Origin: Pseudovibrio sp. M1P-2-3
GTDB lineage: Bacteria; Pseudomonadota; Alphaproteobacteria; Rhizobiales; Stappiaceae
Assembly: GCF_031501865.1 (NCBI RefSeq)
Contig: NZ_JARRCW010000001.1
Coordinates: 4,168,001 to 4,232,000 of the forward strand
DNA length: 64,000 nt
Direction of reading: 5' to 3'
In this document: piece after piece, positions 1-64,000 of the stretch
Position numbering within the stretch: the first letter of the stretch is position 1
Layout: each line of letters begins with the position of its first letter
Notes under the pieces: model-generated
Told to the model about the DNA's origin: nothing
The model's input: the letters and a program-made list of their open reading frames with translations, nothing else
The model's database searches: none
Made by a program: the position numbers and the translations under genes

Positions 1-641
1 TCGTCGACAACCTTGAACTTCTTGCGCAGCCTTTTAATGTGGCTGTCAATAGTCCGGTCATCCACATAGACCTGATCATCATAGGCGGCGTCCATCAAGG
101 CATTCCGGCTTTTCACCACACCCGGACGCTGAGCCAGAGCAAACAGAATCAAAAATTCTGTAACAGTCAGAATCACCTGCCGACCCATCCATGTGCAGGT
201 GTGTCGCTCCTGATCCATAACAAGGCTGCCACGCTCCAGTGTCTTGCTGGCTTCACTTGGAGCGCCCACCACGTCTTTGGCCTGCGAGCGGCGTAAAACA
301 GCCTTGACCCGCTCCACCATGAGACGCTGGGAAAACGGTTTACGGATAAAATCATCCGCCCCCATCTTCAAACCAAACAACTCATCAATCTCGTCGTCCT
401 TGGAAGTAAGAAAGATTACAGGTAGGTCAGATTTTTGCCGTAGCCGCCGAAGTAGCTCCATACCATCCATTCGCGGCATTTTGATATCGAAAATAGCCAG
501 ATCTGGCGGATCACTTTGCAACCCCTCCAGTGCCGACGCTCCATCAGTATAGGTTTGCACCCGATACCCTTCTGATTCTAGAGCGATAGACACGGAAGTC
601 AGTATGTTTCGGTCATCATCGACCAAGGCAATCGTTGGCAT
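1..641 (-). CDS. chvI: Two-component response regulator ChvI (C-terminus cut by window edge)
   Basis: OmpR/PhoB-type response regulator. My translation of the minus strand starts [13 protein letters not shown], gives an acidic pocket (VDDD), a phosphoacceptor Asp in [11 protein letters not shown], the conserved Thr/Ser and Lys of the receiver (FLTSKDD, IRKPFS), then a winged-helix domain with [14 protein letters not shown] and [17 protein letters not shown]. About 213 residues are present and only the last few are missing. This matches ChvI, partner of the membrane kinase ChvG, which controls envelope, acid-stress and surface polysaccharide genes in rhizobia. Divergent placement beside pckA is the usual rhizobial arrangement. 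The receiver and wHTH family is certain; the ChvI name rests on context and sequence character. Confidence 0.9.
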
Positions 642-1055
642 ATTGCGGACCTTAATCCTCTTTCACTACAAGACAGTACTACTATAGATTTGCGCCGAAA
701 GGGACTATTATCCTTGAAATAAGGCAAAAGCCTGTTTTGCAAATTTTATGTACTCTCAAAACGGGTTTCATTTGAAATTAAAGTGAAACCACGTGAATAT
801 TTTCGAATATATCCGAAAGTAAATGACCTATACGTGAGTAGTAACCCATAAATAGCACCCCAGTTTATCAACCATAATAATTAACCTTTTTGCCAATTTA
901 ACTTATTCAATCGTTTTAGATAAAATCCTTTGCCTTGTTCCCATCGTTTTCGTGGCATAAATAGTTAGTTCGCTTAAGTAGAACGGAGCGGACAATCCTA
1001 ATAAATCATTACGTGATTGTTAGGAACATCAATCAGATCTTCTGAGGAAAAAGAA
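642..1055. promoter_or_regulatory. Divergent intergenic region between chvI and pckA
   Basis: About 410 AT-rich bases with no credible ORF. It must hold the promoters of both divergent genes and a long pckA leader. There is a partly palindromic AT block around a TTCGAA core near 800, but I cannot assign a factor to it. A Shine-Dalgarno-like GAGG precedes the pckA ATG at 1056. Confidence 0.5.
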
Positions 1056-2666
1056 ATGAATGAGTTCGGTTTACGAAATTCCGAATCTGGGAGCGAGAAC
1101 TTTGGCTTTACGCAAGTCAAAAATCTGTATTGGAATTTGCAGGCTGCTGAACTCTATGAGTATTCCATTCAGCGCGGCGAAACACAGATTGTTGATGGTG
1201 GTGCACTCCTTGCTGAAACCGGAAAGCACACTGGAAGGTCTCCAAATGACAAATTCATTGTTAAGGATAGCCTGACTGAAGATACTGTCTGGTGGGATAA
1301 CAGCGGAGCAATTAACAAGGACAACTTCGACACCTTGCTTGCCGACATGCTGGACCACGCAAAAGGCATGGATCTTTTTGCTCAGGACCTTTACGGCGGA
1401 GCCGATAAAGCCCACCGCCTGCCGGTTCGCGTTTATACAGAATATGCATGGCATTCCCTGTTCATCCGCAACTTGCTTATCCGTCCAGAGCGCAGCACCT
1501 TGGCGTCCTTCCTGCCGGACATGACAATTGTTGACCTGCCAAGCTTCAAAGCTGACCCAGCGCGACATGGCAGCCGCTCGGAAACAGTGATTGCCTGTGA
1601 CTTCACCCGCAAAATCGTTTTGATTGGCGGCACTGCATATGCCGGTGAAATGAAGAAGTCTGTCTTCTCCATGCTCAACTTCCTCCTGCCAGCCGACGGC
1701 ATCATGCCAATGCACTGTTCTGCCAACGTGGGAGATGAGGGAGATGCAGCTGTCTTCTTCGGCCTGTCCGGCACTGGCAAGACCACTTTGTCCGCCGACG
1801 CCTCTCGCACCTTGATCGGTGATGACGAGCATGGCTGGGGACCACAGGGTGTCTTCAATTTTGAAGGTGGCTGTTACGCGAAGACTATCAAGCTTTCCCG
1901 CGAATCCGAGCCGGAGATTTTCGCCACAACACAGCGCTTTGGAACAATTCTGGAAAACGTGGTTGTTGACGAGAACCGCAAGCCGGATTTTGATGATAGT
2001 TCCAAGACCCAAAATACCCGTTGCGCCTATCCGATTCACTTTATTCCCAATGCAAGTGATAGTGGAACAGCGCCGCATCCCAAAAATATCATCATGCTGA
2101 CTGCCGATGCTTTTGGTGTTCTGCCACCTATTGCAAAGCTCACCAGCGCGCAGGCCATGTATCACTTCCTCTCCGGTTACACAGCCAAAGTTGCCGGTAC
2201 CGAGCGGGGCGTTACAGAACCACAGGCTACGTTCTCAACCTGCTTCGGTTCACCTTTCATGCCCCGTCACCCTTCCGAGTATGGCAAACTGCTGAAAGAT
2301 CTGATCCACAAACATGATGTGAACTGCTGGCTGGTGAACACCGGCTGGACAAGCGGCGCTTACGGCGTTGGCCACCGCATGCCTATCAAGGAAACCCGAG
2401 CCCTGCTGCGTGCAGCCCTTGACGGCTCTTTGAATAATTCGGAATTCAGAACGGACAGCAACTTCGGTTTTCAGGTTCCGATCCACGTTCCTAACGTTGA
2501 CACGTCTATTCTGGACCCGCGCAGCACATGGCAAAACCCAGATGACTACGACATTCAGGCCGCCAAGCTGGTTAATATGTTTGCCGATAATTTCCATATT
2601 TTCGAAGCATACGTAGACGAAGAAGTTCTTGGTGCGGCCCCTATCCTGAAAAACGCAGCAGAGTAA
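1056..2666 (+). CDS. pckA: Phosphoenolpyruvate carboxykinase (ATP)
   Basis: Catalyses oxaloacetate + ATP to phosphoenolpyruvate + CO2 + ADP, the first committed step of gluconeogenesis, in the cytosol. The ATG at 1056 (MNEFGLRNS) is preferred over an upstream in-frame TTG because GAGG lies about 8 bases before it; this gives 536 residues, the family length. Seen: the kinase P-loop [13 protein letters not shown] near residue 236, the downstream GDDEHGWGP metal/nucleotide motif, and [10 protein letters not shown] near the N-terminus. Divergent from chvI, as in rhizobia, and followed by a strong terminator. No sign of decay. Confidence 0.97.
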
Positions 2667-2691
2667 GCCTTTTACTCCAAGCACACCTATC

Positions 2692-2721
2692 AAAAGCGCT
2701 TCTTACGGGAAGCGCTTTTTT
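2692..2721 (+). terminator. Rho-independent terminator of pckA
   Basis: Stem AAAAGCGCTTC / GAAGCGCTTTT with a short loop, followed by a T run, 25 bases after the pckA stop codon. Textbook intrinsic terminator. Confidence 0.9.
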
Positions 2722-2835
2722 CGTTTCTCCACCACCTCACCATTATTGCCAATATTGCTTGACCCCTCTGGTTTATCTGGACAGGAGTTGCCATATAATT
2801 GCCCTTGATCACGTTTGCGGAAGGGAATCGGCTCC

Positions 2836-3891
2836 ATGACCTTGCAAGATAAATATGCTCCAGCCCATCATGTCCTCACCATCGCGCAGGACTGGCTGGC
2901 TCAAGGCCGCCGCCTTGCACTGGCAACTGTCATACAGACATGGGGATCCGCGCCGCGCCCCGTTGGCAGTCCGCTGCTCATAGATCAAGCCGGAAACTTT
3001 GAAGGCTCGGTCTCCGGAGGCTGCGTGGAAGGGGCAGTGATTATTGAAGCACTGGAGACAATAGAGACAAGCAAAGCCACCCTCTTGGAATTTGGCGTGG
3101 ACAATGAAACCGCATGGCAGGTGGGGCTTACTTGCGGCGGCAAAATTTCCATTCGCGTGGAGCCCGTATTCGAGACCAACCTGCCACAAATTATCGAAGA
3201 CTTGAACACCGCCCGCGCACAGCGTAAACCCGCCATTCTTCTCACCAATCTGGAGGAGAACACCCATACTCTGGTCTCTTCACCAGAAAGCGTGACCTCC
3301 CCTCTTTTGCAAAAGGAGATTACGCAGCGTTTTCACTCGGGAAAATCCGGTCTGGTATCCATTAAGGACGGTCAGTCCGTGTTCCTCACCGTTCAAATCC
3401 CCTCCCCCCGCCTTATTGTGGTGGGCGCCGTACACATTGCGCAAGCGCTTGTTCCCATGGCCCAAAGCACCGGTTTTGATGTGAGCGTGATCGACCCCAG
3501 AAGCGCATTTGCCACCAAGGAGCGCTTCCCCCAAGTGGCATTATATGATCAATGGCCGCAGGATGTTCTGGAAGAAATCAAGCTGGACCCCTACACAGCG
3601 GTTGCCCTACTCACCCATGATCCAAAGATAGATGACACCCCGCTTATGGAGGCGCTCAACACAGGGTGTTTCTATGTTGGTGCCCTTGGCAGCAAAAAAA
3701 CCCATGCAAGCCGCCGGGAGCGGCTTGCAAAAGCGGGTATACCCGAACCGCTCATCGACAGGATCTCGGCGCCCATTGGCCTGAATATCGGTGCGGCAAC
3801 GCCAGCCGAAATTGCCGTCTCCATTCTTTCCCAAATCATTGCTTTTCTGCGCAACCCACAGCCCCACGTTTTCCAAGGGGATCAGACCTGA
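2836..3891 (+). CDS. XdhC/CoxI family molybdoenzyme maturation protein
   Basis: Predicted maturation factor that handles or sulfurates the molybdenum cofactor before insertion into xanthine dehydrogenase or CO-dehydrogenase-type enzymes. The N-terminal XdhC_CoxI domain shows TWGSAPRPVGS and GSVSGGCVEGAV; the C-terminal Rossmann-like XdhC domain shows RLIVVGAVHIAQAL and a GALGSKKTHASRRERL motif. I place the start at ATG 2836 (MTLQDKYAP), with AAGGGAA about 8 bases upstream, rather than the TTG at 2815; length 351. Its stop overlaps the ATG of the next gene (TGATG), so the two are translationally coupled. No molybdenum hydroxylase subunits lie in the window, so the client enzyme is unknown. Confidence 0.88.
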   Translation: MTLQDKYAPAHHVLTIAQDWLAQGRRLALATVIQTWGSAPRPVGSPLLIDQAGNFEGSVSGGCVEGAVIIEALETIETSKATLLEFGVDNETAWQVGLTCGGKISIRVEPVFETNLPQIIEDLNTARAQRKPAILLTNLEENTHTLVSSPESVTSPLLQKEITQRFHSGKSGLVSIKDGQSVFLTVQIPSPRLIVVGAVHIAQALVPMAQSTGFDVSVIDPRSAFATKERFPQVALYDQWPQDVLEEIKLDPYTAVALLTHDPKIDDTPLMEALNTGCFYVGALGSKKTHASRRERLAKAGIPEPLIDRISAPIGLNIGAATPAEIAVSILSQIIAFLRNPQPHVFQGDQT

Positions 3892-5537
3892 TGCTATTTG
3901 GCGAAATTTCCGTTTCTGAAGCCAGTGGTTGCTATCTGGCCCACTCCCTCAAGTGCGAAGGCCAACACTTCAGCAAAGGGCACCGCCTCACCCAAAAGGA
4001 CGTAGTACAGCTCCTGAACGCGGGAATAACGCACGTTCAAGCCGCCCGTCTGGAACCGGAGGACCTGCATGAGGATGAGGCTGCCTTTTCACTTGCGCAG
4101 GCCGCTGCCCACCGGAACATCCGTGTAGACGCTCCGTTTTCCGGCAGGTCCAACTTATATGCCATTGAGAGCGGCGTCCTTACACTTAACGCAGACCAGA
4201 TCAACAACGCCAACAGTGTGGATGCCTCCATTACCTTCGCCACCTTGCCCCCCTACGCCAGCGTCGAAAAAGGGCGCATGCTGGCCACATCCAAAATCAT
4301 TCCTCTTGCTGCCAACCGGCATCATCTGAAAGAAGCCAAACGGCGCATCTCCAATGCTCTTTCCATAGAACCCTTCAAGGCAAAGCGTGTAGGCGTCCTC
4401 TCCACCACCCTGCCGCACCTGAAACCCTCAGTCATTGAAAAGACGCTGAAAATACTGGGGGAACGCCTCTCCCCGTCCCTTTCAAGCATCACCGCTCATG
4501 TGGAAACTCCGCATACCTTACATGCTGTTGAAGACGCACTTAGCTCAGACAGCTTCAAAGAGTGCGATCTGGTCATTTTGTTTGGAGCTTCCGCCGTGGT
4601 GGACGGCAAAGACGTCATTCCTCAGGCCATAAGGCTGGCAGGCGGCACTATTTCCCACATCGGCATGCCTGTAGATCCCGGGAACCTGCTTGTTCTGGGA
4701 GAACTGAACGCAATACCCGTTGTGGTAGCCCCCGGCTGCGCCAGAAGTCCCCAGTTCAACGGGTTTGACTGGATTTTGAACCGCCTGCTTGCAGATATGA
4801 TAGTCACTCCACAGCACATCATGGGAATGGGTGTGGGCGGTCTTTTGAAGGAGATTCACAGCAGACCACAGCCGCGTGAAGCACGACCAAAGCAGAAAAG
4901 CTCCCCCCCCTCTGTTACCGGCATTCTACTCGCTGCAGGCAAGTCCAGCAGGATGGAAGGCCACCACAAACTCCTCACCCGTTTGCACGGCAAGCCTCTT
5001 GTGCGCCATGCGGCAGAGGCAGCATTGCAAAGTGACCTGAAAGACCTTGTCGTGGTGCTCGGCCATATGGCACAGGACGTGAAACAGGCACTTAACGGAC
5101 TTCCGGTAGAATTTGTGGAGAACAAAGACTACGCTCAAGGCCTGTCTTCCTCCATAAAATCCGGCATGCGCGCCTCTTCCCCTGCCACCTGCGATGCAGC
5201 TCTTATCCTACTGGGAGATATGCCGCAGATCACTGCCGAACATATCAACTCCCTTATCAAAGCTTACCACAGTTCACCCGAACACCTCATCGGCGTTTCC
5301 ATGGCGAACGGGCGCAGAGGCAACCCTGTTTTGTGGGACCGGCAGTTCTTTGCGGACCTACAAACACTTCACGGCGACATTGGCGGCAAAGCCCTGTTGC
5401 AGCAAAATGCCGAGGCCGTCTACACAGTAGAACTTGGGAGTGCTGCCCGTCAGGACATAGATAATTTGCAGCATCTCAAAGATATCGGAGGTACAACAGG
5501 AGAGTATTCGCTAAAGCCATCGAAGAATCAGTTATAG
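3891..5537 (+). CDS. Molybdopterin-binding / MobA-like nucleotidyltransferase fusion protein
   Basis: Two-domain protein of 548 residues. The N-terminal two thirds resembles a molybdopterin-binding (MoaB/MogA/MoeA-like) domain, with LVILFGASAVVDGKDVIP and GMPVDPGNLLVLG. The C-terminal third, from about residue 345, is a MobA/MocA-type NTP transferase with the signature LLAAGKSSRMEGHHKLL and an LLGDMPQIT metal-binding region. Such proteins are thought to make the dinucleotide (CMP or GMP) form of molybdopterin for the partner XdhC-type chaperone. The ATG at 3891 overlaps the stop of the upstream gene by one base. In-frame sequence further upstream overlaps that gene and is not its start. Confidence 0.85.
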   Translation: MLFGEISVSEASGCYLAHSLKCEGQHFSKGHRLTQKDVVQLLNAGITHVQAARLEPEDLHEDEAAFSLAQAAAHRNIRVDAPFSGRSNLYAIESGVLTLNADQINNANSVDASITFATLPPYASVEKGRMLATSKIIPLAANRHHLKEAKRRISNALSIEPFKAKRVGVLSTTLPHLKPSVIEKTLKILGERLSPSLSSITAHVETPHTLHAVEDALSSDSFKECDLVILFGASAVVDGKDVIPQAIRLAGGTISHIGMPVDPGNLLVLGELNAIPVVVAPGCARSPQFNGFDWILNRLLADMIVTPQHIMGMGVGGLLKEIHSRPQPREARPKQKSSPPSVTGILLAAGKSSRMEGHHKLLTRLHGKPLVRHAAEAALQSDLKDLVVVLGHMAQDVKQALNGLPVEFVENKDYAQGLSSSIKSGMRASSPATCDAALILLGDMPQITAEHINSLIKAYHSSPEHLIGVSMANGRRGNPVLWDRQFFADLQTLHGDIGGKALLQQNAEAVYTVELGSAARQDIDNLQHLKDIGGTTGEYSLKPSKNQL

Positions 5538-5889
5538 AACTGGAAAACACGCTCGAATAGCAATAATTCAACACATTACAAAAAATCAATCCTATAAATT
5601 TAGCTGGGTAAGTTCATGTTTTGCTTCGTATTTTGATAGGATGCACCTAAATAAGCAAAATATTTTCATGGAAAAGGATTGATAGATTCGCAAAAATCCT
5701 AGAAATTACCGGTGAGCTCTATTAAATAATCTTCGTCGACTGGCTAAGCTGTTTGCTTTGCCGTCTTTTAAAGTCGAAGTTCTCTTAAAAACAAGCGTGG
5801 TTCCAGAGAAGGCGAAAGCCTGTCTGTGGTACTTCGCACTGTAAAACCTGAAAAAGATAGTTTTACAACGATAAAAAAGAAGGCAAAAA
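5538..5889. other. Noncoding interval with a GNRA-capped hairpin
   Basis: 352 bases without a convincing ORF. The clearest structure is a hairpin around 5805-5830: AGGC-GAAA-GCCT, flanked by CAGA and TCTG that extend the stem. It lies about 60 bases upstream of the small GcrA-like gene and could be part of its 5' leader. Nothing else is recognised. Confidence 0.35.
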
Positions 5890-6099
5890 ATGTCCGGAAT
5901 TAATCTTCCAAGCACAGGCCAGTGTAAATGGGCCGAAGGCGACAGCGGCAGCTATTACTTCCCTTGCAAAAAACCACGTGGTGACGGTTCCTACTGCGAA
6001 TATCACCGCACTCTTGTGTATGAAACACCGGAGCAGCGCAAAGCCCGTGCCGAACAGGCCCGCATTGCCAACGCTCAAGCCAAGCGGCTTGCTGCCTAA
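5890..6099 (+). CDS. Small protein resembling the GcrA C-terminal cysteine-rich region
   Basis: A 69-residue protein starting MSGINLPSTG, with a Shine-Dalgarno AAGAAGG upstream. It contains CKWAEGD, then FPC, then YCEYHRTLVY, matching the spacing of the C-terminal CxWPxGDPG...FC...YCxxH segment of the alphaproteobacterial cell-cycle regulator GcrA. The N-terminal GcrA helix-turn-helix that binds methylated promoters is absent, and no remnant of it can be read upstream. The Ala/Arg/Gln-rich tail looks helical. It could be a partner-binding mini-protein acting on the sigma70/RNA polymerase surface that GcrA touches, but that is inference. Family resemblance is moderate. Confidence 0.6.
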   Translation: MSGINLPSTGQCKWAEGDSGSYYFPCKKPRGDGSYCEYHRTLVYETPEQRKARAEQARIANAQAKRLAA

Positions 6100-6228
6100 A
6101 CCCTAGATTTTTGGGTTGAGTTTTCAGCCAAAGTTCAAAAGCAGTATTAGGCCAGGAAAGTCGTAGGTACGATACGTACTTGTGTCCTCTGGCCTGAGCA
6201 GCTGAGCTGTCAATAATACCAACGGCAC

Positions 6229-6768
6229 TTATAATTGACCTGTATGCGCCCAATTTCGTCTACCGATTGATGTGATTGTGTGGGGTTGTTGAATAAGCTT
6301 ATTCCAAGCGGAACAGGCGGCATCGACAATTTCCTGGTAGTCTTGAAAGGTTCGGTTAGAGAGCCAGTTTTGCCGTAAGTACTGCCAAACATTTTCAACC
6401 GGGTTGAGCTCCGGAGAACGGGGTGGGAGCAGCAAGATGGTTATATTATCAGGCAACTTCAGTTTTGCCGTTGTATGCCAACCCGCTTGATCCATCAGGA
6501 CCACTGCGTGCGCCCCTTTGGCGACGGTTCGGCTGATTTCTTTAAGGTGAAGCTGCATGGAATTGGTATTGGCTTTGGGCAAAACAAGTGCTGCCCCTTT
6601 GCCGTGGGCGGGGCAGATGGCCCCGAATACATAAGTTGATTGATAGCGCCCGTCGCTGGGAGCCCGTGGTCTCGTTCCTTTTTTTGCCCACCTTCTGGTG
6701 AGCCCATTTTTTTGACCAATGCGGGCTTCGTCCTGCCACCAGATTTCCATGGATGTTTGTGAGGGCAA
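6229..6768 (-). CDS. IS630 transposase, C-terminal DDE part (orfB)
   Basis: RNase-H-fold DDE domain. Seen: IWWQDEARIGQKNG (first Asp), VVLMDQAGWHTT (second Asp) and LPPRSPELNPVENVW with the terminal Glu, the classic IS630 signature. It lies in the -1 frame relative to the upstream HTH part; reading through the A7 tract (complement of 6803-6809) joins both into one protein of about 354 residues. The domain itself looks intact. Confidence 0.85.
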   Translation of the reverse strand: MPSQTSMEIWWQDEARIGQKNGLTRRWAKKGTRPRAPSDGRYQSTYVFGAICPAHGKGAALVLPKANTNSMQLHLKEISRTVAKGAHAVVLMDQAGWHTTAKLKLPDNITILLLPPRSPELNPVENVWQYLRQNWLSNRTFQDYQEIVDAACSAWNKLIQQPHTITSIGRRNWAHTGQL

Positions 6769-6776
6769 GCGCGCTT

Positions 6777-7292
6777 TTATTTCTTTAAGCTGGGCATGGA
6801 AGTTTTTTTATATGTCTCCATAACTTGCTCGTCCTGTGCCGGGTGCTGTGGCCGAACGCTGACCCGAGAAAATCCCAGAACTCTGAGGAGGCTTGAAATA
6901 GCCCTTTCGCTATAGCTGACCCCAAACTTCTGCTCGATCACACCTTGCAGATCCCGCCGACGCCAGCGAATTACGCCGTGTTGTTGTAAATCAGGCCCAG
7001 CCTCAACCAGATCTGCAAATTCAGCCATTTGCTCTTTATTTAACCACCGGACACGGCCCGGGCTCTTACGATTGTACAGGCCGTGCGGCCCTTCTGCGTT
7101 AAACCGATGCACCCAGTCTCGCAGTGTTTGGCGGTCCATGCCGCCCATGCGTGCCGCCTCCAAGCGCGACAACCCATCATAAACAGCAGCAAGAGCAAGA
7201 AGGCGGCGGCTCTGCCTGACATCCTTACTTTGACAAGCAAGAGTTCGTAACGAAGAAGCATCATAGTCTCGGCGCAATGGGATCGCTGACAT
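6777..7292 (-). CDS. IS630 transposase, N-terminal HTH part (orfA)
   Basis: DNA-binding half of the IS630 transposase, with helix-turn-helix segments (LSRLEAARMGGMDRQTLRDW and a winged second HTH, RRRDLQGVIEQKFGVSYSE). The start at 7292 (MSAIPLRRD) follows AAAGGAG. It ends shortly after a run of seven A residues, where a -1 slip continues into orfB. Some IS630 members use such a slippery tract, so this may be programmed frameshifting rather than damage; the sequence alone cannot decide. Confidence 0.8.
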   Translation of the reverse strand: MSAIPLRRDYDASSLRTLACQSKDVRQSRRLLALAAVYDGLSRLEAARMGGMDRQTLRDWVHRFNAEGPHGLYNRKSPGRVRWLNKEQMAEFADLVEAGPDLQQHGVIRWRRRDLQGVIEQKFGVSYSERAISSLLRVLGFSRVSVRPQHPAQDEQVMETYKKTSMPSLKK

Positions 7293-7409
7293 TGGGAATC
7301 TCCTTTCCCAATGTTGAATCACAATTCAAGTGATTTGGGAATCCTCATCCCGAGTCAAAAACAGGTGCCGTTGGTATAAAACACCATTCCAATGCTCAGG
7401 GTACAAAAG

Positions 7410-7440
7410 AAAAAGCCTCGGTCAAAAACCGAGGCTTTTC
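7410..7440 (-). terminator. Terminator of the atp operon
   Basis: Inverted repeat AAAAGCCTCGGT / ACCGAGGCTTTT just after the atpC stop, with T-rich sequence on the minus strand after the stem. It may also work in the other direction. Confidence 0.85.
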
Positions 7441-7465
7441 TAATTTTCATTGATCTTTCACCGCG

Positions 7466-7873
7466 TTACGCTGTACGTATCGCCGCTTCAACTTCCTGAA
7501 GCTGGGAAAGGAACAAAGATGCTCTCTGCTTCTCAATGTCGTTCTTTGCGTCAGCCACATCTTCCTCAGCATTTTTAATCTGCTGGGCAAGATAGTCTGC
7601 CTCAATTTCCGACATTGGAATTGCCTCTTCCGCCAGAACGGTCATGCCAGACGCTGAAACGTCTGCAAAACCACCACGTACAAAGTACTCGTACGTTGTA
7701 CCATCTTCGCTAGATGCCTTGATAACACCCGGACGCATGGTTGACAGAAAAGGGGCATGGCCAGCACCGATACCGAACTCACCTTCAGAGCCAGGGATGA
7801 TCGCCTGTGTCACCACTGCCGAAAGCAGAAGGCGTTCAGGTGAAACCAGCTCAAACTGAAATGTTCCAGCCAT
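7466..7873 (-). CDS. atpC: ATP synthase F1 epsilon subunit
   Basis: Central-stalk subunit epsilon, 135 residues, coupling gamma rotation to the Fo ring and inhibiting hydrolysis. Starts MAGTFQFELVSPERLLLS, with the beta-sandwich motif PGSEGEFGIGAGHAPFL, then a helical C-terminal hairpin. Last gene of the F1 operon, 78 bases after atpD, followed by the terminator. Confidence 0.96.
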   Translation of the reverse strand: MAGTFQFELVSPERLLLSAVVTQAIIPGSEGEFGIGAGHAPFLSTMRPGVIKASSEDGTTYEYFVRGGFADVSASGMTVLAEEAIPMSEIEADYLAQQIKNAEEDVADAKNDIEKQRASLFLSQLQEVEAAIRTA

Positions 7874-7951
7874 TTAGCTTTTCCTCTGTCGTTTCAAGAG
7901 GCGACACCAATCAAGGAGCCGCCCAAGAAATTTGCGTTACAAAAGCTGTTA

Positions 7952-10295
<2,344 letters not shown>

Positions 10296-10326
10296 GGGCG
10301 CCCCCGTTCCTTATCCGTTGCTTCGA

Positions 10327-11856
10327 TTAACCGAGGGTCTTAACAAATGCGTCAAGTGCACCTTTGAGCTTCTCTGTGAGACCAGCGTCAAGCGCCTTCT
10401 TCTCCCAGATAGCAGCCAGAAGGTCAGCATGGTCGGCACGCAGGAAGCGCAGGAGACCATCCTCGAACTCGCGAACTTCACTTACTGGACGGTTGTCCAG
10501 ATAGCCGTTCACACCAGCGTAGATCACTGCGACCTGCTCTTCCGTCTTAAGCGGAGAGAACTGAGGCTGCTTGAGCAGTTCAGTCAGGCGTGCACCACGG
10601 TTCAAAAGCTTCTGAGTTGTTGCATCCAGATCAGAACCGAACTGGGCAAATGCTGCCATTTCACGGTACTGAGCCAGCTCACCCTTAATCGGGCCAGCAA
10701 CCTGCTTCATCGCCTTGATCTGAGCGGAAGAACCAACACGAGAAACGGAAAGACCAACGTTCACAGCAGGACGGATGCCCTGGAAGAACAAGTCTGTTTC
10801 AAGGAAGATCTGACCGTCAGTGATGGAGATCACGTTGGTTGGAATAAACGCGGAAACGTCGTTACCTTGCGTTTCAATAACTGGAAGTGCAGTCAAAGAA
10901 CCGCTACCGTTTTCCTCGTTCAGCTTCGCAGAACGTTCGAGAAGACGGGAGTGAAGGTAGAAAACGTCACCTGGGTACGCTTCACGTCCTGGTGGACGAC
11001 GAAGAAGCAAGGACATCTGACGATAAGCAACAGCCTGCTTGGAAAGGTCATCATAACCAATCACAGCATGCATGGAGTTATCTCGGAAGAACTCACCCAT
11101 TGTTGTACCGGCAAACGGTGCCAGATACTGCAAAGGCGCAGGATCAGAAGCAGTCGCTGCAATCACAATGGAGTATTCCATCGCGCCAGCGTCTTCCAAA
11201 GTCTTCACAAACTGAGCAACGGTTGAACGCTTCTGGCCAACTGCAACGTAGATGCAGTACAGCTTTTCGTTCTCGTCGTCAGACGCGTGCAATGGCTTCT
11301 GGTTCAGGAAAGTATCCAGAATGATTGCAGTTTTACCTGTCTGACGGTCACCGATGACCAGCTCACGCTGACCACGTCCAACTGGGATCAAAGCATCAAT
11401 CGCTTTAAGACCAGTAGACATTGGCTCGTGAACAGACTTACGTGGCAAAATGCCAGGAGCCTTCACGTCAACGCGTTTGCGTTCAGTAGCTTCGATTGGA
11501 CCTTTACCATCGATCGGGTTACCCAGAGGGTCAACCACACGGCCCAGAAGGCCTTTACCGACAGGAACTTCCACAATCGCGCCTGTACGCTTAACTGTGT
11601 CGCCTTCTTTAATGTCACGGTCGCTACCAAAGATAACAACACCAACATTATCTGCTTCAAGGTTCAATGCCATTCCCCGGATACCACCTGGGAATTCAAC
11701 CATTTCACCCGCTTGTACTTTGTCCAGACCATAAACGCGGGCAATACCGTCGCCTACGGAGAGAACTTGACCAACTTCAGTAACTTCGGCTTCCTGTCCG
11801 AAGTTCTTGATCTGGTCTTTGAGGATTGCGGAAATTTCCGCGGCCCGAATATCCAT
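10327..11856 (-). CDS. atpA: ATP synthase F1 alpha subunit
   Basis: Regulatory/noncatalytic nucleotide-binding subunit, 509 residues. N-terminal [15 protein letters not shown]-loop [19 protein letters not shown] near residue 170, and the arginine-finger region of the signature [17 protein letters not shown] are intact. Its ATG overlaps the last base of atpH, which suggests coupled translation. Confidence 0.98.
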
Positions 11857-12443
11857 CAGCCGACCTCTTTCATCGCGAACTTAAGAGAGTTGAGCTTGGT
11901 ACGTAGCGAACTATCGATCATCTTACTGCCAACTTTAACAGTGAGACCACCGAGGATGGACGGATCCACCTTCGCTACAATGTTCACGTTCTTGCCTGTA
12001 GAAGCATTAAGCGCTTTCTGCAGGTCTGCGGTATGCGCTGGTGTCAGTTCAGATGCGCTTGTTACTTCAGCAGTAACCTCGCCGCGTTTCGCAGCAAGAA
12101 GCGATCTGAATCCCAGGATCATACCTTGAACGGCGAAGAGGCGCCTGTTTTGGGCTACCAACTTCACAAAATTTGCGGTCAGGCCGGTAATTCCGGCCTT
12201 TTCCAAAATAACATCTAGCGCTTTCGTTTGTGCATCAGCACTAAAAACGGGGCTCTTGATGAGACGGCCGAGATCAGCACTCTCATTGACGAGAGTTTCA
12301 AATTGATCGAGGCCTTTCTCAACTTCCGCCACTTTTCCCTGCTCTTCAGCAAGGTCCATTAAAGCGGAAGCATATCGCAAGGCCACGCCAGAAATGAGAG
12401 ATACATTGTCAGTCACTGGATCCGTGCTCTCCGGCGCGCTCAA
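11856..12443 (-). CDS. atpH: ATP synthase F1 delta subunit
   Basis: Peripheral-stalk subunit (OSCP homologue), 195 residues, holding the alpha/beta hexamer to the b subunits. Seen: [19 protein letters not shown] at the N-terminus and [25 protein letters not shown] near the end. First gene of this F1-only operon; Fo subunit genes are not in the window, as is usual in rhizobia-type genomes where Fo is encoded elsewhere. Confidence 0.95.
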
Positions 12444-12631
12444 ACCATTGGAAGTAATCGATAAGTGCCCAATTCCAATGCTTTGATATGTCGCGTTTAA
12501 ATCTGTTTATAGGGTAAAACAGGATTGCTTTACCCATTAAGCCGCGCTCCGCATAGCACAGCATTCACAGGCTTGCAATACAGGCTGTCCATTCCTTTCC
12601 TGTCTATGAGACGAGGTTTTTCACAGGCTTT
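12444..12631 (-). promoter_or_regulatory. Upstream region of the atp operon with a hairpin
   Basis: The space between priA and atpH must carry the operon promoter. It holds a perfect 7-base inverted repeat, GGGTAAA / TTTACCC (12512-12535), with a 10-base loop, in the probable leader. Its function is unknown. Confidence 0.4.
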
Positions 12632-14845
12632 CTAAAAGAAATTTTGCGGATCAATATCCACCTGAACCCGTAAACTTCCCCTTACCGGAGGGCTGGCAGC
12701 CAGCCATGCTCTTATAAACCCTTGCAAATCAAAGCCCCTTTGCGCCATTGCCAGCAGGCGAAAACGAAAGCGCCCGCGCACTTGGGCAAGGGCCGCCTCA
12801 GCCGGGCCCAGCACGGTAACATCACCACCCCTAGGTAAAACACTTGTAAGTATTTTTGAATATTTTTCAGTTTCTCCACGGTCTGTCCCCGAAACGATGA
12901 TGGCCGCAAGTCTGCCAAATGGTGGAAGACCGGCATGTTGACGCGACTCGATTTCTGCTTGGTAAAACTCATCGGGGCGGCCAGACAGCAGAGCTTTAAT
13001 GACGGGCTGGTCGGGGCTGTAACTTTGCAAGATGCCAATGCCCTTACCGTGGATACGCCCCGCACGCCCTGTGACCTGCGCCAGCAGCTGGAAAGTACGC
13101 TCTGCAGCCCTTGGATCACCATTGGCAAGACCAAGATCCGCATCAATCACCCCGACAAGGGTCATCAACGGGAAGTTATGCCCCTTGGCCACGAGCTGGG
13201 TGCCAATGACAACATCCACCTGCCCCTCTTCAATGAGCTTCATTTCCCGTTTCACCCGCTCTGCGCCACCGGGCAAATCGGAGGAGAGCACCAGAACCCG
13301 CGCATCGGGAAACAAACTGCAGACTTCCTCCCCAATGCGTTCCACACCGGGGCCGCACGCCACCAGCGTATCAGGCTTGGAGCACTCCGGGCACTTTTCG
13401 GGAACCGGCTGGCTGTAACCGCAATGATGGCATACCAGCTTGCCTCTAAAACGGTGCTCCACCAACCATGTAGAGCAGTTTTCACAGTGAAAGCGATGGC
13501 CACAGGTGCGGCACAAGGTGAGCGGCGCATAGCCACGCCGATTAAGAAACAACAGTGCCTGATTGCCATTGCCCAGCGCCGTTGCAATCTCCTGCACCAG
13601 CATGGGAGCCAGCCAGCGCCCGCGCTCCGGTCCCTCAACGCGCATATCAACACTTTTCAGCGTTGGCATTTCAGCGCCCGATGCCCGCTCCGGCAGGCTC
13701 ACCAGTTCATAGCGCCCGTTTTGGGCATTCACCTTACTTTCAACGCTTGGGGTGGCACTGGCCAGCACAACGGGAAACTTGGCAATATGCCCACGCAGCA
13801 CCGCCATGTCCCGTGCATTATAAGAGACGCGGTCATCTTGTTTGTATGCGGCGTCATGTTCCTCATCCACCACCACAAGGCCAAGGTTCTTGAAGGGCAG
13901 GAATAAAGAGGAACGAGCGCCCACCACCACTTTCACCTCGCCATTGGCAACGCCGCGCCATGTGCGCTCCCGTCGTTTTGGTGGCACCTGCGAGTGCCAC
14001 TCGGCGGGCTTTGCGCCAAAGCGTTCTTCAAAACGGTTCAGGAACTGATTGGTCAGAGCAATTTCGGGAACAAGGATCAAGGCTTGCTGTCCCTGACGCA
14101 TCACTTCGGCAATAGCCTCAAAGTAGACCTCCGTCTTACCCGATCCCGTCACCCCGTCAATAAGATAGGTTTTGCTGCCCTTACCAATGCCGCTGATCAG
14201 CGCATTCGCCGCTGTTATCTGCTGCTCCGTCAGTTTCCTGCCGGGCATTTCAGGGTCAGGGTCGGGCAGCGGCGGCGTTGCGGGCAACATCACGGTTTCC
14301 AGAACGCCTTGCTTTTTCAAGCCCTCAACCACAGAGGAGCTGACACCAGCGGCCCCTGCTAGGCCGGGTTTGGTCCACGCCATCCCTTCATCTACCAGCT
14401 CCAGCACTCTGCCCCGCGCCGGTGTCACCCGCTCGGGCTCCACCCCGCGCACTCTTCGCACGCCCGCCAGCATGGGCTCGGCTTCAAGAGCTGCTTCCGA
14501 GCGCAATACCATGCGCAGAACCATGCCGGGCGAGCCCAGCGTCCACTTGGCAATCCAGTCTACGAATTTGCGCAGGTCATCCTGCAGGGGTGCGGCATCA
14601 TAGATGTGGAGAATTGATTTCAGCTTTTTTGGGTTGACGCCCGCATCTGGCTCCCCGTCCCAAACCGCGCCGACCACCTCACGCGGACCAAGGGGCACAC
14701 GTACAATGCTACCGGGGCGAACCTGCATACCCGCGGGCACCTTGTAGGAATAAGCACCCGACACGGCAACCGGCACCAAGACAGGCACAATCACCTCATC
14801 CGCTCCCGTTTCACTGGGGGTAAAGAAGCTGGGCTCAGCGCTCAA
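12632..14845 (-). CDS. priA: Primosomal replication restart helicase PriA
   Basis: 3'-5' helicase that recognises stalled forks and reloads the replisome. 737 residues, with N-terminal PriA DNA-binding domain, Walker A GVTGSGKTEVYFEAI, DEEH box (VVVDEEHDAAYKQDD), and a zinc-binding insertion with eight cysteines (CRTCGHRFHCENC ... CHHCGY ... CPEC). The final C-terminal domain is present. It appears to start at a TTG (14845) preceded by a purine-rich GGAAGAGGAA. Neighbouring atpH and transaldolase are typical in this clade. Confidence 0.96.
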   Translation of the reverse strand: MSAEPSFFTPSETGADEVIVPVLVPVAVSGAYSYKVPAGMQVRPGSIVRVPLGPREVVGAVWDGEPDAGVNPKKLKSILHIYDAAPLQDDLRKFVDWIAKWTLGSPGMVLRMVLRSEAALEAEPMLAGVRRVRGVEPERVTPARGRVLELVDEGMAWTKPGLAGAAGVSSSVVEGLKKQGVLETVMLPATPPLPDPDPEMPGRKLTEQQITAANALISGIGKGSKTYLIDGVTGSGKTEVYFEAIAEVMRQGQQALILVPEIALTNQFLNRFEERFGAKPAEWHSQVPPKRRERTWRGVANGEVKVVVGARSSLFLPFKNLGLVVVDEEHDAAYKQDDRVSYNARDMAVLRGHIAKFPVVLASATPSVESKVNAQNGRYELVSLPERASGAEMPTLKSVDMRVEGPERGRWLAPMLVQEIATALGNGNQALLFLNRRGYAPLTLCRTCGHRFHCENCSTWLVEHRFRGKLVCHHCGYSQPVPEKCPECSKPDTLVACGPGVERIGEEVCSLFPDARVLVLSSDLPGGAERVKREMKLIEEGQVDVVIGTQLVAKGHNFPLMTLVGVIDADLGLANGDPRAAERTFQLLAQVTGRAGRIHGKGIGILQSYSPDQPVIKALLSGRPDEFYQAEIESRQHAGLPPFGRLAAIIVSGTDRGETEKYSKILTSVLPRGGDVTVLGPAEAALAQVRGRFRFRLLAMAQRGFDLQGFIRAWLAASPPVRGSLRVQVDIDPQNFF

Positions 14846-14990
14846 AATACCATTCCTCTTCCGTGTTCTTGCACATTAATGTTGTTCACGCGGTACAGTC
14901 TAGGCTAAACAGGGGCGATAAATTACCCATCGCATTCGCTCTCTTCACCAAAACTGGAAAGAAGAAGGCCTTATAAGGAGCCCTTTTGGC

Positions 14991-15644
14991 ATGAAGTTTT
15001 TCGTTGATACAGCCGATACAGCTGAGATTAAAGAGTTGGCAGCAACAGGACTTCTGGACGGTGTGACGACAAATCCGTCCCTGATCCTCAAGTCCGGTCG
15101 GCCAATGAAAGAGGTAATCGCTGAAATCTGCGATATTGTCGAGGGTCCTGTTTCCGCTGAAGTTGTTGCAATGGAAGCAGAAGCAATGCTGACCGAAGCA
15201 AAAGAGCTGACAGCAATTGCCGACAATATTTGTGTAAAACTGCCTCTTACTCTGGATGGCCTGAAAGCGTGCCGCACGCTGGCAGACAAAGGCGTTAAAA
15301 CAAACGTAACCCTTTGCTTCTCTGCAAATCAGGCACTTTTGGCTGCAAAAGCTGGCGCAACCTACATTTCTCCATTTATCGGCCGCTTGGATGACATCCA
15401 CGTGGACGGTCTGGACCTGATCTCCGACATTCGTCAGATCTATGACAACTTCCTGTTCGACACAGAAATTCTGGCGGCCTCTATCCGCACAGCAAACCAC
15501 GTGAAAGACTGCGCACTGCTTGGCGCGGATGTTGCAACAATTCCGCCATCAACCTTGAAAAGTCTCATAAAGCACCCGCTCACAGACAAAGGCCTTGAAA
15601 CATTCATGGCTGACTGGGCAAAAACAGGCCAGAGCATCGTTTAA
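14991..15644 (+). CDS. fsa: Transaldolase / fructose-6-phosphate aldolase family
   Basis: Small (217 residues) class I aldolase of the TalC/FSA type: [30 protein letters not shown], and the Schiff-base lysine in [29 protein letters not shown] closes the barrel. It transfers dihydroxyacetone units in the pentose phosphate pathway (transaldolase) or cleaves fructose-6-phosphate. The two activities cannot be told apart by eye. Divergent from priA. Confidence 0.92.
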
Positions 15645-15801
15645 GGCTTAATCGCAGTAGAGTTTATCCCTGAGCCCGAGAACAAGGCGCAAAGTCCTTT
15701 CTCAAACATAATCCCGGCCCCCGTGCCGGGAGCTAGCTCAGACACACCATAAACTCATCTGTTAAAAGCTGAAGAAACTTCCCTTAAAGCAAGGTGGCCA
15801 T

Positions 15802-15836
15802 AAGCGCGGATACCACTCGGTTTCCGCGCTTTTTTG
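15802..15836 (+). terminator. Terminator after the transaldolase gene
   Basis: Stem AAGCGCGGA / TTCCGCGCTT with a loop of about 11 bases, followed by a T run. It lies about 160 bases after the stop codon. An earlier GC-rich hairpin (CCGGC/GCCGG near 15715) lacks a T tract. Confidence 0.8.
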
Positions 15837-15939
15837 TGGCTATAAACCAACAATCATAAACAAATCCGAAATTTATGGTTAACACGATCTTAAAGAGCCC
15901 TATGCACCTTGGTATCAAAGAAGAAACCAAGGAATACAC

Positions 15940-16674
15940 ATGGCCCTTCTGCGCCCTTTTATCACTGTCCTTTGCCTATGCCTGCTTGGCACACCTTCCC
16001 TTGCCGAGCCCGATTTCAAGTTCAGCACCGCTAAGAAAATTCTGGAGCGGGATATCTATCAAGACGAGGACGAGCGGATCAGCTTTTATTGTGGCTGCAC
16101 CTATTCCGACAAGAAGCAAGTCAACTCTGCCTCCTGTGGCTACGAACCACGCAAGAACGCCAAGCGCGGCCAGCGCATCGAGTGGGAACACGTTGTCCCC
16201 GCCTCCCGTTTTGGCTCTTACCGTGCCTGTTGGCAGGAAGGCCACCCCGCCTGCACCACCTCCAAGGGCAAGGCCTACAAAGGCCGCCGCTGCTGCACGA
16301 AAGTTGATCCGGAATTTGCCATGATGGAAGCAGACCTCAACAACCTTGTGCCCGCCGTTGGCGAGCTGAACGGCGACCGCTCCAACTATAGAATGGCTAT
16401 TTTGGACGGCGAGACTCGTTCCTATGGTGCCTGTGACTTTGAAATTGACTTTGCTGCCGACCTTATGGAGCCGGACGAGCCAGTCCGCGGTGATATCGCT
16501 AGGACTTACTTTTACATGCAAGCAACCTATGGCCTTGAGCTGACACAGGCAGAGCAGGACATGTTTGAGCAATGGCGGGGCAGCGATCCCATTTCCGAAT
16601 GGGAGTTGGAGCGCAATGCCAAAATTCAGGCAGCTCAAGGTAATGGCAACCCGTATGTTGGAGCCGGGTTTTGA
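15940..16674 (+). CDS. Secreted endonuclease I family nuclease
   Basis: Periplasmic or extracellular DNA/RNA endonuclease of the EndA/NucM family, 244 residues. A signal peptide (MALLRPFITVLCLCLLGTPSLA) is followed by the mature protein. The catalytic His is in RIEWEHVVPASRFG (beta-beta-alpha-metal fold) and the metal-binding Asn/Asp lie in NLVPAVGELNGDRSNY. Many cysteines (about 9) fit disulfide stabilisation after export. It may degrade external DNA as a nutrient. Monocistronic. Confidence 0.9.
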   Translation: MALLRPFITVLCLCLLGTPSLAEPDFKFSTAKKILERDIYQDEDERISFYCGCTYSDKKQVNSASCGYEPRKNAKRGQRIEWEHVVPASRFGSYRACWQEGHPACTTSKGKAYKGRRCCTKVDPEFAMMEADLNNLVPAVGELNGDRSNYRMAILDGETRSYGACDFEIDFAADLMEPDEPVRGDIARTYFYMQATYGLELTQAEQDMFEQWRGSDPISEWELERNAKIQAAQGNGNPYVGAGF

Positions 16675-16768
16675 ATTTTTATCGCAGCTCCCCCAGTCCA
16701 AACCGATAATCAGTTTGAAACAGCCATAAAAACGCGCAATAACCCTTTCAGGGCAACTAAAACATAAA

Positions 16769-17737
16769 GTGAACAAAATGAGCGCACCCATCGGGAATTC
16801 AGAGGACCTGCTGATTATCTGCAAGCCAGACCTTGCGAGCGCGGTTGAGGACTGGCTGTCCCATCTGGAATCCGAGCGCCGTTTATCCGAGCGCACTGTC
16901 ATCGCCTATGAGCGGGACATGCGCCAGTTCATGCGGTTTATGACAGACTATCAAGGCGGACCACCAGCCATCAAGGATCTGGGGGATTTGAAGCCCCCCC
17001 AGTTCAGAGCGTTTCTAGCAAACCGGCGCCATGAAGGGGCACAAACGCGGACCTTGGCCCGCGGCCTTGCAGGCATTCGCTCGTTTCTGGGCTTTCTGGA
17101 GCGGCGCGGACAAGCCAATGCCGCCGGTGCATCTGCCATCAAAACCCCGCGCCTTCCCCGCTCCCTGCCCAAACCTTTGCCGGTGGAAGAAGCCAAAACC
17201 ATCATCACCAAGGATTTGGGATTTGAAGATACACCGTGGGTAGAGGCGCGCAATGCAGCTGTTTTCACCTTACTTTACGGCTGCGGCCTGCGTATTTCCG
17301 AAGCTTTGAACCTTAACGTCAACCAAGCCCCCAAAGAGGGCCAGTCCTCCATGCGCATTCGCGGAAAAGGCAACAAGGAGCGTTTGGTGCCGGTGCTGCC
17401 GGTGGTGATTGAGGCGATTGAAGACTACAAGAGCCAGTGCCCCCATCATCTGGATGGCAACAGCCCCTTGTTTCGCGGGGTGCGCGGCGGCAAGCTCAAT
17501 CCACGCCTTATTCAGCTAGCCATGCAAAAGATACGCAGCGCCTTGGGCCTGCCAGACACGGCAACCCCGCACGCCCTGCGCCACTCCTTCGCCACCCATC
17601 TGCTTTCCAACGGCAGTGACTTGCGCTCTATTCAAGAGCTATTGGGCCACTCAAGCCTTTCCAGCACCCAGATTTATACGGAAGTGAACAGCGGCCATCT
17701 GCTTGACGCCTACGACAAGGCTCACCGCAGGCGCTAG
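16769..17737 (+). CDS. xerC: Site-specific tyrosine recombinase XerC
   Basis: Chromosome-dimer resolution recombinase acting with XerD at dif. N-terminal SAM-like core-binding domain (LSHLESERRLSERTVIAYERDM), then the catalytic domain with Arg in YGCGLRISEALNL, Lys of RGKGNKERLVP, HALRHSFATHLL, LLGHSSLSSTQIYTEV with the nucleophile Tyr. About 320 residues. Start is GTG 16769 or ATG 16778 (MSAPIG). The set of catalytic residues is complete. The housekeeping neighbourhood argues against a phage integrase. Confidence 0.93.
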   Translation: MNKMSAPIGNSEDLLIICKPDLASAVEDWLSHLESERRLSERTVIAYERDMRQFMRFMTDYQGGPPAIKDLGDLKPPQFRAFLANRRHEGAQTRTLARGLAGIRSFLGFLERRGQANAAGASAIKTPRLPRSLPKPLPVEEAKTIITKDLGFEDTPWVEARNAAVFTLLYGCGLRISEALNLNVNQAPKEGQSSMRIRGKGNKERLVPVLPVVIEAIEDYKSQCPHHLDGNSPLFRGVRGGKLNPRLIQLAMQKIRSALGLPDTATPHALRHSFATHLLSNGSDLRSIQELLGHSSLSSTQIYTEVNSGHLLDAYDKAHRRR

Positions 17738-17885
17738 AGCACTCCAACCGCTTGCACTCCCTAACGCGCACCGCTAAACCTTACTCCTAAAACGAGAACG
17801 TTGAAGCTGGCAGAGCCTTCCGCCCTGCCAAGTTCCTCAATAGACGCGTAAAAGACAGCTTTGCCACCACACTCAAGGATTGACG

Positions 17886-18698
17886 ATGAACCCTGCTCAA
17901 AGTGCCTGCACCACATTGAAAACTCTTCGCGAGCAAAGCCCGCTTGTTCATAACATGACCAACATTGTGGTGGCCAACACCACAGCGAACGCGCTTCTAG
18001 CACTGGGCGCATCCCCTGCCATGGTAGATGGCCCTGAAGAAGCGCCGGAACTGGCAAGTGTGGCGGGTGCACTGGTTGTAAATGTGGGTACAGTAACACC
18101 GGCACAGGCCCAGGCGATGAAACTTGCGGTAAAGGCCGCCCAACAGGCAGGTACACCGTGGGTTCTGGACCCTGTGGCCGTGGGCGCCCTTTCCTTCCGT
18201 ACAAAGCTTGCAGTAGAACTTTTGGAAAGCAAGCCCACCGTCATTCGCGGTAATGCCTCCGAAATCATGGCGCTGGCCGGACAAGGCGGCGGCGGCAAAG
18301 GCGTTGACAGCACCGACAGCTCGGAAGCCGCTTTTGACAGCGCCAAGGAGCTGTCCCAGCGTACAGGCGCGGTTGTGGTTGTCTCTGGTGCGGTGGATTA
18401 CATCACCGATGGTTCCCGTGTGGCCTTGGTGGAAAATGGCGATGCCATGATGCCTTATGTCACTGGCCTCGGCTGCACAGCCACCGCCCTCACTGGCGCG
18501 ACCCTTGCGGTGAATGATGATCCGTTTCTTGCCGCCACCCACGCCATGCTATTCCTCGGCATCACCGGAGAGTTGGCGGCCAAAGACACCAAAGGCCCCG
18601 GTAGCCTGCAACTGGATATTATCAACGGCCTCTATCAACTTAGTGACGAGCAAATCAAAACAACTGCCCGCGTGAAGATCAATGAAGCCTCCGTTTAA
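17886..18698 (+). CDS. thiM: Hydroxyethylthiazole kinase
   Basis: Phosphorylates 4-methyl-5-(2-hydroxyethyl)thiazole in thiamine salvage. 270 residues from ATG 17886, with AAGGA upstream. Seen: VHNMTNIVVANTTANALLALGASPAMV, WVLDPVAVGAL, and VTGLGCTATALTGA, the ribokinase-like catalytic GxGC region. Overlaps thiE by 17 bases, so the two are coupled. I saw no thi-box riboswitch in the 150 bases upstream. Confidence 0.96.
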   Translation: MNPAQSACTTLKTLREQSPLVHNMTNIVVANTTANALLALGASPAMVDGPEEAPELASVAGALVVNVGTVTPAQAQAMKLAVKAAQQAGTPWVLDPVAVGALSFRTKLAVELLESKPTVIRGNASEIMALAGQGGGGKGVDSTDSSEAAFDSAKELSQRTGAVVVVSGAVDYITDGSRVALVENGDAMMPYVTGLGCTATALTGATLAVNDDPFLAATHAMLFLGITGELAAKDTKGPGSLQLDIINGLYQLSDEQIKTTARVKINEASV

Positions 18699-19320
18699 CC
18701 TCTCCCTCTATCTGGTTCTGGGTCCGCAGGACTGCAACGGCATTGATCCCGTAGACATTGCACTGGCAGCTGCCAACAACGGCACGACAATGGTGCAGCT
18801 GCGGGATAAGAGTGGAAGGAGCGGGGAGCAAGTCGCACTTGGAAAGCGCTTGAAAGCGGCGCTCTCACCCCTCAAAGTTCCCTTGATTATCAACGACCGC
18901 GTCGACATTGCCTTGGAAATCGGCGCAGATGGCGCTCATGTGGGGCAAAGCGATTTGCAAGCGGCCCGAGCGCGTGAGCTTCTGGGGCCGGATTTCATCC
19001 TCGGCGTCTCCGCCTCCACTAGGAAGGAATTCGAGGCAATCGACCCGAAAATCACCGACTACATCGGCCTTGGCGCATGTTTTCCAACGGGCAGCAAAGA
19101 CGACGCGGAATATCTGGATCAGGACTTGTTCCGCACTCTGACCCATAACAGCAAACTCCCCGTAGTCGGCATTGGCGGCATCAATCTGGCAAATGCGGGA
19201 GAGGTGATTAAAAACGGCGCTGATGGTGTGGCTGTCATCTCAGCCATTTGCGGGACAAGTGACCCGGCTGAGGCCAGCAGAGAGCTGGCGCAGACTATCA
19301 AGGAAACAAGAGGCGTATAG
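18682..19320 (+). CDS. thiE: Thiamine-phosphate synthase
   Basis: Joins hydroxymethylpyrimidine diphosphate and thiazole phosphate to thiamine phosphate. 212-residue TIM barrel with TTMVQLRDKSG, LIINDRVDIALEIGADGAHVGQSDL, and PVVGIGGINLANAGEVIKNGADGVAVIS. Starts inside the end of thiM, consistent with a two-gene salvage operon. Confidence 0.96.
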   Translation: MKPPFNLSLYLVLGPQDCNGIDPVDIALAAANNGTTMVQLRDKSGRSGEQVALGKRLKAALSPLKVPLIINDRVDIALEIGADGAHVGQSDLQAARARELLGPDFILGVSASTRKEFEAIDPKITDYIGLGACFPTGSKDDAEYLDQDLFRTLTHNSKLPVVGIGGINLANAGEVIKNGADGVAVISAICGTSDPAEASRELAQTIKETRGV

Positions 19321-19345
19321 TTGGCAGCATACCACCTCATAAAAA

Positions 19346-19373
19346 AGCCCTCGGAACCTGTGTTCCGAGGGCT
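19346..19373 (-). terminator. Terminator between thiE and the outer-membrane protein gene
   Basis: Perfect stem AGCCCTCGGAAC / GTTCCGAGGGCT with a 4-base loop. The A run on its left side makes it an intrinsic terminator for the minus-strand gene; it also ends the plus-strand thi operon region. Confidence 0.85.
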
Positions 19374-19399
19374 TCCAACCAGCTAAAGCTGGAGTTCAC

Positions 19400-20047
19400 T
19401 TAAAATGTGTAACGAAGACCTAGATTGAAGGTATTCTGAATGCCTGTTATGTCAACTGAATCGAAAGCTTCGGCATCATGGAGGTAGTTCAAGCTGTAAT
19501 CAGCAACAACCTTCACATTCTCATGAAGATCAAAAGATACACCAGCAGCAAGTTTCAAAGCAGCATGTGTCGTTGTATCAGAAAGTGACGCTTTAGCACT
19601 CCCATTGCTAGCAGTGAACTTTGTATCAATGATACCAATACCAACACCACCACCTACAAATGGTGTGAAGCGTGTCTTGTTTTGAAAGTCATAATAAGCA
19701 ACTGCCAAAATAGACCAAACATCCATCTCTTCATCTACGGAAACCCCATTGCTATTGTAAGATTCCGAGTAGGCAGGAGAATAGGATCCTTCTAAGCCTA
19801 CACGCAGATTTTCACTGATGGACTTACCGACTGCGACACGACCAATGAAGCTGGTTTCATCGGCATTAAAATCTGAACTATTAGACTCTAAAGTCATTTC
19901 ACCTAAGCTCACACCCGAAAGGGCTTCAACATACCAGCCGTCTTTTAGACTAAGTGGTTCCTGTTTTTGGCCAAGAGTTTCCTGCGCAAAAGCAGAGGAG
20001 GCAGAGCATAGTGAGAGCGCGGCAACAGCGAGTGCAAACTTTTTCAT
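19400..20047 (-). CDS. Outer-membrane beta-barrel protein
   Basis: 215 residues from ATG 20047 (MKKFALAVAALSLCSASSAFA signal peptide). The rest has alternating polar/aromatic strands typical of an 8-stranded barrel (for example VGLEGSYSPAY, FTPFVGGGVGIG, VVADYSLNYL) and ends in Phe (GLRYTF), the Bam recognition signal. Resembles the opacity/Omp25-31-type porin-like family. Monocistronic. Its exact function cannot be told. Confidence 0.85.
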   Translation of the reverse strand: MKKFALAVAALSLCSASSAFAQETLGQKQEPLSLKDGWYVEALSGVSLGEMTLESNSSDFNADETSFIGRVAVGKSISENLRVGLEGSYSPAYSESYNSNGVSVDEEMDVWSILAVAYYDFQNKTRFTPFVGGGVGIGIIDTKFTASNGSAKASLSDTTTHAALKLAAGVSFDLHENVKVVADYSLNYLHDAEAFDSVDITGIQNTFNLGLRYTF

Positions 20048-20250
20048 TTTTTTCCGAATTATTAGTGCCTGATTGATCTCGAGGAAATAGCCAAAGGTTA
20101 ACAAATGGTAAACATTGACATGGCTGAAAAAGATCCGATTTCAGGCTAAAACAAAGGGATGTTGCGGCGCTGTAACAGGCACGACGTTAGGGCACACAAC
20201 TCTAAGCGCCCTAACGTAAACTATTAATGGAGTAGTAACTGGCAGTACAC

Positions 20251-20706
20251 TCACGCGCTGGCGATATAGACCTTCTGTTTTGCACAAGCCGCGGTCCTGT
20301 GAAAGAAACAGCCTTGGTAAGCTTTGTCTTCAAACAGGTCCAGAAGCGCAGTCGTTCCGGGGTAGGAACCAATGGCAATCACGTCCCAGTCCTCCTCCTC
20401 TCCAGCAAACATGTGCTCGAATGGCGCGACTAACAGAAACTTGCCCCCTGCCCTTTGCAGTGCCGGCCCGCTTACACTGGCATAGCGTTCGAAGGCTTCC
20501 TTCCCGCTGCCGGTTAATTCGCTGTCCCCAGCGTACCGAGCGGTTTCATAAAACTTGAAAAAGTTTATGAGGGTGATCGGGGCATCTTGCCCACGTTCAA
20601 GAATCTTTTCCCATTGGGTCCGTGTTGGTGCATCCCCTTTTGTTCCGTCTCCATAGTGTTGCAGCAATGTTTCAATGCGCTGTGTGTCACTGGCTATTGC
20701 ACTCAT
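20251..20706 (-). CDS. DUF1330-like ferredoxin-fold protein
   Basis: 151-residue cytosolic protein, start preceded by AGAGGGA. The segment ITLINFFKFYETARY ... YASVSGPALQRAGGKFLLVAPFEHMFAGEE ... WDVIAIGSYPGTTALLDLFEDKAYQ resembles the DUF1330/EthD-like dimeric alpha-beta barrel fold. Divergent from a TetR-type gene and separated from it by paired operator-like repeats, so it is probably the regulated target. Substrate unknown. Confidence 0.7.
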   Translation of the reverse strand: MSAIASDTQRIETLLQHYGDGTKGDAPTRTQWEKILERGQDAPITLINFFKFYETARYAGDSELTGSGKEAFERYASVSGPALQRAGGKFLLVAPFEHMFAGEEEDWDVIAIGSYPGTTALLDLFEDKAYQGCFFHRTAACAKQKVYIASA

Positions 20707-20727
20707 AGCAATCCCTCTATAATAATT

Positions 20728-20766
20728 TTACATGTGTCAAATAGTGGATTTTTTTACACGTGTCAA
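20728..20766. promoter_or_regulatory. Paired palindromic operator between DUF1330 gene and tetR-type gene
   Basis: Two 13-base near-palindromes, TTACATGTGTCAA (20728-20740) and TTACACGTGTCAA (20754-20766), 26 bases apart, lie in the short divergent region. The second contains the GTG start codon of the regulator. Most likely the TetR-family protein binds here and represses both genes; this is inferred from position and symmetry. Confidence 0.6.
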
Positions 20767-21353
20767 AAATTAAAAAATCAGATCGAACCAAATCGGAAAT
20801 TCTGGATGTTGCGTGGGAGGTAATCGCACGCGAAGGGGCTGCGGTTAAACTGCAGGTCATCGCCACTGAGGCAGGGGTTACCCGTCAGTCGGTTTACAAT
20901 CACTTCGGTACCCGCGCCGGGCTGCTCATAGCTCTTGTGCGCCATGCCGACGAGACGTTCTGCATCTGGGAAGGCTTCACAGCCGCCATGTCAAAGGCAT
21001 CAGCACTTGCAAAGCTGGAGGGATGTCTGGATGCATGGCTGGCGTTCGTGCCTAAAATACACCCTGTTGCTATGCACCTCATAGGCTCGCTGGCGAATGA
21101 CAAAGACGCCGCCGCCGCGTGGAATGACCGTATGAGCGAACTGAAAAAGTTCTACCATCAACTGGTAGAAGAGCTGAAAACAGCTGGTATCCTTCGAGCT
21201 GATTTAGATAAAAAAACTGCCGTAGATCTTTTATGGAGCCTCAGCTCCATGCAAAGCTGGGACCTTCTGGTCCACCAATGCGGCTGGAACCACATTCAGG
21301 CCAATACTCAAATTAAGCAGGTCGTGTTCTCCACCCTTTTGGTTGAGAAATAA
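20760..21353 (+). CDS. TetR-family transcriptional regulator
   Basis: 197 residues from a GTG start (MSKIKKSDRTKSEILDVAW). The HTH reads AVKLQVIATEAGVTRQSVYNHFGTRAGLLIALV, the canonical TetR recognition helix. The C-terminal half is a helical ligand-binding domain of unknown inducer. No better in-frame start exists nearby, so the operator-like palindrome overlaps its start codon; this suggests tight autorepression or a leaderless message. Confidence 0.85.
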   Translation: MSKIKKSDRTKSEILDVAWEVIAREGAAVKLQVIATEAGVTRQSVYNHFGTRAGLLIALVRHADETFCIWEGFTAAMSKASALAKLEGCLDAWLAFVPKIHPVAMHLIGSLANDKDAAAAWNDRMSELKKFYHQLVEELKTAGILRADLDKKTAVDLLWSLSSMQSWDLLVHQCGWNHIQANTQIKQVVFSTLLVEK

Positions 21354-21464
21354 GAAGCCAAGCCACCCGCGCCTCCTGCTCTTTCCAATTCCATTAAAAC
21401 CTATAGTATTGAAACCCATAGGATTCCTTTAGAGCATTTTCATAAGTCGGGACGGGGCAGACAC

Positions 21465-22136
21465 TTGATTACCTTACATCACCTTGAAAACTCACAGAGC
21501 ATTCGCATTTTGTGGCTACTGGAAGAGCTGGGCGCTGAGTATGATCTGAAGAAATACAAGCGCGACGAGACAACATCTCTAGCCCCGCAGGAGTATAAAC
21601 ACCTCCACTCTGTAGGAACCGCTCCCATCATCACTGAAGGGGATCTGGTCCTTCCCGAAACCAACGCCATTGTTGATTACATTCTGGACAAATACCCCAA
21701 TAAAACACTCAGGCCAGAAGCTGGGACCGAAAACAGGGCGCTTTATCTCTACTGGTTCCACGCCTGTCAGGGCAGCCTCACCCCTCTCCTGCTGGACACG
21801 CTCATTTTCAATCGCATGGAAACCAAACCGCCGTTTTTCATGCGCCCAATCATCAAAGCGGTTACCTCCAAGGTCAGAGCCCTTTTTCTGGAACCACGCC
21901 TGAACGGTATGCTCGCCCACATTGAAGACCAGCTTGGCCGTACCAAGTGGATCGCGGGCAACGAACTGACTGCGGCAGACATCGTCCTTGCCTATTCTCT
22001 GGAAGTCGCCCACGTACGCCTTGGCCTTACAGACAAGTACCCCAATATCAAAGGGTATATCAGCCAAGTGAACGAACGCCCCGCCTACAAAACAGCCTTG
22101 GAAAAGGGGGGGGAATTCAACCCGCTCAGAGGGTGA
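21465..22136 (+). CDS. Glutathione S-transferase
   Basis: 223 residues from a TTG start. N-terminal thioredoxin fold MITLHHLENSQSIRILWLLEELG with the Ser of the GSH-activating position, SVGTAPIITEGDLVLPETNAIVDYI with the Glu-Thr glutathione-binding pair, then the all-helical C-terminal domain with the N-capping box ELTAADIVLAYSLEV. A cytosolic GST of the bacterial beta/theta-like type; substrate unknown. Confidence 0.9.
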   Translation: MITLHHLENSQSIRILWLLEELGAEYDLKKYKRDETTSLAPQEYKHLHSVGTAPIITEGDLVLPETNAIVDYILDKYPNKTLRPEAGTENRALYLYWFHACQGSLTPLLLDTLIFNRMETKPPFFMRPIIKAVTSKVRALFLEPRLNGMLAHIEDQLGRTKWIAGNELTAADIVLAYSLEVAHVRLGLTDKYPNIKGYISQVNERPAYKTALEKGGEFNPLRG

Positions 22137-22155
22137 AAAAACGGCATTTTTGTAA

Positions 22156-22210
22156 CGGTAATATTAGGGCAGACAGATATCTACTGCCCTGATAAATCTG
22201 GATATTACCG
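22156..22210. terminator. Two-step hairpin between convergent genes
   Basis: Outer stem CGGTAATAT / ATATTACCG (9 perfect pairs) encloses a second perfect stem AGGGCAG / CTGCCCT. It sits exactly between the convergent GST gene and a small membrane-protein gene, so a bidirectional terminator is the simplest reading, though it lacks a clean T run. Confidence 0.5.
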
Positions 22211-22234
22211 CCTTATTTCACCTATTGACTTCTG

Positions 22235-22435
22235 TTAACGCTCAAGCGTTCTATCGGATACTACTTGCGTGCTGCGTACTATTTCTTTCTGATCATAGGC
22301 CACACTAGGCGTATGTGGGCCATGTACTTTGTGCTTACCTTGCTTTTTTTCTCGCCAAATTTGTACATAAATTGCGATGACAAACCCGAACACCGCCACT
22401 AGCACCAACAATAATGTAACCTGATTTACCGTCAT
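22235..22435 (-). CDS. Small single-pass membrane protein
   Basis: 66 residues: MTVNQVTLLLVLVAVFGFVIAIYVQIW is one hydrophobic helix (about residues 6-27), followed by a basic stretch REKKQGKHK and a polar tail. The start has a good Shine-Dalgarno (AGGGAGA). No family recognised. The predicted topology is N-out or N-in with a cytosolic basic tail by the positive-inside rule. Confidence 0.6.
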   Translation of the reverse strand: MTVNQVTLLLVLVAVFGFVIAIYVQIWREKKQGKHKVHGPHTPSVAYDQKEIVRSTQVVSDRTLER

Positions 22436-22517
22436 ACTTTTCTCCCTGAATTTTAGGGAGTATTACCTGTTTGTAAGTTGGAGTGTACGCTAGCCCCACA
22501 TGTACAGTCCATCTCAC

Positions 22518-23261
22518 TTAAGCAGGAATCTTCGGAATACGCCCGTGCCGGATGGCCCGTGTGCGGGCGTTCATCCAATGGCGGATGCCATAGGCGTAGG
22601 CTATGCGCAGAAGGGGTGAAAAGCCTTGCATATGCTCGGCGTAAAAATCATCAGGGCTGTTATAAACACCGAAGTCATTGTTAATTCCGGTCTTTTGAAT
22701 GTAGGTATCGCTGCCCATCCACTCAACAGGCGGTGAGCTGAGGCAGGCTGTACCTACACCATAGGCGCAAAGGCTCGGGCTTTTTGGGGCAAACTCATTT
22801 TGCAAGGACCTCAGGAACTCCTCATCCAGAATAAAGCCCTCCAGATTGCGCCATTCCCCCTCGAACTGAACTTCCACCCACGAATGCAGAATATTGTCTG
22901 GAGCCAGACGGTAAACCAGTTCCGGCACCACACCCCGTTGCAAGGATTTGTGAATGGTAAACCCGTGCAGGCGGCAGGCAATACCCAGCCCGCGCAGCAA
23001 AGCCATAAGCAAAGTGCCTTTGGTGTTGCACTGCCCGTAGCCATCGCTCAACACATGGCTTGCGCGAATATCGTCGGAAGCGTTGTAACCGAACTTGACC
23101 TCATTACGCACAAAGTCATAGGCCGCCCCGATCCGCTCATAGATGTTAAGTGTTTTCCAGCCCCGCTCATTCAACAGTTTCTGAATGTCTTTGCATTTGA
23201 AATCCAGCAGCCTCGTTTCACTCAGATAGACGTTGTTATCTATACCCGTTTTCCTAAGCAT
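22518..23261 (-). CDS. Transglutaminase-like cysteine protease-fold protein
   Basis: 247 residues from MLRKTGIDNN. The papain-like catalytic triad is readable: Cys in SDGYGQCNTKGTLLMALLRGLG, His in NILHSWVEVQFEGEW and an acidic residue just after it in RNLEGFILDEEF. Bacterial transglutaminase-like proteins usually act as peptidases or amidohydrolases. No signal peptide, so probably cytosolic. A three-codon-upstream in-frame ATG is possible. Confidence 0.82.
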   Translation of the reverse strand: MLRKTGIDNNVYLSETRLLDFKCKDIQKLLNERGWKTLNIYERIGAAYDFVRNEVKFGYNASDDIRASHVLSDGYGQCNTKGTLLMALLRGLGIACRLHGFTIHKSLQRGVVPELVYRLAPDNILHSWVEVQFEGEWRNLEGFILDEEFLRSLQNEFAPKSPSLCAYGVGTACLSSPPVEWMGSDTYIQKTGINNDFGVYNSPDDFYAEHMQGFSPLLRIAYAYGIRHWMNARTRAIRHGRIPKIPA

Positions 23262-23332
23262 TTTCCCCTCCAATCCTTAAGTGGGACTCACTATAATTCC
23301 TCCAGTCGTTGTAGGTTCAAGAGAGAAAACAC

Positions 23333-24322
23333 ATGCCCCAGAAAGTTATTCTCGACTGCGATCCAGGCACGGATGACGCCATCGCCATTATGCTGGCAGC
23401 GCTCAGCAAAGAGATTGATCTCATTGGTATAACGACAGTTAACGGCAATGCGCCCGTCGAGTTTTGCAGCCAAAATGCCCTGCGGGTTCTGGAGGCAATC
23501 GGCCACTCTCATACTCCCGTTTATGAGGGGCAGGCCCGCCCTCTGATCCGGCCAGACTTTCCAGTCCCTCGCGTGCAGTGCGGCCTTATTGGCAAAACCA
23601 AAGGTGTCTATTTGGATATTCCCCCAGCAACTATCCAAAAGCACGCACAAAGTGCAGTGGAGTTTCTTGTCGAGACATATAGAAGTACCAGTGACCCGAT
23701 CGTGCTTGTGCCCACCGCCCCACTCACCAACATTGCCAGCGCTCTCACGCTGGAACCAAAGCTCAAAGACATGATAGCGGAAATTGTCCTTATGGGCGGC
23801 TCCCATGCCATTTGCGGGGCCACACCTGCCGCCGAGTTCAACATCTGGGTAGATCCGGAAGCCGCATCCTTGGTGTTTAACGCGGGCTTTCCAAAACTCA
23901 CGGTTATTCCTCTGGATGCCACCTATAAGGCGCAGGTGTCTTTAAATGACTGCACCCGTTTTGCGTCCCTAGGCACACCCGCAGGCTTGCACGCCGCACA
24001 GCTCATAGAACAGAGAATCCAGACCTTTAACCAGATCAACGGCCCCCCTCAAGGAACCTCTTCCCCTGTCCATGACGGGCTGTGCATTGCTCACCTCATA
24101 AAACGAGAGGTGGTAACGCTAAAGCCCTGCCGGATAGATGTGGAGCTTAAGGGCGATCACACATTGGGAGCCACAATCATGGACTGGCGGGGTAAAGTAC
24201 GCCCCAACTGTAACGTGGCTATTGATGCTGATAGAACTCTTTATCGGGACATTTTGGAAGACACTTTTTCCAAGGGGCCGTGCCAACACCACTTCCCCAC
24301 TGCAGCTGATAAAAGCTTGTGA
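23333..24322 (+). CDS. Inosine-uridine preferring nucleoside hydrolase
   Basis: 329 residues. The calcium-binding signature DCDPGTDDAIAIMLA lies at residues 8-22, with GITTVNGNAPVEFC, IVLMGGSHAICGATPAAEFNIWVDPEAA and a final PVHDGLCIAHL that supplies the catalytic Asp/His region. Hydrolyses the N-glycosidic bond of ribonucleosides for purine/pyrimidine salvage. Divergent from the transglutaminase-like gene. Confidence 0.92.
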   Translation: MPQKVILDCDPGTDDAIAIMLAALSKEIDLIGITTVNGNAPVEFCSQNALRVLEAIGHSHTPVYEGQARPLIRPDFPVPRVQCGLIGKTKGVYLDIPPATIQKHAQSAVEFLVETYRSTSDPIVLVPTAPLTNIASALTLEPKLKDMIAEIVLMGGSHAICGATPAAEFNIWVDPEAASLVFNAGFPKLTVIPLDATYKAQVSLNDCTRFASLGTPAGLHAAQLIEQRIQTFNQINGPPQGTSSPVHDGLCIAHLIKREVVTLKPCRIDVELKGDHTLGATIMDWRGKVRPNCNVAIDADRTLYRDILEDTFSKGPCQHHFPTAADKSL

Positions 24323-24373
24323 CTATTACGTACTCATAGTAAACGAAGAGCCTTACATAAAAGGATAGCTTGC

Positions 24374-25006
24374 ATGGGTTGGTCAGAGATCATCAGTTTC
24401 ACAATCATTACGTCACTTCTGGTCATCTCCCCCGGCCCGAATGGGGTTCTCATCGCCAAAACAGTGCCCACATCCGGGCGCAGCGCCGGTTTTGCAAACA
24501 TAGCAGGCTTCGTTTCAGCGTTTTACCTACATGGCCTACTGGCCGTACTGGGCATTTCAGTCATTCTGGTTCAATCCGCAACCGCCTTTACCATTGTGAA
24601 ATATATTGGTGCCGCCTATTTGTGCTGGGTGGGAGCAAAGGCCCTTTATGCATCTTTCAAAGGCGCTGAACCTGCCGCTGAAACCACACCCTCCAAAAAG
24701 AAAATGACTCTTTCCAGCGCTTACTTCGAAGGCTTGCTGACCAACACACTCAACCCCAAAGTCTCCATGTTCTACCTTGCGGCATTCCCCCAGTTCATTT
24801 CAATGGGTGATGCGACAATCACCTCCTCAATCCTGCTCATCTTCATTCACTCCGTCTTGAACGCCATCTGGTTCACTTCCATGGTGCTGCTGCTGTCAAA
24901 GCTGAGCGGCGTGGCCCGCAATGGTAATTTTCAAAGATATTTGAAGGGCGTAACAGGCATGGTCTTCATCGGCTTTGGCGCAAAACTGGCAACGTTGAAG
25001 CCCTGA
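24374..25006 (+). CDS. LysE/RhtB-family amino-acid exporter
   Basis: 210-residue inner-membrane protein with about six hydrophobic helices. The signature ISPGPNGVLIAKTVPTSGRSAGFANIAGF near the N-terminus and YIGAAYLCWVGAKALY, NPKVSMFYLAAFPQFI are typical of RhtB exporters. Exports an amino acid or derivative by proton exchange. Ends at a hairpin shared with a convergent hydrolase gene. Confidence 0.92.
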   Translation: MGWSEIISFTIITSLLVISPGPNGVLIAKTVPTSGRSAGFANIAGFVSAFYLHGLLAVLGISVILVQSATAFTIVKYIGAAYLCWVGAKALYASFKGAEPAAETTPSKKKMTLSSAYFEGLLTNTLNPKVSMFYLAAFPQFISMGDATITSSILLIFIHSVLNAIWFTSMVLLLSKLSGVARNGNFQRYLKGVTGMVFIGFGAKLATLKP

Positions 25007-25016
25007 AATGACACAA

Positions 25017-25043
25017 ACCCTACCCCGCTGTGCGAGGTAGGGT
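25017..25043. terminator. Hairpin between convergent exporter and hydrolase genes
   Basis: ACCCTACC / GGTAGGGT stem with an inner CGC/GCG pair set. It is positioned between two converging stops, so it probably terminates both. Confidence 0.6.
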
Positions 25044-25074
25044 AAGGTCAGGTCGATGAGGAGTCATGAGCCTA

Positions 25075-25629
25075 TTAGCCGTTTGCAGCTACGTATTCAC
25101 TTGTTGTTGTAATGGTTGCGTAGGCAAAACCCAGCGCTGACATGTAGGCCTTATGGGTGTTAGCCGCAGGAATAATTTCGCCGTTGAACTCCAGATCACG
25201 AGAAGAACAAGCATCCTCAACAACCGTAACAACGTATCCATAGTCAGCTGCAGCACGCGTTGCAGCGTCAATGCACATGTGGCTCATGTCGCCAACAATG
25301 GTCACATCCGTGATGCCACGCTCATCAAGTAACTGCTTGAGGTTTGTTTCCTTAAAGGAGTTCACATGGTGCTTCAGTACTTCCAGCTCACCTGCCTGAG
25401 GCTTTGCAGTTGAGTGGAATTCAGCGCCAAAGGAGCCCGGAGCAAAGAATGGGGCATTATCCTCCACGGACTCGTGGCGAACGTGGATGACAGTCTCGCC
25501 GTTTGCACGGGCGTTTTCCAGAACACGCACAGCGTTTGCTGCAGACGCTTCAATGTTATGCAGTTCCCATTTACCACCTGGGAAATAATCGTTCTGCACA
25601 TCAATTACAATAAGAGCACGTTTAGACAT
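25075..25629 (-). CDS. Isochorismatase-like cysteine hydrolase
   Basis: 184 residues from ATG 25629 (MSKRALIVIDVQNDYFPGG). Catalytic triad by family pattern: Asp in VIDVQNDYF, Lys in LKHHVNSFKET, and Cys in VTIVGDMSHMCIDAATRAAADYGY. Members hydrolyse nicotinamide, biuret, isochorismate and similar amides or enol ethers. Divergent from a GlxA-type regulator that may control it. Confidence 0.88.
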   Translation of the reverse strand: MSKRALIVIDVQNDYFPGGKWELHNIEASAANAVRVLENARANGETVIHVRHESVEDNAPFFAPGSFGAEFHSTAKPQAGELEVLKHHVNSFKETNLKQLLDERGITDVTIVGDMSHMCIDAATRAAADYGYVVTVVEDACSSRDLEFNGEIIPAANTHKAYMSALGFAYATITTTSEYVAANG

Positions 25630-25725
25630 TTTGTTCTCCATTCGTTAAAACCGAGGATGAATATAGAAACGACTCCAAGTTACCGTGATTGGTGCATCTG
25701 ACATATTTCGGGTTAAATCAGACAA

Positions 25726-26685
25726 ATGAACTCAACTAGGCCCGTCTACCGCATTGGGATTGCCGCCTACCCCCTCGCTCAAAAGGCCGCAGTCTACGGA
25801 TTGCAGGATCTGTTTGAGACAGCCAGCCGGTTCGAAGCAGAGCACACCTCGTCTCATCCACAACTGCTGTGCGACATTATCGAAGACTTCAATGCCCTTA
25901 AGCCTGAACAATACACCTACACCACAATCATTCTTCCCCCCTCACTTGACGGGGGCTCATCAGCAGAAATAGACGGGAAACTGCTAAGCTGGATTACACA
26001 ACAACACGAGAAAGGAACGCTGATGTGTTCCGTATGTGCGGGTGCATTTCCATTGGCAGCCAGCGGTCTTTTAGATAACCGGCGCGCAACAACCCACTGG
26101 GCGTTGACGCAATCCTTCAAAGACCGCTTCCCCAATGTAAAACTGGATCCGGATCGCCTGATCATTGATGACGGGGACATAATTACCGCAGGAGGTGTCA
26201 TGGCATGGACAGACTTGGGCTTGAAACTCATCGCGCGGTTTTTAGGACCAGCAATCATGCTAGAAACAGCCCGCTATTTTCTGATTGACCCGGGCGAGCG
26301 CGAACAAAGCTATTATAACCTGTTCTCTCCAAACCTGTCCCACGGCGACACGGCCATCCTAAAAGCCCAGCACTGGCTGCAAGCGCAGTACTCGGGTCCG
26401 CTCACCGTGCCCGAAATGGCCAGCACCGCAGGGCTGGAAGAGAGGACATTCGTGCGCCGCTTCCTAACTGCAACAGGCTTGAACCCCTCAAAGTACCTTC
26501 AAAACCTGCGCATTGCCAAAGCTCGTGAACTTTTGGAGCTCAGCCCGTCCAGCATCGAGCACATTGCAATGCAAGTGGGATATTTTGATATCTCGGCATT
26601 CAGAAAGCTCTTTCACAAAATCGTCGGCCTGACACCGCGCGATTATCGAAATAGGTTTTCTCAAGATCAAGTGAAAGACAAATAA
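25726..26685 (+). CDS. GlxA-type AraC-family regulator (DJ-1/PfpI domain)
   Basis: 319 residues. The N-terminal DJ-1/PfpI-like domain carries the nucleophile-elbow motif MCSVCAGAFPLAASGLLDNRRATTHW; the C-terminal pair of AraC HTHs follows (LTVPEMASTAGLEERTFVRRF and IEHIAMQVGYFDISAFRKLFHK). Probably senses an amide or amine and activates the divergent isochorismatase-like gene. That link is inferred from divergence. Confidence 0.9.
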   Translation: MNSTRPVYRIGIAAYPLAQKAAVYGLQDLFETASRFEAEHTSSHPQLLCDIIEDFNALKPEQYTYTTIILPPSLDGGSSAEIDGKLLSWITQQHEKGTLMCSVCAGAFPLAASGLLDNRRATTHWALTQSFKDRFPNVKLDPDRLIIDDGDIITAGGVMAWTDLGLKLIARFLGPAIMLETARYFLIDPGEREQSYYNLFSPNLSHGDTAILKAQHWLQAQYSGPLTVPEMASTAGLEERTFVRRFLTATGLNPSKYLQNLRIAKARELLELSPSSIEHIAMQVGYFDISAFRKLFHKIVGLTPRDYRNRFSQDQVKDK

Positions 26686-26715
26686 AAAGCCGCCCCACAG
26701 ATAGGCGGCTTTTTC
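26684..26715 (+). terminator. Terminator after the GlxA-type regulator
   Basis: Stem AAAAAGCCGCC / GGCGGCTTTTT with a 9-base loop and a T run. It overlaps the stop codon end and also faces the convergent lipoprotein gene. Confidence 0.88.
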
Positions 26716-26731
26716 TTCTTAAGGCCTGTGA

Positions 26732-27229
26732 TTACTTTGAGATAATTTCGCCGGAATCTGCATCATGTGTCCAGCTGATGCCAGCGTTATTCATGAAGTT
26801 CAAATCCTCATCTGAACAATCATTTCCATACCCTTTTTTGAAGGAACAGCGGTCATTGTAGTAATGCTCCAAAGATTGAACATTTCCGCATTTCTGGGCA
26901 TTGGTCATATTGGTGAGAATTTGCGTCTCCCCTGCCTCAACTTTGTCCCCCATTACACCAATATCGCAGGCAAACCGTCCATTTTCGTTTGTCACGTAAA
27001 CAGTGGAGCGGAAGCTTTGCAGTGTCTTGTCACTGGTGTTTTTAAGGATGTACTGGCATTGGCACATCTCACCCTTATCTTCGAACTTGTAGGGTGCAAT
27101 CAGGATCTTGCCAGAAGCTTCAGCAGGAAAGATGTCCAGCTTGGCAGCCGCATCAGCCTCTGTCTCTCCTTGCTGACAGGCAGCAAGCGCAATACAGGCA
27201 CACAGAGCCAGTAATTGAAAGATTTTCAT
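26732..27229 (-). CDS. Predicted lipoprotein
   Basis: 165 residues from MKIFQLLALCACIALAACQQG: a signal peptide with lipobox LAAC, so it is lipidated and envelope-anchored. The mature part has six cysteines (CQCQY, ACDIG, KCGN, RCSF, NDCS), likely disulfide-bonded, and no domain I recognise. Confidence 0.8.
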   Translation of the reverse strand: MKIFQLLALCACIALAACQQGETEADAAAKLDIFPAEASGKILIAPYKFEDKGEMCQCQYILKNTSDKTLQSFRSTVYVTNENGRFACDIGVMGDKVEAGETQILTNMTNAQKCGNVQSLEHYYNDRCSFKKGYGNDCSDEDLNFMNNAGISWTHDADSGEIISK

Positions 27230-27259
27230 AGGTTTTCCGGAAGTTTGACAGTGAAACAA

Positions 27260-27603
27260 AATTATATTTTGCGCCTATGTATTGAAATCTATTTTATCAT
27301 TGACCCATAGGTACGCACTAAGATTCCATATAATGGATTTATCTCACATGACAGAGAAAACTTATCTGAAGCTGAATTCTATTCATCTGCCCAGTGGAAA
27401 ATCTGGGTCTTCAGCCCGTCTCATTCCCCTTAGGAATATAGTGTGCGCCAACCCTCATGAAGATAGGAAAAAATCACCGCTTAGAAGGTACAGGGTGCGG
27501 TAGCACGAGCGGTCTCCGCCTCCCCGTTTTTGAAAGCATGCCTCACTAAAGCGTATCATCGAAAAGTGGGCACCGGACAGGCATGCAGTATTTTCAGTCA
27601 GGT
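27260..27603. repeat. Intergenic interval with a rhizobial-type repeat fragment
   Basis: No credible gene. At 27551-27577 lies GCGTATCATCGAAAAGTGG followed by GCACCGG, a partial copy of a dispersed repeat also found at 60558-60592 (reversed) and 61300-61331. It resembles the palindromic intergenic elements of rhizobia (RIME-like). Confidence 0.5.
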
Positions 27604-28542
27604 TAGAGTCACCGTGCTTCAGCTTGAGTCGTAGGATTCCCTTTCTGTTTTTTTTCTGATTCAATCAACCAGCCGTTTAGGGAGGTCGGTATGAATGGGA
27701 AAGCCATATTCACGAGACTTGCGGAAACGATTTATTATTCTTCTGGATACGGGGATGTCAGCAAGTGCAGCGGGACGCAGGCTAATGGTTGCTCGCTCTA
27801 CAGCTACACGTTGGGCATGGATCTGGCGCAGGGAGAACCGCTGTGAAGCCCTGCCAATGGGTGGGGACCGCCGCTCCGCCTCCCTTGAAAGGTATGCATC
27901 CTTCATTGTCTCGTGTGTTCGCTCCCAACCGGATATCTTTTTACATGAGCTCGTGAATATCTTAGCGGCCAAAGGGGTTTCAGCCTCACAAAGTGCCCTG
28001 AGCAACTTGCTGTCCCGGCACGGCTTAACGCGAAAAAAGACACTTATTGCCAAAGAGCGAACTCGTGAAGATATCACGAAGGCCCGCGAAGAGTGGCAGG
28101 GTGCAATGAAACCTCTTGACTTGGGATCGCTGGTTTTCATTGATGAAAGCGGCTTTGATACAAAAATGACCCGCTTGCAGGGACGGTCGACACGCGGGCA
28201 ACCCTGTTTCGGATCCGTGCCCTATGGGCATTGGCAGAACAACAGTTTTATCGCCGGCTTGGGTAAAGCAGGCCCTTGTCCCAACTCTCAAAGCGGGAGA
28301 TATTGTCATCTGCGATAACTTAAATGTTCACAAAAACGCTGAAGCACGAAACGCTATTGAGGCCAAAGGCGCACAACTGCGCTTCCTGCCCGCATACTCT
28401 CCAGACTTCAACCCGATTGAAATGCTTTTTGCCAAAATTAAAGCGTTGGTCAGAAGTGCCGAAGCGCCGTGCTTCGACACTCTATGTAAAGCCATTCAAG
28501 AGGCGCTGAGCCAAGTCACACAGGATGAATGCACAAACTATA

Positions 28543-29821
28543 GGGCTCCTCTGAAAAACAGTTTTTCTAGAATTTTTGCACGACTAAAGAACGCCCGCTC
28601 TTTTCCAAGGGCCGGCCATTCGCGTTGAGCTTTCCCGTTGCGGGGGTGTACAGGGTGTTTCTTCAGGGAACAGGCAGCTATTGCTGCCGTGGTCCTAGGA
28701 TGTAGCGCGAGAATAGGCAGTATTTTGCTCAAGCTGTACCAGACGTCGCATGTTATAGCTCAGGTTTTTCAGTCCAATATGGGCTTTGGCCCTGATCAAG
28801 CCGATGGATCGAACCAGTGTCCCGCCCATGTCATTGCTTTGTGCGCCAAAGACATGCTCAACACGAACTCTGACCGATGAGCGGGTTTTATTGCCCTGCT
28901 GCTGCCTTTTGTTCAGCGGCTTGTTGCGCTTGCCTTTGCGGTGTATCTGGCTTTTCAAGCCTTTGTCTGCCAGCTTTTGCTCAACCTCAGCTGAGCGGTA
29001 GGCGCTGTCAGCCCACACTTGCGAAGAGGTATTATTCTCATCCAGAAGCGCGTCCAGAGTTTGGCTATCATGCAGCGCTGCATCGCTCACCTCGTACCGA
29101 CGCACCAACTTATGTCGACGATCAATGTTTATGTGGTTCTTGTAGCCAAAATGGTTTTGGCCTCGCTTTTTCGTCCAGCGGGCATCCGTATCTTTTTGGC
29201 GAAGCTTAGAGGTTTTGTCGGCCCAGTCCTTGGGAGTTTCTCCAGACTTGATCGTTGCGTTTTCCTCCCGCAGGTTGCGCTGCTTTGGGACTGGAACGAT
29301 TGAAGCATCAATAATCTGGCCGCCCATGGCCAGATACCCTTGCCCTTTCAAGTAGCTATCAAAATCATCGAACAACGCCTGGATGGCACCCGCCTGAGCC
29401 AGCTGCTCTCGGTACATCCAAATGGTTTTGGCGTCGGGAACACGATCCTCTAGTCCCAACCCTAAAAAGCGGATGAATGACAAGCGATCACGCAGCTGAT
29501 ATTCAGCCTGATCATCCGACAGGTTATACAGGGCACACAAGATGATCGCCTTGAACATTAAGACCGCATCCCAGGGTTTGCGCCCCGCTTTGGACTTGCG
29601 ACCATCTGAGCGCTGACGCCAGATGCTTTCAAGCCGAGCGCGAAAACTCTCCCATGGAATGACTGTATCGATCTTTGCCAGCGGATCATTGCTTGCGTCG
29701 AGATCCTTATAGCGAGTGGCAATATCAAAAAATCCAAGCTGCCCCATGAACCCTCAAATTCGTCGTTTCAAGTCATTGACTATACAACAAAAAAGCAGAA
29801 TTGGAATTTTTAGAGGTGCCC
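28543..29821 (-). mobile_element. IS5-family element inside IS630-B1
   Basis: 1279 bases with ends GGGCTCCTCTGAAAAAC and, on the complement, GGGCACCTCTAAAAATTCC. Flanked by TATA on both sides (28539-28542 and 29822-29825), consistent with a 4-base IS5 target duplication. Confidence 0.85.
28695..29747 (-). CDS. IS5-family transposase
   Basis: 350 residues, apparently intact: MGQLGFFDIATRYKDLDASND, the N-terminal RQRSDGRKSKAGRKPWDAVLMFKAI block, first Asp in MGGQIIDASIVPVPKQRN, second Asp in QVWADSAYRSAEVE, and Glu in SSVRVRVEHVFGAQ. This DDE set matches the IS5 subgroup. With perfect flanking duplication, it may be a recent and still active insertion. Confidence 0.9.
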   Translation of the reverse strand: MGQLGFFDIATRYKDLDASNDPLAKIDTVIPWESFRARLESIWRQRSDGRKSKAGRKPWDAVLMFKAIILCALYNLSDDQAEYQLRDRLSFIRFLGLGLEDRVPDAKTIWMYREQLAQAGAIQALFDDFDSYLKGQGYLAMGGQIIDASIVPVPKQRNLREENATIKSGETPKDWADKTSKLRQKDTDARWTKKRGQNHFGYKNHINIDRRHKLVRRYEVSDAALHDSQTLDALLDENNTSSQVWADSAYRSAEVEQKLADKGLKSQIHRKGKRNKPLNKRQQQGNKTRSSVRVRVEHVFGAQSNDMGGTLVRSIGLIRAKAHIGLKNLSYNMRRLVQLEQNTAYSRATS

Positions 29822-30141
29822 TATATAACTCACGCTGGATATGGCTCAGCTTGATGGCTGATGACTCTAGACACTTTTAAGTTGCACTATAAACTACAAT
29901 AAATCCGGAGGTATAACTCTACTGCTAAACTCCACCACAAATGAGGAGGACTATACTTGCCCAAACATTTCTCCCCCCCTCAGTTTGATGCGCCATAGGA
30001 AAATGTGATATAATTAAATACGGCTGTTAACTGGAAACAATGGCTAAGTTTATTACTAATTTCGGATAAGAAGAAACCTTTGCATATAAAAAAAAAATTC
30101 CTAAATGGCTACAAACACCTAGATCGATACCAACTTGTGAT

Positions 30142-31098
30142 TTGTATTTCTTAAATGCATGCCAGGACCTTGTGGGACCATCAGGTCTTATGTCACGAAA
30201 ACCAATAATTCGAATTGGTGCTAATACATTTTGCACCAAACATTATAATATCATACTGCGGCGTGACACCGAGTCTATTATTAACGCAGTGTTGCGAGAT
30301 AAGAAACGCAAGCTTGTTTATCTCATTGATGACGATATTGAAGGCGGTATGGAGGACCGAGCATTACCTCAAACTTATAGGAAAGAATTAAGACGGTTTC
30401 ATAAAAAACAGCACTCGCAGTTGGTCAATCAAGCTGATGAACTGCTGGTTTCCAGTGAATACCTTCAGAAAAAATTTAAAAACAAGAAAAAGGTTACTCT
30501 TCTTCGCCCTTATTGGTCGGAGCCTCTATCAGGTGTTGCTCACTTTGAAAACTTGAAAGAAAAGAAGTGTCCCGTACGCATCGCTGCTCTTGGCTCTTTT
30601 ACGCATCAAGCGGATCATCATTTTGTTGATCAAGTATTATTGAAGGTTATACCCCATACGAAAAATATTGAAGTCATTCTTGCCCATTCTAACATGCGTG
30701 ATAGTAGCTTGGCGAACCACAAGAACGTGAATTTGCTGCCGAGTATGCCTTGGAGCGAATATAGAAAGACTTTACCGCATATAAAAGCGCATATATGTCT
30801 CTATCCCTTACTAAACAATAACTTTAATAAGGGTCGCTCACCAAATAAACTCATTGAACATGCGGTTGCGGGAGGCGTCAGCCTTTGTACTGACGATTGG
30901 CAATACGCGAAGCATATTCAAAATGGTCAGAATGGTTTTACTTGTGCTCGTGATTCCAGTGCATGGGCAGAGTTAATTCTCAATCTTATTGATAAACCTA
31001 CATATCTAACAGTAGCGTTCAATCAGTTCCTCAAGGAGGCAATATGCCTAAACAACAAACAGGAACAAAGAGAAATATGGTGTAGGTTGCTATTTTAA
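30142..31098 (+). CDS. Putative glycosyltransferase (GT4-like), uncertain N-terminus
   Basis: Up to 318 residues, AT-rich. The C-terminal half reads like a nucleotide-sugar binding Rossmann domain: NNFNKGRSPNKLIEHAVAGGVSLCTDDW has the Glu-rich switch region of GT4-like enzymes. The middle holds VYLIDDDIEGGMED and a KVTLLRPYW junction. The start could be TTG 30142 or ATG 30190. The frame stays open upstream to 30070 and reads protein-like, so the true 5' end may be lost. Stranded between IS630-B1 and an IS481 remnant, away from the main glycan locus. Confidence 0.55.
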   Translation: MYFLNACQDLVGPSGLMSRKPIIRIGANTFCTKHYNIILRRDTESIINAVLRDKKRKLVYLIDDDIEGGMEDRALPQTYRKELRRFHKKQHSQLVNQADELLVSSEYLQKKFKNKKKVTLLRPYWSEPLSGVAHFENLKEKKCPVRIAALGSFTHQADHHFVDQVLLKVIPHTKNIEVILAHSNMRDSSLANHKNVNLLPSMPWSEYRKTLPHIKAHICLYPLLNNNFNKGRSPNKLIEHAVAGGVSLCTDDWQYAKHIQNGQNGFTCARDSSAWAELILNLIDKPTYLTVAFNQFLKEAICLNNKQEQREIWCRLLF

Positions 31099-31108
31099 CA
31101 TACTTAGC

Positions 31109-31310
31109 TGTTTAGTCCCGCGAGGAGATGGAAACAGTTTAACATTGACTTCATCCTTTCGGGAGGAATTATGGGACAGGTATTACACGCCAGCGCACGA
31201 CTACTCACGCAGTTCGATCAGCCATCCAAAAATCGGATGCTACAATCAACGAGTTGCGCCTGCTCTTTAACGTCAATCCGAAAACGGAGATGAAGAGGAA
31301 ACTGGACTTA
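31109..31310 (+). mobile_element. IS481-family remnant (left end only)
   Basis: Starts with TGTTTAGTCCCGCGAGGAGA and reads into MGQVLHASA-like codons, clearly the same element as the three 1047-base copies in this window. It is frameshifted and breaks off near 31310, just before the IS1111 element. Confidence 0.75.
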
Positions 31311-31350
31311 CCCCGTAAAAGTGGAGGCACTTCTTCTGTGGTTGCCGCCC

Positions 31351-31615
31351 GTAATGCAAGAAGTTTTTCCTGTTCAGACAAGTGATCGAGTGCAGTCTTC
31401 TGTCAGGCCTTTGTTTGCAGCACTTCCAAAAGCTGCTGGCCGGTATGGTGATCTGCGGAACGTTTCCAAATCTGTTAAGCGAGCTGTTATACTCTTAGAA
31501 GTGCACTGGTTTTCACGGTCCGGATCTGTTCGATCATTTTGCCCATTCAGGTCATCGGCTTCTTACACTTCCCGTCAAGCGCCGCTGGCGATTGGCATGA
31601 TGTGCACTAAGCACA
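31351..31615 (-). ncRNA. Candidate guide (bridge/seek) RNA region of IS1111 element E1
   Basis: 265 noncoding bases between the transposase stop and the left subterminal repeat. The segment is recognisably conserved with 54418-54662 in the diverged element E2: shared blocks include CTGTCAGGCCT, GGCCGGTATGG, a GACTGGTT/CACTGGTT block and TCGATC. IS1111-group elements are known to make a guide RNA from this position. The RNA itself is inferred. Confidence 0.55.
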
Positions 31616-32641
31616 TTATGCAGCCTTCAGCGACGGGTCTCTGAAGGTTTCCTTTTTTGTTACCATTGCCCAGATCTGTCGTGCCATCTTATTGGCTAGT
31701 GCAATCGCCACCAGCAACCTTGGCTTGCGTGCTGCCAGTCGAGCGAGCCAGGAGCCTTGCTTGATTGACTTACGCCCCAACCAGTTCAGCCGCGACATTG
31801 CCCCAACGATGAGAAGGCGCCGTATGTCGGCTTGCCCAGCTTTAGAGACACGACCTAATCGTTCCTTACCCCCTGATGAGAACTGGCGGGGCACCAACCC
31901 CAACCAGGCCGCAAAGTCTCGACCACACCGAAAAGACTTCATATCAGGAGCAAAGCTTTCCACCGCAAGAGCAGTTATTGGACCAATCCCCGGCATCGTC
32001 TGCAGACGACGTGAAGTCTCTGTACGCGCCGCCAGTTGCTTTGCCTTTTGCGTTTTGGCCTCAATCCGCTTTGTTTTTTCTTCGATCTGTACAAGCAGAT
32101 CATGGCATTCCTCGCTCACGCAGGCGGGAAGACGACACCCCTCATCTTCAAGGAGCGCCTTAATGTGCTTGATCTGACCGATCCCCGTGGTAACGATATG
32201 ACCGAATTCATAAAGAACGGCTCTAAGCGCATTCACAAGCTCTGTGCGCTGATGAACCAAGCGTTCGCGCGCACGGAACAGGACCGCTCTGGCCTGCTGT
32301 TGTTCCGTCTTGGGCTCGACAAAACGCATTTCTGGGCGTTGTGCCGCAATTACAATCGCTTCGGCATCATTGACGTCATTCTTCTGACGTTTGACAAAGG
32401 GCTTAACATAGCGCGGGGCAATCAACTTCACCTGATGGCCCAACGTGCTTAATTCGCGCGCCCACCAAGAAGCGCTCCCGCAGGCTTCCATCACAACAAC
32501 AGCCGGTTCTTGCCTGTCCATAAACTTGAGAAACTGACTTCTTGCCAATTTCTTACGAAACAGCAATTCTCCATTCATTAAAGTCCCGTGAAGGCAAAAG
32601 ACATTCTTTGCCAGGTCCACGCCAATCATAATGGTCTTCAT
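31616..32641 (-). CDS. IS1111-group DEDD transposase
   Basis: 341 residues. The N-terminal RuvC-like DEDD domain shows Asp in MIGVDLAKNVFCLHG, Glu in VVMEACGSASWW, and the Asp pair in QKNDVNDAEAIVIAA. The C-terminal Tnp domain holds PGIGPITALAVESFAPD, FAAWLGLVPRQFSSGG with the nucleophilic Ser region. The frame is intact. Confidence 0.9.
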   Translation of the reverse strand: MKTIMIGVDLAKNVFCLHGTLMNGELLFRKKLARSQFLKFMDRQEPAVVVMEACGSASWWARELSTLGHQVKLIAPRYVKPFVKRQKNDVNDAEAIVIAAQRPEMRFVEPKTEQQQARAVLFRARERLVHQRTELVNALRAVLYEFGHIVTTGIGQIKHIKALLEDEGCRLPACVSEECHDLLVQIEEKTKRIEAKTQKAKQLAARTETSRRLQTMPGIGPITALAVESFAPDMKSFRCGRDFAAWLGLVPRQFSSGGKERLGRVSKAGQADIRRLLIVGAMSRLNWLGRKSIKQGSWLARLAARKPRLLVAIALANKMARQIWAMVTKKETFRDPSLKAA

Positions 32642-32875
32642 ATTGCTGTCCTCTCTGCTTGGATCTTAAAGATCGTCATCCTGACACATTGCAATGTCGT
32701 CTGGGGAGGGCGGCAACCATCCCATCTGTTAAAGTAGCAACAGGAGGGTCGCATGAAGCGATAGGGGCAAAAGAATTATACAGATGAGTTCAAACCGGAA
32801 GCTGTACGTTTGGTAGTGAGTAGTGGACGAAAGGTTGCAGAGATTGCCGACGAGCTTGGTGTCCCACGCTCTACG

Positions 32876-33865
32876 TTAGATGTTTAGTCCCACAAGGAGA
32901 TGGTCTGGTTGTTTTATGAACCTACCGGGCTCTTTTGTCCATTGTTTGGTGATGTACTCAAAGGGCGTTTGTCCTTTGAGAGCCTTGAGGCGCTTGGCAA
33001 AGTTATAAGCCTGTATGAACGTTTCCAGATGAGTGCGGAGTTCGCTGTGTGTCTGGTAATAATAGCGCCGGACAGAGGCCTCTTTGAGGGTGCGGTTCAT
33101 GCGTTCGACCTGACCATTCGTCCAGGGGTGAGCTGGTTTTGTTAGCTGATGATCGATATGGTTTTGGGCGCAAGCCAGAACAAAGCCATGGCAGCGAAAT
33201 GGCTGGTCAGTAGCGAGCATATGCGTAATGTCCTTAGCGTTCCAGCTGTCGCCTTTGGGATCGGTAAAATGGGTGCCCTTGTATGTCAGAACGGTGTGGA
33301 TTTTATAGGGGACTGCCTTGATGAGGCTACGTAGGAAGTCTCCAGCAACCCTTCTGGTCGCTTTTTCATGCAGCTGCACAAAGGTAAATTTAGATGTGCG
33401 ATCAATGGCCACAAACAGATACAGTTTGCCTTCTGCAGTTCGTACTTCCGCGATATCAATGTGAAAATAGCCGATCGGATAAGCTTTGAAACGTTTCTTA
33501 TCCTTATCCTTATCTGGAGCTGGAAGACGCGAGATTGCGTGACGCTGGAATAGACGGTGGAGGGATGAGCGGGTCAACTTCGGGATCGTTTCCTGCAGAG
33601 CATAAAGGCAGTCATCAAGCGCTAACAAAGAGTGCTTGCGAAAAGCGACACATGCAGCCTCTTCCGCCAGAGTAAGGACTGTAGAGCGTGGATTTTCCCG
33701 TCCCGTGGGTTGATCTTCTACGCTGGTCCGTTTCTTCCACTTCATCACCGTTTTAGGGTTGATGTTATAACGGATGCTTAATTCCTTGATTGTAGCATCC
33801 GATTTTTGGATGGCCGATCGAACCGCGTGAGTAGTCGTGGCGCTACCGTGTAATACCTGTCCCAT
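32876..33865 (-). CDS. IS481-family transposase, catalytic Asp replaced
   Basis: 329 residues with N-terminal HTH (IKELSIRYNINPKTVMKWKKR) and an rve integrase core. First Asp in YFHIDIAEVRTAEGKLY and the terminal Glu in NGQVERMNRTLKEA are present. The second Asp, expected in LTDNGTQF as in copy C, is replaced in LTYKGTHF. The protein is therefore probably unable to catalyse strand transfer. Identical change in copy B. The stop codon extends just past the terminal repeat. Confidence 0.85.
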   Translation of the reverse strand: MGQVLHGSATTTHAVRSAIQKSDATIKELSIRYNINPKTVMKWKKRTSVEDQPTGRENPRSTVLTLAEEAACVAFRKHSLLALDDCLYALQETIPKLTRSSLHRLFQRHAISRLPAPDKDKDKKRFKAYPIGYFHIDIAEVRTAEGKLYLFVAIDRTSKFTFVQLHEKATRRVAGDFLRSLIKAVPYKIHTVLTYKGTHFTDPKGDSWNAKDITHMLATDQPFRCHGFVLACAQNHIDHQLTKPAHPWTNGQVERMNRTLKEASVRRYYYQTHSELRTHLETFIQAYNFAKRLKALKGQTPFEYITKQWTKEPGRFIKQPDHLLVGLNI

Positions 33866-33927
33866 AGCCCCTCCTTACAAGATGACATCAATAATAAACT
33901 GATTCCATCTCCTTGCGGGACTATACA
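32881..33927 (-). mobile_element. IS481-family element, copy A
   Basis: 1047 bases, ends TGTTTAGTCCCACAAGGAGA and complement TGTATAGTCCCGCAAGGAGA. Inserted inside the orfA of an IS3 element. Same length as copies B and C. Confidence 0.85.
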
Positions 33928-34252
33928 TCTAAACCACTGGAGCCGCGAGTATCGGGATCAGGATCTGCTATCGGGGCCGCATGATGATGTTGAGAAAGAA
34001 CTTGCTCGCCTACGTAAGGAAGTCACGCTTCTTCGTCAGGAAAGGGAGTTACCAAAAAAGCGGCAGCGTTCTTCGCCAAGGAAACAAGTCTTTGAAAATT
34101 CAATTCATTGATGCACAGAGCGTTTCCTATCCTTGAGCCTCCCCCAAAGAAGTGCTCCACGTTTATGATTAGGAAAACGGAGGACTCGATATGGGAATCA
34201 AGAGACCAAACCAGAAGAGATTGTCGTTAAACTGCGGCAAGTTGAAGTCCTG

Positions 34253-34468
34253 ATGGGGCAAGGAATGGCGCGCTTGGATGCGATCCGCCAGATCGGCGTT
34301 ACCGAGCAAACCTATTACCGTTGGAAGAAGCAGTATGGCGGAATGGGTACGGAGCAACTCAAGGAACTGAAGCGGCTGCAGAAAGAAAATGAACGTTTGC
34401 GCCGTGCGGTCTCTGATCTGACATTGGACAAGCTGATCCTTACGGAGGCTGCAAAGGGAAACTTCTGA
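34253..34468 (+). CDS. IS407-like orfA (N-terminus frameshifted)
   Basis: Helix-turn-helix and leucine-zipper protein: [27 protein letters not shown] then [22 protein letters not shown]. The natural start near 34192 is out of frame by one missing base ([17 protein letters not shown] lies in the orfA frame but the ATG does not), so only an internal ATG at 34253 remains. Confidence 0.7.
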
Positions 34469-34512
34469 GCCCTGCTCGTCGCAGAGCCTGCATTAACCAT
34501 ATACGCAGTCAG

Positions 34513-35316
34513 GTGAAGGTTTCCGAGCGGCGTGTTTGTCGTGTTCTTGGTCAGCATCGCTCCACACAGCGTCGCTTCCCCAAAGGGCGAGCGGATGAAG
34601 ATCAGCTGGTTGCAGATATGATTGAGCTGGCACGCCAATATGGCCGTTACGGTTACCGTCGCATTGCCGCTTTGCTCCGAGAGGCTGGATGGCAAGTGAA
34701 CGATAAACGTGTTGAACGTCTGTGGCGACGAGAGGGGCTGAAAGTTCCCATGAAGCAACCGAAACAGGGGCGGCTCTGGCTCAATGATGGGTCTTGCATA
34801 CGTCTCCGGCCACAGTATCGCAATCACGTGTGGTCCTATGACTTTGTCCATCATCGCACTGATGATGGCAGGGCATTCAGAACGTTGAATATTTTGGATG
34901 AGTATACGCGTGAATGCCTTGCTATTCGGGTGAAGCGAAAGCTGAATGCGAGCGAAGTCATCGATGCGCTGACGGACCTGTTTATCCTGCGCGGCATACC
35001 TGCCTATATTCGTTCAGATAACGGCCCGGAGCTCGTGGCGGAGGCGGTTCAAAAGTGGATCAAAGCCGCCGGAGCCCAAACAGCCTACATTGAGCCAGGC
35101 TCGCCATGGGAAAACGGATATTGCGAGAGTTTCAATGGGCGAATGCGTGATGAATTATTGAACGGAGAAATCTTCTACTCCCTACGTGAAGCCCAAATAA
35201 TCATAGAAAGCTGGAGGAAACACTACAATACCAAACGACCGCATAGTGCTCTGGGCTACCGCCCACCAGTTCCGGAAGTCATTATTCCGATAGACCAAAG
35301 GCCAACCATGCACTAA
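34513..35316 (+). CDS. IS407-like orfB transposase
   Basis: DDE rve domain, 267 residues from the first good start, although the frame continues upstream to overlap orfA, as in IS3 elements that use -1 frameshifting. Seen: [18 protein letters not shown], first Asp in [18 protein letters not shown], second Asp in [14 protein letters not shown], and Glu in [18 protein letters not shown]. Triad intact. Confidence 0.85.
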
Positions 35317-35939
35317 CTTTCAAAGCGGACCACTCAATAGGGGCTGCTCAAGTGCTTTACGCCCAACACCGTTTGGCTCGCTGACATCACGTATTGCGCT
35401 ACTGAAGAAGGCTGGCTGTACATGGCCGCCATCAAGGATATGGCAACACGGGAGATTGTTGGCTGGGCTATGGACCGGCACATGAAAGCCAGTCTTTGCT
35501 GTGATGCGCTGATGATGGCTTTGGCAAGGCGGGGATCAGTGGCGGGCCTTATCCACCATTCGGATCGCGGGTCGCAATATTGCTCCGAAGAATATCGCAA
35601 AATCCTGTACACCGCTGACGTCAAACAACCCATGAGCCGCAAAGGCCAGTGCTTGGACAACGCACCCATGGAAAGGCTCGATACCTCCTTGAAAAAGGAG
35701 TTGGTCCACCACACAATATTCGTCACAAGAAAACAGGCGAAGGCCGCGATCTCCGAATATATTGAGATATTTTACAACCGCCAACGCCGTCATTCGGCTA
35801 TCGGGTATCGGGTATCGGGTACAATACGCCTTGTCAGGCATTTGAACAAAGGACTTGGAAAATGGCTGCATAAACGGTTTAATCAAACTGTCCGGAAACT
35901 GGGACGAACTCCATTGCATTACTGTCATTCGACACGGAC

Positions 35940-36170
35940 AGGGTCAACTCCTACAGCCCTGCTTGGCTCCACCGACGAAACCGTTGGTACACACTGATCC
36001 ATTTCCCAAACTCTTCGGGCAAATCGCGCCACTGTGCACCAGTTCTGGCAATCCAAAAGATCCCGTCAAGAACACGGCGATGGTCCTTCGGTTTACGACC
36101 ACCTCGTCCCCGTATGGCAGCGACAAACTGCTCAAAAAACGTCTATTCATCATCACTCATCAAGTCCGTA
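35940..36170 (-). pseudogene. IS5/IS427-type transposase N-terminal remnant
   Basis: Minus-strand translation gives FEQFVAAIRGRGGRKPKDHRRVL, then FWIARTGAQWRDLPEEFGKW and ISVYQRFRRW, the conserved N-terminal block of IS5-family transposases, with an in-frame TAG upstream and no catalytic part. The following 36171-36351 is plain AT-rich spacer. Confidence 0.7.
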
Positions 36171-36351
36171 CCAAGGTAACCTCTCAAAAAATTACCCTGA
36201 ATCACAAATTATTGGGTTTGTGAATCCTATTTGTAAACAGGACCTAAACAATAGACTAAAGCAATGAACTGTTTCAATAAAACGTCTCACTGCTTTAGTA
36301 TTGAGTCAGGATATGAAGAATTTACTTTAGCATAATATGTATTTGGTAATT

Positions 36352-37248
36352 CTAACTGAATAAAGAAAAGTTGCGTTGTATCTGAGAAAGGGAACTATAA
36401 TCAAATGTAGATACATTTGATCGGCCCACGTACTGATATGCAATCGAGTGTAAGATATGGAGTGAGTTCATAGGTGGATTACTACAACTTTTCGATATCT
36501 CAAGAAGCCCTTTTAATAATTCCAAGGTGAGACGTGGACCTTTGTTCAATACAAGACCTTCCTTTAGCAACCCAGACTGAACTCTCAGAATTGGCCTTCG
36601 TATAGATAGCTCTTTAAAAGTTCGTTCGCGTTCTGCCATCATATCGACACCAGCCTTGGACATATTACCTTTGAGATTAGTTTGCCTTGGTCGGTAATGC
36701 CCCATCGGTACTTCATCTATTATAGCAACGTCCCTCAGTGGGTCCCTTGCCAATTGGTGCCAAATAAAGTCCATGCCCTGCGCAAAGTGCCTATTTGCAA
36801 AGACAGGCAGGACCTGAAGCAGCAAATCCCTATGGATAATAGGCATCATTAACTCAACAAAATTAGTTCTACGAAAACGAAACCGAGGATTTGCTAGGGT
36901 AATACGATATGCATAATAACTATCCGACTTCAACGCAGGCTGCGCCAACTGAAACCTTTCTCGAAAAACAATCTTCAAAAACCGCTCTACATCCTCAGAC
37001 GTCGTTTCAATATCATCATCTGGAAACCAAAAGTACTCGAACTTATCAAGCAGTTCAGGATAGCTCTTGAAAAAGTCATAAATACCAGACCATTTGCCGC
37101 CGACAAAGTGATGAGAGTACTCCCTCTCTTCTCTACTGGGCGTCAAAAAAGTAGATTTACACAATGTAGCAGGGAAATCACAACAAAGATTCACCCCTCC
37201 CTTATGCATCGGTACACGTTGAAGAATGAACCACTCCAAATTATACAT
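36352..37248 (-). CDS. DUF707-like putative glycosyltransferase-fold protein
   Basis: 298 residues, AT-rich. An Asp-rich motif FWFPDDDIETTSEDVERF suggests metal/nucleotide-sugar binding as in GT-A folds. LAQPALKSDSYYAY, FVELMMPIIHRDLL and QGMDFIWHQLARDPLRDVAIIDEVPMGHYRP fit the DUF707 pattern. Probably another cargo gene of the polysaccharide locus, separated by IS traffic. Opposite in direction to the main locus. Confidence 0.7.
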   Translation of the reverse strand: MYNLEWFILQRVPMHKGGVNLCCDFPATLCKSTFLTPSREEREYSHHFVGGKWSGIYDFFKSYPELLDKFEYFWFPDDDIETTSEDVERFLKIVFRERFQLAQPALKSDSYYAYRITLANPRFRFRRTNFVELMMPIIHRDLLLQVLPVFANRHFAQGMDFIWHQLARDPLRDVAIIDEVPMGHYRPRQTNLKGNMSKAGVDMMAERERTFKELSIRRPILRVQSGLLKEGLVLNKGPRLTLELLKGLLEISKSCSNPPMNSLHILHSIAYQYVGRSNVSTFDYSSLSQIQRNFSLFS

Positions 37249-37429
37249 TATATGCCTTGGATTGCAGAGTTTTCATCAATTTATCTTCAACCTATCACCC
37301 TTCAAAGTCACTTACCCACAATCGTACTCATCTCAAATGATCTTGAAAATTACTTATAAGTGATACTAGAAATTTATGAAAAGGACACATGGGTAGGTGC
37401 CCAACCCACTCGGCATCAGATTTTCAATT

Positions 37430-37997
37430 ACCAATCGCATTCGTGAAATCACAAAGTGTTAGTGAGACTGAGGCTGCCTGAAGTGTCCTATAGAATATAG
37501 ACAGGTGGTATAAGTGAGTTTGGTTCCTCGGTAGCGCTAAATTGTAGAACTTCAGACTTGGTCTGACAGGCAACGGCTTTTGTGGTGCCTGTCGGTTTAA
37601 GTTCAGCTCAGATTCTTTTCCTATCAAACCACTTTACCATAAATCAAGCTCATTTTGCAGTTGATCAATACTCTCAAAAATAGTTTTGCGAAATGCGATA
37701 GCATGAAACTCCTGCAAGATTGTCTTGTGAAAGCGTTCGCAAATACCGTTCGTTTGAAGTGACTTTGCCTTGATTTTGGTGTGGTCAATATCGTTCATGG
37801 CCAGATAAAGTTGGTAATCGTGGCTTTCTGCTTTGCTGCAGTATTCCGTGCCCCGACTCGTCAAGATCCGTAATAGTAGCAGACTTTGAGAGGCAAAGAG
37901 GGGCAGAACCTGATCGCTCAACAAATCCACAGTAGTGATTGGGGTTTTGGTCGTGTAAAGTTTGGCACGAGCCACCTTAGAACAGGTAAGGTAATCC
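37430..37997 (-). pseudogene. Remnant of a different IS481-type transposase
   Basis: Reads KLYTTKTPITTVDLLSDQVLPLF, ILTSRGTEYCSKAESHDYQLYL and QTNGICERFHKTILQEF, a C-terminal integrase core in which the catalytic Asp of ILTDRG is Ser. It is cut at the N-terminal side by IS481-B and deleted after ELDLW. At 37520-37610 the inverted motif GACAGGCAACGGCTTTTGTG / GTGCCTGTC marks the element's end region. Confidence 0.65.
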
Positions 37998-39044
37998 TGT
38001 ATAGTCCCGCAGAGAGATGGAATCAGTTTATCATTGAGGTCATCTTGTAAGGAGAGGCTATGTAGCAAGTATTGCACGGCAGCGCCACGACTACTCACGC
38101 GGTTCAATCGGCCATCCAAAAATCGGATGCTACAATCAAGGAATTAAGCATCCGTTATAACATCAACCCTAAAACGGTGATGAAGTGGAAGAAACGGACC
38201 AGCGTAGAAGATCAACCCACGGGACGGGAAAATCCACGCTCTACAGTCCTTACTCTGGCGGAAGAGGCTGCATGTGTCGCTTTTCGCAAGCACTCTTTGT
38301 TAGCGCTTGATGACTGCCTTTATGCTCTGCAGGAAACGATCCCGAAGTTGACCCGCTCATCCCTCCACCGTCTATTCCAGCGTCACGCAATCTCGCGTCT
38401 TCCAGCTCCAGATAAGGATAAGGATAAGAAACGTTTCAAAGCTTATCCGATCGGCTATTTTCACATTGATATCGCGGAAGTACGAACTGCAGAAGGCAAA
38501 CTGTATCTGTTTGTGGCCATTGATCGCACATCTAAATTTACCTTTGTGCAGCTGCATGAAAAAGCGACCAGAAGGGTTGCTGGAGACTTCCTACGTAGCC
38601 TCATCAAGGCAGTCCCCTATAAAATCCACACCGTTCTGACATACAAGGGCACCCATTTTACCGATCCCAAAGGCGACAGCTGGAACGCTAAGGACATTAC
38701 GCATATGCTCGCTACTGACCAGCCATTTCGCTGCCATGGCTTTGTTCTGGCTTGCGCCCAAAACCATATCGATCATCAGCTAACAAAACCAGCTCACCCC
38801 TGGACGAATGGTCAGGTCGAACGCATGAACCGCACCCTCAAAGAGGCCTCTGTCCGGCGCTATTATTACCAGACACACAGCGAACTCCGCACTCATCTGG
38901 AAACGTTCATACAGGCTTATAACTTTGCCAAGCGCCTCAAGGCTCTCAAAGGACAAACGCCCTTTGAGTACATCACCAAGCAATGGACAAAAGAGCCCGG
39001 TAGGTTCATAAAACAGCCAGACCATCTCCTTGTGGGACTAAACA
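37998..39044 (+). mobile_element. IS481-family element, copy B
   Basis: 1047 bases, left end TGTATAGTCCCGCAGAG, right end complement TGTTTAGTCCCACAAGG. Near-identical to copy A and in inverted orientation 4 kb away; the pair could mediate inversion of 33.9-38.0 kb. Confidence 0.85.
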
Positions 39045-39049
39045 TCTAG
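38072..39049 (+). CDS. IS481-family transposase, nonsense at codon 2 and catalytic Asp replaced
   Basis: Same protein as copy A, identical over nearly its whole length, including LTYKGTHF in place of LTDNGTQF. The position of the normal start (38060) reads ATG TAG, so translation would have to begin at TTG 38072 (MHGSATTTHAV). Probably inactive for both reasons. Confidence 0.8.
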   Translation: MHGSATTTHAVQSAIQKSDATIKELSIRYNINPKTVMKWKKRTSVEDQPTGRENPRSTVLTLAEEAACVAFRKHSLLALDDCLYALQETIPKLTRSSLHRLFQRHAISRLPAPDKDKDKKRFKAYPIGYFHIDIAEVRTAEGKLYLFVAIDRTSKFTFVQLHEKATRRVAGDFLRSLIKAVPYKIHTVLTYKGTHFTDPKGDSWNAKDITHMLATDQPFRCHGFVLACAQNHIDHQLTKPAHPWTNGQVERMNRTLKEASVRRYYYQTHSELRTHLETFIQAYNFAKRLKALKGQTPFEYITKQWTKEPGRFIKQPDHLLVGLNI

Positions 39050-39052
39050 AAT

Positions 39053-39895
39053 TAGGCTCCGGACCCATAAAAGTATTTGTCATTTAAACTGAGTTATGAT
39101 TCAAGCTCTCCAACAGGAGAGAATAATGCCGTGTTCCCATTTTTGGCTTTCACAAGACCAGTTTGATCAAATAAAACCATACCTTCCTACCAACACACGG
39201 GGTAAAGCTCGGGTGGATGATCGCCGCGTAATCAGTGGTATTATTCATGTTCTCAAATCCGGATGTCGTTGGGTTGATGCTCCTGAAATTTATGGCCCCA
39301 GAAAGACGCTCTATAACAGGTTTGTTCGTTGGGCGGCGAAAGGCGTGTGGGAATCACTGTTTACGGCTTTAGCAGCGGCAGACGGACCTCCCGCCCATAT
39401 CATGATCGATAGCACAGCAGTGAAAGCACACCGCTGTTCTTCAGGCGGTAAAGGGGGGCGAAAACTCAGGCCATAGGCCGTTCACGCGGTGGCCGGACAA
39501 CAAAAATCCATGCTTTAACGGATGCAGCATGCCGCCCCCTCAGGTTTCTACTGACAGGCGGCCAAGTGGCTGACTGCTTTGCGGCAAAGCTGTTGTTGGA
39601 AAAACTGCCTGAGTGCCGTATGCTACACGCTGATAAAGCCTATGACAGTGATGCTTTACGCAAGTAAATCGAAGAACAAGGCGCTGTACCCAACATCCCG
39701 CCAAAAGCCAATCGAAAGTGGAAAAACTGCTTTTCACCAACCCTTTACAAGGATCGCAATGCCATTGAACGGATGTTTTGTAGGATCAAGGATTTCCGCA
39801 GGATCGCAACTAGATATGATCGAAGCGCAAAGAACTTTCTTTCCGCGCTCAGTCTAGTCGCCGCTATCTGTTACTGGTTATGAGTCTGGACCCTA
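39053..39895 (+). mobile_element. IS5/IS427-type element with decayed transposase
   Basis: Inverted ends TAGGCTCCGGACCCATAA and complement TAGGGTCCAGACTCATAA. OrfA (39096-39476) reads DQFDQIKPYLPTNTRGKAR and IMIDSTAVKAHRCSSGGKGG, then stops. The rest continues in another frame: GRSRGGRTTKIHALTDA, RMLHADKAYDSDALRK then TAA (probably from a Gln codon), and YKDRNAIERMFCRIKDFRR. The first frame change may be the programmed shift known in this group; the TAA at 39666 is a real lesion. Confidence 0.78.
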
Positions 39896-40433
39896 GTGGA
39901 AACAGCTTCAGGTAAGTTGGTAGTGTCAACAAACATTCGCACTTTTTGTTTTCAAGTAACGGCTCCGGTTTGATCCTCTATGTTTTCAAAGAGTGGCTTC
40001 ATGTTCATATAGCGCTACGTCGCCCAAGTGGTTCCAGCTATGTGTCTTAACCTTGTAGCTGCAAGGTCAAGCGATGCCCGATCCATCAATACCCCCTCAG
40101 TCGTCAGGATAATTGAATCAGAATACCTGCGAAAACTCCAGAGTTAATAGAGGTCCTCAGCTTCGATGAAAACGAGTAACAAATAAACTTCATATCATAG
40201 AAAGAAATGTATATAGAGTTGCTCACTGTAAATATTAATTTAGGTACAAAATATTCTAGACCCTACATAATCGAAAGGGATCTCAAAGAAATAAACGCTG
40301 ATTCTCGGAGAAAGTATGCAAGAGTGATATTTTGTGACATTGGGGGCAGAATAACATCTCTAAGCATCACTATTTGAACAGCACTATAATTGAAGATTCC
40401 TTGGTTAACGTACCTATATAATGAGGAAAGTTT
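39896..40433. other. IS256 terminal remnant and spacer before the glycan locus
   Basis: From 39919 to about 40080 the sequence is the reversed end of an IS256-type element: it begins GGTAGTGTCAA and matches, in complement, the 3' end of the IS256 copy near 56945-57069. The remaining 350 bases up to 40433 are AT-rich with no gene; they should hold the promoter of the polysaccharide operon. Confidence 0.6.
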
Positions 40434-42983
40434 GTGGCTAGGCAAGCGCTTATACGTCGATTCGTTTCAAATACTGTACTTAGTATTTTTAGGCGAAGAT
40501 CATTTTCAATTTTGGAACAGAAGTTTCACCCTGAGAGTTTTCATTTCGGTATTGAACGCTGCAGCATAAACTCATTGACATATATAAATGGCTGGGCTTT
40601 TTTCCTTGATAGTCAGATCATATCTGTTGACCTTGTTCCACTTTATAAAGGTGAGGAAGATATCGATCATATAGTTAGATTGGATAAGCTTGAAAGACGT
40701 GATGACATTGGTGAGCATTTCAATAACGCATATGCATCTTTATCTGGTTTTAGGTTTATTCTAGAGGACCATGGGCAACAACAGATAAATGTAGAGATAT
40801 GCTTTCACTCGAGTGCTGGGCAATCAAGCAGAATCCGACTTAGATTGTACCGTGACCCATTCCTAACTCCAAAAGCAATATTTGCAAATACGCAAATAAT
40901 TTCAATAAAGAATCTTAAATCAGCAACAAAAATGCTATTCATGGGTAACTGGAAAGGTATTCGAAAGTATATCTTAGAACAGGCATTTAGTGAAAAAGGC
41001 GAAGAGTTACTTAGTTTAGACAGGATCGCTGAGGTCGAGCTATCTTCTCATAATAATTGCAATACTGTCGCCATTATAGTCCCCATCTATAACGGATCCC
41101 AATACTTAGAAAAATTATTCGAGAGCTTGCATAAAAACACAGTTGGAAAGTTCAAACTTATCGTCATTAATGATGGAAGTTCTGACCCGCTTGTGAGTAA
41201 AATTCTTAATCTCCACTTAAAAAATTTTGAAGATTGCAAATTTATTGATCGGTATGAGAACCGTGGCTTTGTATCGACTGTGAATGAAGCTAGCAAATAT
41301 GCGGATGGTGACTTTATTGTACTAAATACCGACGTTGTTGTTCCACCGAATTGGCTTGAGCGTTTGATGGCGCCATTATACAACGATGCAAGAGTTGCAA
41401 GCATTACACCGTTTTCAAACTCCGCTACAATTTTGAGCTTTCCCGATTTTCCTAAAGACAGTGAAATGTACAATGGTTACTCAGTTAAGGAGATTGACGA
41501 AGCGTTTCAAAAAATCGGGTTTGCTAAATCTCCTGATGAAATTCCAACAGGCGTCGGATTTTGTATGGCCATAAATGGTCGTGTATGGCGCACAATTGGA
41601 GGTTTTGATGAAGAAACTTTTGGCTTGGGTTATGGTGAGGAAAATGACTGGTGTCAGCGCGCTATTGCTCATGGTTACAGAAATGTAATCGCTAGAAATC
41701 TATTTGTTCAGCATGACCATGGCGGCTCATTTGGCCCCAAGAAAAAAGCCCTACTATTAAAGCAAAACCTAATTAAGCTTAATGCTAAGCACTCTGGGTA
41801 CGACAATTCAGTCAAAGAGTTTATTGCCCAGGATTCTTTAAAAGTTTATCGCGCAATTGCCAAATATCTGCTGGACTTTAGAGAGAACAATCTAACACTA
41901 ATAGTGGACCACAATGTTGGTGGAGGAGCTAATGTATTCCGAGAGAAACTTATTTCTGATCTCATAGCCAGTAACGGTGCGGTTGCGCTTGTATACCCAG
42001 CAAACAAACAGGACAAAGTTATCATTGAATTGTTGACGAGTGTAAGCGACAAGAATATATTTACTGTCAGTCTTCAAAATTTTTTATATGTATTTAGTAG
42101 CGTTTTGGAGCCTAAGAAAATATTCTTTAATAACGCCTATAGTTATTCTGACCCACTCAAAATTGCAAAAATATTAGGAGAGTTACAGAGCAGAAGCGGT
42201 GCTGATTTTTCAGTGGCTTATCATGATTTCTATACTTTATGCCCATCTCAAACATTAATTGGGCATGATGGGCGGTTTTGTGACCTTCCCGCGCAATCGG
42301 TTTGCCACAAATGCATTCCTAAAAATATATATGCTAACAACCCTCAGCATAATGCAATTAATAAATGGCGAGATATATGGGGGCATCTCCTACGTAAAGC
42401 GTCCAAGATCACTTGCTATTCTAATGATAGCCGGGAGCACCTTCTCTCAATTTTCCCAGAGCTGTCTGATGCAGTTGTCGTTCAGCCTCATAAGTTACCC
42501 GCAAAATTCAATAAAATACCAAAAGTTATGGTAACCGGTCAGCTCACAATTGGTGTAATCGGGGCTATTGGATACCAAAAAGGCAGCGAGGTAGTGAAAG
42601 GCCTAGTTGATTATATTCAGAAAAATGAGATCAACGCTGAGATAGTAGTTCTGGGTGTTTTAAACGGTGGGAAAGCCAGTCGTGCCTTAAGAATACATGG
42701 AAGGTATAAAACCGAAGATCTACCAGATCTTGTTGAAAAATATAGCGTTGATGTTTGCCTTATGCCTTCCATATGGCCTGAAACCTTTTCTTATGTCACA
42801 GAAGAAATTATGACAATGAAGATGCCAATCGTAGCCTTTGATATTGGGGCGCCTGCGGAAAGGGTAAAGAGTTACCACAAGGGGCGGCTGCTAAGTTTGT
42901 CACATGCTAACGAGTACGGTATGATTTTTGATACTATAAAGGGCGCTCATATGACGCTAGTAAACACAAAGGGTAAACACTAA
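40434..42983 (+). CDS. Two-domain glycosyltransferase (GT2 plus GT4-like)
   Basis: 849 residues from GTG 40434, with GAGGA upstream. Residues 1-200 are a domain I do not recognise. From about 213 there is a GT2 catalytic domain: IVPIYNGSQYLEKLFESL, VINDGSSDPLV, LNTDVVVPPNWLERL (metal-binding DXD-type) and GGFDEETFGLGYGEENDWCQRA. From about 490 a GT4-like Rossmann domain follows with HNVGGGANVFREKL, YHDFYTLCPSQTLIG and the Glu-switch PSIWPETFSYVTEEIM. The protein can probably add two sugars in succession. First gene of the locus, and its stop overlaps the next ATG. Confidence 0.85.
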   Translation: MARQALIRRFVSNTVLSIFRRRSFSILEQKFHPESFHFGIERCSINSLTYINGWAFFLDSQIISVDLVPLYKGEEDIDHIVRLDKLERRDDIGEHFNNAYASLSGFRFILEDHGQQQINVEICFHSSAGQSSRIRLRLYRDPFLTPKAIFANTQIISIKNLKSATKMLFMGNWKGIRKYILEQAFSEKGEELLSLDRIAEVELSSHNNCNTVAIIVPIYNGSQYLEKLFESLHKNTVGKFKLIVINDGSSDPLVSKILNLHLKNFEDCKFIDRYENRGFVSTVNEASKYADGDFIVLNTDVVVPPNWLERLMAPLYNDARVASITPFSNSATILSFPDFPKDSEMYNGYSVKEIDEAFQKIGFAKSPDEIPTGVGFCMAINGRVWRTIGGFDEETFGLGYGEENDWCQRAIAHGYRNVIARNLFVQHDHGGSFGPKKKALLLKQNLIKLNAKHSGYDNSVKEFIAQDSLKVYRAIAKYLLDFRENNLTLIVDHNVGGGANVFREKLISDLIASNGAVALVYPANKQDKVIIELLTSVSDKNIFTVSLQNFLYVFSSVLEPKKIFFNNAYSYSDPLKIAKILGELQSRSGADFSVAYHDFYTLCPSQTLIGHDGRFCDLPAQSVCHKCIPKNIYANNPQHNAINKWRDIWGHLLRKASKITCYSNDSREHLLSIFPELSDAVVVQPHKLPAKFNKIPKVMVTGQLTIGVIGAIGYQKGSEVVKGLVDYIQKNEINAEIVVLGVLNGGKASRALRIHGRYKTEDLPDLVEKYSVDVCLMPSIWPETFSYVTEEIMTMKMPIVAFDIGAPAERVKSYHKGRLLSLSHANEYGMIFDTIKGAHMTLVNTKGKH

Positions 42984-43969
42984 TGTCTAGGCGCGCTATA
43001 GTTCATATAGGTGCAGGTAAATGCGGTAGTTCCTCTTTGCAGAGTTTCCTTTCTAAAAATACACTACTCAAATCTAGAGCTGGTATAACTTTTGAATATC
43101 TGTGCCTTAGATCTAATTCGAAAGTCATGTCAGGATCGCAAATTACCAAAACTGCAGATAGTTCAGTTTTTGGATATTGCACATCGGATAACTCTATAGA
43201 AAGTCTAGATAAATCTATTGAATCATTCGCTCGTCTCGAGCAGGGAAAAGTACCTATTATTTCATGTGAAGGATGGGTTAATCTGTTTGAGAAAATCAAC
43301 CAGTCTGAGTTGTTTCCTAGACTTGATGTGGATGCCGATATAGTTTTGTATATTCGGCCTCCTCTTGAGTGGCTAAATAGTGCTTTTTGGCAATGGGGCG
43401 CTTGGACTAATGCAACATTGGATCGTTGGCTTAACTCCAATATCGAGAAGGCGAACTGGTCTCGTTATATAGATAAATGGGAGAAAGTATGTGGAGTTAA
43501 AAGTGTTAATGTGAGGCTTGCGACGACAGATGTCGTAGCTGACTTTATGTCTTTTCTAGAAGTAGACAAGTTTAAAATTTCTCATTCAAATAACTTTAGT
43601 TCAAGTCCTGATTTGCTTAGATTCCTGTTGAGAAACCGAAAATACAGAGAGGGGCCTCATCACCCTCACTATGAATTTGTAGTAAATAAATTTCTCAACC
43701 TGCAGCGTTCCCAAGCCCCTTGGGTCCTCCCCGAGGAGTTTCAGAAAAGAGCCCTTTCTCATTTGAGAGGTGATCAATTAACTCTGGAGAAAAAAATCAC
43801 AAGAGAAATGTGGCAAAAAATCGAGAACGATCAACGATGGTGGGATCAGTCAGTGTATGCTGAAAAGCAAATATTGAAGCCGAATGATGAGAGTAATCTG
43901 GAAAGCGCTGATCGACTAATATCATCTTTGATCGAAAAAATTAATTTAAGTAAATTAGATATAAATTAA
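42983..43969 (+). CDS. Sulfotransferase-like protein
   Basis: 328 residues. The N-terminus IVHIGAGKCGSSSLQSFLSKN is a PAPS-binding type P-loop (5'-phosphosulfate loop) seen in sulfotransferase-fold proteins of glycan loci, and VLYIRPPLEWLNSAFWQWGAW corresponds to the 3'-phosphate region (R...S). No membrane segment. Likely modifies a sugar of the glycan. ATG overlaps the preceding stop by one base. Confidence 0.7.
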   Translation: MSRRAIVHIGAGKCGSSSLQSFLSKNTLLKSRAGITFEYLCLRSNSKVMSGSQITKTADSSVFGYCTSDNSIESLDKSIESFARLEQGKVPIISCEGWVNLFEKINQSELFPRLDVDADIVLYIRPPLEWLNSAFWQWGAWTNATLDRWLNSNIEKANWSRYIDKWEKVCGVKSVNVRLATTDVVADFMSFLEVDKFKISHSNNFSSSPDLLRFLLRNRKYREGPHHPHYEFVVNKFLNLQRSQAPWVLPEEFQKRALSHLRGDQLTLEKKITREMWQKIENDQRWWDQSVYAEKQILKPNDESNLESADRLISSLIEKINLSKLDIN

Positions 43970-43980
43970 ACGAGCAAATT

Positions 43981-44751
43981 ATGGACCGTGAAAAGTTGAC
44001 AGAATTCTGTGTACATAAAGAAAATATTGAGAAATTCTTCGGAAAACACAACTGTGACCTAAAAACGTTGGGGCTAGAATGTCACTCCATTACTTTACTT
44101 GTTTTTACAAATAGAAGTGGCTCTAATTTGCTTGGAAATTATCTCGCTTCAACTAGTGAATATTTTGGATTCGAAGAGTTTTTAAACTATGACACTGTTA
44201 TTACTCGATCGAAAAATAATAAAATTGAGAGTTTTGCGGACTATTTTCGATTCCTATCGCAAAGTGATAGTGGCTGTACGCTAGGGATAAAGGCATCGAT
44301 CAACCAAGTCAAAATGTTAGACTATTTTGGATTATTCGAATCTGGTGTAGAAGTCCGAGATTGGATCTCTATAAAAAGAGAGGATATATTAGGTCAAGCG
44401 ATTTCTTGGGTAATAGCTCAGCAAACAAAGCAGTGGGCATCGTTTCAAAAAAATTCTTCTAATGTAATTACCTATGATTTCAATGCTATTCACAATGCAA
44501 TTAAGTACTTTACTCATCAATATGAACTAATTGACAATTACTTTAAGCAAATAGATGGCCGAAAGTTTCAATTAACCTATGAAGAACTGGTGAAAAGTCC
44601 AGAAGCTGCTATAGGTAATATCACTCACCTGCCGGCGAATTTCAAGTTTAAACAAGAAGTGATAAAGTTTAAAAAACAAGCAAATGAAATAAATGATAGA
44701 TTTCGTTATAAGTATGTTGAAGATTTAAAGTCATTGGGAGTAATTAGTTAA
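43981..44751 (+). CDS. Stf0-type sulfotransferase
   Basis: 256 residues. The 5'-phosphosulfate loop FTNRSGSNLLGNYLAST, EYFGFEEFLNY, GIKASINQVKMLDYF and ISIKREDILGQAISWVIAQQTKQW match the Stf0 (trehalose/LPS sulfotransferase) pattern, the last with the Arg and Gln-rich helix. Transfers sulfate from PAPS to a sugar hydroxyl. Immediately abuts rmlA (stop and ATG adjacent). Confidence 0.8.
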   Translation: MDREKLTEFCVHKENIEKFFGKHNCDLKTLGLECHSITLLVFTNRSGSNLLGNYLASTSEYFGFEEFLNYDTVITRSKNNKIESFADYFRFLSQSDSGCTLGIKASINQVKMLDYFGLFESGVEVRDWISIKREDILGQAISWVIAQQTKQWASFQKNSSNVITYDFNAIHNAIKYFTHQYELIDNYFKQIDGRKFQLTYEELVKSPEAAIGNITHLPANFKFKQEVIKFKKQANEINDRFRYKYVEDLKSLGVIS

Positions 44752-45651
44752 ATGAAAGGTATAATACTAGCTGGTGGTTTAGGTACTCGTCTTCATCCCG
44801 TAACGCAGGTTGTGAGTAAGCAATTGCTTCCTGTCTACGATAAGCCAATGATTTATTATTCTCTTTCAACCTTGATGCTATCGGGTGTAAAGGAAATACT
44901 AATTATTTCATCCTCCCAAGCCTTATCTTTATATCAATCTCTTTTGGGGACTGGCGAACAGTGGGGAGTTGAACTTTCGTATGTGGCACAGCCAAAGCCA
45001 GATGGGCTTGCGCAAGCCTTTATACTGGGAGAGGAGTTTATTGATGGAGAATCATGTGCTCTTGCGTTGGGAGATAATATCTTTCACGCTGCTGGCTTCT
45101 CTAAGTTGTTAAGACAGGCTGCATTAAATAAAAATGGCGCTAGTGTTTTTGCTTACCCGGTGGCAAACGCAAGTGCATTTGGTGTTGTTGAAATGGATGA
45201 AAATGGAAAGGCAATTTCAATTGAAGAAAAGCCGTGTCAACCAAAAAGTAATCTCGCGGTCACTGGGTTATATTTCTATGATGAAAGAGTTGTAGAATTA
45301 GCGAAGAAAGTGAAGCCTTCTCAGCGGGGTGAATTGGAAATCACTTCCATTAACGAAGCTTATATGCGTGAAGGGCTACTGAATGTCATTCAACTCAACC
45401 GTGGAACGGCTTGGCTTGATACTGGTACGGTTGATAGCCTGCTTGCTGCGGCAAATTTTGTTCAAACTGTAGAGACACGCCAAGGATTTAAGATCGCTTG
45501 CCCTGAAGAAATTGCTTGGAGGCTTGGATACATTAGTGATGGTGATTTGGGTAAACTGGCCCAATCATATCGTAACTCTTACGGTGAATATTTGCACACC
45601 CTTCTTGTGAACAAAGAGCAATATGCGCTCACACTGATGGAAGAGCAATAA
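44752..45651 (+). CDS. rmlA: Glucose-1-phosphate thymidylyltransferase
   Basis: dTTP + glucose-1-phosphate to dTDP-glucose, first step of dTDP-L-rhamnose synthesis. 299 residues. [34 protein letters not shown] and the metal/sugar-binding [33 protein letters not shown] and [11 protein letters not shown] are present. Order in this locus is rmlA-rmlC-rmlB-rmlD. Confidence 0.97.
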
Positions 45652-45655
45652 TTTT

Positions 45656-46213
45656 ATGAATGCCGAACGTTTTTTAATTGATGGTCCAATAGCATTTACT
45701 CCTAGCAAGTTTGGGGATGATCGCGGTTTCTTTTCTGAAGTTTATAATGCAGAAAGGTACAGAGTAGCAGGACTGGAAGCGGATTTTGTTCAAGATAATC
45801 ACTCTTTTTCAACTTCGAAGGGAGTCATTCGGGGGCTTCATTTCCAAACAGAACCGCACGCTCAAGGAAAGTTGGTCAGAGTGACCAGAGGTGCCGTGCT
45901 AGATGTGATTGTCGATATTCGGTCAGGTTCGCCAACTTATGGGCAACATATTAAGGTTGAGCTTTCTGCCGAGAACTGGAAACAGCTTTGGGTTCCAGTT
46001 GGATTTGCTCATGGCTTTTGCACCTTAACCGAAGAAGTTGAATTTCTTTATAAAGTAACAGGCCTCTATTCGAAAGAGTGTGATCGCGGACTCGCATTTG
46101 ATGATCCAGATCTTGGAATAGACTGGCCTATTTCAAATGTTGGGCCAATTCTTTCCGAAAAAGATCGTCAACATCCTAGGTTGCGCCAGTTGCCAGAATA
46201 TTTTACCTATTAA
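45656..46213 (+). CDS. rmlC: dTDP-4-dehydrorhamnose 3,5-epimerase
   Basis: 185-residue cupin. DDRGFFSEVYN, QDNHSFSTSKGVIRGLHFQ with the catalytic His, VLDVIVDIRSGSPTYG and WVPVGFAHGFCTL are the RmlC signatures. Third step of the rhamnose pathway. Confidence 0.95.
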   Translation: MNAERFLIDGPIAFTPSKFGDDRGFFSEVYNAERYRVAGLEADFVQDNHSFSTSKGVIRGLHFQTEPHAQGKLVRVTRGAVLDVIVDIRSGSPTYGQHIKVELSAENWKQLWVPVGFAHGFCTLTEEVEFLYKVTGLYSKECDRGLAFDDPDLGIDWPISNVGPILSEKDRQHPRLRQLPEYFTY

Positions 46214-46237
46214 TTTAATTAAAACTTAGGATTTGTT

Positions 46238-47302
46238 ATGAAAGTTTTTGTAACTGGAGGAGCGGGATTTATAGGCTCCGCGGTATGTCGGTACTTGGTA
46301 AAAGAGCTGAATGTTGAGACAGTCAATATTGACAAGTTGACTTATGCGGGCAATCAAGATTCTCTTAAGGAAATTGAAGATAGTCCAATTTATTTTTTTG
46401 AAAAAGTAGATGTGTGCGACCGGCAGGCGTTAAGTAGTCTCTTTTCCAAGTATCAACCTGATGCAGTCATGCATTTAGCAGCCGAAAGTCACGTTGATCG
46501 ATCCATTACTGGGTCTGCAGAGTTTATTGAAACAAATATTGGTGGAACTTTCACGTTTCTTGAAGCAGCGCGGGAGTATTTTGTAAACCTGCCAGAAAAC
46601 CGAAAAACGGATTTTCGTTTTCTTCATGTCTCTACCGATGAAGTTTACGGATCGCTGGGGGGGGAGGGACACTTCTCTGAAGAGACCGCCTATGATCCCT
46701 CATCACCTTATTCCGCCTCTAAGGCTGCTTCGGATCATCTGGCAATGGCGTGGCAAAGAACCTATGGCCTTCCTGTGGTTATTTCTAATTGTTCAAATAA
46801 TTATGGCCCCTTTCACTTTCCTGAAAAGCTGATACCACTTGTGATTTTGAATGCGCTTGAAGGTAAGAGACTCCCAATTTTTGGTGATGGTTTGAATGTG
46901 CGTGACTGGTTGTACGTTGAAGATCATGCTCGTGCCTTATTCAAAATTATGATGGGTGGTTTGCCGGGTGAAAAGTACAATGTAGGCGGGCGTAATGAGC
47001 GCACGAATCTCGAAGTTGTTCAGGGTATTTGTGAGTTATTGGATGAGTTTGCACCAAAAGAGTATTCACATAAGGACCTAATAGAGTTTGTAGCGGATCG
47101 TCCTGGGCATGATGCTAGATATGCAATTGATGCAACCAAATTGGAGACGGAACTCGGCTGGGAAGCTCAAGAAAACTTTGACACTGGACTACGCAAAACG
47201 GTGCAGTGGTATCTAGAAAATGAAAATTGGTGGCGCCCACTCAGGGATGGCCGTTACAGTGGTGAACGGCTAGGGCTGTTGAAAGAGAGTAATGTCGCAT
47301 GA
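46238..47302 (+). CDS. rmlB: dTDP-glucose 4,6-dehydratase
   Basis: 354-residue extended [18 protein letters not shown] (NAD binding), [24 protein letters not shown] with catalytic Thr-Asp-Glu, [15 protein letters not shown] (YxxxK) and NCSNNYGP are all there. Second step of the pathway. Its stop overlaps the rmlD ATG (ATGA). Confidence 0.97.
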
Positions 47303-48183
47303 GTTCGCTACGCATCCTAGTTATCGGTAGAAATGGGCAGGTGGCTAGAAGCTTACAATATCGTGCAGAGCTGCAAGGTATTCCAATACTCTGTGTGGGA
47401 AGAGAGCAGTACGATCTGTCGCGGGCGGCAAGAATGCCAGTAGAGGTGGAAGGTTTCCGACCAACTATCGTGGTTAATGCGGCTGCCTATACGGCAGTAG
47501 ATAAAGCCGAAAATGATCAAGAAGCAGCTTATGCGTTGAACTCAGTTGGGCCCACAGTGCTCGCGGGCTTGCTTCGAGAAAACAATCTGCCCTTTATTCA
47601 TATATCCACAGATTACGTATTTGACGGATCAAAGGCCGACGGCCCTTATAGGGAAAGTGATCCAACGAGCCCACTAGGAGTGTACGGTAAGAGTAAACTG
47701 GCAGGTGAGGAGGGGGTCTTAAAGGAATATCCCCAAACAGTAATTCTGCGCACTTCCTGGGTCTATAGTCCTTTCGGAAATAATTTCGTCAAGACAATGC
47801 TACGACTTTCTGAGACGCGTAGTGAAATCTCTGTAGTTGATGATCAGTATGGCTGCCCGACAAGTGCTTTAGATCTTGCTGAGGCAATTATCAAAATTGC
47901 TAGTGAGGTATTGGAGAATCCTACTGGAGATTATGGAGGTGTCTATCATCTGTGTGGTGGCGGCGAAGCAACTTGGCGTGCCTTAGCTGAAGAGACTTTC
48001 AAAGCCGCTGGAATAGAATGTAAAGTACATCCGATTACGACTGCTGAATTTGCAACACCTGCAAAAAGGCCTCTCAATTCCAGGTTGATTGGTGTTAGAG
48101 CTGCGGAAGTATTTCGATTAGAGCTCAAACCTTGGAAGCATGCTCTCAATTTAGTATTGAAGCACTTAACCAATAAAAATTGA
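47299..48183 (+). CDS. rmlD: dTDP-4-dehydrorhamnose reductase
   Basis: 294 residues. [60 protein letters not shown] and [13 protein letters not shown] (YxxxK) identify it. NADPH-dependent last step giving dTDP-L-rhamnose, so rhamnose is predicted in the glycan. Confidence 0.95.
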
Positions 48184-48203
48184 AGCAATTTACGGAAATA
48201 AAT

Positions 48204-50159
48204 ATGCTTACGAGTATTATTAGAAATATGGTTGGGTTGAAATACAAGAGTAGATCCAATTTATACCAAAAGAACGATAGAGAGTTGCCTGATTACTTTG
48301 ATCACCATCATGAAATCATGAAAGATAGTTTTGATGCGAAGTATTATGAGATTAATAATCCCGACGTTGCTGAAAGTGGAATAGATCCACTCAAGCACTT
48401 CATTTTGTATGGGTGGAGAGAAGGTCGAGATCCAAACTCAGAATTTTCTACAAAGTTTTATCTAAGCTGTAATCCAGATGTTTCTGATGCAAACATAAAT
48501 CCATTCTGGCACTACCTCGTTGCAGGACGAGAAGAGGGGCGGCAGACAATGGGAACTTGTAATCAGTCGTCCAATGAGGTTCCACTACAGAACGAAGTGG
48601 AAGTTATTAAATCTTTTTTTGATGAAGTTTATTATTTGGGTGAGTATGAAGATGTTAAGAATGCAGGGGTTCCCCCCTTAGAACATTATTGCTCCACTGG
48701 TTGGAAAGAAGGACGCAATCCGTGCCTTTCTTTCTCAACACAATACTATCTTTCTACCAATCCTGATGTTGAAGAAGCAGCCATAAACCCACTTTATCAC
48801 TTTTTAGTTGCAGGAGAAGCTGAAGGTCGGCTTCCAAAACATCCTGGAGGGTACAAAGCAGATATACTTAGCAATTTAAAAGAACTTTCTTTACAAAGTC
48901 AGAAACATTCCCTCGCTCAGGAATTGACAGAGTTTCTTGATAGCGAGGAAATAGTTCGGCTGGTAAATAATGAACTGTCTTCTGCCAATTCACTATTGGT
49001 CGCTTTCGGGCACGATAACTATAAGCAAGTTAGTGGCGGTGTTCAGTTATGTGAAGATCGCGAAGAGTTACAATCTAAGTTTCATGACTGTAACTATCTT
49101 TACGTTTTTCCTAGGCAGCCCTTACCAGTACTAAGCCCAAATGGTGAAGAAACATTGGTGTCTCTTATTCTAAACGGGAGCACTATTGGTACTTGCCAAA
49201 TGACTGAATTATGTACAGCATTAAAGGCTATAAGGGGCGCCTACGAGAACATAAATTTTGTTATACATCACCTCTTAGGACATGCTTCAGATTCTATTGC
49301 TGATCTCATAAACGCTGCTGGGAAGAGCGAAAGTATGTTCTGGTTGCATGATTTTTTCAGCCTGTGCCCGAGCTATGCACTTCAAAGAAATAATGTATCT
49401 TTTTGCGGTTCTCCTGTTCCAACTTCCAACGCTTGCACCCTTTGTGTATTCGGGAGCGAGAGAACAAGGCACTTAAAGAGCATTTCTAGATTTTTCGAGC
49501 GAATTAACTGCCATGTTATTGCTCCATCTCAAGTCGCAGCCGATTTATGGCAGACGAAAACCAAACTGTCACCTGCAACTGTGCAAGTTTTGCCACATAC
49601 TACATTAGAGCTTATTAATAGAGATGATCAAAAGATAGTCGCATCTTCTGCGACAAAAATTGCGTTTATAGGCACTCCAGCACCACATAAGGGGTGGCAC
49701 CTGTTTGGCAGGCTAGTGGAACAATTTGGTACAAATCCTAACTATGAATTTTACTACTTAGGGACAAGCACACCTAATCTGTCTGGTATTCATCATATTC
49801 CCGTTTGGGTTACGGCTGAGAATCCTGAGGCGATGACATCTGCTATCAGCGAACACGAAATTGACCTCGTGCTTCACTGGGCGAGTTGGCCAGAAACATT
49901 CTCGTTCTCGACTTTCGAAGCGATCGCAGGTGGTGCTGCGGTGTTGACTAATGAAATATCAGGGAATGTCGCTGCAACAGTCACTCGTTTAGCCCGAGGT
50001 GCTGTTTTCGAGAATGAAGAAGACTTTGTATCCAGTTTAGAGCAGGGACATCTCATGCAATTGGTAGAAGAAAATAGAAATAGGCGTGCACATTCATTCT
50101 ATCGGCCTCGCCACAGCCAACTAACATTTGACGCCATAGAGAATATGCAGGGGAAGTAA
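48204..50159 (+). CDS. Glycosyltransferase with four N-terminal 36-40-residue repeats
   Basis: About 651 residues from ATG 48204 (ACGGAAA upstream); an in-frame TTG at 48180 overlaps rmlD and is possible. Residues about 41-213 hold four repeats of the pattern Y(Y)L..NPDV..A.I.PL.HFL..G..EGR, arranged as two pairs. The C-terminal half is GT4-like: FWLHDFFSLCPSYALQR, IAFIGTPAPHKGWHLFGRLV, and ASWPETFSFSTFEAIAGG with the Glu-switch. Residues FSLCP and SWPETFS echo the first glycosyltransferase of the locus, so the two catalytic domains are probably related. Confidence 0.8.
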   Translation: MLTSIIRNMVGLKYKSRSNLYQKNDRELPDYFDHHHEIMKDSFDAKYYEINNPDVAESGIDPLKHFILYGWREGRDPNSEFSTKFYLSCNPDVSDANINPFWHYLVAGREEGRQTMGTCNQSSNEVPLQNEVEVIKSFFDEVYYLGEYEDVKNAGVPPLEHYCSTGWKEGRNPCLSFSTQYYLSTNPDVEEAAINPLYHFLVAGEAEGRLPKHPGGYKADILSNLKELSLQSQKHSLAQELTEFLDSEEIVRLVNNELSSANSLLVAFGHDNYKQVSGGVQLCEDREELQSKFHDCNYLYVFPRQPLPVLSPNGEETLVSLILNGSTIGTCQMTELCTALKAIRGAYENINFVIHHLLGHASDSIADLINAAGKSESMFWLHDFFSLCPSYALQRNNVSFCGSPVPTSNACTLCVFGSERTRHLKSISRFFERINCHVIAPSQVAADLWQTKTKLSPATVQVLPHTTLELINRDDQKIVASSATKIAFIGTPAPHKGWHLFGRLVEQFGTNPNYEFYYLGTSTPNLSGIHHIPVWVTAENPEAMTSAISEHEIDLVLHWASWPETFSFSTFEAIAGGAAVLTNEISGNVAATVTRLARGAVFENEEDFVSSLEQGHLMQLVEENRNRRAHSFYRPRHSQLTFDAIENMQGK

Positions 50160-50164
50160 TAGTA

Positions 50165-51238
50165 ATGGCAATTCACGCATTTACGAGCTGTTCGTTCAGT
50201 TATCTCAATCGAGCACGTGTTCTTGCTTCATCACTACGCAGGGTCCACCCCGATTGGACCATATGGCTGGTTCTGACAGATAAGGAACCTGAAAATTTTA
50301 CACTCGATTTATCGAATGAGGATTATGATCAGGTATTAACAGCAGAAGAGCTATTTGGCGAAGAAACTGAACAGTGGTTATTTGGTCATGATATCGTGGA
50401 AGCCTGCACAGCAGTAAAGGGGCGTGCAAGTACTCATATTTTAGACAAAAGTGACTGTGAAAAACTGTTTTATTTTGATCCAGATATAGCAGTCTTTAAC
50501 GATATGAATGATGTTGTGTCGTTGCTAGATGAATATTCGATTGTTCTTACCCCGCACCAAACAGAACCTGACCCTAAGGACCATAAAACAGCCATTCGAG
50601 ATAACGAGATTACATCGCTTGATTATGGTGTGTTTAATCTGGGATTTGTTGCAATCAAAAGCGATCATGAAGGCAGGCGCTTTGCGCAGTGGTGGGATGA
50701 AAGATTAACTGATTGGTGCCATGACCGGTTGGACATTGGACTTTTCGTAGATCAAAAATGGTGCAACCTTGTACCATGTTTCTTTGATCGAGTTAAAGTA
50801 CTCAGAGATCCTGGTTATAATGTAGCAAGTTGGAATCTGAGTCATAGAACCATGCATTATGATGAAGATGGAAATGCGTTGATAAATGGCGTACCTTTAA
50901 GGTTTTACCACTTCACAAAGCTTGGACCGGTAGGGGACGCGATGACCCAGCGCTACGCCAAGAACAATACCGAGATATATGAGTTGTGGTGGTGGTACCA
51001 AAATCAAGTGATTGTGGCTAGTGAAGCGGGCATTCCAAAAGGCTGGTGGTACTATGGTACCTTCGATAATGGCACAAAAATTCCTAAAGCTGTAAGAGAA
51101 TTGTATAGACGTCGGAAAGATTTACAGAAAGCGTTTTGTGAGCCATTGAGAACAGGCACTAACAGCTACTACAGCTGGGTAGAAACGAACACAAGCCTGT
51201 TTACTGACGTGGGCAAAAGGGGTTTTGAAGCCGTTTAA
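50165..51238 (+). CDS. Putative glycosyltransferase (GT-A fold)
   Basis: 357 residues. IHAFTSCSFSYLNRARVLASSLRRVHPDW at the N-terminus, then a metal-binding DXD in CEKLFYFDPDIAVFNDM, LDYGVFNLGFVAIKSD and DQKWCNLVPCFF, arranged as in GT8-like retaining enzymes. Sugar donor unknown. Follows the repeat-bearing glycosyltransferase by 5 bases. Confidence 0.75.
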   Translation: MAIHAFTSCSFSYLNRARVLASSLRRVHPDWTIWLVLTDKEPENFTLDLSNEDYDQVLTAEELFGEETEQWLFGHDIVEACTAVKGRASTHILDKSDCEKLFYFDPDIAVFNDMNDVVSLLDEYSIVLTPHQTEPDPKDHKTAIRDNEITSLDYGVFNLGFVAIKSDHEGRRFAQWWDERLTDWCHDRLDIGLFVDQKWCNLVPCFFDRVKVLRDPGYNVASWNLSHRTMHYDEDGNALINGVPLRFYHFTKLGPVGDAMTQRYAKNNTEIYELWWWYQNQVIVASEAGIPKGWWYYGTFDNGTKIPKAVRELYRRRKDLQKAFCEPLRTGTNSYYSWVETNTSLFTDVGKRGFEAV

Positions 51239-51273
51239 TTCACATGACTTGATTTTTTGGATTGGTAACTAAA

Positions 51274-52824
51274 ATGAAAGATTTGTTGTTTGTCCTTGGG
51301 GAGTCCCGAACTGGAATAACTACAATTCACAAATTCCTAAAAACGGTTGGATTTAATTTAATTCATAATTTTTTTAATGAAAGTGACACTTCAGAGCTTG
51401 CTCATTTATATTACGAAGAAAACTTGCATAAATTGAAGAGTTTTATTGATAATTCTGCATATAATGCATTCTCTGATTGTCAGTTGAGAATTTTCTATAA
51501 AGATCTAATCAAACTTTATCCTGATGCTTACTTTATTCTCTCGACCAGAAGCAGTAATGCCATTTGGAAAAAGAGTATGGAAAGTATTTTTTCTCAATTC
51601 AAAATAGATCAAAACATTGATGAGTTAACAAAGCGCTGTAGGTCGGTTAATAAAGATATACGTAACTTAGCTTCTCAAAAAGGTCTAAAGTTCTGTGAGA
51701 TATGTATTGATGATCCAACCGATCAGAATGGGCAGATTATATCAGATTTTCTAAACCTTCCTAAAAGCTTCCCTTTAGGGTGGGGAAATCGAACGAACGA
51801 TTACGAAAATGGTATTTGGTCTTCACGAGCGACTTTTTATAATACAAGCTGCAATGATTATTTGTCCTATATAAAGCAAGAAATTTCTCCTTATAAAGGT
51901 ATGTTATCAGAGTTCGGATGGACCTATCTAATAAACGATAGTGCAGAGTTCTTTGACTTTTTATATGGAGATAATCGTTGGAGTACTGACCAAGTAAATA
52001 GTGCAAAAAATGTCTTGCAAAAACGATTTACGAGTCTTCAAAAAAGGTCTATTGATTATTTAAAGTTTATTATACCGGAGAAATCGGTTGTTTACCCTGA
52101 ATACTTACCCAAAATTTTCTCTGACAAAAAAGAGAACCACAATCGTCCAGCAAAACAACTACAATCACTTGATTTCGTATATTATCTTGAGGGTCTGCTA
52201 AAGGACGCAAAGTCACGAGGTTTCGTATACTTTAAAGGTGATAGCCACACAAACTGGTTGGGAGCATTCTTCGTATATCAGGCAATTGTTGACGCTATTA
52301 ATAATTCAGATCTCTGTCAGACGGAGAAAAAGAAAAGAAAATCGATCTCTTTGAATGATTTAACCCCTACTCTGGCCTCATATGCTGGAGATGTCTTCAA
52401 TCAGATGGACCCAAAAACGAAAGATGTCTTTAATGGCGCTTGGAAAGCTATTAGTTTAGATAACAAACTTGAGCATTTAGTAAGATATCAACTGCCTGCA
52501 GATAAGAAAAAAGCAAAGCGAATTTCTGTAGATACGAAATATCTGGAACATCTTGGTAAACGAGAGACTTTCCGATTTGCGCAACCTGATAAGTCTCTCC
52601 CCAAAGCTGTGATATTCAGGGATTCTACATCGGACTATATAGTAGAACTTCTTGCCGAACATTTCTCAGATAGTTTGTTTATTTGGCACAAAGGCTTAGT
52701 GTACGATGATGTTATACAGAAGGAAAACCCAGATATCGTTATTCATATTATGGCTGAACGTTTCACGTCTATGTACTCAAAGTTTCCTACATTTTCAAAT
52801 CTTTTACCAAATGAAATAAAATGA
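51274..52824 (+). CDS. Sulfotransferase-like / AlgX-like acetyltransferase fusion
   Basis: 516 residues from ATG 51274. Residues 1-190 look sulfotransferase-like: LLFVLGESRTGITTIHKFLK at the loop position and YFILSTRSSNAIWKKSM as a 3'-phosphate region. From about 200 to the end it reads like the SGNH-type AlgX/AlgJ O-acetyltransferase domain: EFGWTYLINDSAEFFDFLYG, IPEKSVVYPEYLP, a catalytic DxH in YFKGDSHTNWLGAFFVY and the nucleophile-type Ser in AVIFRDSTSDYIVELLAEHF. No signal peptide is seen, unlike secreted AlgX. I do not know this fusion as a named family. Confidence 0.65.
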   Translation: MKDLLFVLGESRTGITTIHKFLKTVGFNLIHNFFNESDTSELAHLYYEENLHKLKSFIDNSAYNAFSDCQLRIFYKDLIKLYPDAYFILSTRSSNAIWKKSMESIFSQFKIDQNIDELTKRCRSVNKDIRNLASQKGLKFCEICIDDPTDQNGQIISDFLNLPKSFPLGWGNRTNDYENGIWSSRATFYNTSCNDYLSYIKQEISPYKGMLSEFGWTYLINDSAEFFDFLYGDNRWSTDQVNSAKNVLQKRFTSLQKRSIDYLKFIIPEKSVVYPEYLPKIFSDKKENHNRPAKQLQSLDFVYYLEGLLKDAKSRGFVYFKGDSHTNWLGAFFVYQAIVDAINNSDLCQTEKKKRKSISLNDLTPTLASYAGDVFNQMDPKTKDVFNGAWKAISLDNKLEHLVRYQLPADKKKAKRISVDTKYLEHLGKRETFRFAQPDKSLPKAVIFRDSTSDYIVELLAEHFSDSLFIWHKGLVYDDVIQKENPDIVIHIMAERFTSMYSKFPTFSNLLPNEIK

Positions 52825-53774
52825 TGAACAGTGAAGTTAAACATGTGGCGTCGAAGTATGGCAACCTTCGAATACCCAACTGGCCTGATGACTTAATTGT
52901 AAGGGCTATCTCTGAGCAAGGAGAATGGGGGGCGGTAGAAAGCGCCCTTTTTTCAAGGTTAGTGACCAAGAGTGACACCCTATTTGATCTAGGGGCTTTT
53001 TTGGGCACCTTTTCACTAGGATTACTGAATCATGCTAAGGTTTCTAAAGTACTTGCTGTGGAAGCGAATATTCATATTCAGGACTATTTGGAGTGGAACC
53101 TCAATCAGAATATGGACACCCCTTGGGCTTTAGAAAAGTGTGCTGTGGGGCAGTATCATGGATGGATGTGTCCGCAGCCCTTAAATCAAGAAAACAATAA
53201 TGGAGCTCAATCTTTCATCACTTGTGATGAAAACTCTGTTGGCGCAATATGTTCACAACCTCTTTGGCATTTGAGAGAAGAACATGGAGACTATTCTCTC
53301 CTCAAATTGGATATTGAAGGGAGTGAAGTGGAGGCCCTAGCTAGTGATGCTGATTATATTCGTAGTAAAAAACCTGTAATCTGGGCAGAATGTAATGAGG
53401 ACACTAGAAGTTTGGAGCTATTTTCAATGTTTATTGCTCTAGGGTATAGACCACTTTACGTTGCATTTCCGGCCTTCAGAAGGGACAACTTTAATGGTTC
53501 GGAAAACCTCATTTACCCCGGTGTTTATGAGGCGGCGCTTGTTGGCGCTACTGACGACAGAATAAAGAAATTTATGTCCTCAATTGACGCGGATGAACTT
53601 ATTATACGCCATCCACAAACAAAACATGAATTACGCCAAGCCCTATTCGAAACTCCTCGATGGTGTCGAGAAGCATGGTTTGACTTTTCTAAAGCCGAAT
53701 TGATCGCTTTATTGTCTCGGATGGCCTTGGGCGAGAGGTTTGAGGAATATCTTATTTGTAGAAGTTCAAACTAG
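52821..53774 (+). CDS. FkbM-family methyltransferase
   Basis: 317 residues. The SAM-binding motif LFDLGAFLGTFSLGLLNHA, acidic VLAVEANIHIQDYLEWNL, and the FkbM hallmark LLKLDIEGSEVEALA followed by PVIWAECNED. Transfers methyl from S-adenosylmethionine to a sugar hydroxyl. The ATG overlaps the preceding stop (ATGA). Last gene of the locus; IS sequence begins ten bases after its stop. Confidence 0.87.
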   Translation: MMNSEVKHVASKYGNLRIPNWPDDLIVRAISEQGEWGAVESALFSRLVTKSDTLFDLGAFLGTFSLGLLNHAKVSKVLAVEANIHIQDYLEWNLNQNMDTPWALEKCAVGQYHGWMCPQPLNQENNNGAQSFITCDENSVGAICSQPLWHLREEHGDYSLLKLDIEGSEVEALASDADYIRSKKPVIWAECNEDTRSLELFSMFIALGYRPLYVAFPAFRRDNFNGSENLIYPGVYEAALVGATDDRIKKFMSSIDADELIIRHPQTKHELRQALFETPRWCREAWFDFSKAELIALLSRMALGERFEEYLICRSSN

Positions 53775-53783
53775 ATCTGACAG

Positions 53784-54092
53784 TGACCTGAGACCCCAAT
53801 TTCCGGACAATCGAGTATAGTAACCTTGATTGTATCAGGAGATGGGAATGAGCAGGAAACGGGGAAAGTACACGGACGAGTATAAAGCAGCAGCTGTGGA
53901 GCGTCTTTATGAGACAGAGGTAACTTTGGGCAAGGTTGCAAATGAGCTGGGTATTCCCCCCCGGAATTTGATCGAGTTTAAAAGTAGAGATATTGTTGCT
54001 TCATATTTGAGGACTTATTTTATAAAGAAATCTCGTTTTAGCGATGTGCAGATCATTGCAATCTTAAAGCAAGGAGAAAGTGGTATTCCGGT
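53784..54092 (+). pseudogene. Two IS3-family orfA fragments
   Basis: An IS3-type end TGACCTGAGACCCC at 53784 leads into MSRKRGKYTDEYKAAAVERL, then NELGIPPRNLIEFKSR, an orfA N-terminus that breaks near 53985. A second fragment (RFSDVQIIAILKQGESGIPV, 54037-54092) is the start of another IS3 orfA, cut by the IS407-like end. Confidence 0.7.
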
Positions 54093-54378
54093 TGAGCAAC
54101 CCCTATTGAGTGGTCCGCTTTGAAAGTTAGTGCATGGTTGGCCTTTGGTCTATCGGAATAATGACTTCCGGAGCTGGTGGGCGGTAGCCCAGAGCACTAT
54201 GCGGTCGTTTGGTATTGTAGTGTTTCCTCCAGCGTTCTATGATTATTTGGGCTTCACGTAGCGAGTAGAAGACTTCTCCATTCAATAATTCATCACGCAT
54301 TCGCCCATTGAAACTTTCGCAATATCCGTTTTCCCAAGGCGATCCTGGCTCAATGTAGGCTGTTTGGGCTCCGACGGC
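54093..54378 (-). mobile_element. IS407-like element, right-end fragment
   Basis: Starts TGAGCAACCCCTATTGAG and encodes on the minus strand the last 90 codons of orfB ([20 protein letters not shown]). It is cut near 54378 by the IS1111 element E2. Same element as 34134-35350, opposite orientation. Confidence 0.8.
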
Positions 54379-54417
54379 TTGATAACGTACAATATTTTTC
54401 GCATCTGTGGATGCCCC

Positions 54418-54662
54418 GTGTTTTGCAAGTTGTTTTTCGAGCAATTTTGGCATGTGATCGGTTGCGGTCATCTGTCAGGCCTCGTTGTGCGGCGCTGCAT
54501 TTGCCGCGGGCCGGTATGGAGATACGCAACTTGGCTCCAATACACATTTGCGGGCTTTTTGCCCGGTGCGAAAGACTGGTTATGCCAAGTCGGATCTAGT
54601 CGATCGTTTACCCTTACTGCTCAAAGCCCTCCTCACATCCCGACGGACCTGTCCTGAAGCAC
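54418..54662 (-). ncRNA. Candidate guide (bridge/seek) RNA region of IS1111 element E2
   Basis: 245 noncoding bases after the transposase stop, conserved with the corresponding region of E1 although the two transposases are clearly diverged. It includes a hairpin CGGGC-TTTTT-GCCCG at 54552-54566, on the strand opposite the predicted transcript the loop is A-rich. Transcription is inferred. Confidence 0.55.
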
Positions 54663-55688
54663 CTATTTAGCCGGGGACAGGTTTCGGTAGTCTTCATCTT
54701 TGACCAACATAGCCCACAATCTACGAGCCATTTTGTTTGCAAGCGCGATAGCCACCACCATACTTGGTTTTCTTTCAAGCATTCTTCCAAGCCATAAGCT
54801 TTCTGGCCTCCCCGTCCGCCGGGCAGCACCAATGAGTGCCATAGCTCCGATGATCAAAAGCCTTCGGATATCGCGCTGGCCCATTTTCGAGGTTCGGCCC
54901 AAGATCTGCCTTCCCCCTGTTGAATATTGTTTTGGCACAAGCCCCAGCCATGCGGCAAAGTCCCGCCCTCGGCGGAACGTGCTCATTGATGGGGCAAATG
55001 CTGTAACCGCCATGGCCGTTATCGGCCCTATTCCGGGCATGGTTTGCAATCTTTGCGCAGCCTTGTCCTGGTTCGCTTCTATTCGAAGCTGCTTTTCCAG
55101 GGACTGGATCCGGTTTGTGAGCAGTGCAATTTGCTCCAGGTAGATCTGACCGAGTTGAAGCACCACAGGAGGCAGGTCACTGTTCGGAGCATTCAAAGCC
55201 TCAGCCAGTTTCTTAACGTGTATCGCCTTTCTTGGTGCGAGGCAGCCAAACTCAGCCAAATGAGCTCTCAAGGCGTTGATCAACTGAGTACGTTGACGCA
55301 CAAAAAGATCGCGGCTACGGAATAACACGGCGCGACTTTGCTGATCCTTTGATTTTATCGGAACCGTACGCATTGTGGGGCGCGACGCTGCTTCCGCAAT
55401 GGCTTCCGCGTCAGCTGCATCGTTTTTTTGACGTTTTACAAATGGTTTCACATAGATTGGGGGAATCAATTTAACATCATGCCCCAGAGCGCGAATTTCT
55501 CGCCCCCAACTATGGGCAGTAGCGCAAGCTTCCATTGCCACAACACAAGGTTCTTGTTTGGCAAAGAACGGTAACATCTGCCCGCGTGACAATTTCCGTC
55601 GAAATAAAACCTTGCCGTCTGGTGCCGCACCATGAGCTTGAAAACTGTGCTTTGCCAAATCTAAACCTATAATGCTAACCTCTGCCAT
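54663..55688 (-). CDS. IS1111-group DEDD transposase
   Basis: 341 residues from ATG 55688 (MAEVSIIGLDLAKHSFQAHG). DEDD set: LDLAKHSF, VVAMEACATAHSW, QKNDAADAEAIAEAA; C-terminal PGIGPITAMAVTAFAPS and WLGLVPKQYSTGGRQILGRTSKMG. Intact, but clearly different in sequence from the E1 protein. Confidence 0.9.
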   Translation of the reverse strand: MAEVSIIGLDLAKHSFQAHGAAPDGKVLFRRKLSRGQMLPFFAKQEPCVVAMEACATAHSWGREIRALGHDVKLIPPIYVKPFVKRQKNDAADAEAIAEAASRPTMRTVPIKSKDQQSRAVLFRSRDLFVRQRTQLINALRAHLAEFGCLAPRKAIHVKKLAEALNAPNSDLPPVVLQLGQIYLEQIALLTNRIQSLEKQLRIEANQDKAAQRLQTMPGIGPITAMAVTAFAPSMSTFRRGRDFAAWLGLVPKQYSTGGRQILGRTSKMGQRDIRRLLIIGAMALIGAARRTGRPESLWLGRMLERKPSMVVAIALANKMARRLWAMLVKDEDYRNLSPAK

Positions 55689-55821
55689 GGATGTCCCTTC
55701 CCAATCTTCGATTGCTTCAATCGTAAATATGGCACATTGCGATGCCGCCGGGTGGGGCATCCACTCCATCACATTTGCTTTTGAGTTCGGTTCCACTCAC
55801 ACTGGATGAGGGGATCAAATT

Positions 55822-57036
55822 ATGGATGAGAGTGATAAGCAGAAGGAATTGAACAACGTCATCCGCATTGATGAGGCGCGGATCAAGGACCATCTTGGCG
55901 AGATGGTGCGTGGCACGGTTGAAGAGGCCTTGAATGCGATGCTGGATGCGGAAGCCGACCAATTGTGCGGGGCTGGACGCTATGAGCGCTCTCTGCATAT
56001 CAAGGCAGGGCCGGTGAAACTGAAGATGCCGAAGCTGCGCAAGCAAGCCTTTGAGACGGCCATCATCGAGCGTTACCAGCGCCGGGAAAGCTCGGTAGAA
56101 GAAGCGCTTATCGAGATATATCTGGCCGGCGTCTCAGTACGCCGTGTAGAAGATATAACCGAGGCTCTGTGGGGCACGCGGGTGTCGCCAGGTACAGTAT
56201 CCAACCACAATAAGAAGATCTATGCCAAGATCGAGCAATGGTGCCAGCGCCCCATCGAGGGCAACCACCCTTACCTGTATCTGGACGGCATTGTGATGAA
56301 GCGCACTTGGGCTGGGGAAGTACGCAATGTTTCATTGCTGGTGGCTTCGGCTGTCAATTCAGAAGGATATCGCCAGATTCTCGGGATCAAAGAGGGGGCC
56401 AAGGAAGATAAGTCTGGCTGGTCGTCATTTCTACGCCATTTGATAGATCGCGGCCTTTCCGGTGTGCAATTAATCATTTCCGATGCCTGCCGTGGGTTGA
56501 TTGAAAGCATTGAAGAGTATTTGCCTGAGGCCCGCTGGCAGCGTTGTATGGTTCGCTCCAAGGGAAAACGATTCACTGGATCGTTTTCAGCTCCTTCTCG
56601 CTACCGTAATGTATTTTCTTAACTACCCTCCACCAAAGTACGGGAGGTGAGCCATATGCTCAAGGCGATCCATGCGTAGGAAAGCCATCAGGCGGCTCAG
56701 CAAAAAGCGGAGGCTGTCATCGCTGACCTACGTTCGCGGAAAATGACGAAAGCCGCAGAACTTATTGAAAACCACATTGGCGAGACGCTGAGCTTTTATG
56801 CCTTTCCTGACAGCCACTGGCGTAAGATCCGAACAAACAATCCACTGGAGCGTATCATGAAAGAAATTCGTCGCAGAACCCGGGTAGTTGGGGCGTTTCC
56901 AGACGGAAAGTCCTGCCTTAACCTAGCGGCCGCCAGATTAAGGCACATCGCTGGAACCACATAGGCCACAAAACGCTACATGAACATGAAGCCACTCTTC
57001 GAGGACACCGAAGATCAAACCGGAGCCGTTGCTTGA
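55822..57036 (+). pseudogene. IS256-family transposase with nonsense codons and an in-frame palindromic insert
   Basis: One continuous frame of 405 codons. IS256 features: RRESSVEEALIEIYLAGVSVR, first Asp in PYLYLDGIVMKRTW, second in VQLIISDACRGLIESI, and terminal Glu in NNPLERIMKEIRRR. In-frame TAA follows YRNVFS, TAG follows LKAIHA, and TAG replaces the Trp after IAGTT. About 42 extra bases sit in frame at 56552-56599. The right end GACACTACC ends at 57069; the left end is lost to E2. Confidence 0.8.
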
Positions 57037-57072
57037 AAACAAAAAGTGCGAAAGATTATTGACACTACCCAT

Positions 57073-57120
57073 CCATGCGCGCCATTCCTTGCCCCGTCAG
57101 GACTTCAACTTGCCGCAGTT
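57073..57120 (-). mobile_element. Short IS407-like orfA fragment
   Basis: 48 bases whose complement matches the orfA segment at 34221-34268 (codons around [15 protein letters not shown]). It is wedged between IS256 and IS481-C, showing that an IS407-like copy once stood here. Confidence 0.7.
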
Positions 57121-57124
57121 TAGA

Positions 57125-58171
57125 TGTTTAGTCCCGCGAGAAGATGGAATCAGTTTATCGTTGACACCATCTTGTAAGGAGGGGCTATGGGACAGGTATT
57201 ACACGGCAGCGCCACGACTACTCACGCGGTTCGATCAGCCATACAAAAATCGGATGCAACCATCAAAGAGTTGAGCCGGCGCTATAACATCAATCCCAAA
57301 ACGGTGATGAAGTGGAAATATCGCAATAGCGTGGAAGATCAACCTATGGGGCGGAAGAATCCCCGCTCCACAGTCCTGAGCGTGGCAGAAGAAGCGGCGT
57401 GTGTCGCTTTTCGCAAGCACTCTTTATTGCCACTCGATGACTGCCTTTATGCTCTGCAGGAAACGATCCCGAAGTTGACCCGCTCGTCCCTGCATCGCTT
57501 ATTCCAGCGCCATGGGATTTCGCGCCTGCCACCACCGGATATGAAAGCGAACAAGAAACGCTTCAAAGCCTATCCAATTGGTTACTTTCATCTTGATATT
57601 GCTGAGGTTCGTACGCAAGAAGGCAAGCTCTATTTGTTCGTTGCCATTGACCGAACCTCAAAGTTCGCCTTTGTCAAACTCTTTGAAAAAGCCACCAGAA
57701 GGATTGCCAGTACCTTTCTGCGGGCCCTTATTGAAGCGGTTCCCTACAAGATCCATACCGTGCTGACCGATAACGGCACCCAGTTCACTGACCCCAAAGG
57801 GTACAGCTGGAACGCCAGTGAGGTTCAACATTTGCTCACAACAGGCCAGTTGTTTCGTGCTCATGCATTTGTTCTGGCTTGTGCCCAAAATGACATTGAC
57901 CACCGGCTTACCAAACCAGCCCATCCGTGGACAAATGGCCAGGTCGAGCGCATGAACAGAACCCTTAAAGAAGCAACCGTTCGGCGCTACTATTACCGCA
58001 CACACAACGAACTAAGAGCCCATCTGGACACATTTATTCAGGCCTATAACTTCGCCAAGCGCCTCAAGGCTCTTCGGGGCCTAACACCCTTCGACTATAT
58101 TACCAGACAATGGACACAAGAGCCGGACAGATTTATAAAACAACCACACCATCTGCTCGCGGGACTAAACA
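57125..58171 (+). mobile_element. IS481-family element, copy C
   Basis: 1047 bases, ends TGTTTAGTCCCGCGAGAAG and complement TGTTTAGTCCCGCGAGC. Same orientation as copy B, so B and C bracket the polysaccharide locus as direct repeats about 19 kb apart. Confidence 0.85.
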
Positions 58172-58176
58172 TCTAA
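57187..58176 (+). CDS. IS481-family transposase, catalytically intact
   Basis: 329 residues, clearly diverged from copies A and B but same length. HTH IKELSRRYNINPKTVMKWKYR; first Asp YFHLDIAEVRTQEGKLY, second Asp VLTDNGTQFTDPKG, Glu NGQVERMNRTLKEA. This is the only copy in the window with a full DDE triad, so it could be the active source. Confidence 0.88.
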   Translation: MGQVLHGSATTTHAVRSAIQKSDATIKELSRRYNINPKTVMKWKYRNSVEDQPMGRKNPRSTVLSVAEEAACVAFRKHSLLPLDDCLYALQETIPKLTRSSLHRLFQRHGISRLPPPDMKANKKRFKAYPIGYFHLDIAEVRTQEGKLYLFVAIDRTSKFAFVKLFEKATRRIASTFLRALIEAVPYKIHTVLTDNGTQFTDPKGYSWNASEVQHLLTTGQLFRAHAFVLACAQNDIDHRLTKPAHPWTNGQVERMNRTLKEATVRRYYYRTHNELRAHLDTFIQAYNFAKRLKALRGLTPFDYITRQWTQEPDRFIKQPHHLLAGLNI

Positions 58177-58179
58177 GTG

Positions 58180-58359
58180 AGTATACTTGATTGTCCGGAA
58201 TTAGGGGTGAGCTCCATATGGCCTCCTTTATGACTGGGATGGACCTGCCGCCAAGGTTTTGATCGCGGATCGAGGCTATGACGGCGATCGTATTCGTGAG
58301 CATTGCCAAGCCAATGGTGGCACGGCCGTGATCGCCGGATGTCGAAGTCGTAAAGAACC
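58180..58359 (+). pseudogene. IS5-family transposase fragment
   Basis: Reads KVLIADRGYDGDRIREH then GTAVIAGCRSRK, the conserved second-Asp region of IS5/IS427 transposases. Only about 50 codons remain, with an IS3-type end in complement (GGACAATCAAGTATACTC near 58176) on its left. Confidence 0.65.
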
Positions 58360-59570
58360 TGACCTGCTCCTCTGAATTTCCTCCAGTTTGTGGAAGGATT
58401 CTACCTAACATTGAGGTGGGATATGAAGCGTTCGCGTTTTACGGAAGAGCAGATCATCAGCATGAACAAGGAACAGGAAAGCGGTGTTCCAACAGCAGAA
58501 GTGTGTCGCAGGCATGGGATCAACACAGCATCGTTCTACAAGTACAAGTCAAAATATGGCGGCATGGAGGTTTCAGATGCCCGCAAGCTGAAGGCTTTGG
58601 AAGGTGAAAATTCCAAGCTTAAGAAGTTACTTGCCGAAGCTATGCTGGATAACGCTATGCTACGTGATGTTAATTCAAGAAAGTGGTAGGGCCCGCTGCT
58701 TCACGCCAAGCGGTTGCCTTTTTATGTCAGAGCTTTGGTGTGAGCGAGCGGCGGGCCTGTTCTGGACTTCAGGTTGATCGCTCCAGAATGCATTACAAAA
58801 GTGTTCGTCCTGATGACAAGCCGTAGCGTGAAGCTATCAGACAGTTGGCCAGTGAACGCCGCCGTTTCTGATATCGCAGGATCCATATTCTTTTAAAACG
58901 TCAGGGGGTGGTTATGACCCTGAAGAAGCTGAGTTGTTTGTATCGAGAGGAAGGGCTGCAGGAGCGCAAACGAGGAGGTCGTAAACGCGCGCTTGGAACT
59001 CGCAGGCCCATTGTCGTGCCGTCAAAAACCAATGAGTGTTGGAGCCAGTGATGGGTTTACCGATGGCAGACGTTTTAGAGTTCTAGCTGTCGTCGATGAT
59101 TATAGCCGCGAATGTGTGTCTCTTGTTCCCGACACCTCTATCTTCGGAGCGCGTCTTGTGCGCGAAGTTGAAGCCATTATCGCAAAGCGGGGAATGCCAA
59201 CGATAATAGTTTCGGACAACGGTACTGAAATGACCAGTTCTGCGGTGCTGAAGTTCTGTCAGGATACAAATATTAACTGGCATTACATTGCACCAGGCAA
59301 GCCCATGCAAAATGCTTTAGTCGAAAGTTTTAATGGCAGCTTTCGAGATGAGTGCTTGAATGAAACGCTGTTCTCATCACTGAGCGAAGCTAGGGCAGAA
59401 ATTGAGGCTTGGAAATACGACTACAACACTCAAAGACCGCACTTGTCTTTGGACAACCTAACCCCAGCCGAGTTTGAAGGGCAGATAGGGCTGGAAATGA
59501 TAGCCGCATGAGGCTTGAGTACAAACCATGGATCCTCACGAAACGTGGAGGAAAACTGGGTCTCAGGTCA
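58360..59570 (+). pseudogene. Decayed IS3-family (IS407-group) element
   Basis: Ends TGACCTGCTCCTCTGAA and complement TGACCTGAGACCCAGTTT. OrfA (58423-58689) is complete: MKRSRFTEEQIISMNKEQE, GINTASFYKYKSKYGG, LAEAMLDNAML. OrfB holds several stops in its first half (for example TAG after RPDDKP) and a small deletion at the first Asp; its second half (58993-59511) keeps [16 protein letters not shown] and [18 protein letters not shown]. Inactive. Confidence 0.8.
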
Positions 59571-60465
59571 GTTGTTATATGTCCAGAGCCAGTTTGTGGC
59601 TTCTCTTTGAGCTTGTTCGATGGTCTCAAAGCAGTTTTGATCCAGCTATTCCTGCCTGACTGTTCTGTTATAGCGCTCGACATAGGCATTTTGAGCCGGC
59701 TTTCTTGGCTGGATATGGCGGATCTGGATCCCTTTCGATTTAGCCCATGACAACAGAGATTCACTGATGTTTTCCGGGCCATTATCGATACGGATCACAA
59801 GTGGTTTGCCTAGCCATTCAATTACCTGCTTCAACGCGCGCACCACCATGAGCGCGGGGAGAGAAAAGTCAACTTCAATACACAACCCTTCCCGGTTGAA
59901 GTCATCCAGAATATTGAGGGTACGCAATCGTCTGGTGTCTTCCAATTGGTCTGACATGGAATCCATCTACCACATCTGATTAATACCGGAGGGTACCATC
60001 AGCTTTTCAGGCGCTTGCGCGGTTTCAGCTCCAATTCCCAGTCTATGCAATAGACACGCTTATGGTTCCAGCTAAAACCTTTGAGGTTGCGTAGATATAA
60101 AAACCACAACCCAAAACCCCAGATCCTATTGATTGTCGTTAAACGCACCAACCAGTCAGCTATGACTGTATTCTCGTCGCAAAGGCGCCGTCTATAACGG
60201 TAGCAGCGCTTACTCACACCAAAGGTGCAGCACGCCAGAGCAATTGAAATTCCTTTTGTCTCAATAGCAAACACAGCCATTTCCTTGCGCTGAGATGGCT
60301 TCAGTTTTTTTGCCAGAGCTTCCTTCAAAAGCTTATTTTTGCAAAGACAGTTCGGCAGGCATCTTTTTAAACCGGCGAAGTTCGTCTTGCGTAGACTTCA
60401 TCTGCGAAATCATTGGAGTATCCAGACCACTGTTTATAAAAGCGCTGTGCGCTCATACCATGCTC
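59571..60465 (-). pseudogene. Remnant of another IS3-family transposase
   Basis: Minus-strand fragments: SQRKEMAVFAIETKGISIALACCTFGVSKRCYRY (helical N-terminus of orfB), then [41 protein letters not shown] and [14 protein letters not shown]. Broken by at least two frame losses and cut at 59570 by the neighbouring IS3 end. Confidence 0.7.
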
Positions 60466-60557
60466 GTGGTGCAGCTAAACAACCGGAACACCGCTTTCTC
60501 CCTACTTCTAAACTCGATCAATTTACGAGGGGATTACCTTTAGGTGCGCATCTTTAA

Positions 60558-60592
60558 CCGAAAACCGGTATCCACTTTCCGGCGATACGTCC
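60558..60592 (-). repeat. Dispersed rhizobial-type intergenic repeat
   Basis: CCGAAAACCGGTATCCACTT followed by TCCGGCGATACGTCC; its complement closely matches 61300-61331 and partly 27551-27577. Resembles RIME-like palindromic elements. Confidence 0.5.
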
Positions 60593-60692
60593 TATGTAGA
60601 ATACAATAGTGGAGTTTGATGGGGCTTGGCGAAGTGGGTCAGAAATGAAATGCACTTCGAATACTTGTCCAAATTTCTTCAGCCACCTTTCA

Positions 60693-61121
60693 CTAAGCCT
60701 CATCAGCAGTTCTATACCTAGAGGGGGCAAAAGTGAGATAGAGCATTGCGACAAGCCCGATAAAATCGGTCGTAACAGATGAAATACCCCCTATTGATAG
60801 GGTGTATAAAGGTACAGAAAAAATCGCTGTATATACGAATGCCCACCGCTTGTCCTTTTTGAGATCATTTAAGCGCTGCATAATCTTTACTGTGCTGACA
60901 ATCAAGAAAAGGGCTGAAAACATATAGAAGGAGAGTGTTAATGCGTCTTGGCTTGGACCAACAGAGATTATTCTACCTTGGTTGAGAGCGAAAACGGTTA
61001 AACCGCCTAACGAGAGAATAAGTGCAGTCAGACCTATTAGGATTGAATGACCAAAATACGGTAATCGTGTTAATCTTCGGTTGTGATCGAAGAACCCGGC
61101 TCTAAGTGTTGATACTTCCAT
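60693..61121 (-). CDS. DUF805-like inner-membrane protein
   Basis: 142 residues with four hydrophobic segments (HSILIGLTALILSLGGL, LSFYMFSALFLIVSTV, FVYTAIFSVPLYTL, FIGLVAMLYLTF). NRRLTRLPYFGHSI and IMQRLNDLKKDKRW are the DUF805 hallmarks (R.sR..f and the RL.D motif). Function unknown. Confidence 0.7.
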   Translation of the reverse strand: MEVSTLRAGFFDHNRRLTRLPYFGHSILIGLTALILSLGGLTVFALNQGRIISVGPSQDALTLSFYMFSALFLIVSTVKIMQRLNDLKKDKRWAFVYTAIFSVPLYTLSIGGISSVTTDFIGLVAMLYLTFAPSRYRTADEA

Positions 61122-61488
61122 TTGTGCCCCCTAAAAACTTGAGGGCTCTCAGCTATGTGTTTTTCTGTTTTTTTGAAAGAGAGCTAAGGTTGTGTTTCAC
61201 AGAACCTGTTCTCAAGATCTGCTTTCCCTGCAAACAGCAACCTTTCTCCTTCCGCCGCTTGGAGTTTATGCCGCATTAGCATCTTTGTTTTAGGCTATAG
61301 GATATCGCCGAAAAGTGGGCTTCGGTTTTCGAATTGAGGTACGCGCGAAAACAAAAAGCTTCCATCGTTGAAGTGTTTCAATGAAGCATCTCACCGATGC
61401 AAAGGTTACTCTGGCCAGCAAGTTTGGTGTGGATGCGTTTCCAACCTTCTTACTTGCTCGAACCTTGCAGTTCACAAGGATCAATAAA
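61122..61488. other. Noncoding interval with a repeat copy
   Basis: No complete gene. The repeat copy GGATATCGCCGAAAAGTGGG at 61300 continues with CTTCGGTTTTCG to 61331. Between 61381 and 61460 a short frame reads KFGVDAFPTFLLA, reminiscent of a DsbA/thioredoxin C-terminal piece; it may be a gene remnant but is too short to call. Confidence 0.45.
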
Positions 61489-61920
61489 ATGCACCCTGAT
61501 CATGTTACAGTTGTCGTTCGTGACCTTGCCGAGGCGCGTTTGTTTTTCGGGCATCTGGACTTTGAAGAAACCCATGCGGTGGTCATCAACGGGGATACAT
61601 TTTCACCGTACATGGGTGTTGAGGGGATGGAAGCTGACCATGTGACGCTGGTTTTGAAGGGGCATTCACCGCGGTTTGAAATACAGCTTCTGCATTATCG
61701 CAATCCTGAGCCTACAATCGCATCTGATGCGCTCTCGCTGAATAAAACTGGCTACAACCATCTGTGCTTTTCGGTTGATGACCTTGAGGGGAAGGTCGAA
61801 GAGTTGGAGGAGGCTGGCATTCAACCTCGTACGGAAATACTGGAATTCAACAACAGGAAACTGGTCTTTCTGACAGGGCCTGAGGGTATTACCGTTGAAC
61901 TGGCCCAGTGGATGAACTGA
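61489..61920 (+). CDS. VOC (glyoxalase/dioxygenase-like) family protein
   Basis: 143 residues from ATG 61489 (MHPDHVTVVVRDLAEARLFF), with AAGGA upstream; an upstream in-frame ATG at 61381 adds an unrelated stretch. Two beta-alpha-beta-beta-beta modules: His near the N-terminus, HVTLVLKGHSPRFEIQLLHY, GYNHLCFSVDDLEGKVEEL and a Glu in GPEGITVELAQW suit a metal-binding VOC enzyme. Substrate unknown. Confidence 0.85.
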   Translation: MHPDHVTVVVRDLAEARLFFGHLDFEETHAVVINGDTFSPYMGVEGMEADHVTLVLKGHSPRFEIQLLHYRNPEPTIASDALSLNKTGYNHLCFSVDDLEGKVEELEEAGIQPRTEILEFNNRKLVFLTGPEGITVELAQWMN

Positions 61921-62293
61921 AGCACGGTCCGCTCGTCAGGCGCAATCAAACAATAATAATTCTCTTAAAATAAGTAGGTTAGAGCGCAAAGCGTGATAGC
62001 AAGGGAACGCGGTGTTCTCTCCAGGGCATGCTTTAAAGCAAGGGCAGTCGCACCTTGTTGTTCAGTCAATGAGACACTGTGTTCTTTAAACGTAACACCT
62101 AAAACATTGAAACGACCGTTTCATATCATATATGCGGCCGATCCTAGGTTTGTCGTGGGCAATTCTGCTTAGGGCCTACTCAATAGAAGTAGCCCTGTTG
62201 AACTATCTGTTTGGGGTAGCGGCGGATGGTGCTGGCATAAATCTGGAACCTTTGAGTGTTACATGGAATGAGTTCTCGGTATTGGAGGGGAAC
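61921..62293 (+). promoter_or_regulatory. Upstream region of the betaine-type binding protein, with a palindromic operator
   Basis: About 370 bases without a convincing gene. A perfect palindrome TGAAACG-AC-CGTTTCA (62108-62123) lies about 170 bases before the GTG start. A TetR-type repressor such as BetI could bind it, by analogy with osmoprotectant genes; this is inference. GGAGGGG precedes the start. Confidence 0.5.
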
Positions 62294-63328
62294 GTGAAAA
62301 AAATTGGATTTGCCTGCGCCTCACTGGCTGCGCTTTTGATGGGATCTATGGGTGCTGCTTCAGCAAGTACGGACAGCTGTGAAATCGACCGACCCGTTGT
62401 CTTTGCCGGACTAGACTGGGATTCAGCTGCGTTCCATAACTCTGTTGCCCAGTATATTCTGGAAGAGGGATATGGCTGTGAAACGGATATTATTCCAGGC
62501 TCTCTCATTCCCCTTATTAACGGCATGGCCCGAGGTAATGTTGATGTGACCATGGAGATTGTTCCAAGCAGCTCTCCCGAGGCCTTGATTAAGGGGTTGA
62601 ACGAAAACGCTTTTGTGGACCTTGGTGTGAATTATCCCGATTCCATGCAGGGCTGGTTTATTCCCAAATATCTGGTTGAGGGAGACGACGCACCGGCAAA
62701 GGGGCTGAAAGGCGTTGAAGACCTCGCCCAGTACAAAGAGCTGTTTGCTGACCCTGAAGAGCCGGGAATGGGCCGATTTTATAATTGTACACCGGGTTGG
62801 GCCTGTGAGGTCACCAATACCAAAAGGCTGGTTGGATACAAGTTGGCTGATGATTTTACAAACTTTCGCCCCGGCAGTGGTGCAGCGCTTTCTGCGGCAA
62901 TTGAATCCAGCTTGAAGCGGAGAAAGCCGGTTCTGTTCTATTACTGGGGGCCGACCTGGCTGTTGGGCAAATATCAAAACGATCTTTACCAGCTGCGGGA
63001 GCCTGAATTCGATCAGGCAACCTGGGATGCGATTCTGGCTGAATCTGACCCTGAAAAGGTGACGAAGGCAACTCCGTACCCGTTGGCATCCGTACACGTG
63101 TTCGCCAATACTAAATTCTCTAGTGAGGCACCGGAAATCTCCAAGTTCCTCACCAACTATAACACCACAAGCTCTGTTGTTTCTGATGCACTTGCCTATA
63201 TGCGTGAGACAGGGGGGACGCCTGATGACGCAGCTGTCTCTTTCTTGAAAGAGAATGAAGCGCTTTGGACTTCGTGGGTTCCCGAGAGTGTTGGAGTGCA
63301 GGTTAAACAGTCTCTGTCAGCGCAGTGA
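62294..63328 (+). CDS. ABC-type glycine betaine/choline-like substrate-binding protein
   Basis: 344 residues from GTG 62294: signal peptide MKKIGFACASLAALLMGSMG then ASA cleavage. OpuAC/ProX-like fold: VVFAGLDWDSAAFHNSVAQYIL, PGSLIPLINGMARGNVDVTMEI, NYPDSMQGWFIPKYLV, and KRRKPVLFYYWGPTWLLGKY with the Trp residues that usually cage a quaternary ammonium. No permease or ATPase gene follows, because IS630 sequence begins about 145 bases downstream. Periplasmic. Confidence 0.88.
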   Translation: MKKIGFACASLAALLMGSMGAASASTDSCEIDRPVVFAGLDWDSAAFHNSVAQYILEEGYGCETDIIPGSLIPLINGMARGNVDVTMEIVPSSSPEALIKGLNENAFVDLGVNYPDSMQGWFIPKYLVEGDDAPAKGLKGVEDLAQYKELFADPEEPGMGRFYNCTPGWACEVTNTKRLVGYKLADDFTNFRPGSGAALSAAIESSLKRRKPVLFYYWGPTWLLGKYQNDLYQLREPEFDQATWDAILAESDPEKVTKATPYPLASVHVFANTKFSSEAPEISKFLTNYNTTSSVVSDALAYMRETGGTPDDAAVSFLKENEALWTSWVPESVGVQVKQSLSAQ

Positions 63329-63473
63329 TCCAATATACCTCATACCCTACTGGAGAGGTCCGGTGGGGCATGCTTTTCAAATAAGGGACGAGGAGTAACG
63401 TGTGTTGGCGCGCTCCGTCCAGTCTATTTGGTTACTTTTCTTATCTTCTTCCCATTTGTATTTTATTCAGTAA

Positions 63474-63502
63474 TACCAATGGCATTTATGATTGACCTAC
63501 TC
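63474..63502 (+). mobile_element. Solo end of an IS630-A relative
   Basis: TACCAATGGCATTTATGATT followed by GACCT matches the left end of IS630-A1 at 6217 with few differences. Only this end is left; IS630-B2 is inserted next to it. Confidence 0.65.
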
Positions 63503-63861
63503 TAGAGTCACCGTGCTTCAGCTTGAGTCGTAAGATTCCCTTTCTGTTTTTTCTGATTCAATCAACCAGCCGTTTAGGGAGGTCGGTATGAATGGGGAAG
63601 CCATATTCACGAAACTTACGGAAACGATTTATTATTCTTTTGGATACGGGGATGTCAGCAAGTGCAGCGGGACGTAGGCTAATGATTGCTCGCTCTACAG
63701 CTACACGTTGGGCATGGATCTGGCGCAGGGAGAACCGCTGTGAAGCCCTGCCAATGGGTGGGGACCACCGCTCCGCCTCCCTTGAAAGGCATGCACCCTT
63801 CATTGTCTCGTGTGTTCGCTCCCAACCAGATATCTTTTTACATGAGCTGGTGAGTATCTTA
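63503..63861 (+). mobile_element. IS630-B copy 2, truncated by IS630-A copy 2
   Basis: Starts at the TA of TCTAGAGTCACCGTGC. The transposase frame from 63592 (MGKPYSRNLRKRFIILLDTG) runs to SQPDIFLHELVSIL and is then interrupted at a TA, exactly where copy B1 continues with ILAAKG. Confidence 0.85.
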
Positions 63862-64000
63862 TACCAACGGCACCTGTTTTTGACTCGGGATGAGGATTCC
63901 CAAATCACTTGAATTGTGATTCAACATTGGGAAAGGAGATTCCCAATGTCAGCGATCCCATTGCGCCGAGACTATGATGCTTCTTCGTTACGAACTCTTG
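63862..64000 (+). mobile_element. IS630-A copy 2 (runs off the window)
   Basis: Begins TACCAACGGCACCTGTTTTT, identical to the transposase-proximal end of IS630-A1, and reads into the transposase start ATG at 63945 (MSAIPLRRDYDASSL) with AAAGGAG upstream. Inserted at TA inside IS630-B2. Confidence 0.88.

Follow-up and report, generated by a model that had tools for sequence, protein, structure and literature searches.

The data support the presence, in two IS1111-type elements of the window analysed here (a 64-kb stretch of DNA), of regions encoding a structured RNA whose variable slots match different targets. Read from their sequences, these elements, termed E1 and E2 (Table 1), very probably depend for their insertion on guidance by this two-part RNA. 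In each element, the region that follows the transposase gene would give rise to an RNA about 155 nt long, and this RNA would bind the transposase; its slots would direct E1 to an IS3-type end and E2 to an IS256-type end. In its second, multi-branched part, the RNA would pair with the donor bottom strand through a copy of the right-end heptamer and would perhaps carry a weaker guide for the left end. Exchange at the core would allow the transposase to join the element, as a circle, to the site so matched. For transcription, transposase binding, the circle and strand exchange, this proposal draws on published work. What E1 and E2 themselves provide is the structure, the match between guide and target, the match between guide and right end, an uninterrupted target of E1, and repeated insertion of E2 at one sequence. 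Throughout, we take HTH_Tnp_1, Transposase_mut and DDE_Tnp_IS240 to denote IS3-type, IS256-type and IS6-type elements, respectively.

Table 1. Coordinates, within the window, of E1, E2, their predicted RNAs and their target sites.
Feature	Position	Strand	Remarks
E1, IS1111-type element, left to right end	31333..32725	(-)	subterminal inverted repeat pair, equal cores, uninterrupted site known
E2, second IS1111-type element	54402..55769	(-)	core TG
E1 DEDD transposase, 341 aa	31616..32641	(-)	PF01548 E 9.2e-15, PF02371 E 1e-23
E2 transposase, 341 aa	54663..55688	(-)	PF01548 and PF02371
Subterminal inverted repeat, E1 right end	31339..31350	(-)	12 bp, perfect
Subterminal inverted repeat, E1 left end	32708..32719	(-)	12 bp, perfect
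Subterminal inverted repeat, E2 right end	54407..54417	(-)	11 bp, perfect; left end 55754-55764
Predicted E1 guide RNA, 157 nt (R1 span)	31380..31536	(-)	R1 142.6 bits, E1 among 61 model rows; covariation; fold z
Predicted E2 guide RNA	54452..54606	(-)	R1 144.9 bits, E2 also a model row
P1, outer stem of E1	3' arm 31383..31389, 5' arm 31530-31536	(-)	seven pairs in single fold, four in helix 1
P2, target-loop stem and loop of E1	31457..31521, arms 31514-31521 and 31457-31464	(-)	helix 2
P3, small hairpin within E1 target loop	31481..31494	(-)	helix 4
P4/P5 hairpin, donor half of E1 RNA	31406..31443	(-)	helices 5 and 6
Predicted E1 right target guide	31497..31506	(-)	complementary to core and right flank AGAAGTGC; 8-nt match GCACTTCT
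Predicted E1 left target guide TTAACAGAT	31470..31478	(-)	equals left flank and core
Predicted E2 right target guide, slot TTTCGCA	54567..54574	(-)	complement of right-flank TGCGAAA
Predicted E2 left target guide GCAAATGTG	54543..54551	(-)	same as left flank in 9/9 copies
Predicted E1 left donor guide ACAGAAG	31397..31403	(-)	identical to last seven right-end bases, 31333-31339
Predicted E2 left donor guide ACAGATG	54469..54475	(-)	identical to right end of E2
Putative right donor guide, E1	31444..31450	(-)	complementary to left-end ATGG; weak
Tip of IS3-type element split by E1 (right target flank)	31303..31332		remainder from 32726; tip placed where L075 and L076 diverge
Left target flank, core copy and IS3-type orfA start with early TAG	32726..32880	(+)	next transposase gene at 32876
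Tip of IS256-type element split by E2	54381..54401		remainder from 55770, Transposase_mut gene at 55822; tip placed by flank divergence

The extents of both elements differ from those given in the earlier note, where E1 (31340..32718) was too short and E2 was placed at 54400-55765; the bounds in Table 1 take in the extensions at the ends and, once, the two-base core, which in E1 is the AG at 31333-31334, within the right end. The two transposases are 53% identical, and both show the features of the IS1111 family, namely, PF01548 together with PF02371, a length of 330-350 aa and the motif GL-P----S(T)G (GLVPRQFSSG and GLVPKQYSTG in alignment A1). The ends are equally typical, with subterminal repeats of 12 bp (E1) and 11 bp (E2), where about 11-13 bp are expected, followed by short unequal extensions. 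Noncoding DNA beside the transposase gene, as in this family, amounts to 265 (E1) and 245 (E2) bases downstream and 66 and 65 bases upstream. Comparison of E1 with L075 and L076, and of nine E2 copies, shows a specific target, a single orientation and no duplication beyond the core. Since the family and guide-RNA features examined at the sequence level are present, with only the left-end donor match weak, E1 and E2 are classed with the known IS1111 guide RNAs. Their RNAs are IS1111 bridge RNAs (seekRNAs), of already published mechanism, and E1 and E2 are unusually clear natural examples.

The earlier note had described the 265 bases between the E1 transposase stop and the subterminal repeat (31351-31615) as devoid of ORFs, similar to the corresponding region of E2, and flanked by DNA that does not align. 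The stretch is present as described, and it aligns with E2 positions 54420-54662 with a local score of 58, as compared with a mean of 17.9 and a maximum of 30 in 1000 dinucleotide shuffles; the 400-base flanks of the two elements do not align, their scores of 19 and 18 being equalled by 143/300 and 226/300 shuffles. The lack of ORFs is not literally so, since a 107-aa ORF that begins with GTG lies antisense to the E1 segment and spans it (31321-31644, + strand). Rfam gave no match at gathering score within the 64-kb window, so the RNA of E1 and E2 is not recognised by this database, and our RNA model, termed R1, when searched in the same window at E values up to 1, found both RNAs and nothing more.

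Relatives of the elements were gathered in two ways. First, contigs were searched with a profile from an alignment of five transposases of the host genome, and the best 80 of 534 confirmed loci were retained. Second, the E1 protein was compared with 397 genomes of the same order, 61 of which had matches with E 1e-60 or better, and 30 loci were taken. Ends were sought in 132 element sequences, being defined in 115 and in none of the other 17. These relatives share a constant order: the left target, which includes the core, is followed by ATGNNN, the left repeat, the transposase and the RNA region, and then come the right repeat, four bases, the core and the right target. Left and right cores were equal in 95 of the 115, a count that is biased because core equality was the tie-break in choosing ends. 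Most of the 20 unequal cases look like wrong or missing right ends. In three, L078 (AG/GG), L146 (TG/AG) and C_L052 (TG/CG), the ends look right and the two cores are unequal, as expected if target and donor had each contributed one of them. For the guide tests we kept 93 elements (at least 9/10 repeat matches, equal cores, length 1330-1430, E1 counted once), which reduce to 79 distinct RNAs and these to 75 distinct slot pairs. Two R1 RNAs (150.9 and 66.3 bits) lie about 1.4 kb apart at L095, in neighbouring IS1111-type elements of different groups, and the entry of this locus in the guide tests is the neighbouring second element.

Covariance modelling of the E1 and E2 region with its homologues, as proposed in the earlier note, yielded a common fold backed by covariation in 61 sequences. 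The underlying alignment, A2, holds 61 of the 79 RNAs, E1 and E2 included, after 18 had been excluded by eye, namely, the near-duplicates L026, L027 and L056 and 15 diverged RNAs. RNAalifold returned 26 pairs, 19 of them with two-sided changes, and two pairs were added by hand to give a structure of 28 pairs in six helices. Over the 61 sequences, 96.8% of the cells of this fold are paired, as compared with 90.3% in shuffles and 24.8-44.5% in slid versions of the structure. Two-sided changes occur at 19/28 pairs and in 117 cells, versus 27.6 cells in shuffles and 11-33 in the slid controls, and none of 500 shuffles scored as high as the real fold on any of five measures. Taken singly, E1 and E2 also fold better than their shuffles, with z scores of -3.37 (0/200 as low) and -3.27 (1/200). 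Furthermore, R1 matched all 32 fetched loci outside the model, with a best match for each between E 1e-38 and 3e-11; these comprise the 15 diverged RNAs excluded from A2, every one of which was matched, and 17 loci without defined ends, and as all are relatives the result speaks to generality and not to independence.

The helices are not equally well documented. In P2, each of the eight pairs shows two-sided changes somewhere among the 61 sequences. P4 hardly varies, so covariation is no test of it, and the minimum-energy single folds of E1 and E2 contain P1, P2 and P3 with P4/P5 replaced by other pairs, which means that the donor half derives from the alignment. P2 of E1 has two non-standard positions, C:U and G:A; together with its single copy, this indicates that E1 may be ageing. 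The covariation also bears on the idea that the segment is conserved solely as end DNA to which the transposase binds, its fold and matches being by-products of shared ancestry. The E1 and E2 regions are indeed homologous and adjoin the element end; however, DNA binding predicts neither the two-sided changes that keep the pairs nor slots that follow each element's own insertion site instead of the sites of its relatives. Contradicted on both counts, this idea is in our judgement extremely improbable, and we continue with a structured guide RNA as the preferred reading.

The slots of this RNA were compared with the insertion sites of the elements. The 5' slot of E1, GTGCACTTCT, complements the right flank of the element, and the target sequences as a whole are TTTAACAGAAGTGCC for E1 and GCAAATGTGCGAAA for E2. 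In both RNAs the complement of the top strand lies 5' of the complement of the bottom strand, with gaps of 18 nt (E1) and 15 nt (E2). With anchored slots, 735 of 900 non-core letters of the 75 distinct guide pairs match their own flanks, where the best of 20,000 re-pairings reached 531, and the own site is best or tied-best in 55/75. A scan of the whole region without anchors (N=79) gave an own total of 1078, as compared with at most 894 after re-pairing; the best single hits fall in the expected order in 54/79, and the own site outscores all others in only 19/79. Poor one-sided matches were seen at the right of L108 and L130 and the left of L093 in the anchored test, and at the left of E3_L027 in the unanchored one. 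Among the 30 sequences with AG in the RNA, E1 included, mean pairwise identity is 32% and 29% in the two guide slots and 79% in the remaining RNA, which suggests that the body of the RNA is kept while its address changes. The DNA cores among the 79 are TG (39), AG (30), CG (9) and GG (1). The proposal that E1 and E2 encode two related guide RNAs, whose variable stretches specify different targets, thus agrees with the common fold and with slots that match the flanks of each. As 75 distinct guide pairs fit their own sites far better than re-paired ones, these elements provide a natural test, on a large scale, of the IS1111 guide rule.

E1 lies within an IS3-type element, 30 bases in from its tip. 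The joined flanks of E1 align without gaps to two uninterrupted IS3-type ends, with 4 mismatches in 100 bases for L075 and 5 in 98 for L076; the homologous ORF of the L076 copy matches HTH_Tnp_1 with E 1.6e-13. A search for the E1 target pattern, allowing one mismatch at most, hit a single place in the genome, in the matching IS3-type end. Since by our own arithmetic about 0.4 such matches are expected by chance, it is this location, and not the count, that constitutes evidence. The early TAG in orfA and the end near the next transposase gene suggest that the IS3-type copy hosting E1 is seemingly decayed.

The genome has nine E2 copies, of which one is interrupted; all nine share the left target and the orientation. 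Their right flanks read CGAAAA in six copies and differ in L019, L020 and L022. Seven copies sit at one point of an IS256-type end, and these are all seven such ends found; the E2 site is absent from two further IS256-type fragments, a 28-base scrap (L073) and an internal piece (L072). A genome search for the uninterrupted E2 target, allowing one mismatch, gave two places, neither among the IS256-type matches, and did not yield an exact intact target for E2. The seven copies could have been carried along by IS256 instead of being inserted under guidance, and L017 and L018, which are identical over 700 flanking bases, would suit such a history. However, the eight uninterrupted copies differ by 0-2 of 1368 bases, whereas several hosts are mutually diverged: the adjoining 700 bases of L015, L017, L018, L019 and L023 are 84.6-100% identical pairwise, and identity is lower for L021 and L016 (the latter with a short host match). 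Moreover, L020 and L022 share the left target of the other copies but occupy different sites. Near-identical copies in diverged hosts make several separate insertions of E2 likely, with L017 and L018 as a pair that could have moved together; some co-movement may therefore remain, but as an account of all seven copies we find it quite improbable. E1 and E2 also illustrate that, within a single genome, two or more IS1111 groups have different kinds of insertion sequence as their targets, in each case at the ends.

With regard to the donor, the earlier note expected loops that pair both with the flanks and with the donor junctions. This was found for the two target slots and for the right-end heptamer, and only weakly for the left end. 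The heptamer in the RNA equals that of the right end in 74/79 elements, the five exceptions being L120 (in a non-core letter) and C_L051, C_L056, L145 and L186 (in the core). Over 77 distinct RNAs, 384/385 non-core letters agree, versus at most 324 in permutations, and over 19 distinct pairs 94/95 agree, versus at most 81. The left-end match (CCAT) scored 374 against a permutation maximum of 373, and with 32 distinct pairs 5/20,000 permutations reach the observed value. The match of RNA to right end argues that IS1111 RNAs also read the donor, which is less settled than the target half. In comparing these sequences, we hold it somewhat probable that IS1111 RNAs are two-sided guides, with a co-evolved right-end heptamer, the core represented in both parts, and natural retargeting largely limited to sites that carry the donor's own core. 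The core is AG in the nearer relatives of E1 and mostly TG or CG in the others.

This view competes with one in which the RNA reads the target only, as published for the seekRNA, the protein recognises the donor ends through the subterminal repeats, and the copy of the heptamer has another cause. An 82-nt seekRNA form suffices for movement of ISEc11, with only target matches described in the part of that report drawn on here (Siddiquee et al., 2024, PMC11187229), and the left-end donor guide is weak in our data. Nevertheless, the RNA heptamer tracks the right end through the 19 distinct pairs (94/95 non-core letters), and donor-binding nucleotides have been predicted in the multiloop of many IS1111 elements, according to the portion of the work consulted (Durrant et al., 2024, PMC11208160). 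We therefore regard target-only reading as rather unlikely. Should two-sided reading be true, the published 82-nt seekRNA would correspond mainly to the target-reading half of the RNA made in nature. The match to the right end is relevant to the difference between seekRNA and bridge RNA accounts of IS1111, and singles out the seven bases on which this difference turns. Another feature of the right end is a TTGC within 20-32 bases of it in 72/79 elements; the best sigma70-like -10 starts where it would cross the circle junction in 54/79. Since the best promoter pair of E1 scores only 6/12, a circle-junction promoter is not claimed for this element.

Comparison with known systems, as described in the parts of the two reports used here, shows the following. 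First, like the seekRNA elements ISEc11, ISKpn4, ISPst6 and ISPa11, E1 and E2 have a downstream noncoding region, subterminal repeats of 11-13 bp and a DEDD transposase of about 340 aa; they also share the top-strand complement 5' of the bottom-strand complement, with no target bases added. At full length (about 155 nt), the RNA is similar in size to the long seekRNA form of 145-170 nt, and the P2 hairpin, of 65 nt, is near the short form of 70-100 nt. In contrast, the targets are IS3-type and IS256-type ends, and a donor-guide stretch is visible that is undescribed for the seekRNA in that part of the report (Siddiquee et al., 2024, PMC11187229). Second, the bridge RNA of IS621 and those predicted for IS1111 elements (Durrant et al., 2024, PMC11208160) resemble the E1 and E2 RNAs in having a target part distinct from the donor part, guides for left and right, and a core dinucleotide in common; yet the order of the guides is reversed relative to IS621, and in E1 and E2 the candidate right donor guide is a short stretch from which the core is absent. 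Third, other IS110/IS1111-type elements are likewise aimed at mobile elements, namely, IS4321/IS5075 at Tn21-type terminal repeats (cited in PMC11208160) and ISEc21 at codons of IS3-family transposases (PMC11187229), targets that differ from the IS3-type and IS256-type ends used by E1 and E2.

The host genome, of 4.96 Mb, has 38 matches to the DEDD_Tnp_IS110 family, and R1 lists at least 34 places in it, 150 of 795 first-look candidates having been scored. Of the places away from a listed transposase match, two, C2:179399 and C2:149932, lie beside truncated transposases of 191 and 173 aa; the others inspected are C1:2064249, C1:2064450, C1:1593890, C1:3007063 and an E1-like remnant at C1:2988316. 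We considered these as possible mini-elements and take them to be remnants; a search for left ends, which covered family D with up to three mismatches, found one in 0/5 regions (L218-L222) and in the positive control L060. The 153 bases at G000:C1:2988366-2988518 are left over from a relative of E1, with 93% identity, and comprise the right-end side of the RNA region.

Two more IS1111 groups, families C and D (L051-L058, L060), have pieces of IS6-type transposases beside some of their copies. DDE_Tnp_IS240 was detected in three of five family C/D flank pieces, L056, L060 and L055 (below the curated cut-off), and in neither L053 nor L054. The right guides of these families, TTTGCGACA and GGCATTG, look to us like IS6 terminal repeats, and some family C and D copies probably target IS6-type ends. 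In a broader but weak test of neighbours, transposase-type Pfam families showed no clear excess near the elements of the relatives, occurring both among ORFs no more than 200 nt distant and among those at 1.5-3 kb (94/131 near and 83/83 far ORFs covered, with 25/38 and 25/104 families among the matches listed). At L219 (about G000:C1:2063300-2064600) two family C RNA regions face each other around an ORF that, by eye, is IS6-transposase-like, and the second of them is cut by a family D RNA remnant, that is, the insertions are nested. At L031 (G000:C1:2972012-2972037), 26 bases similar to the left end of E2 stand alone, with no full element matched there. The most frequent DEDD transposase of the genome belongs to a different group, with 11 copies (L032-L042) and an open frame of 329 aa.
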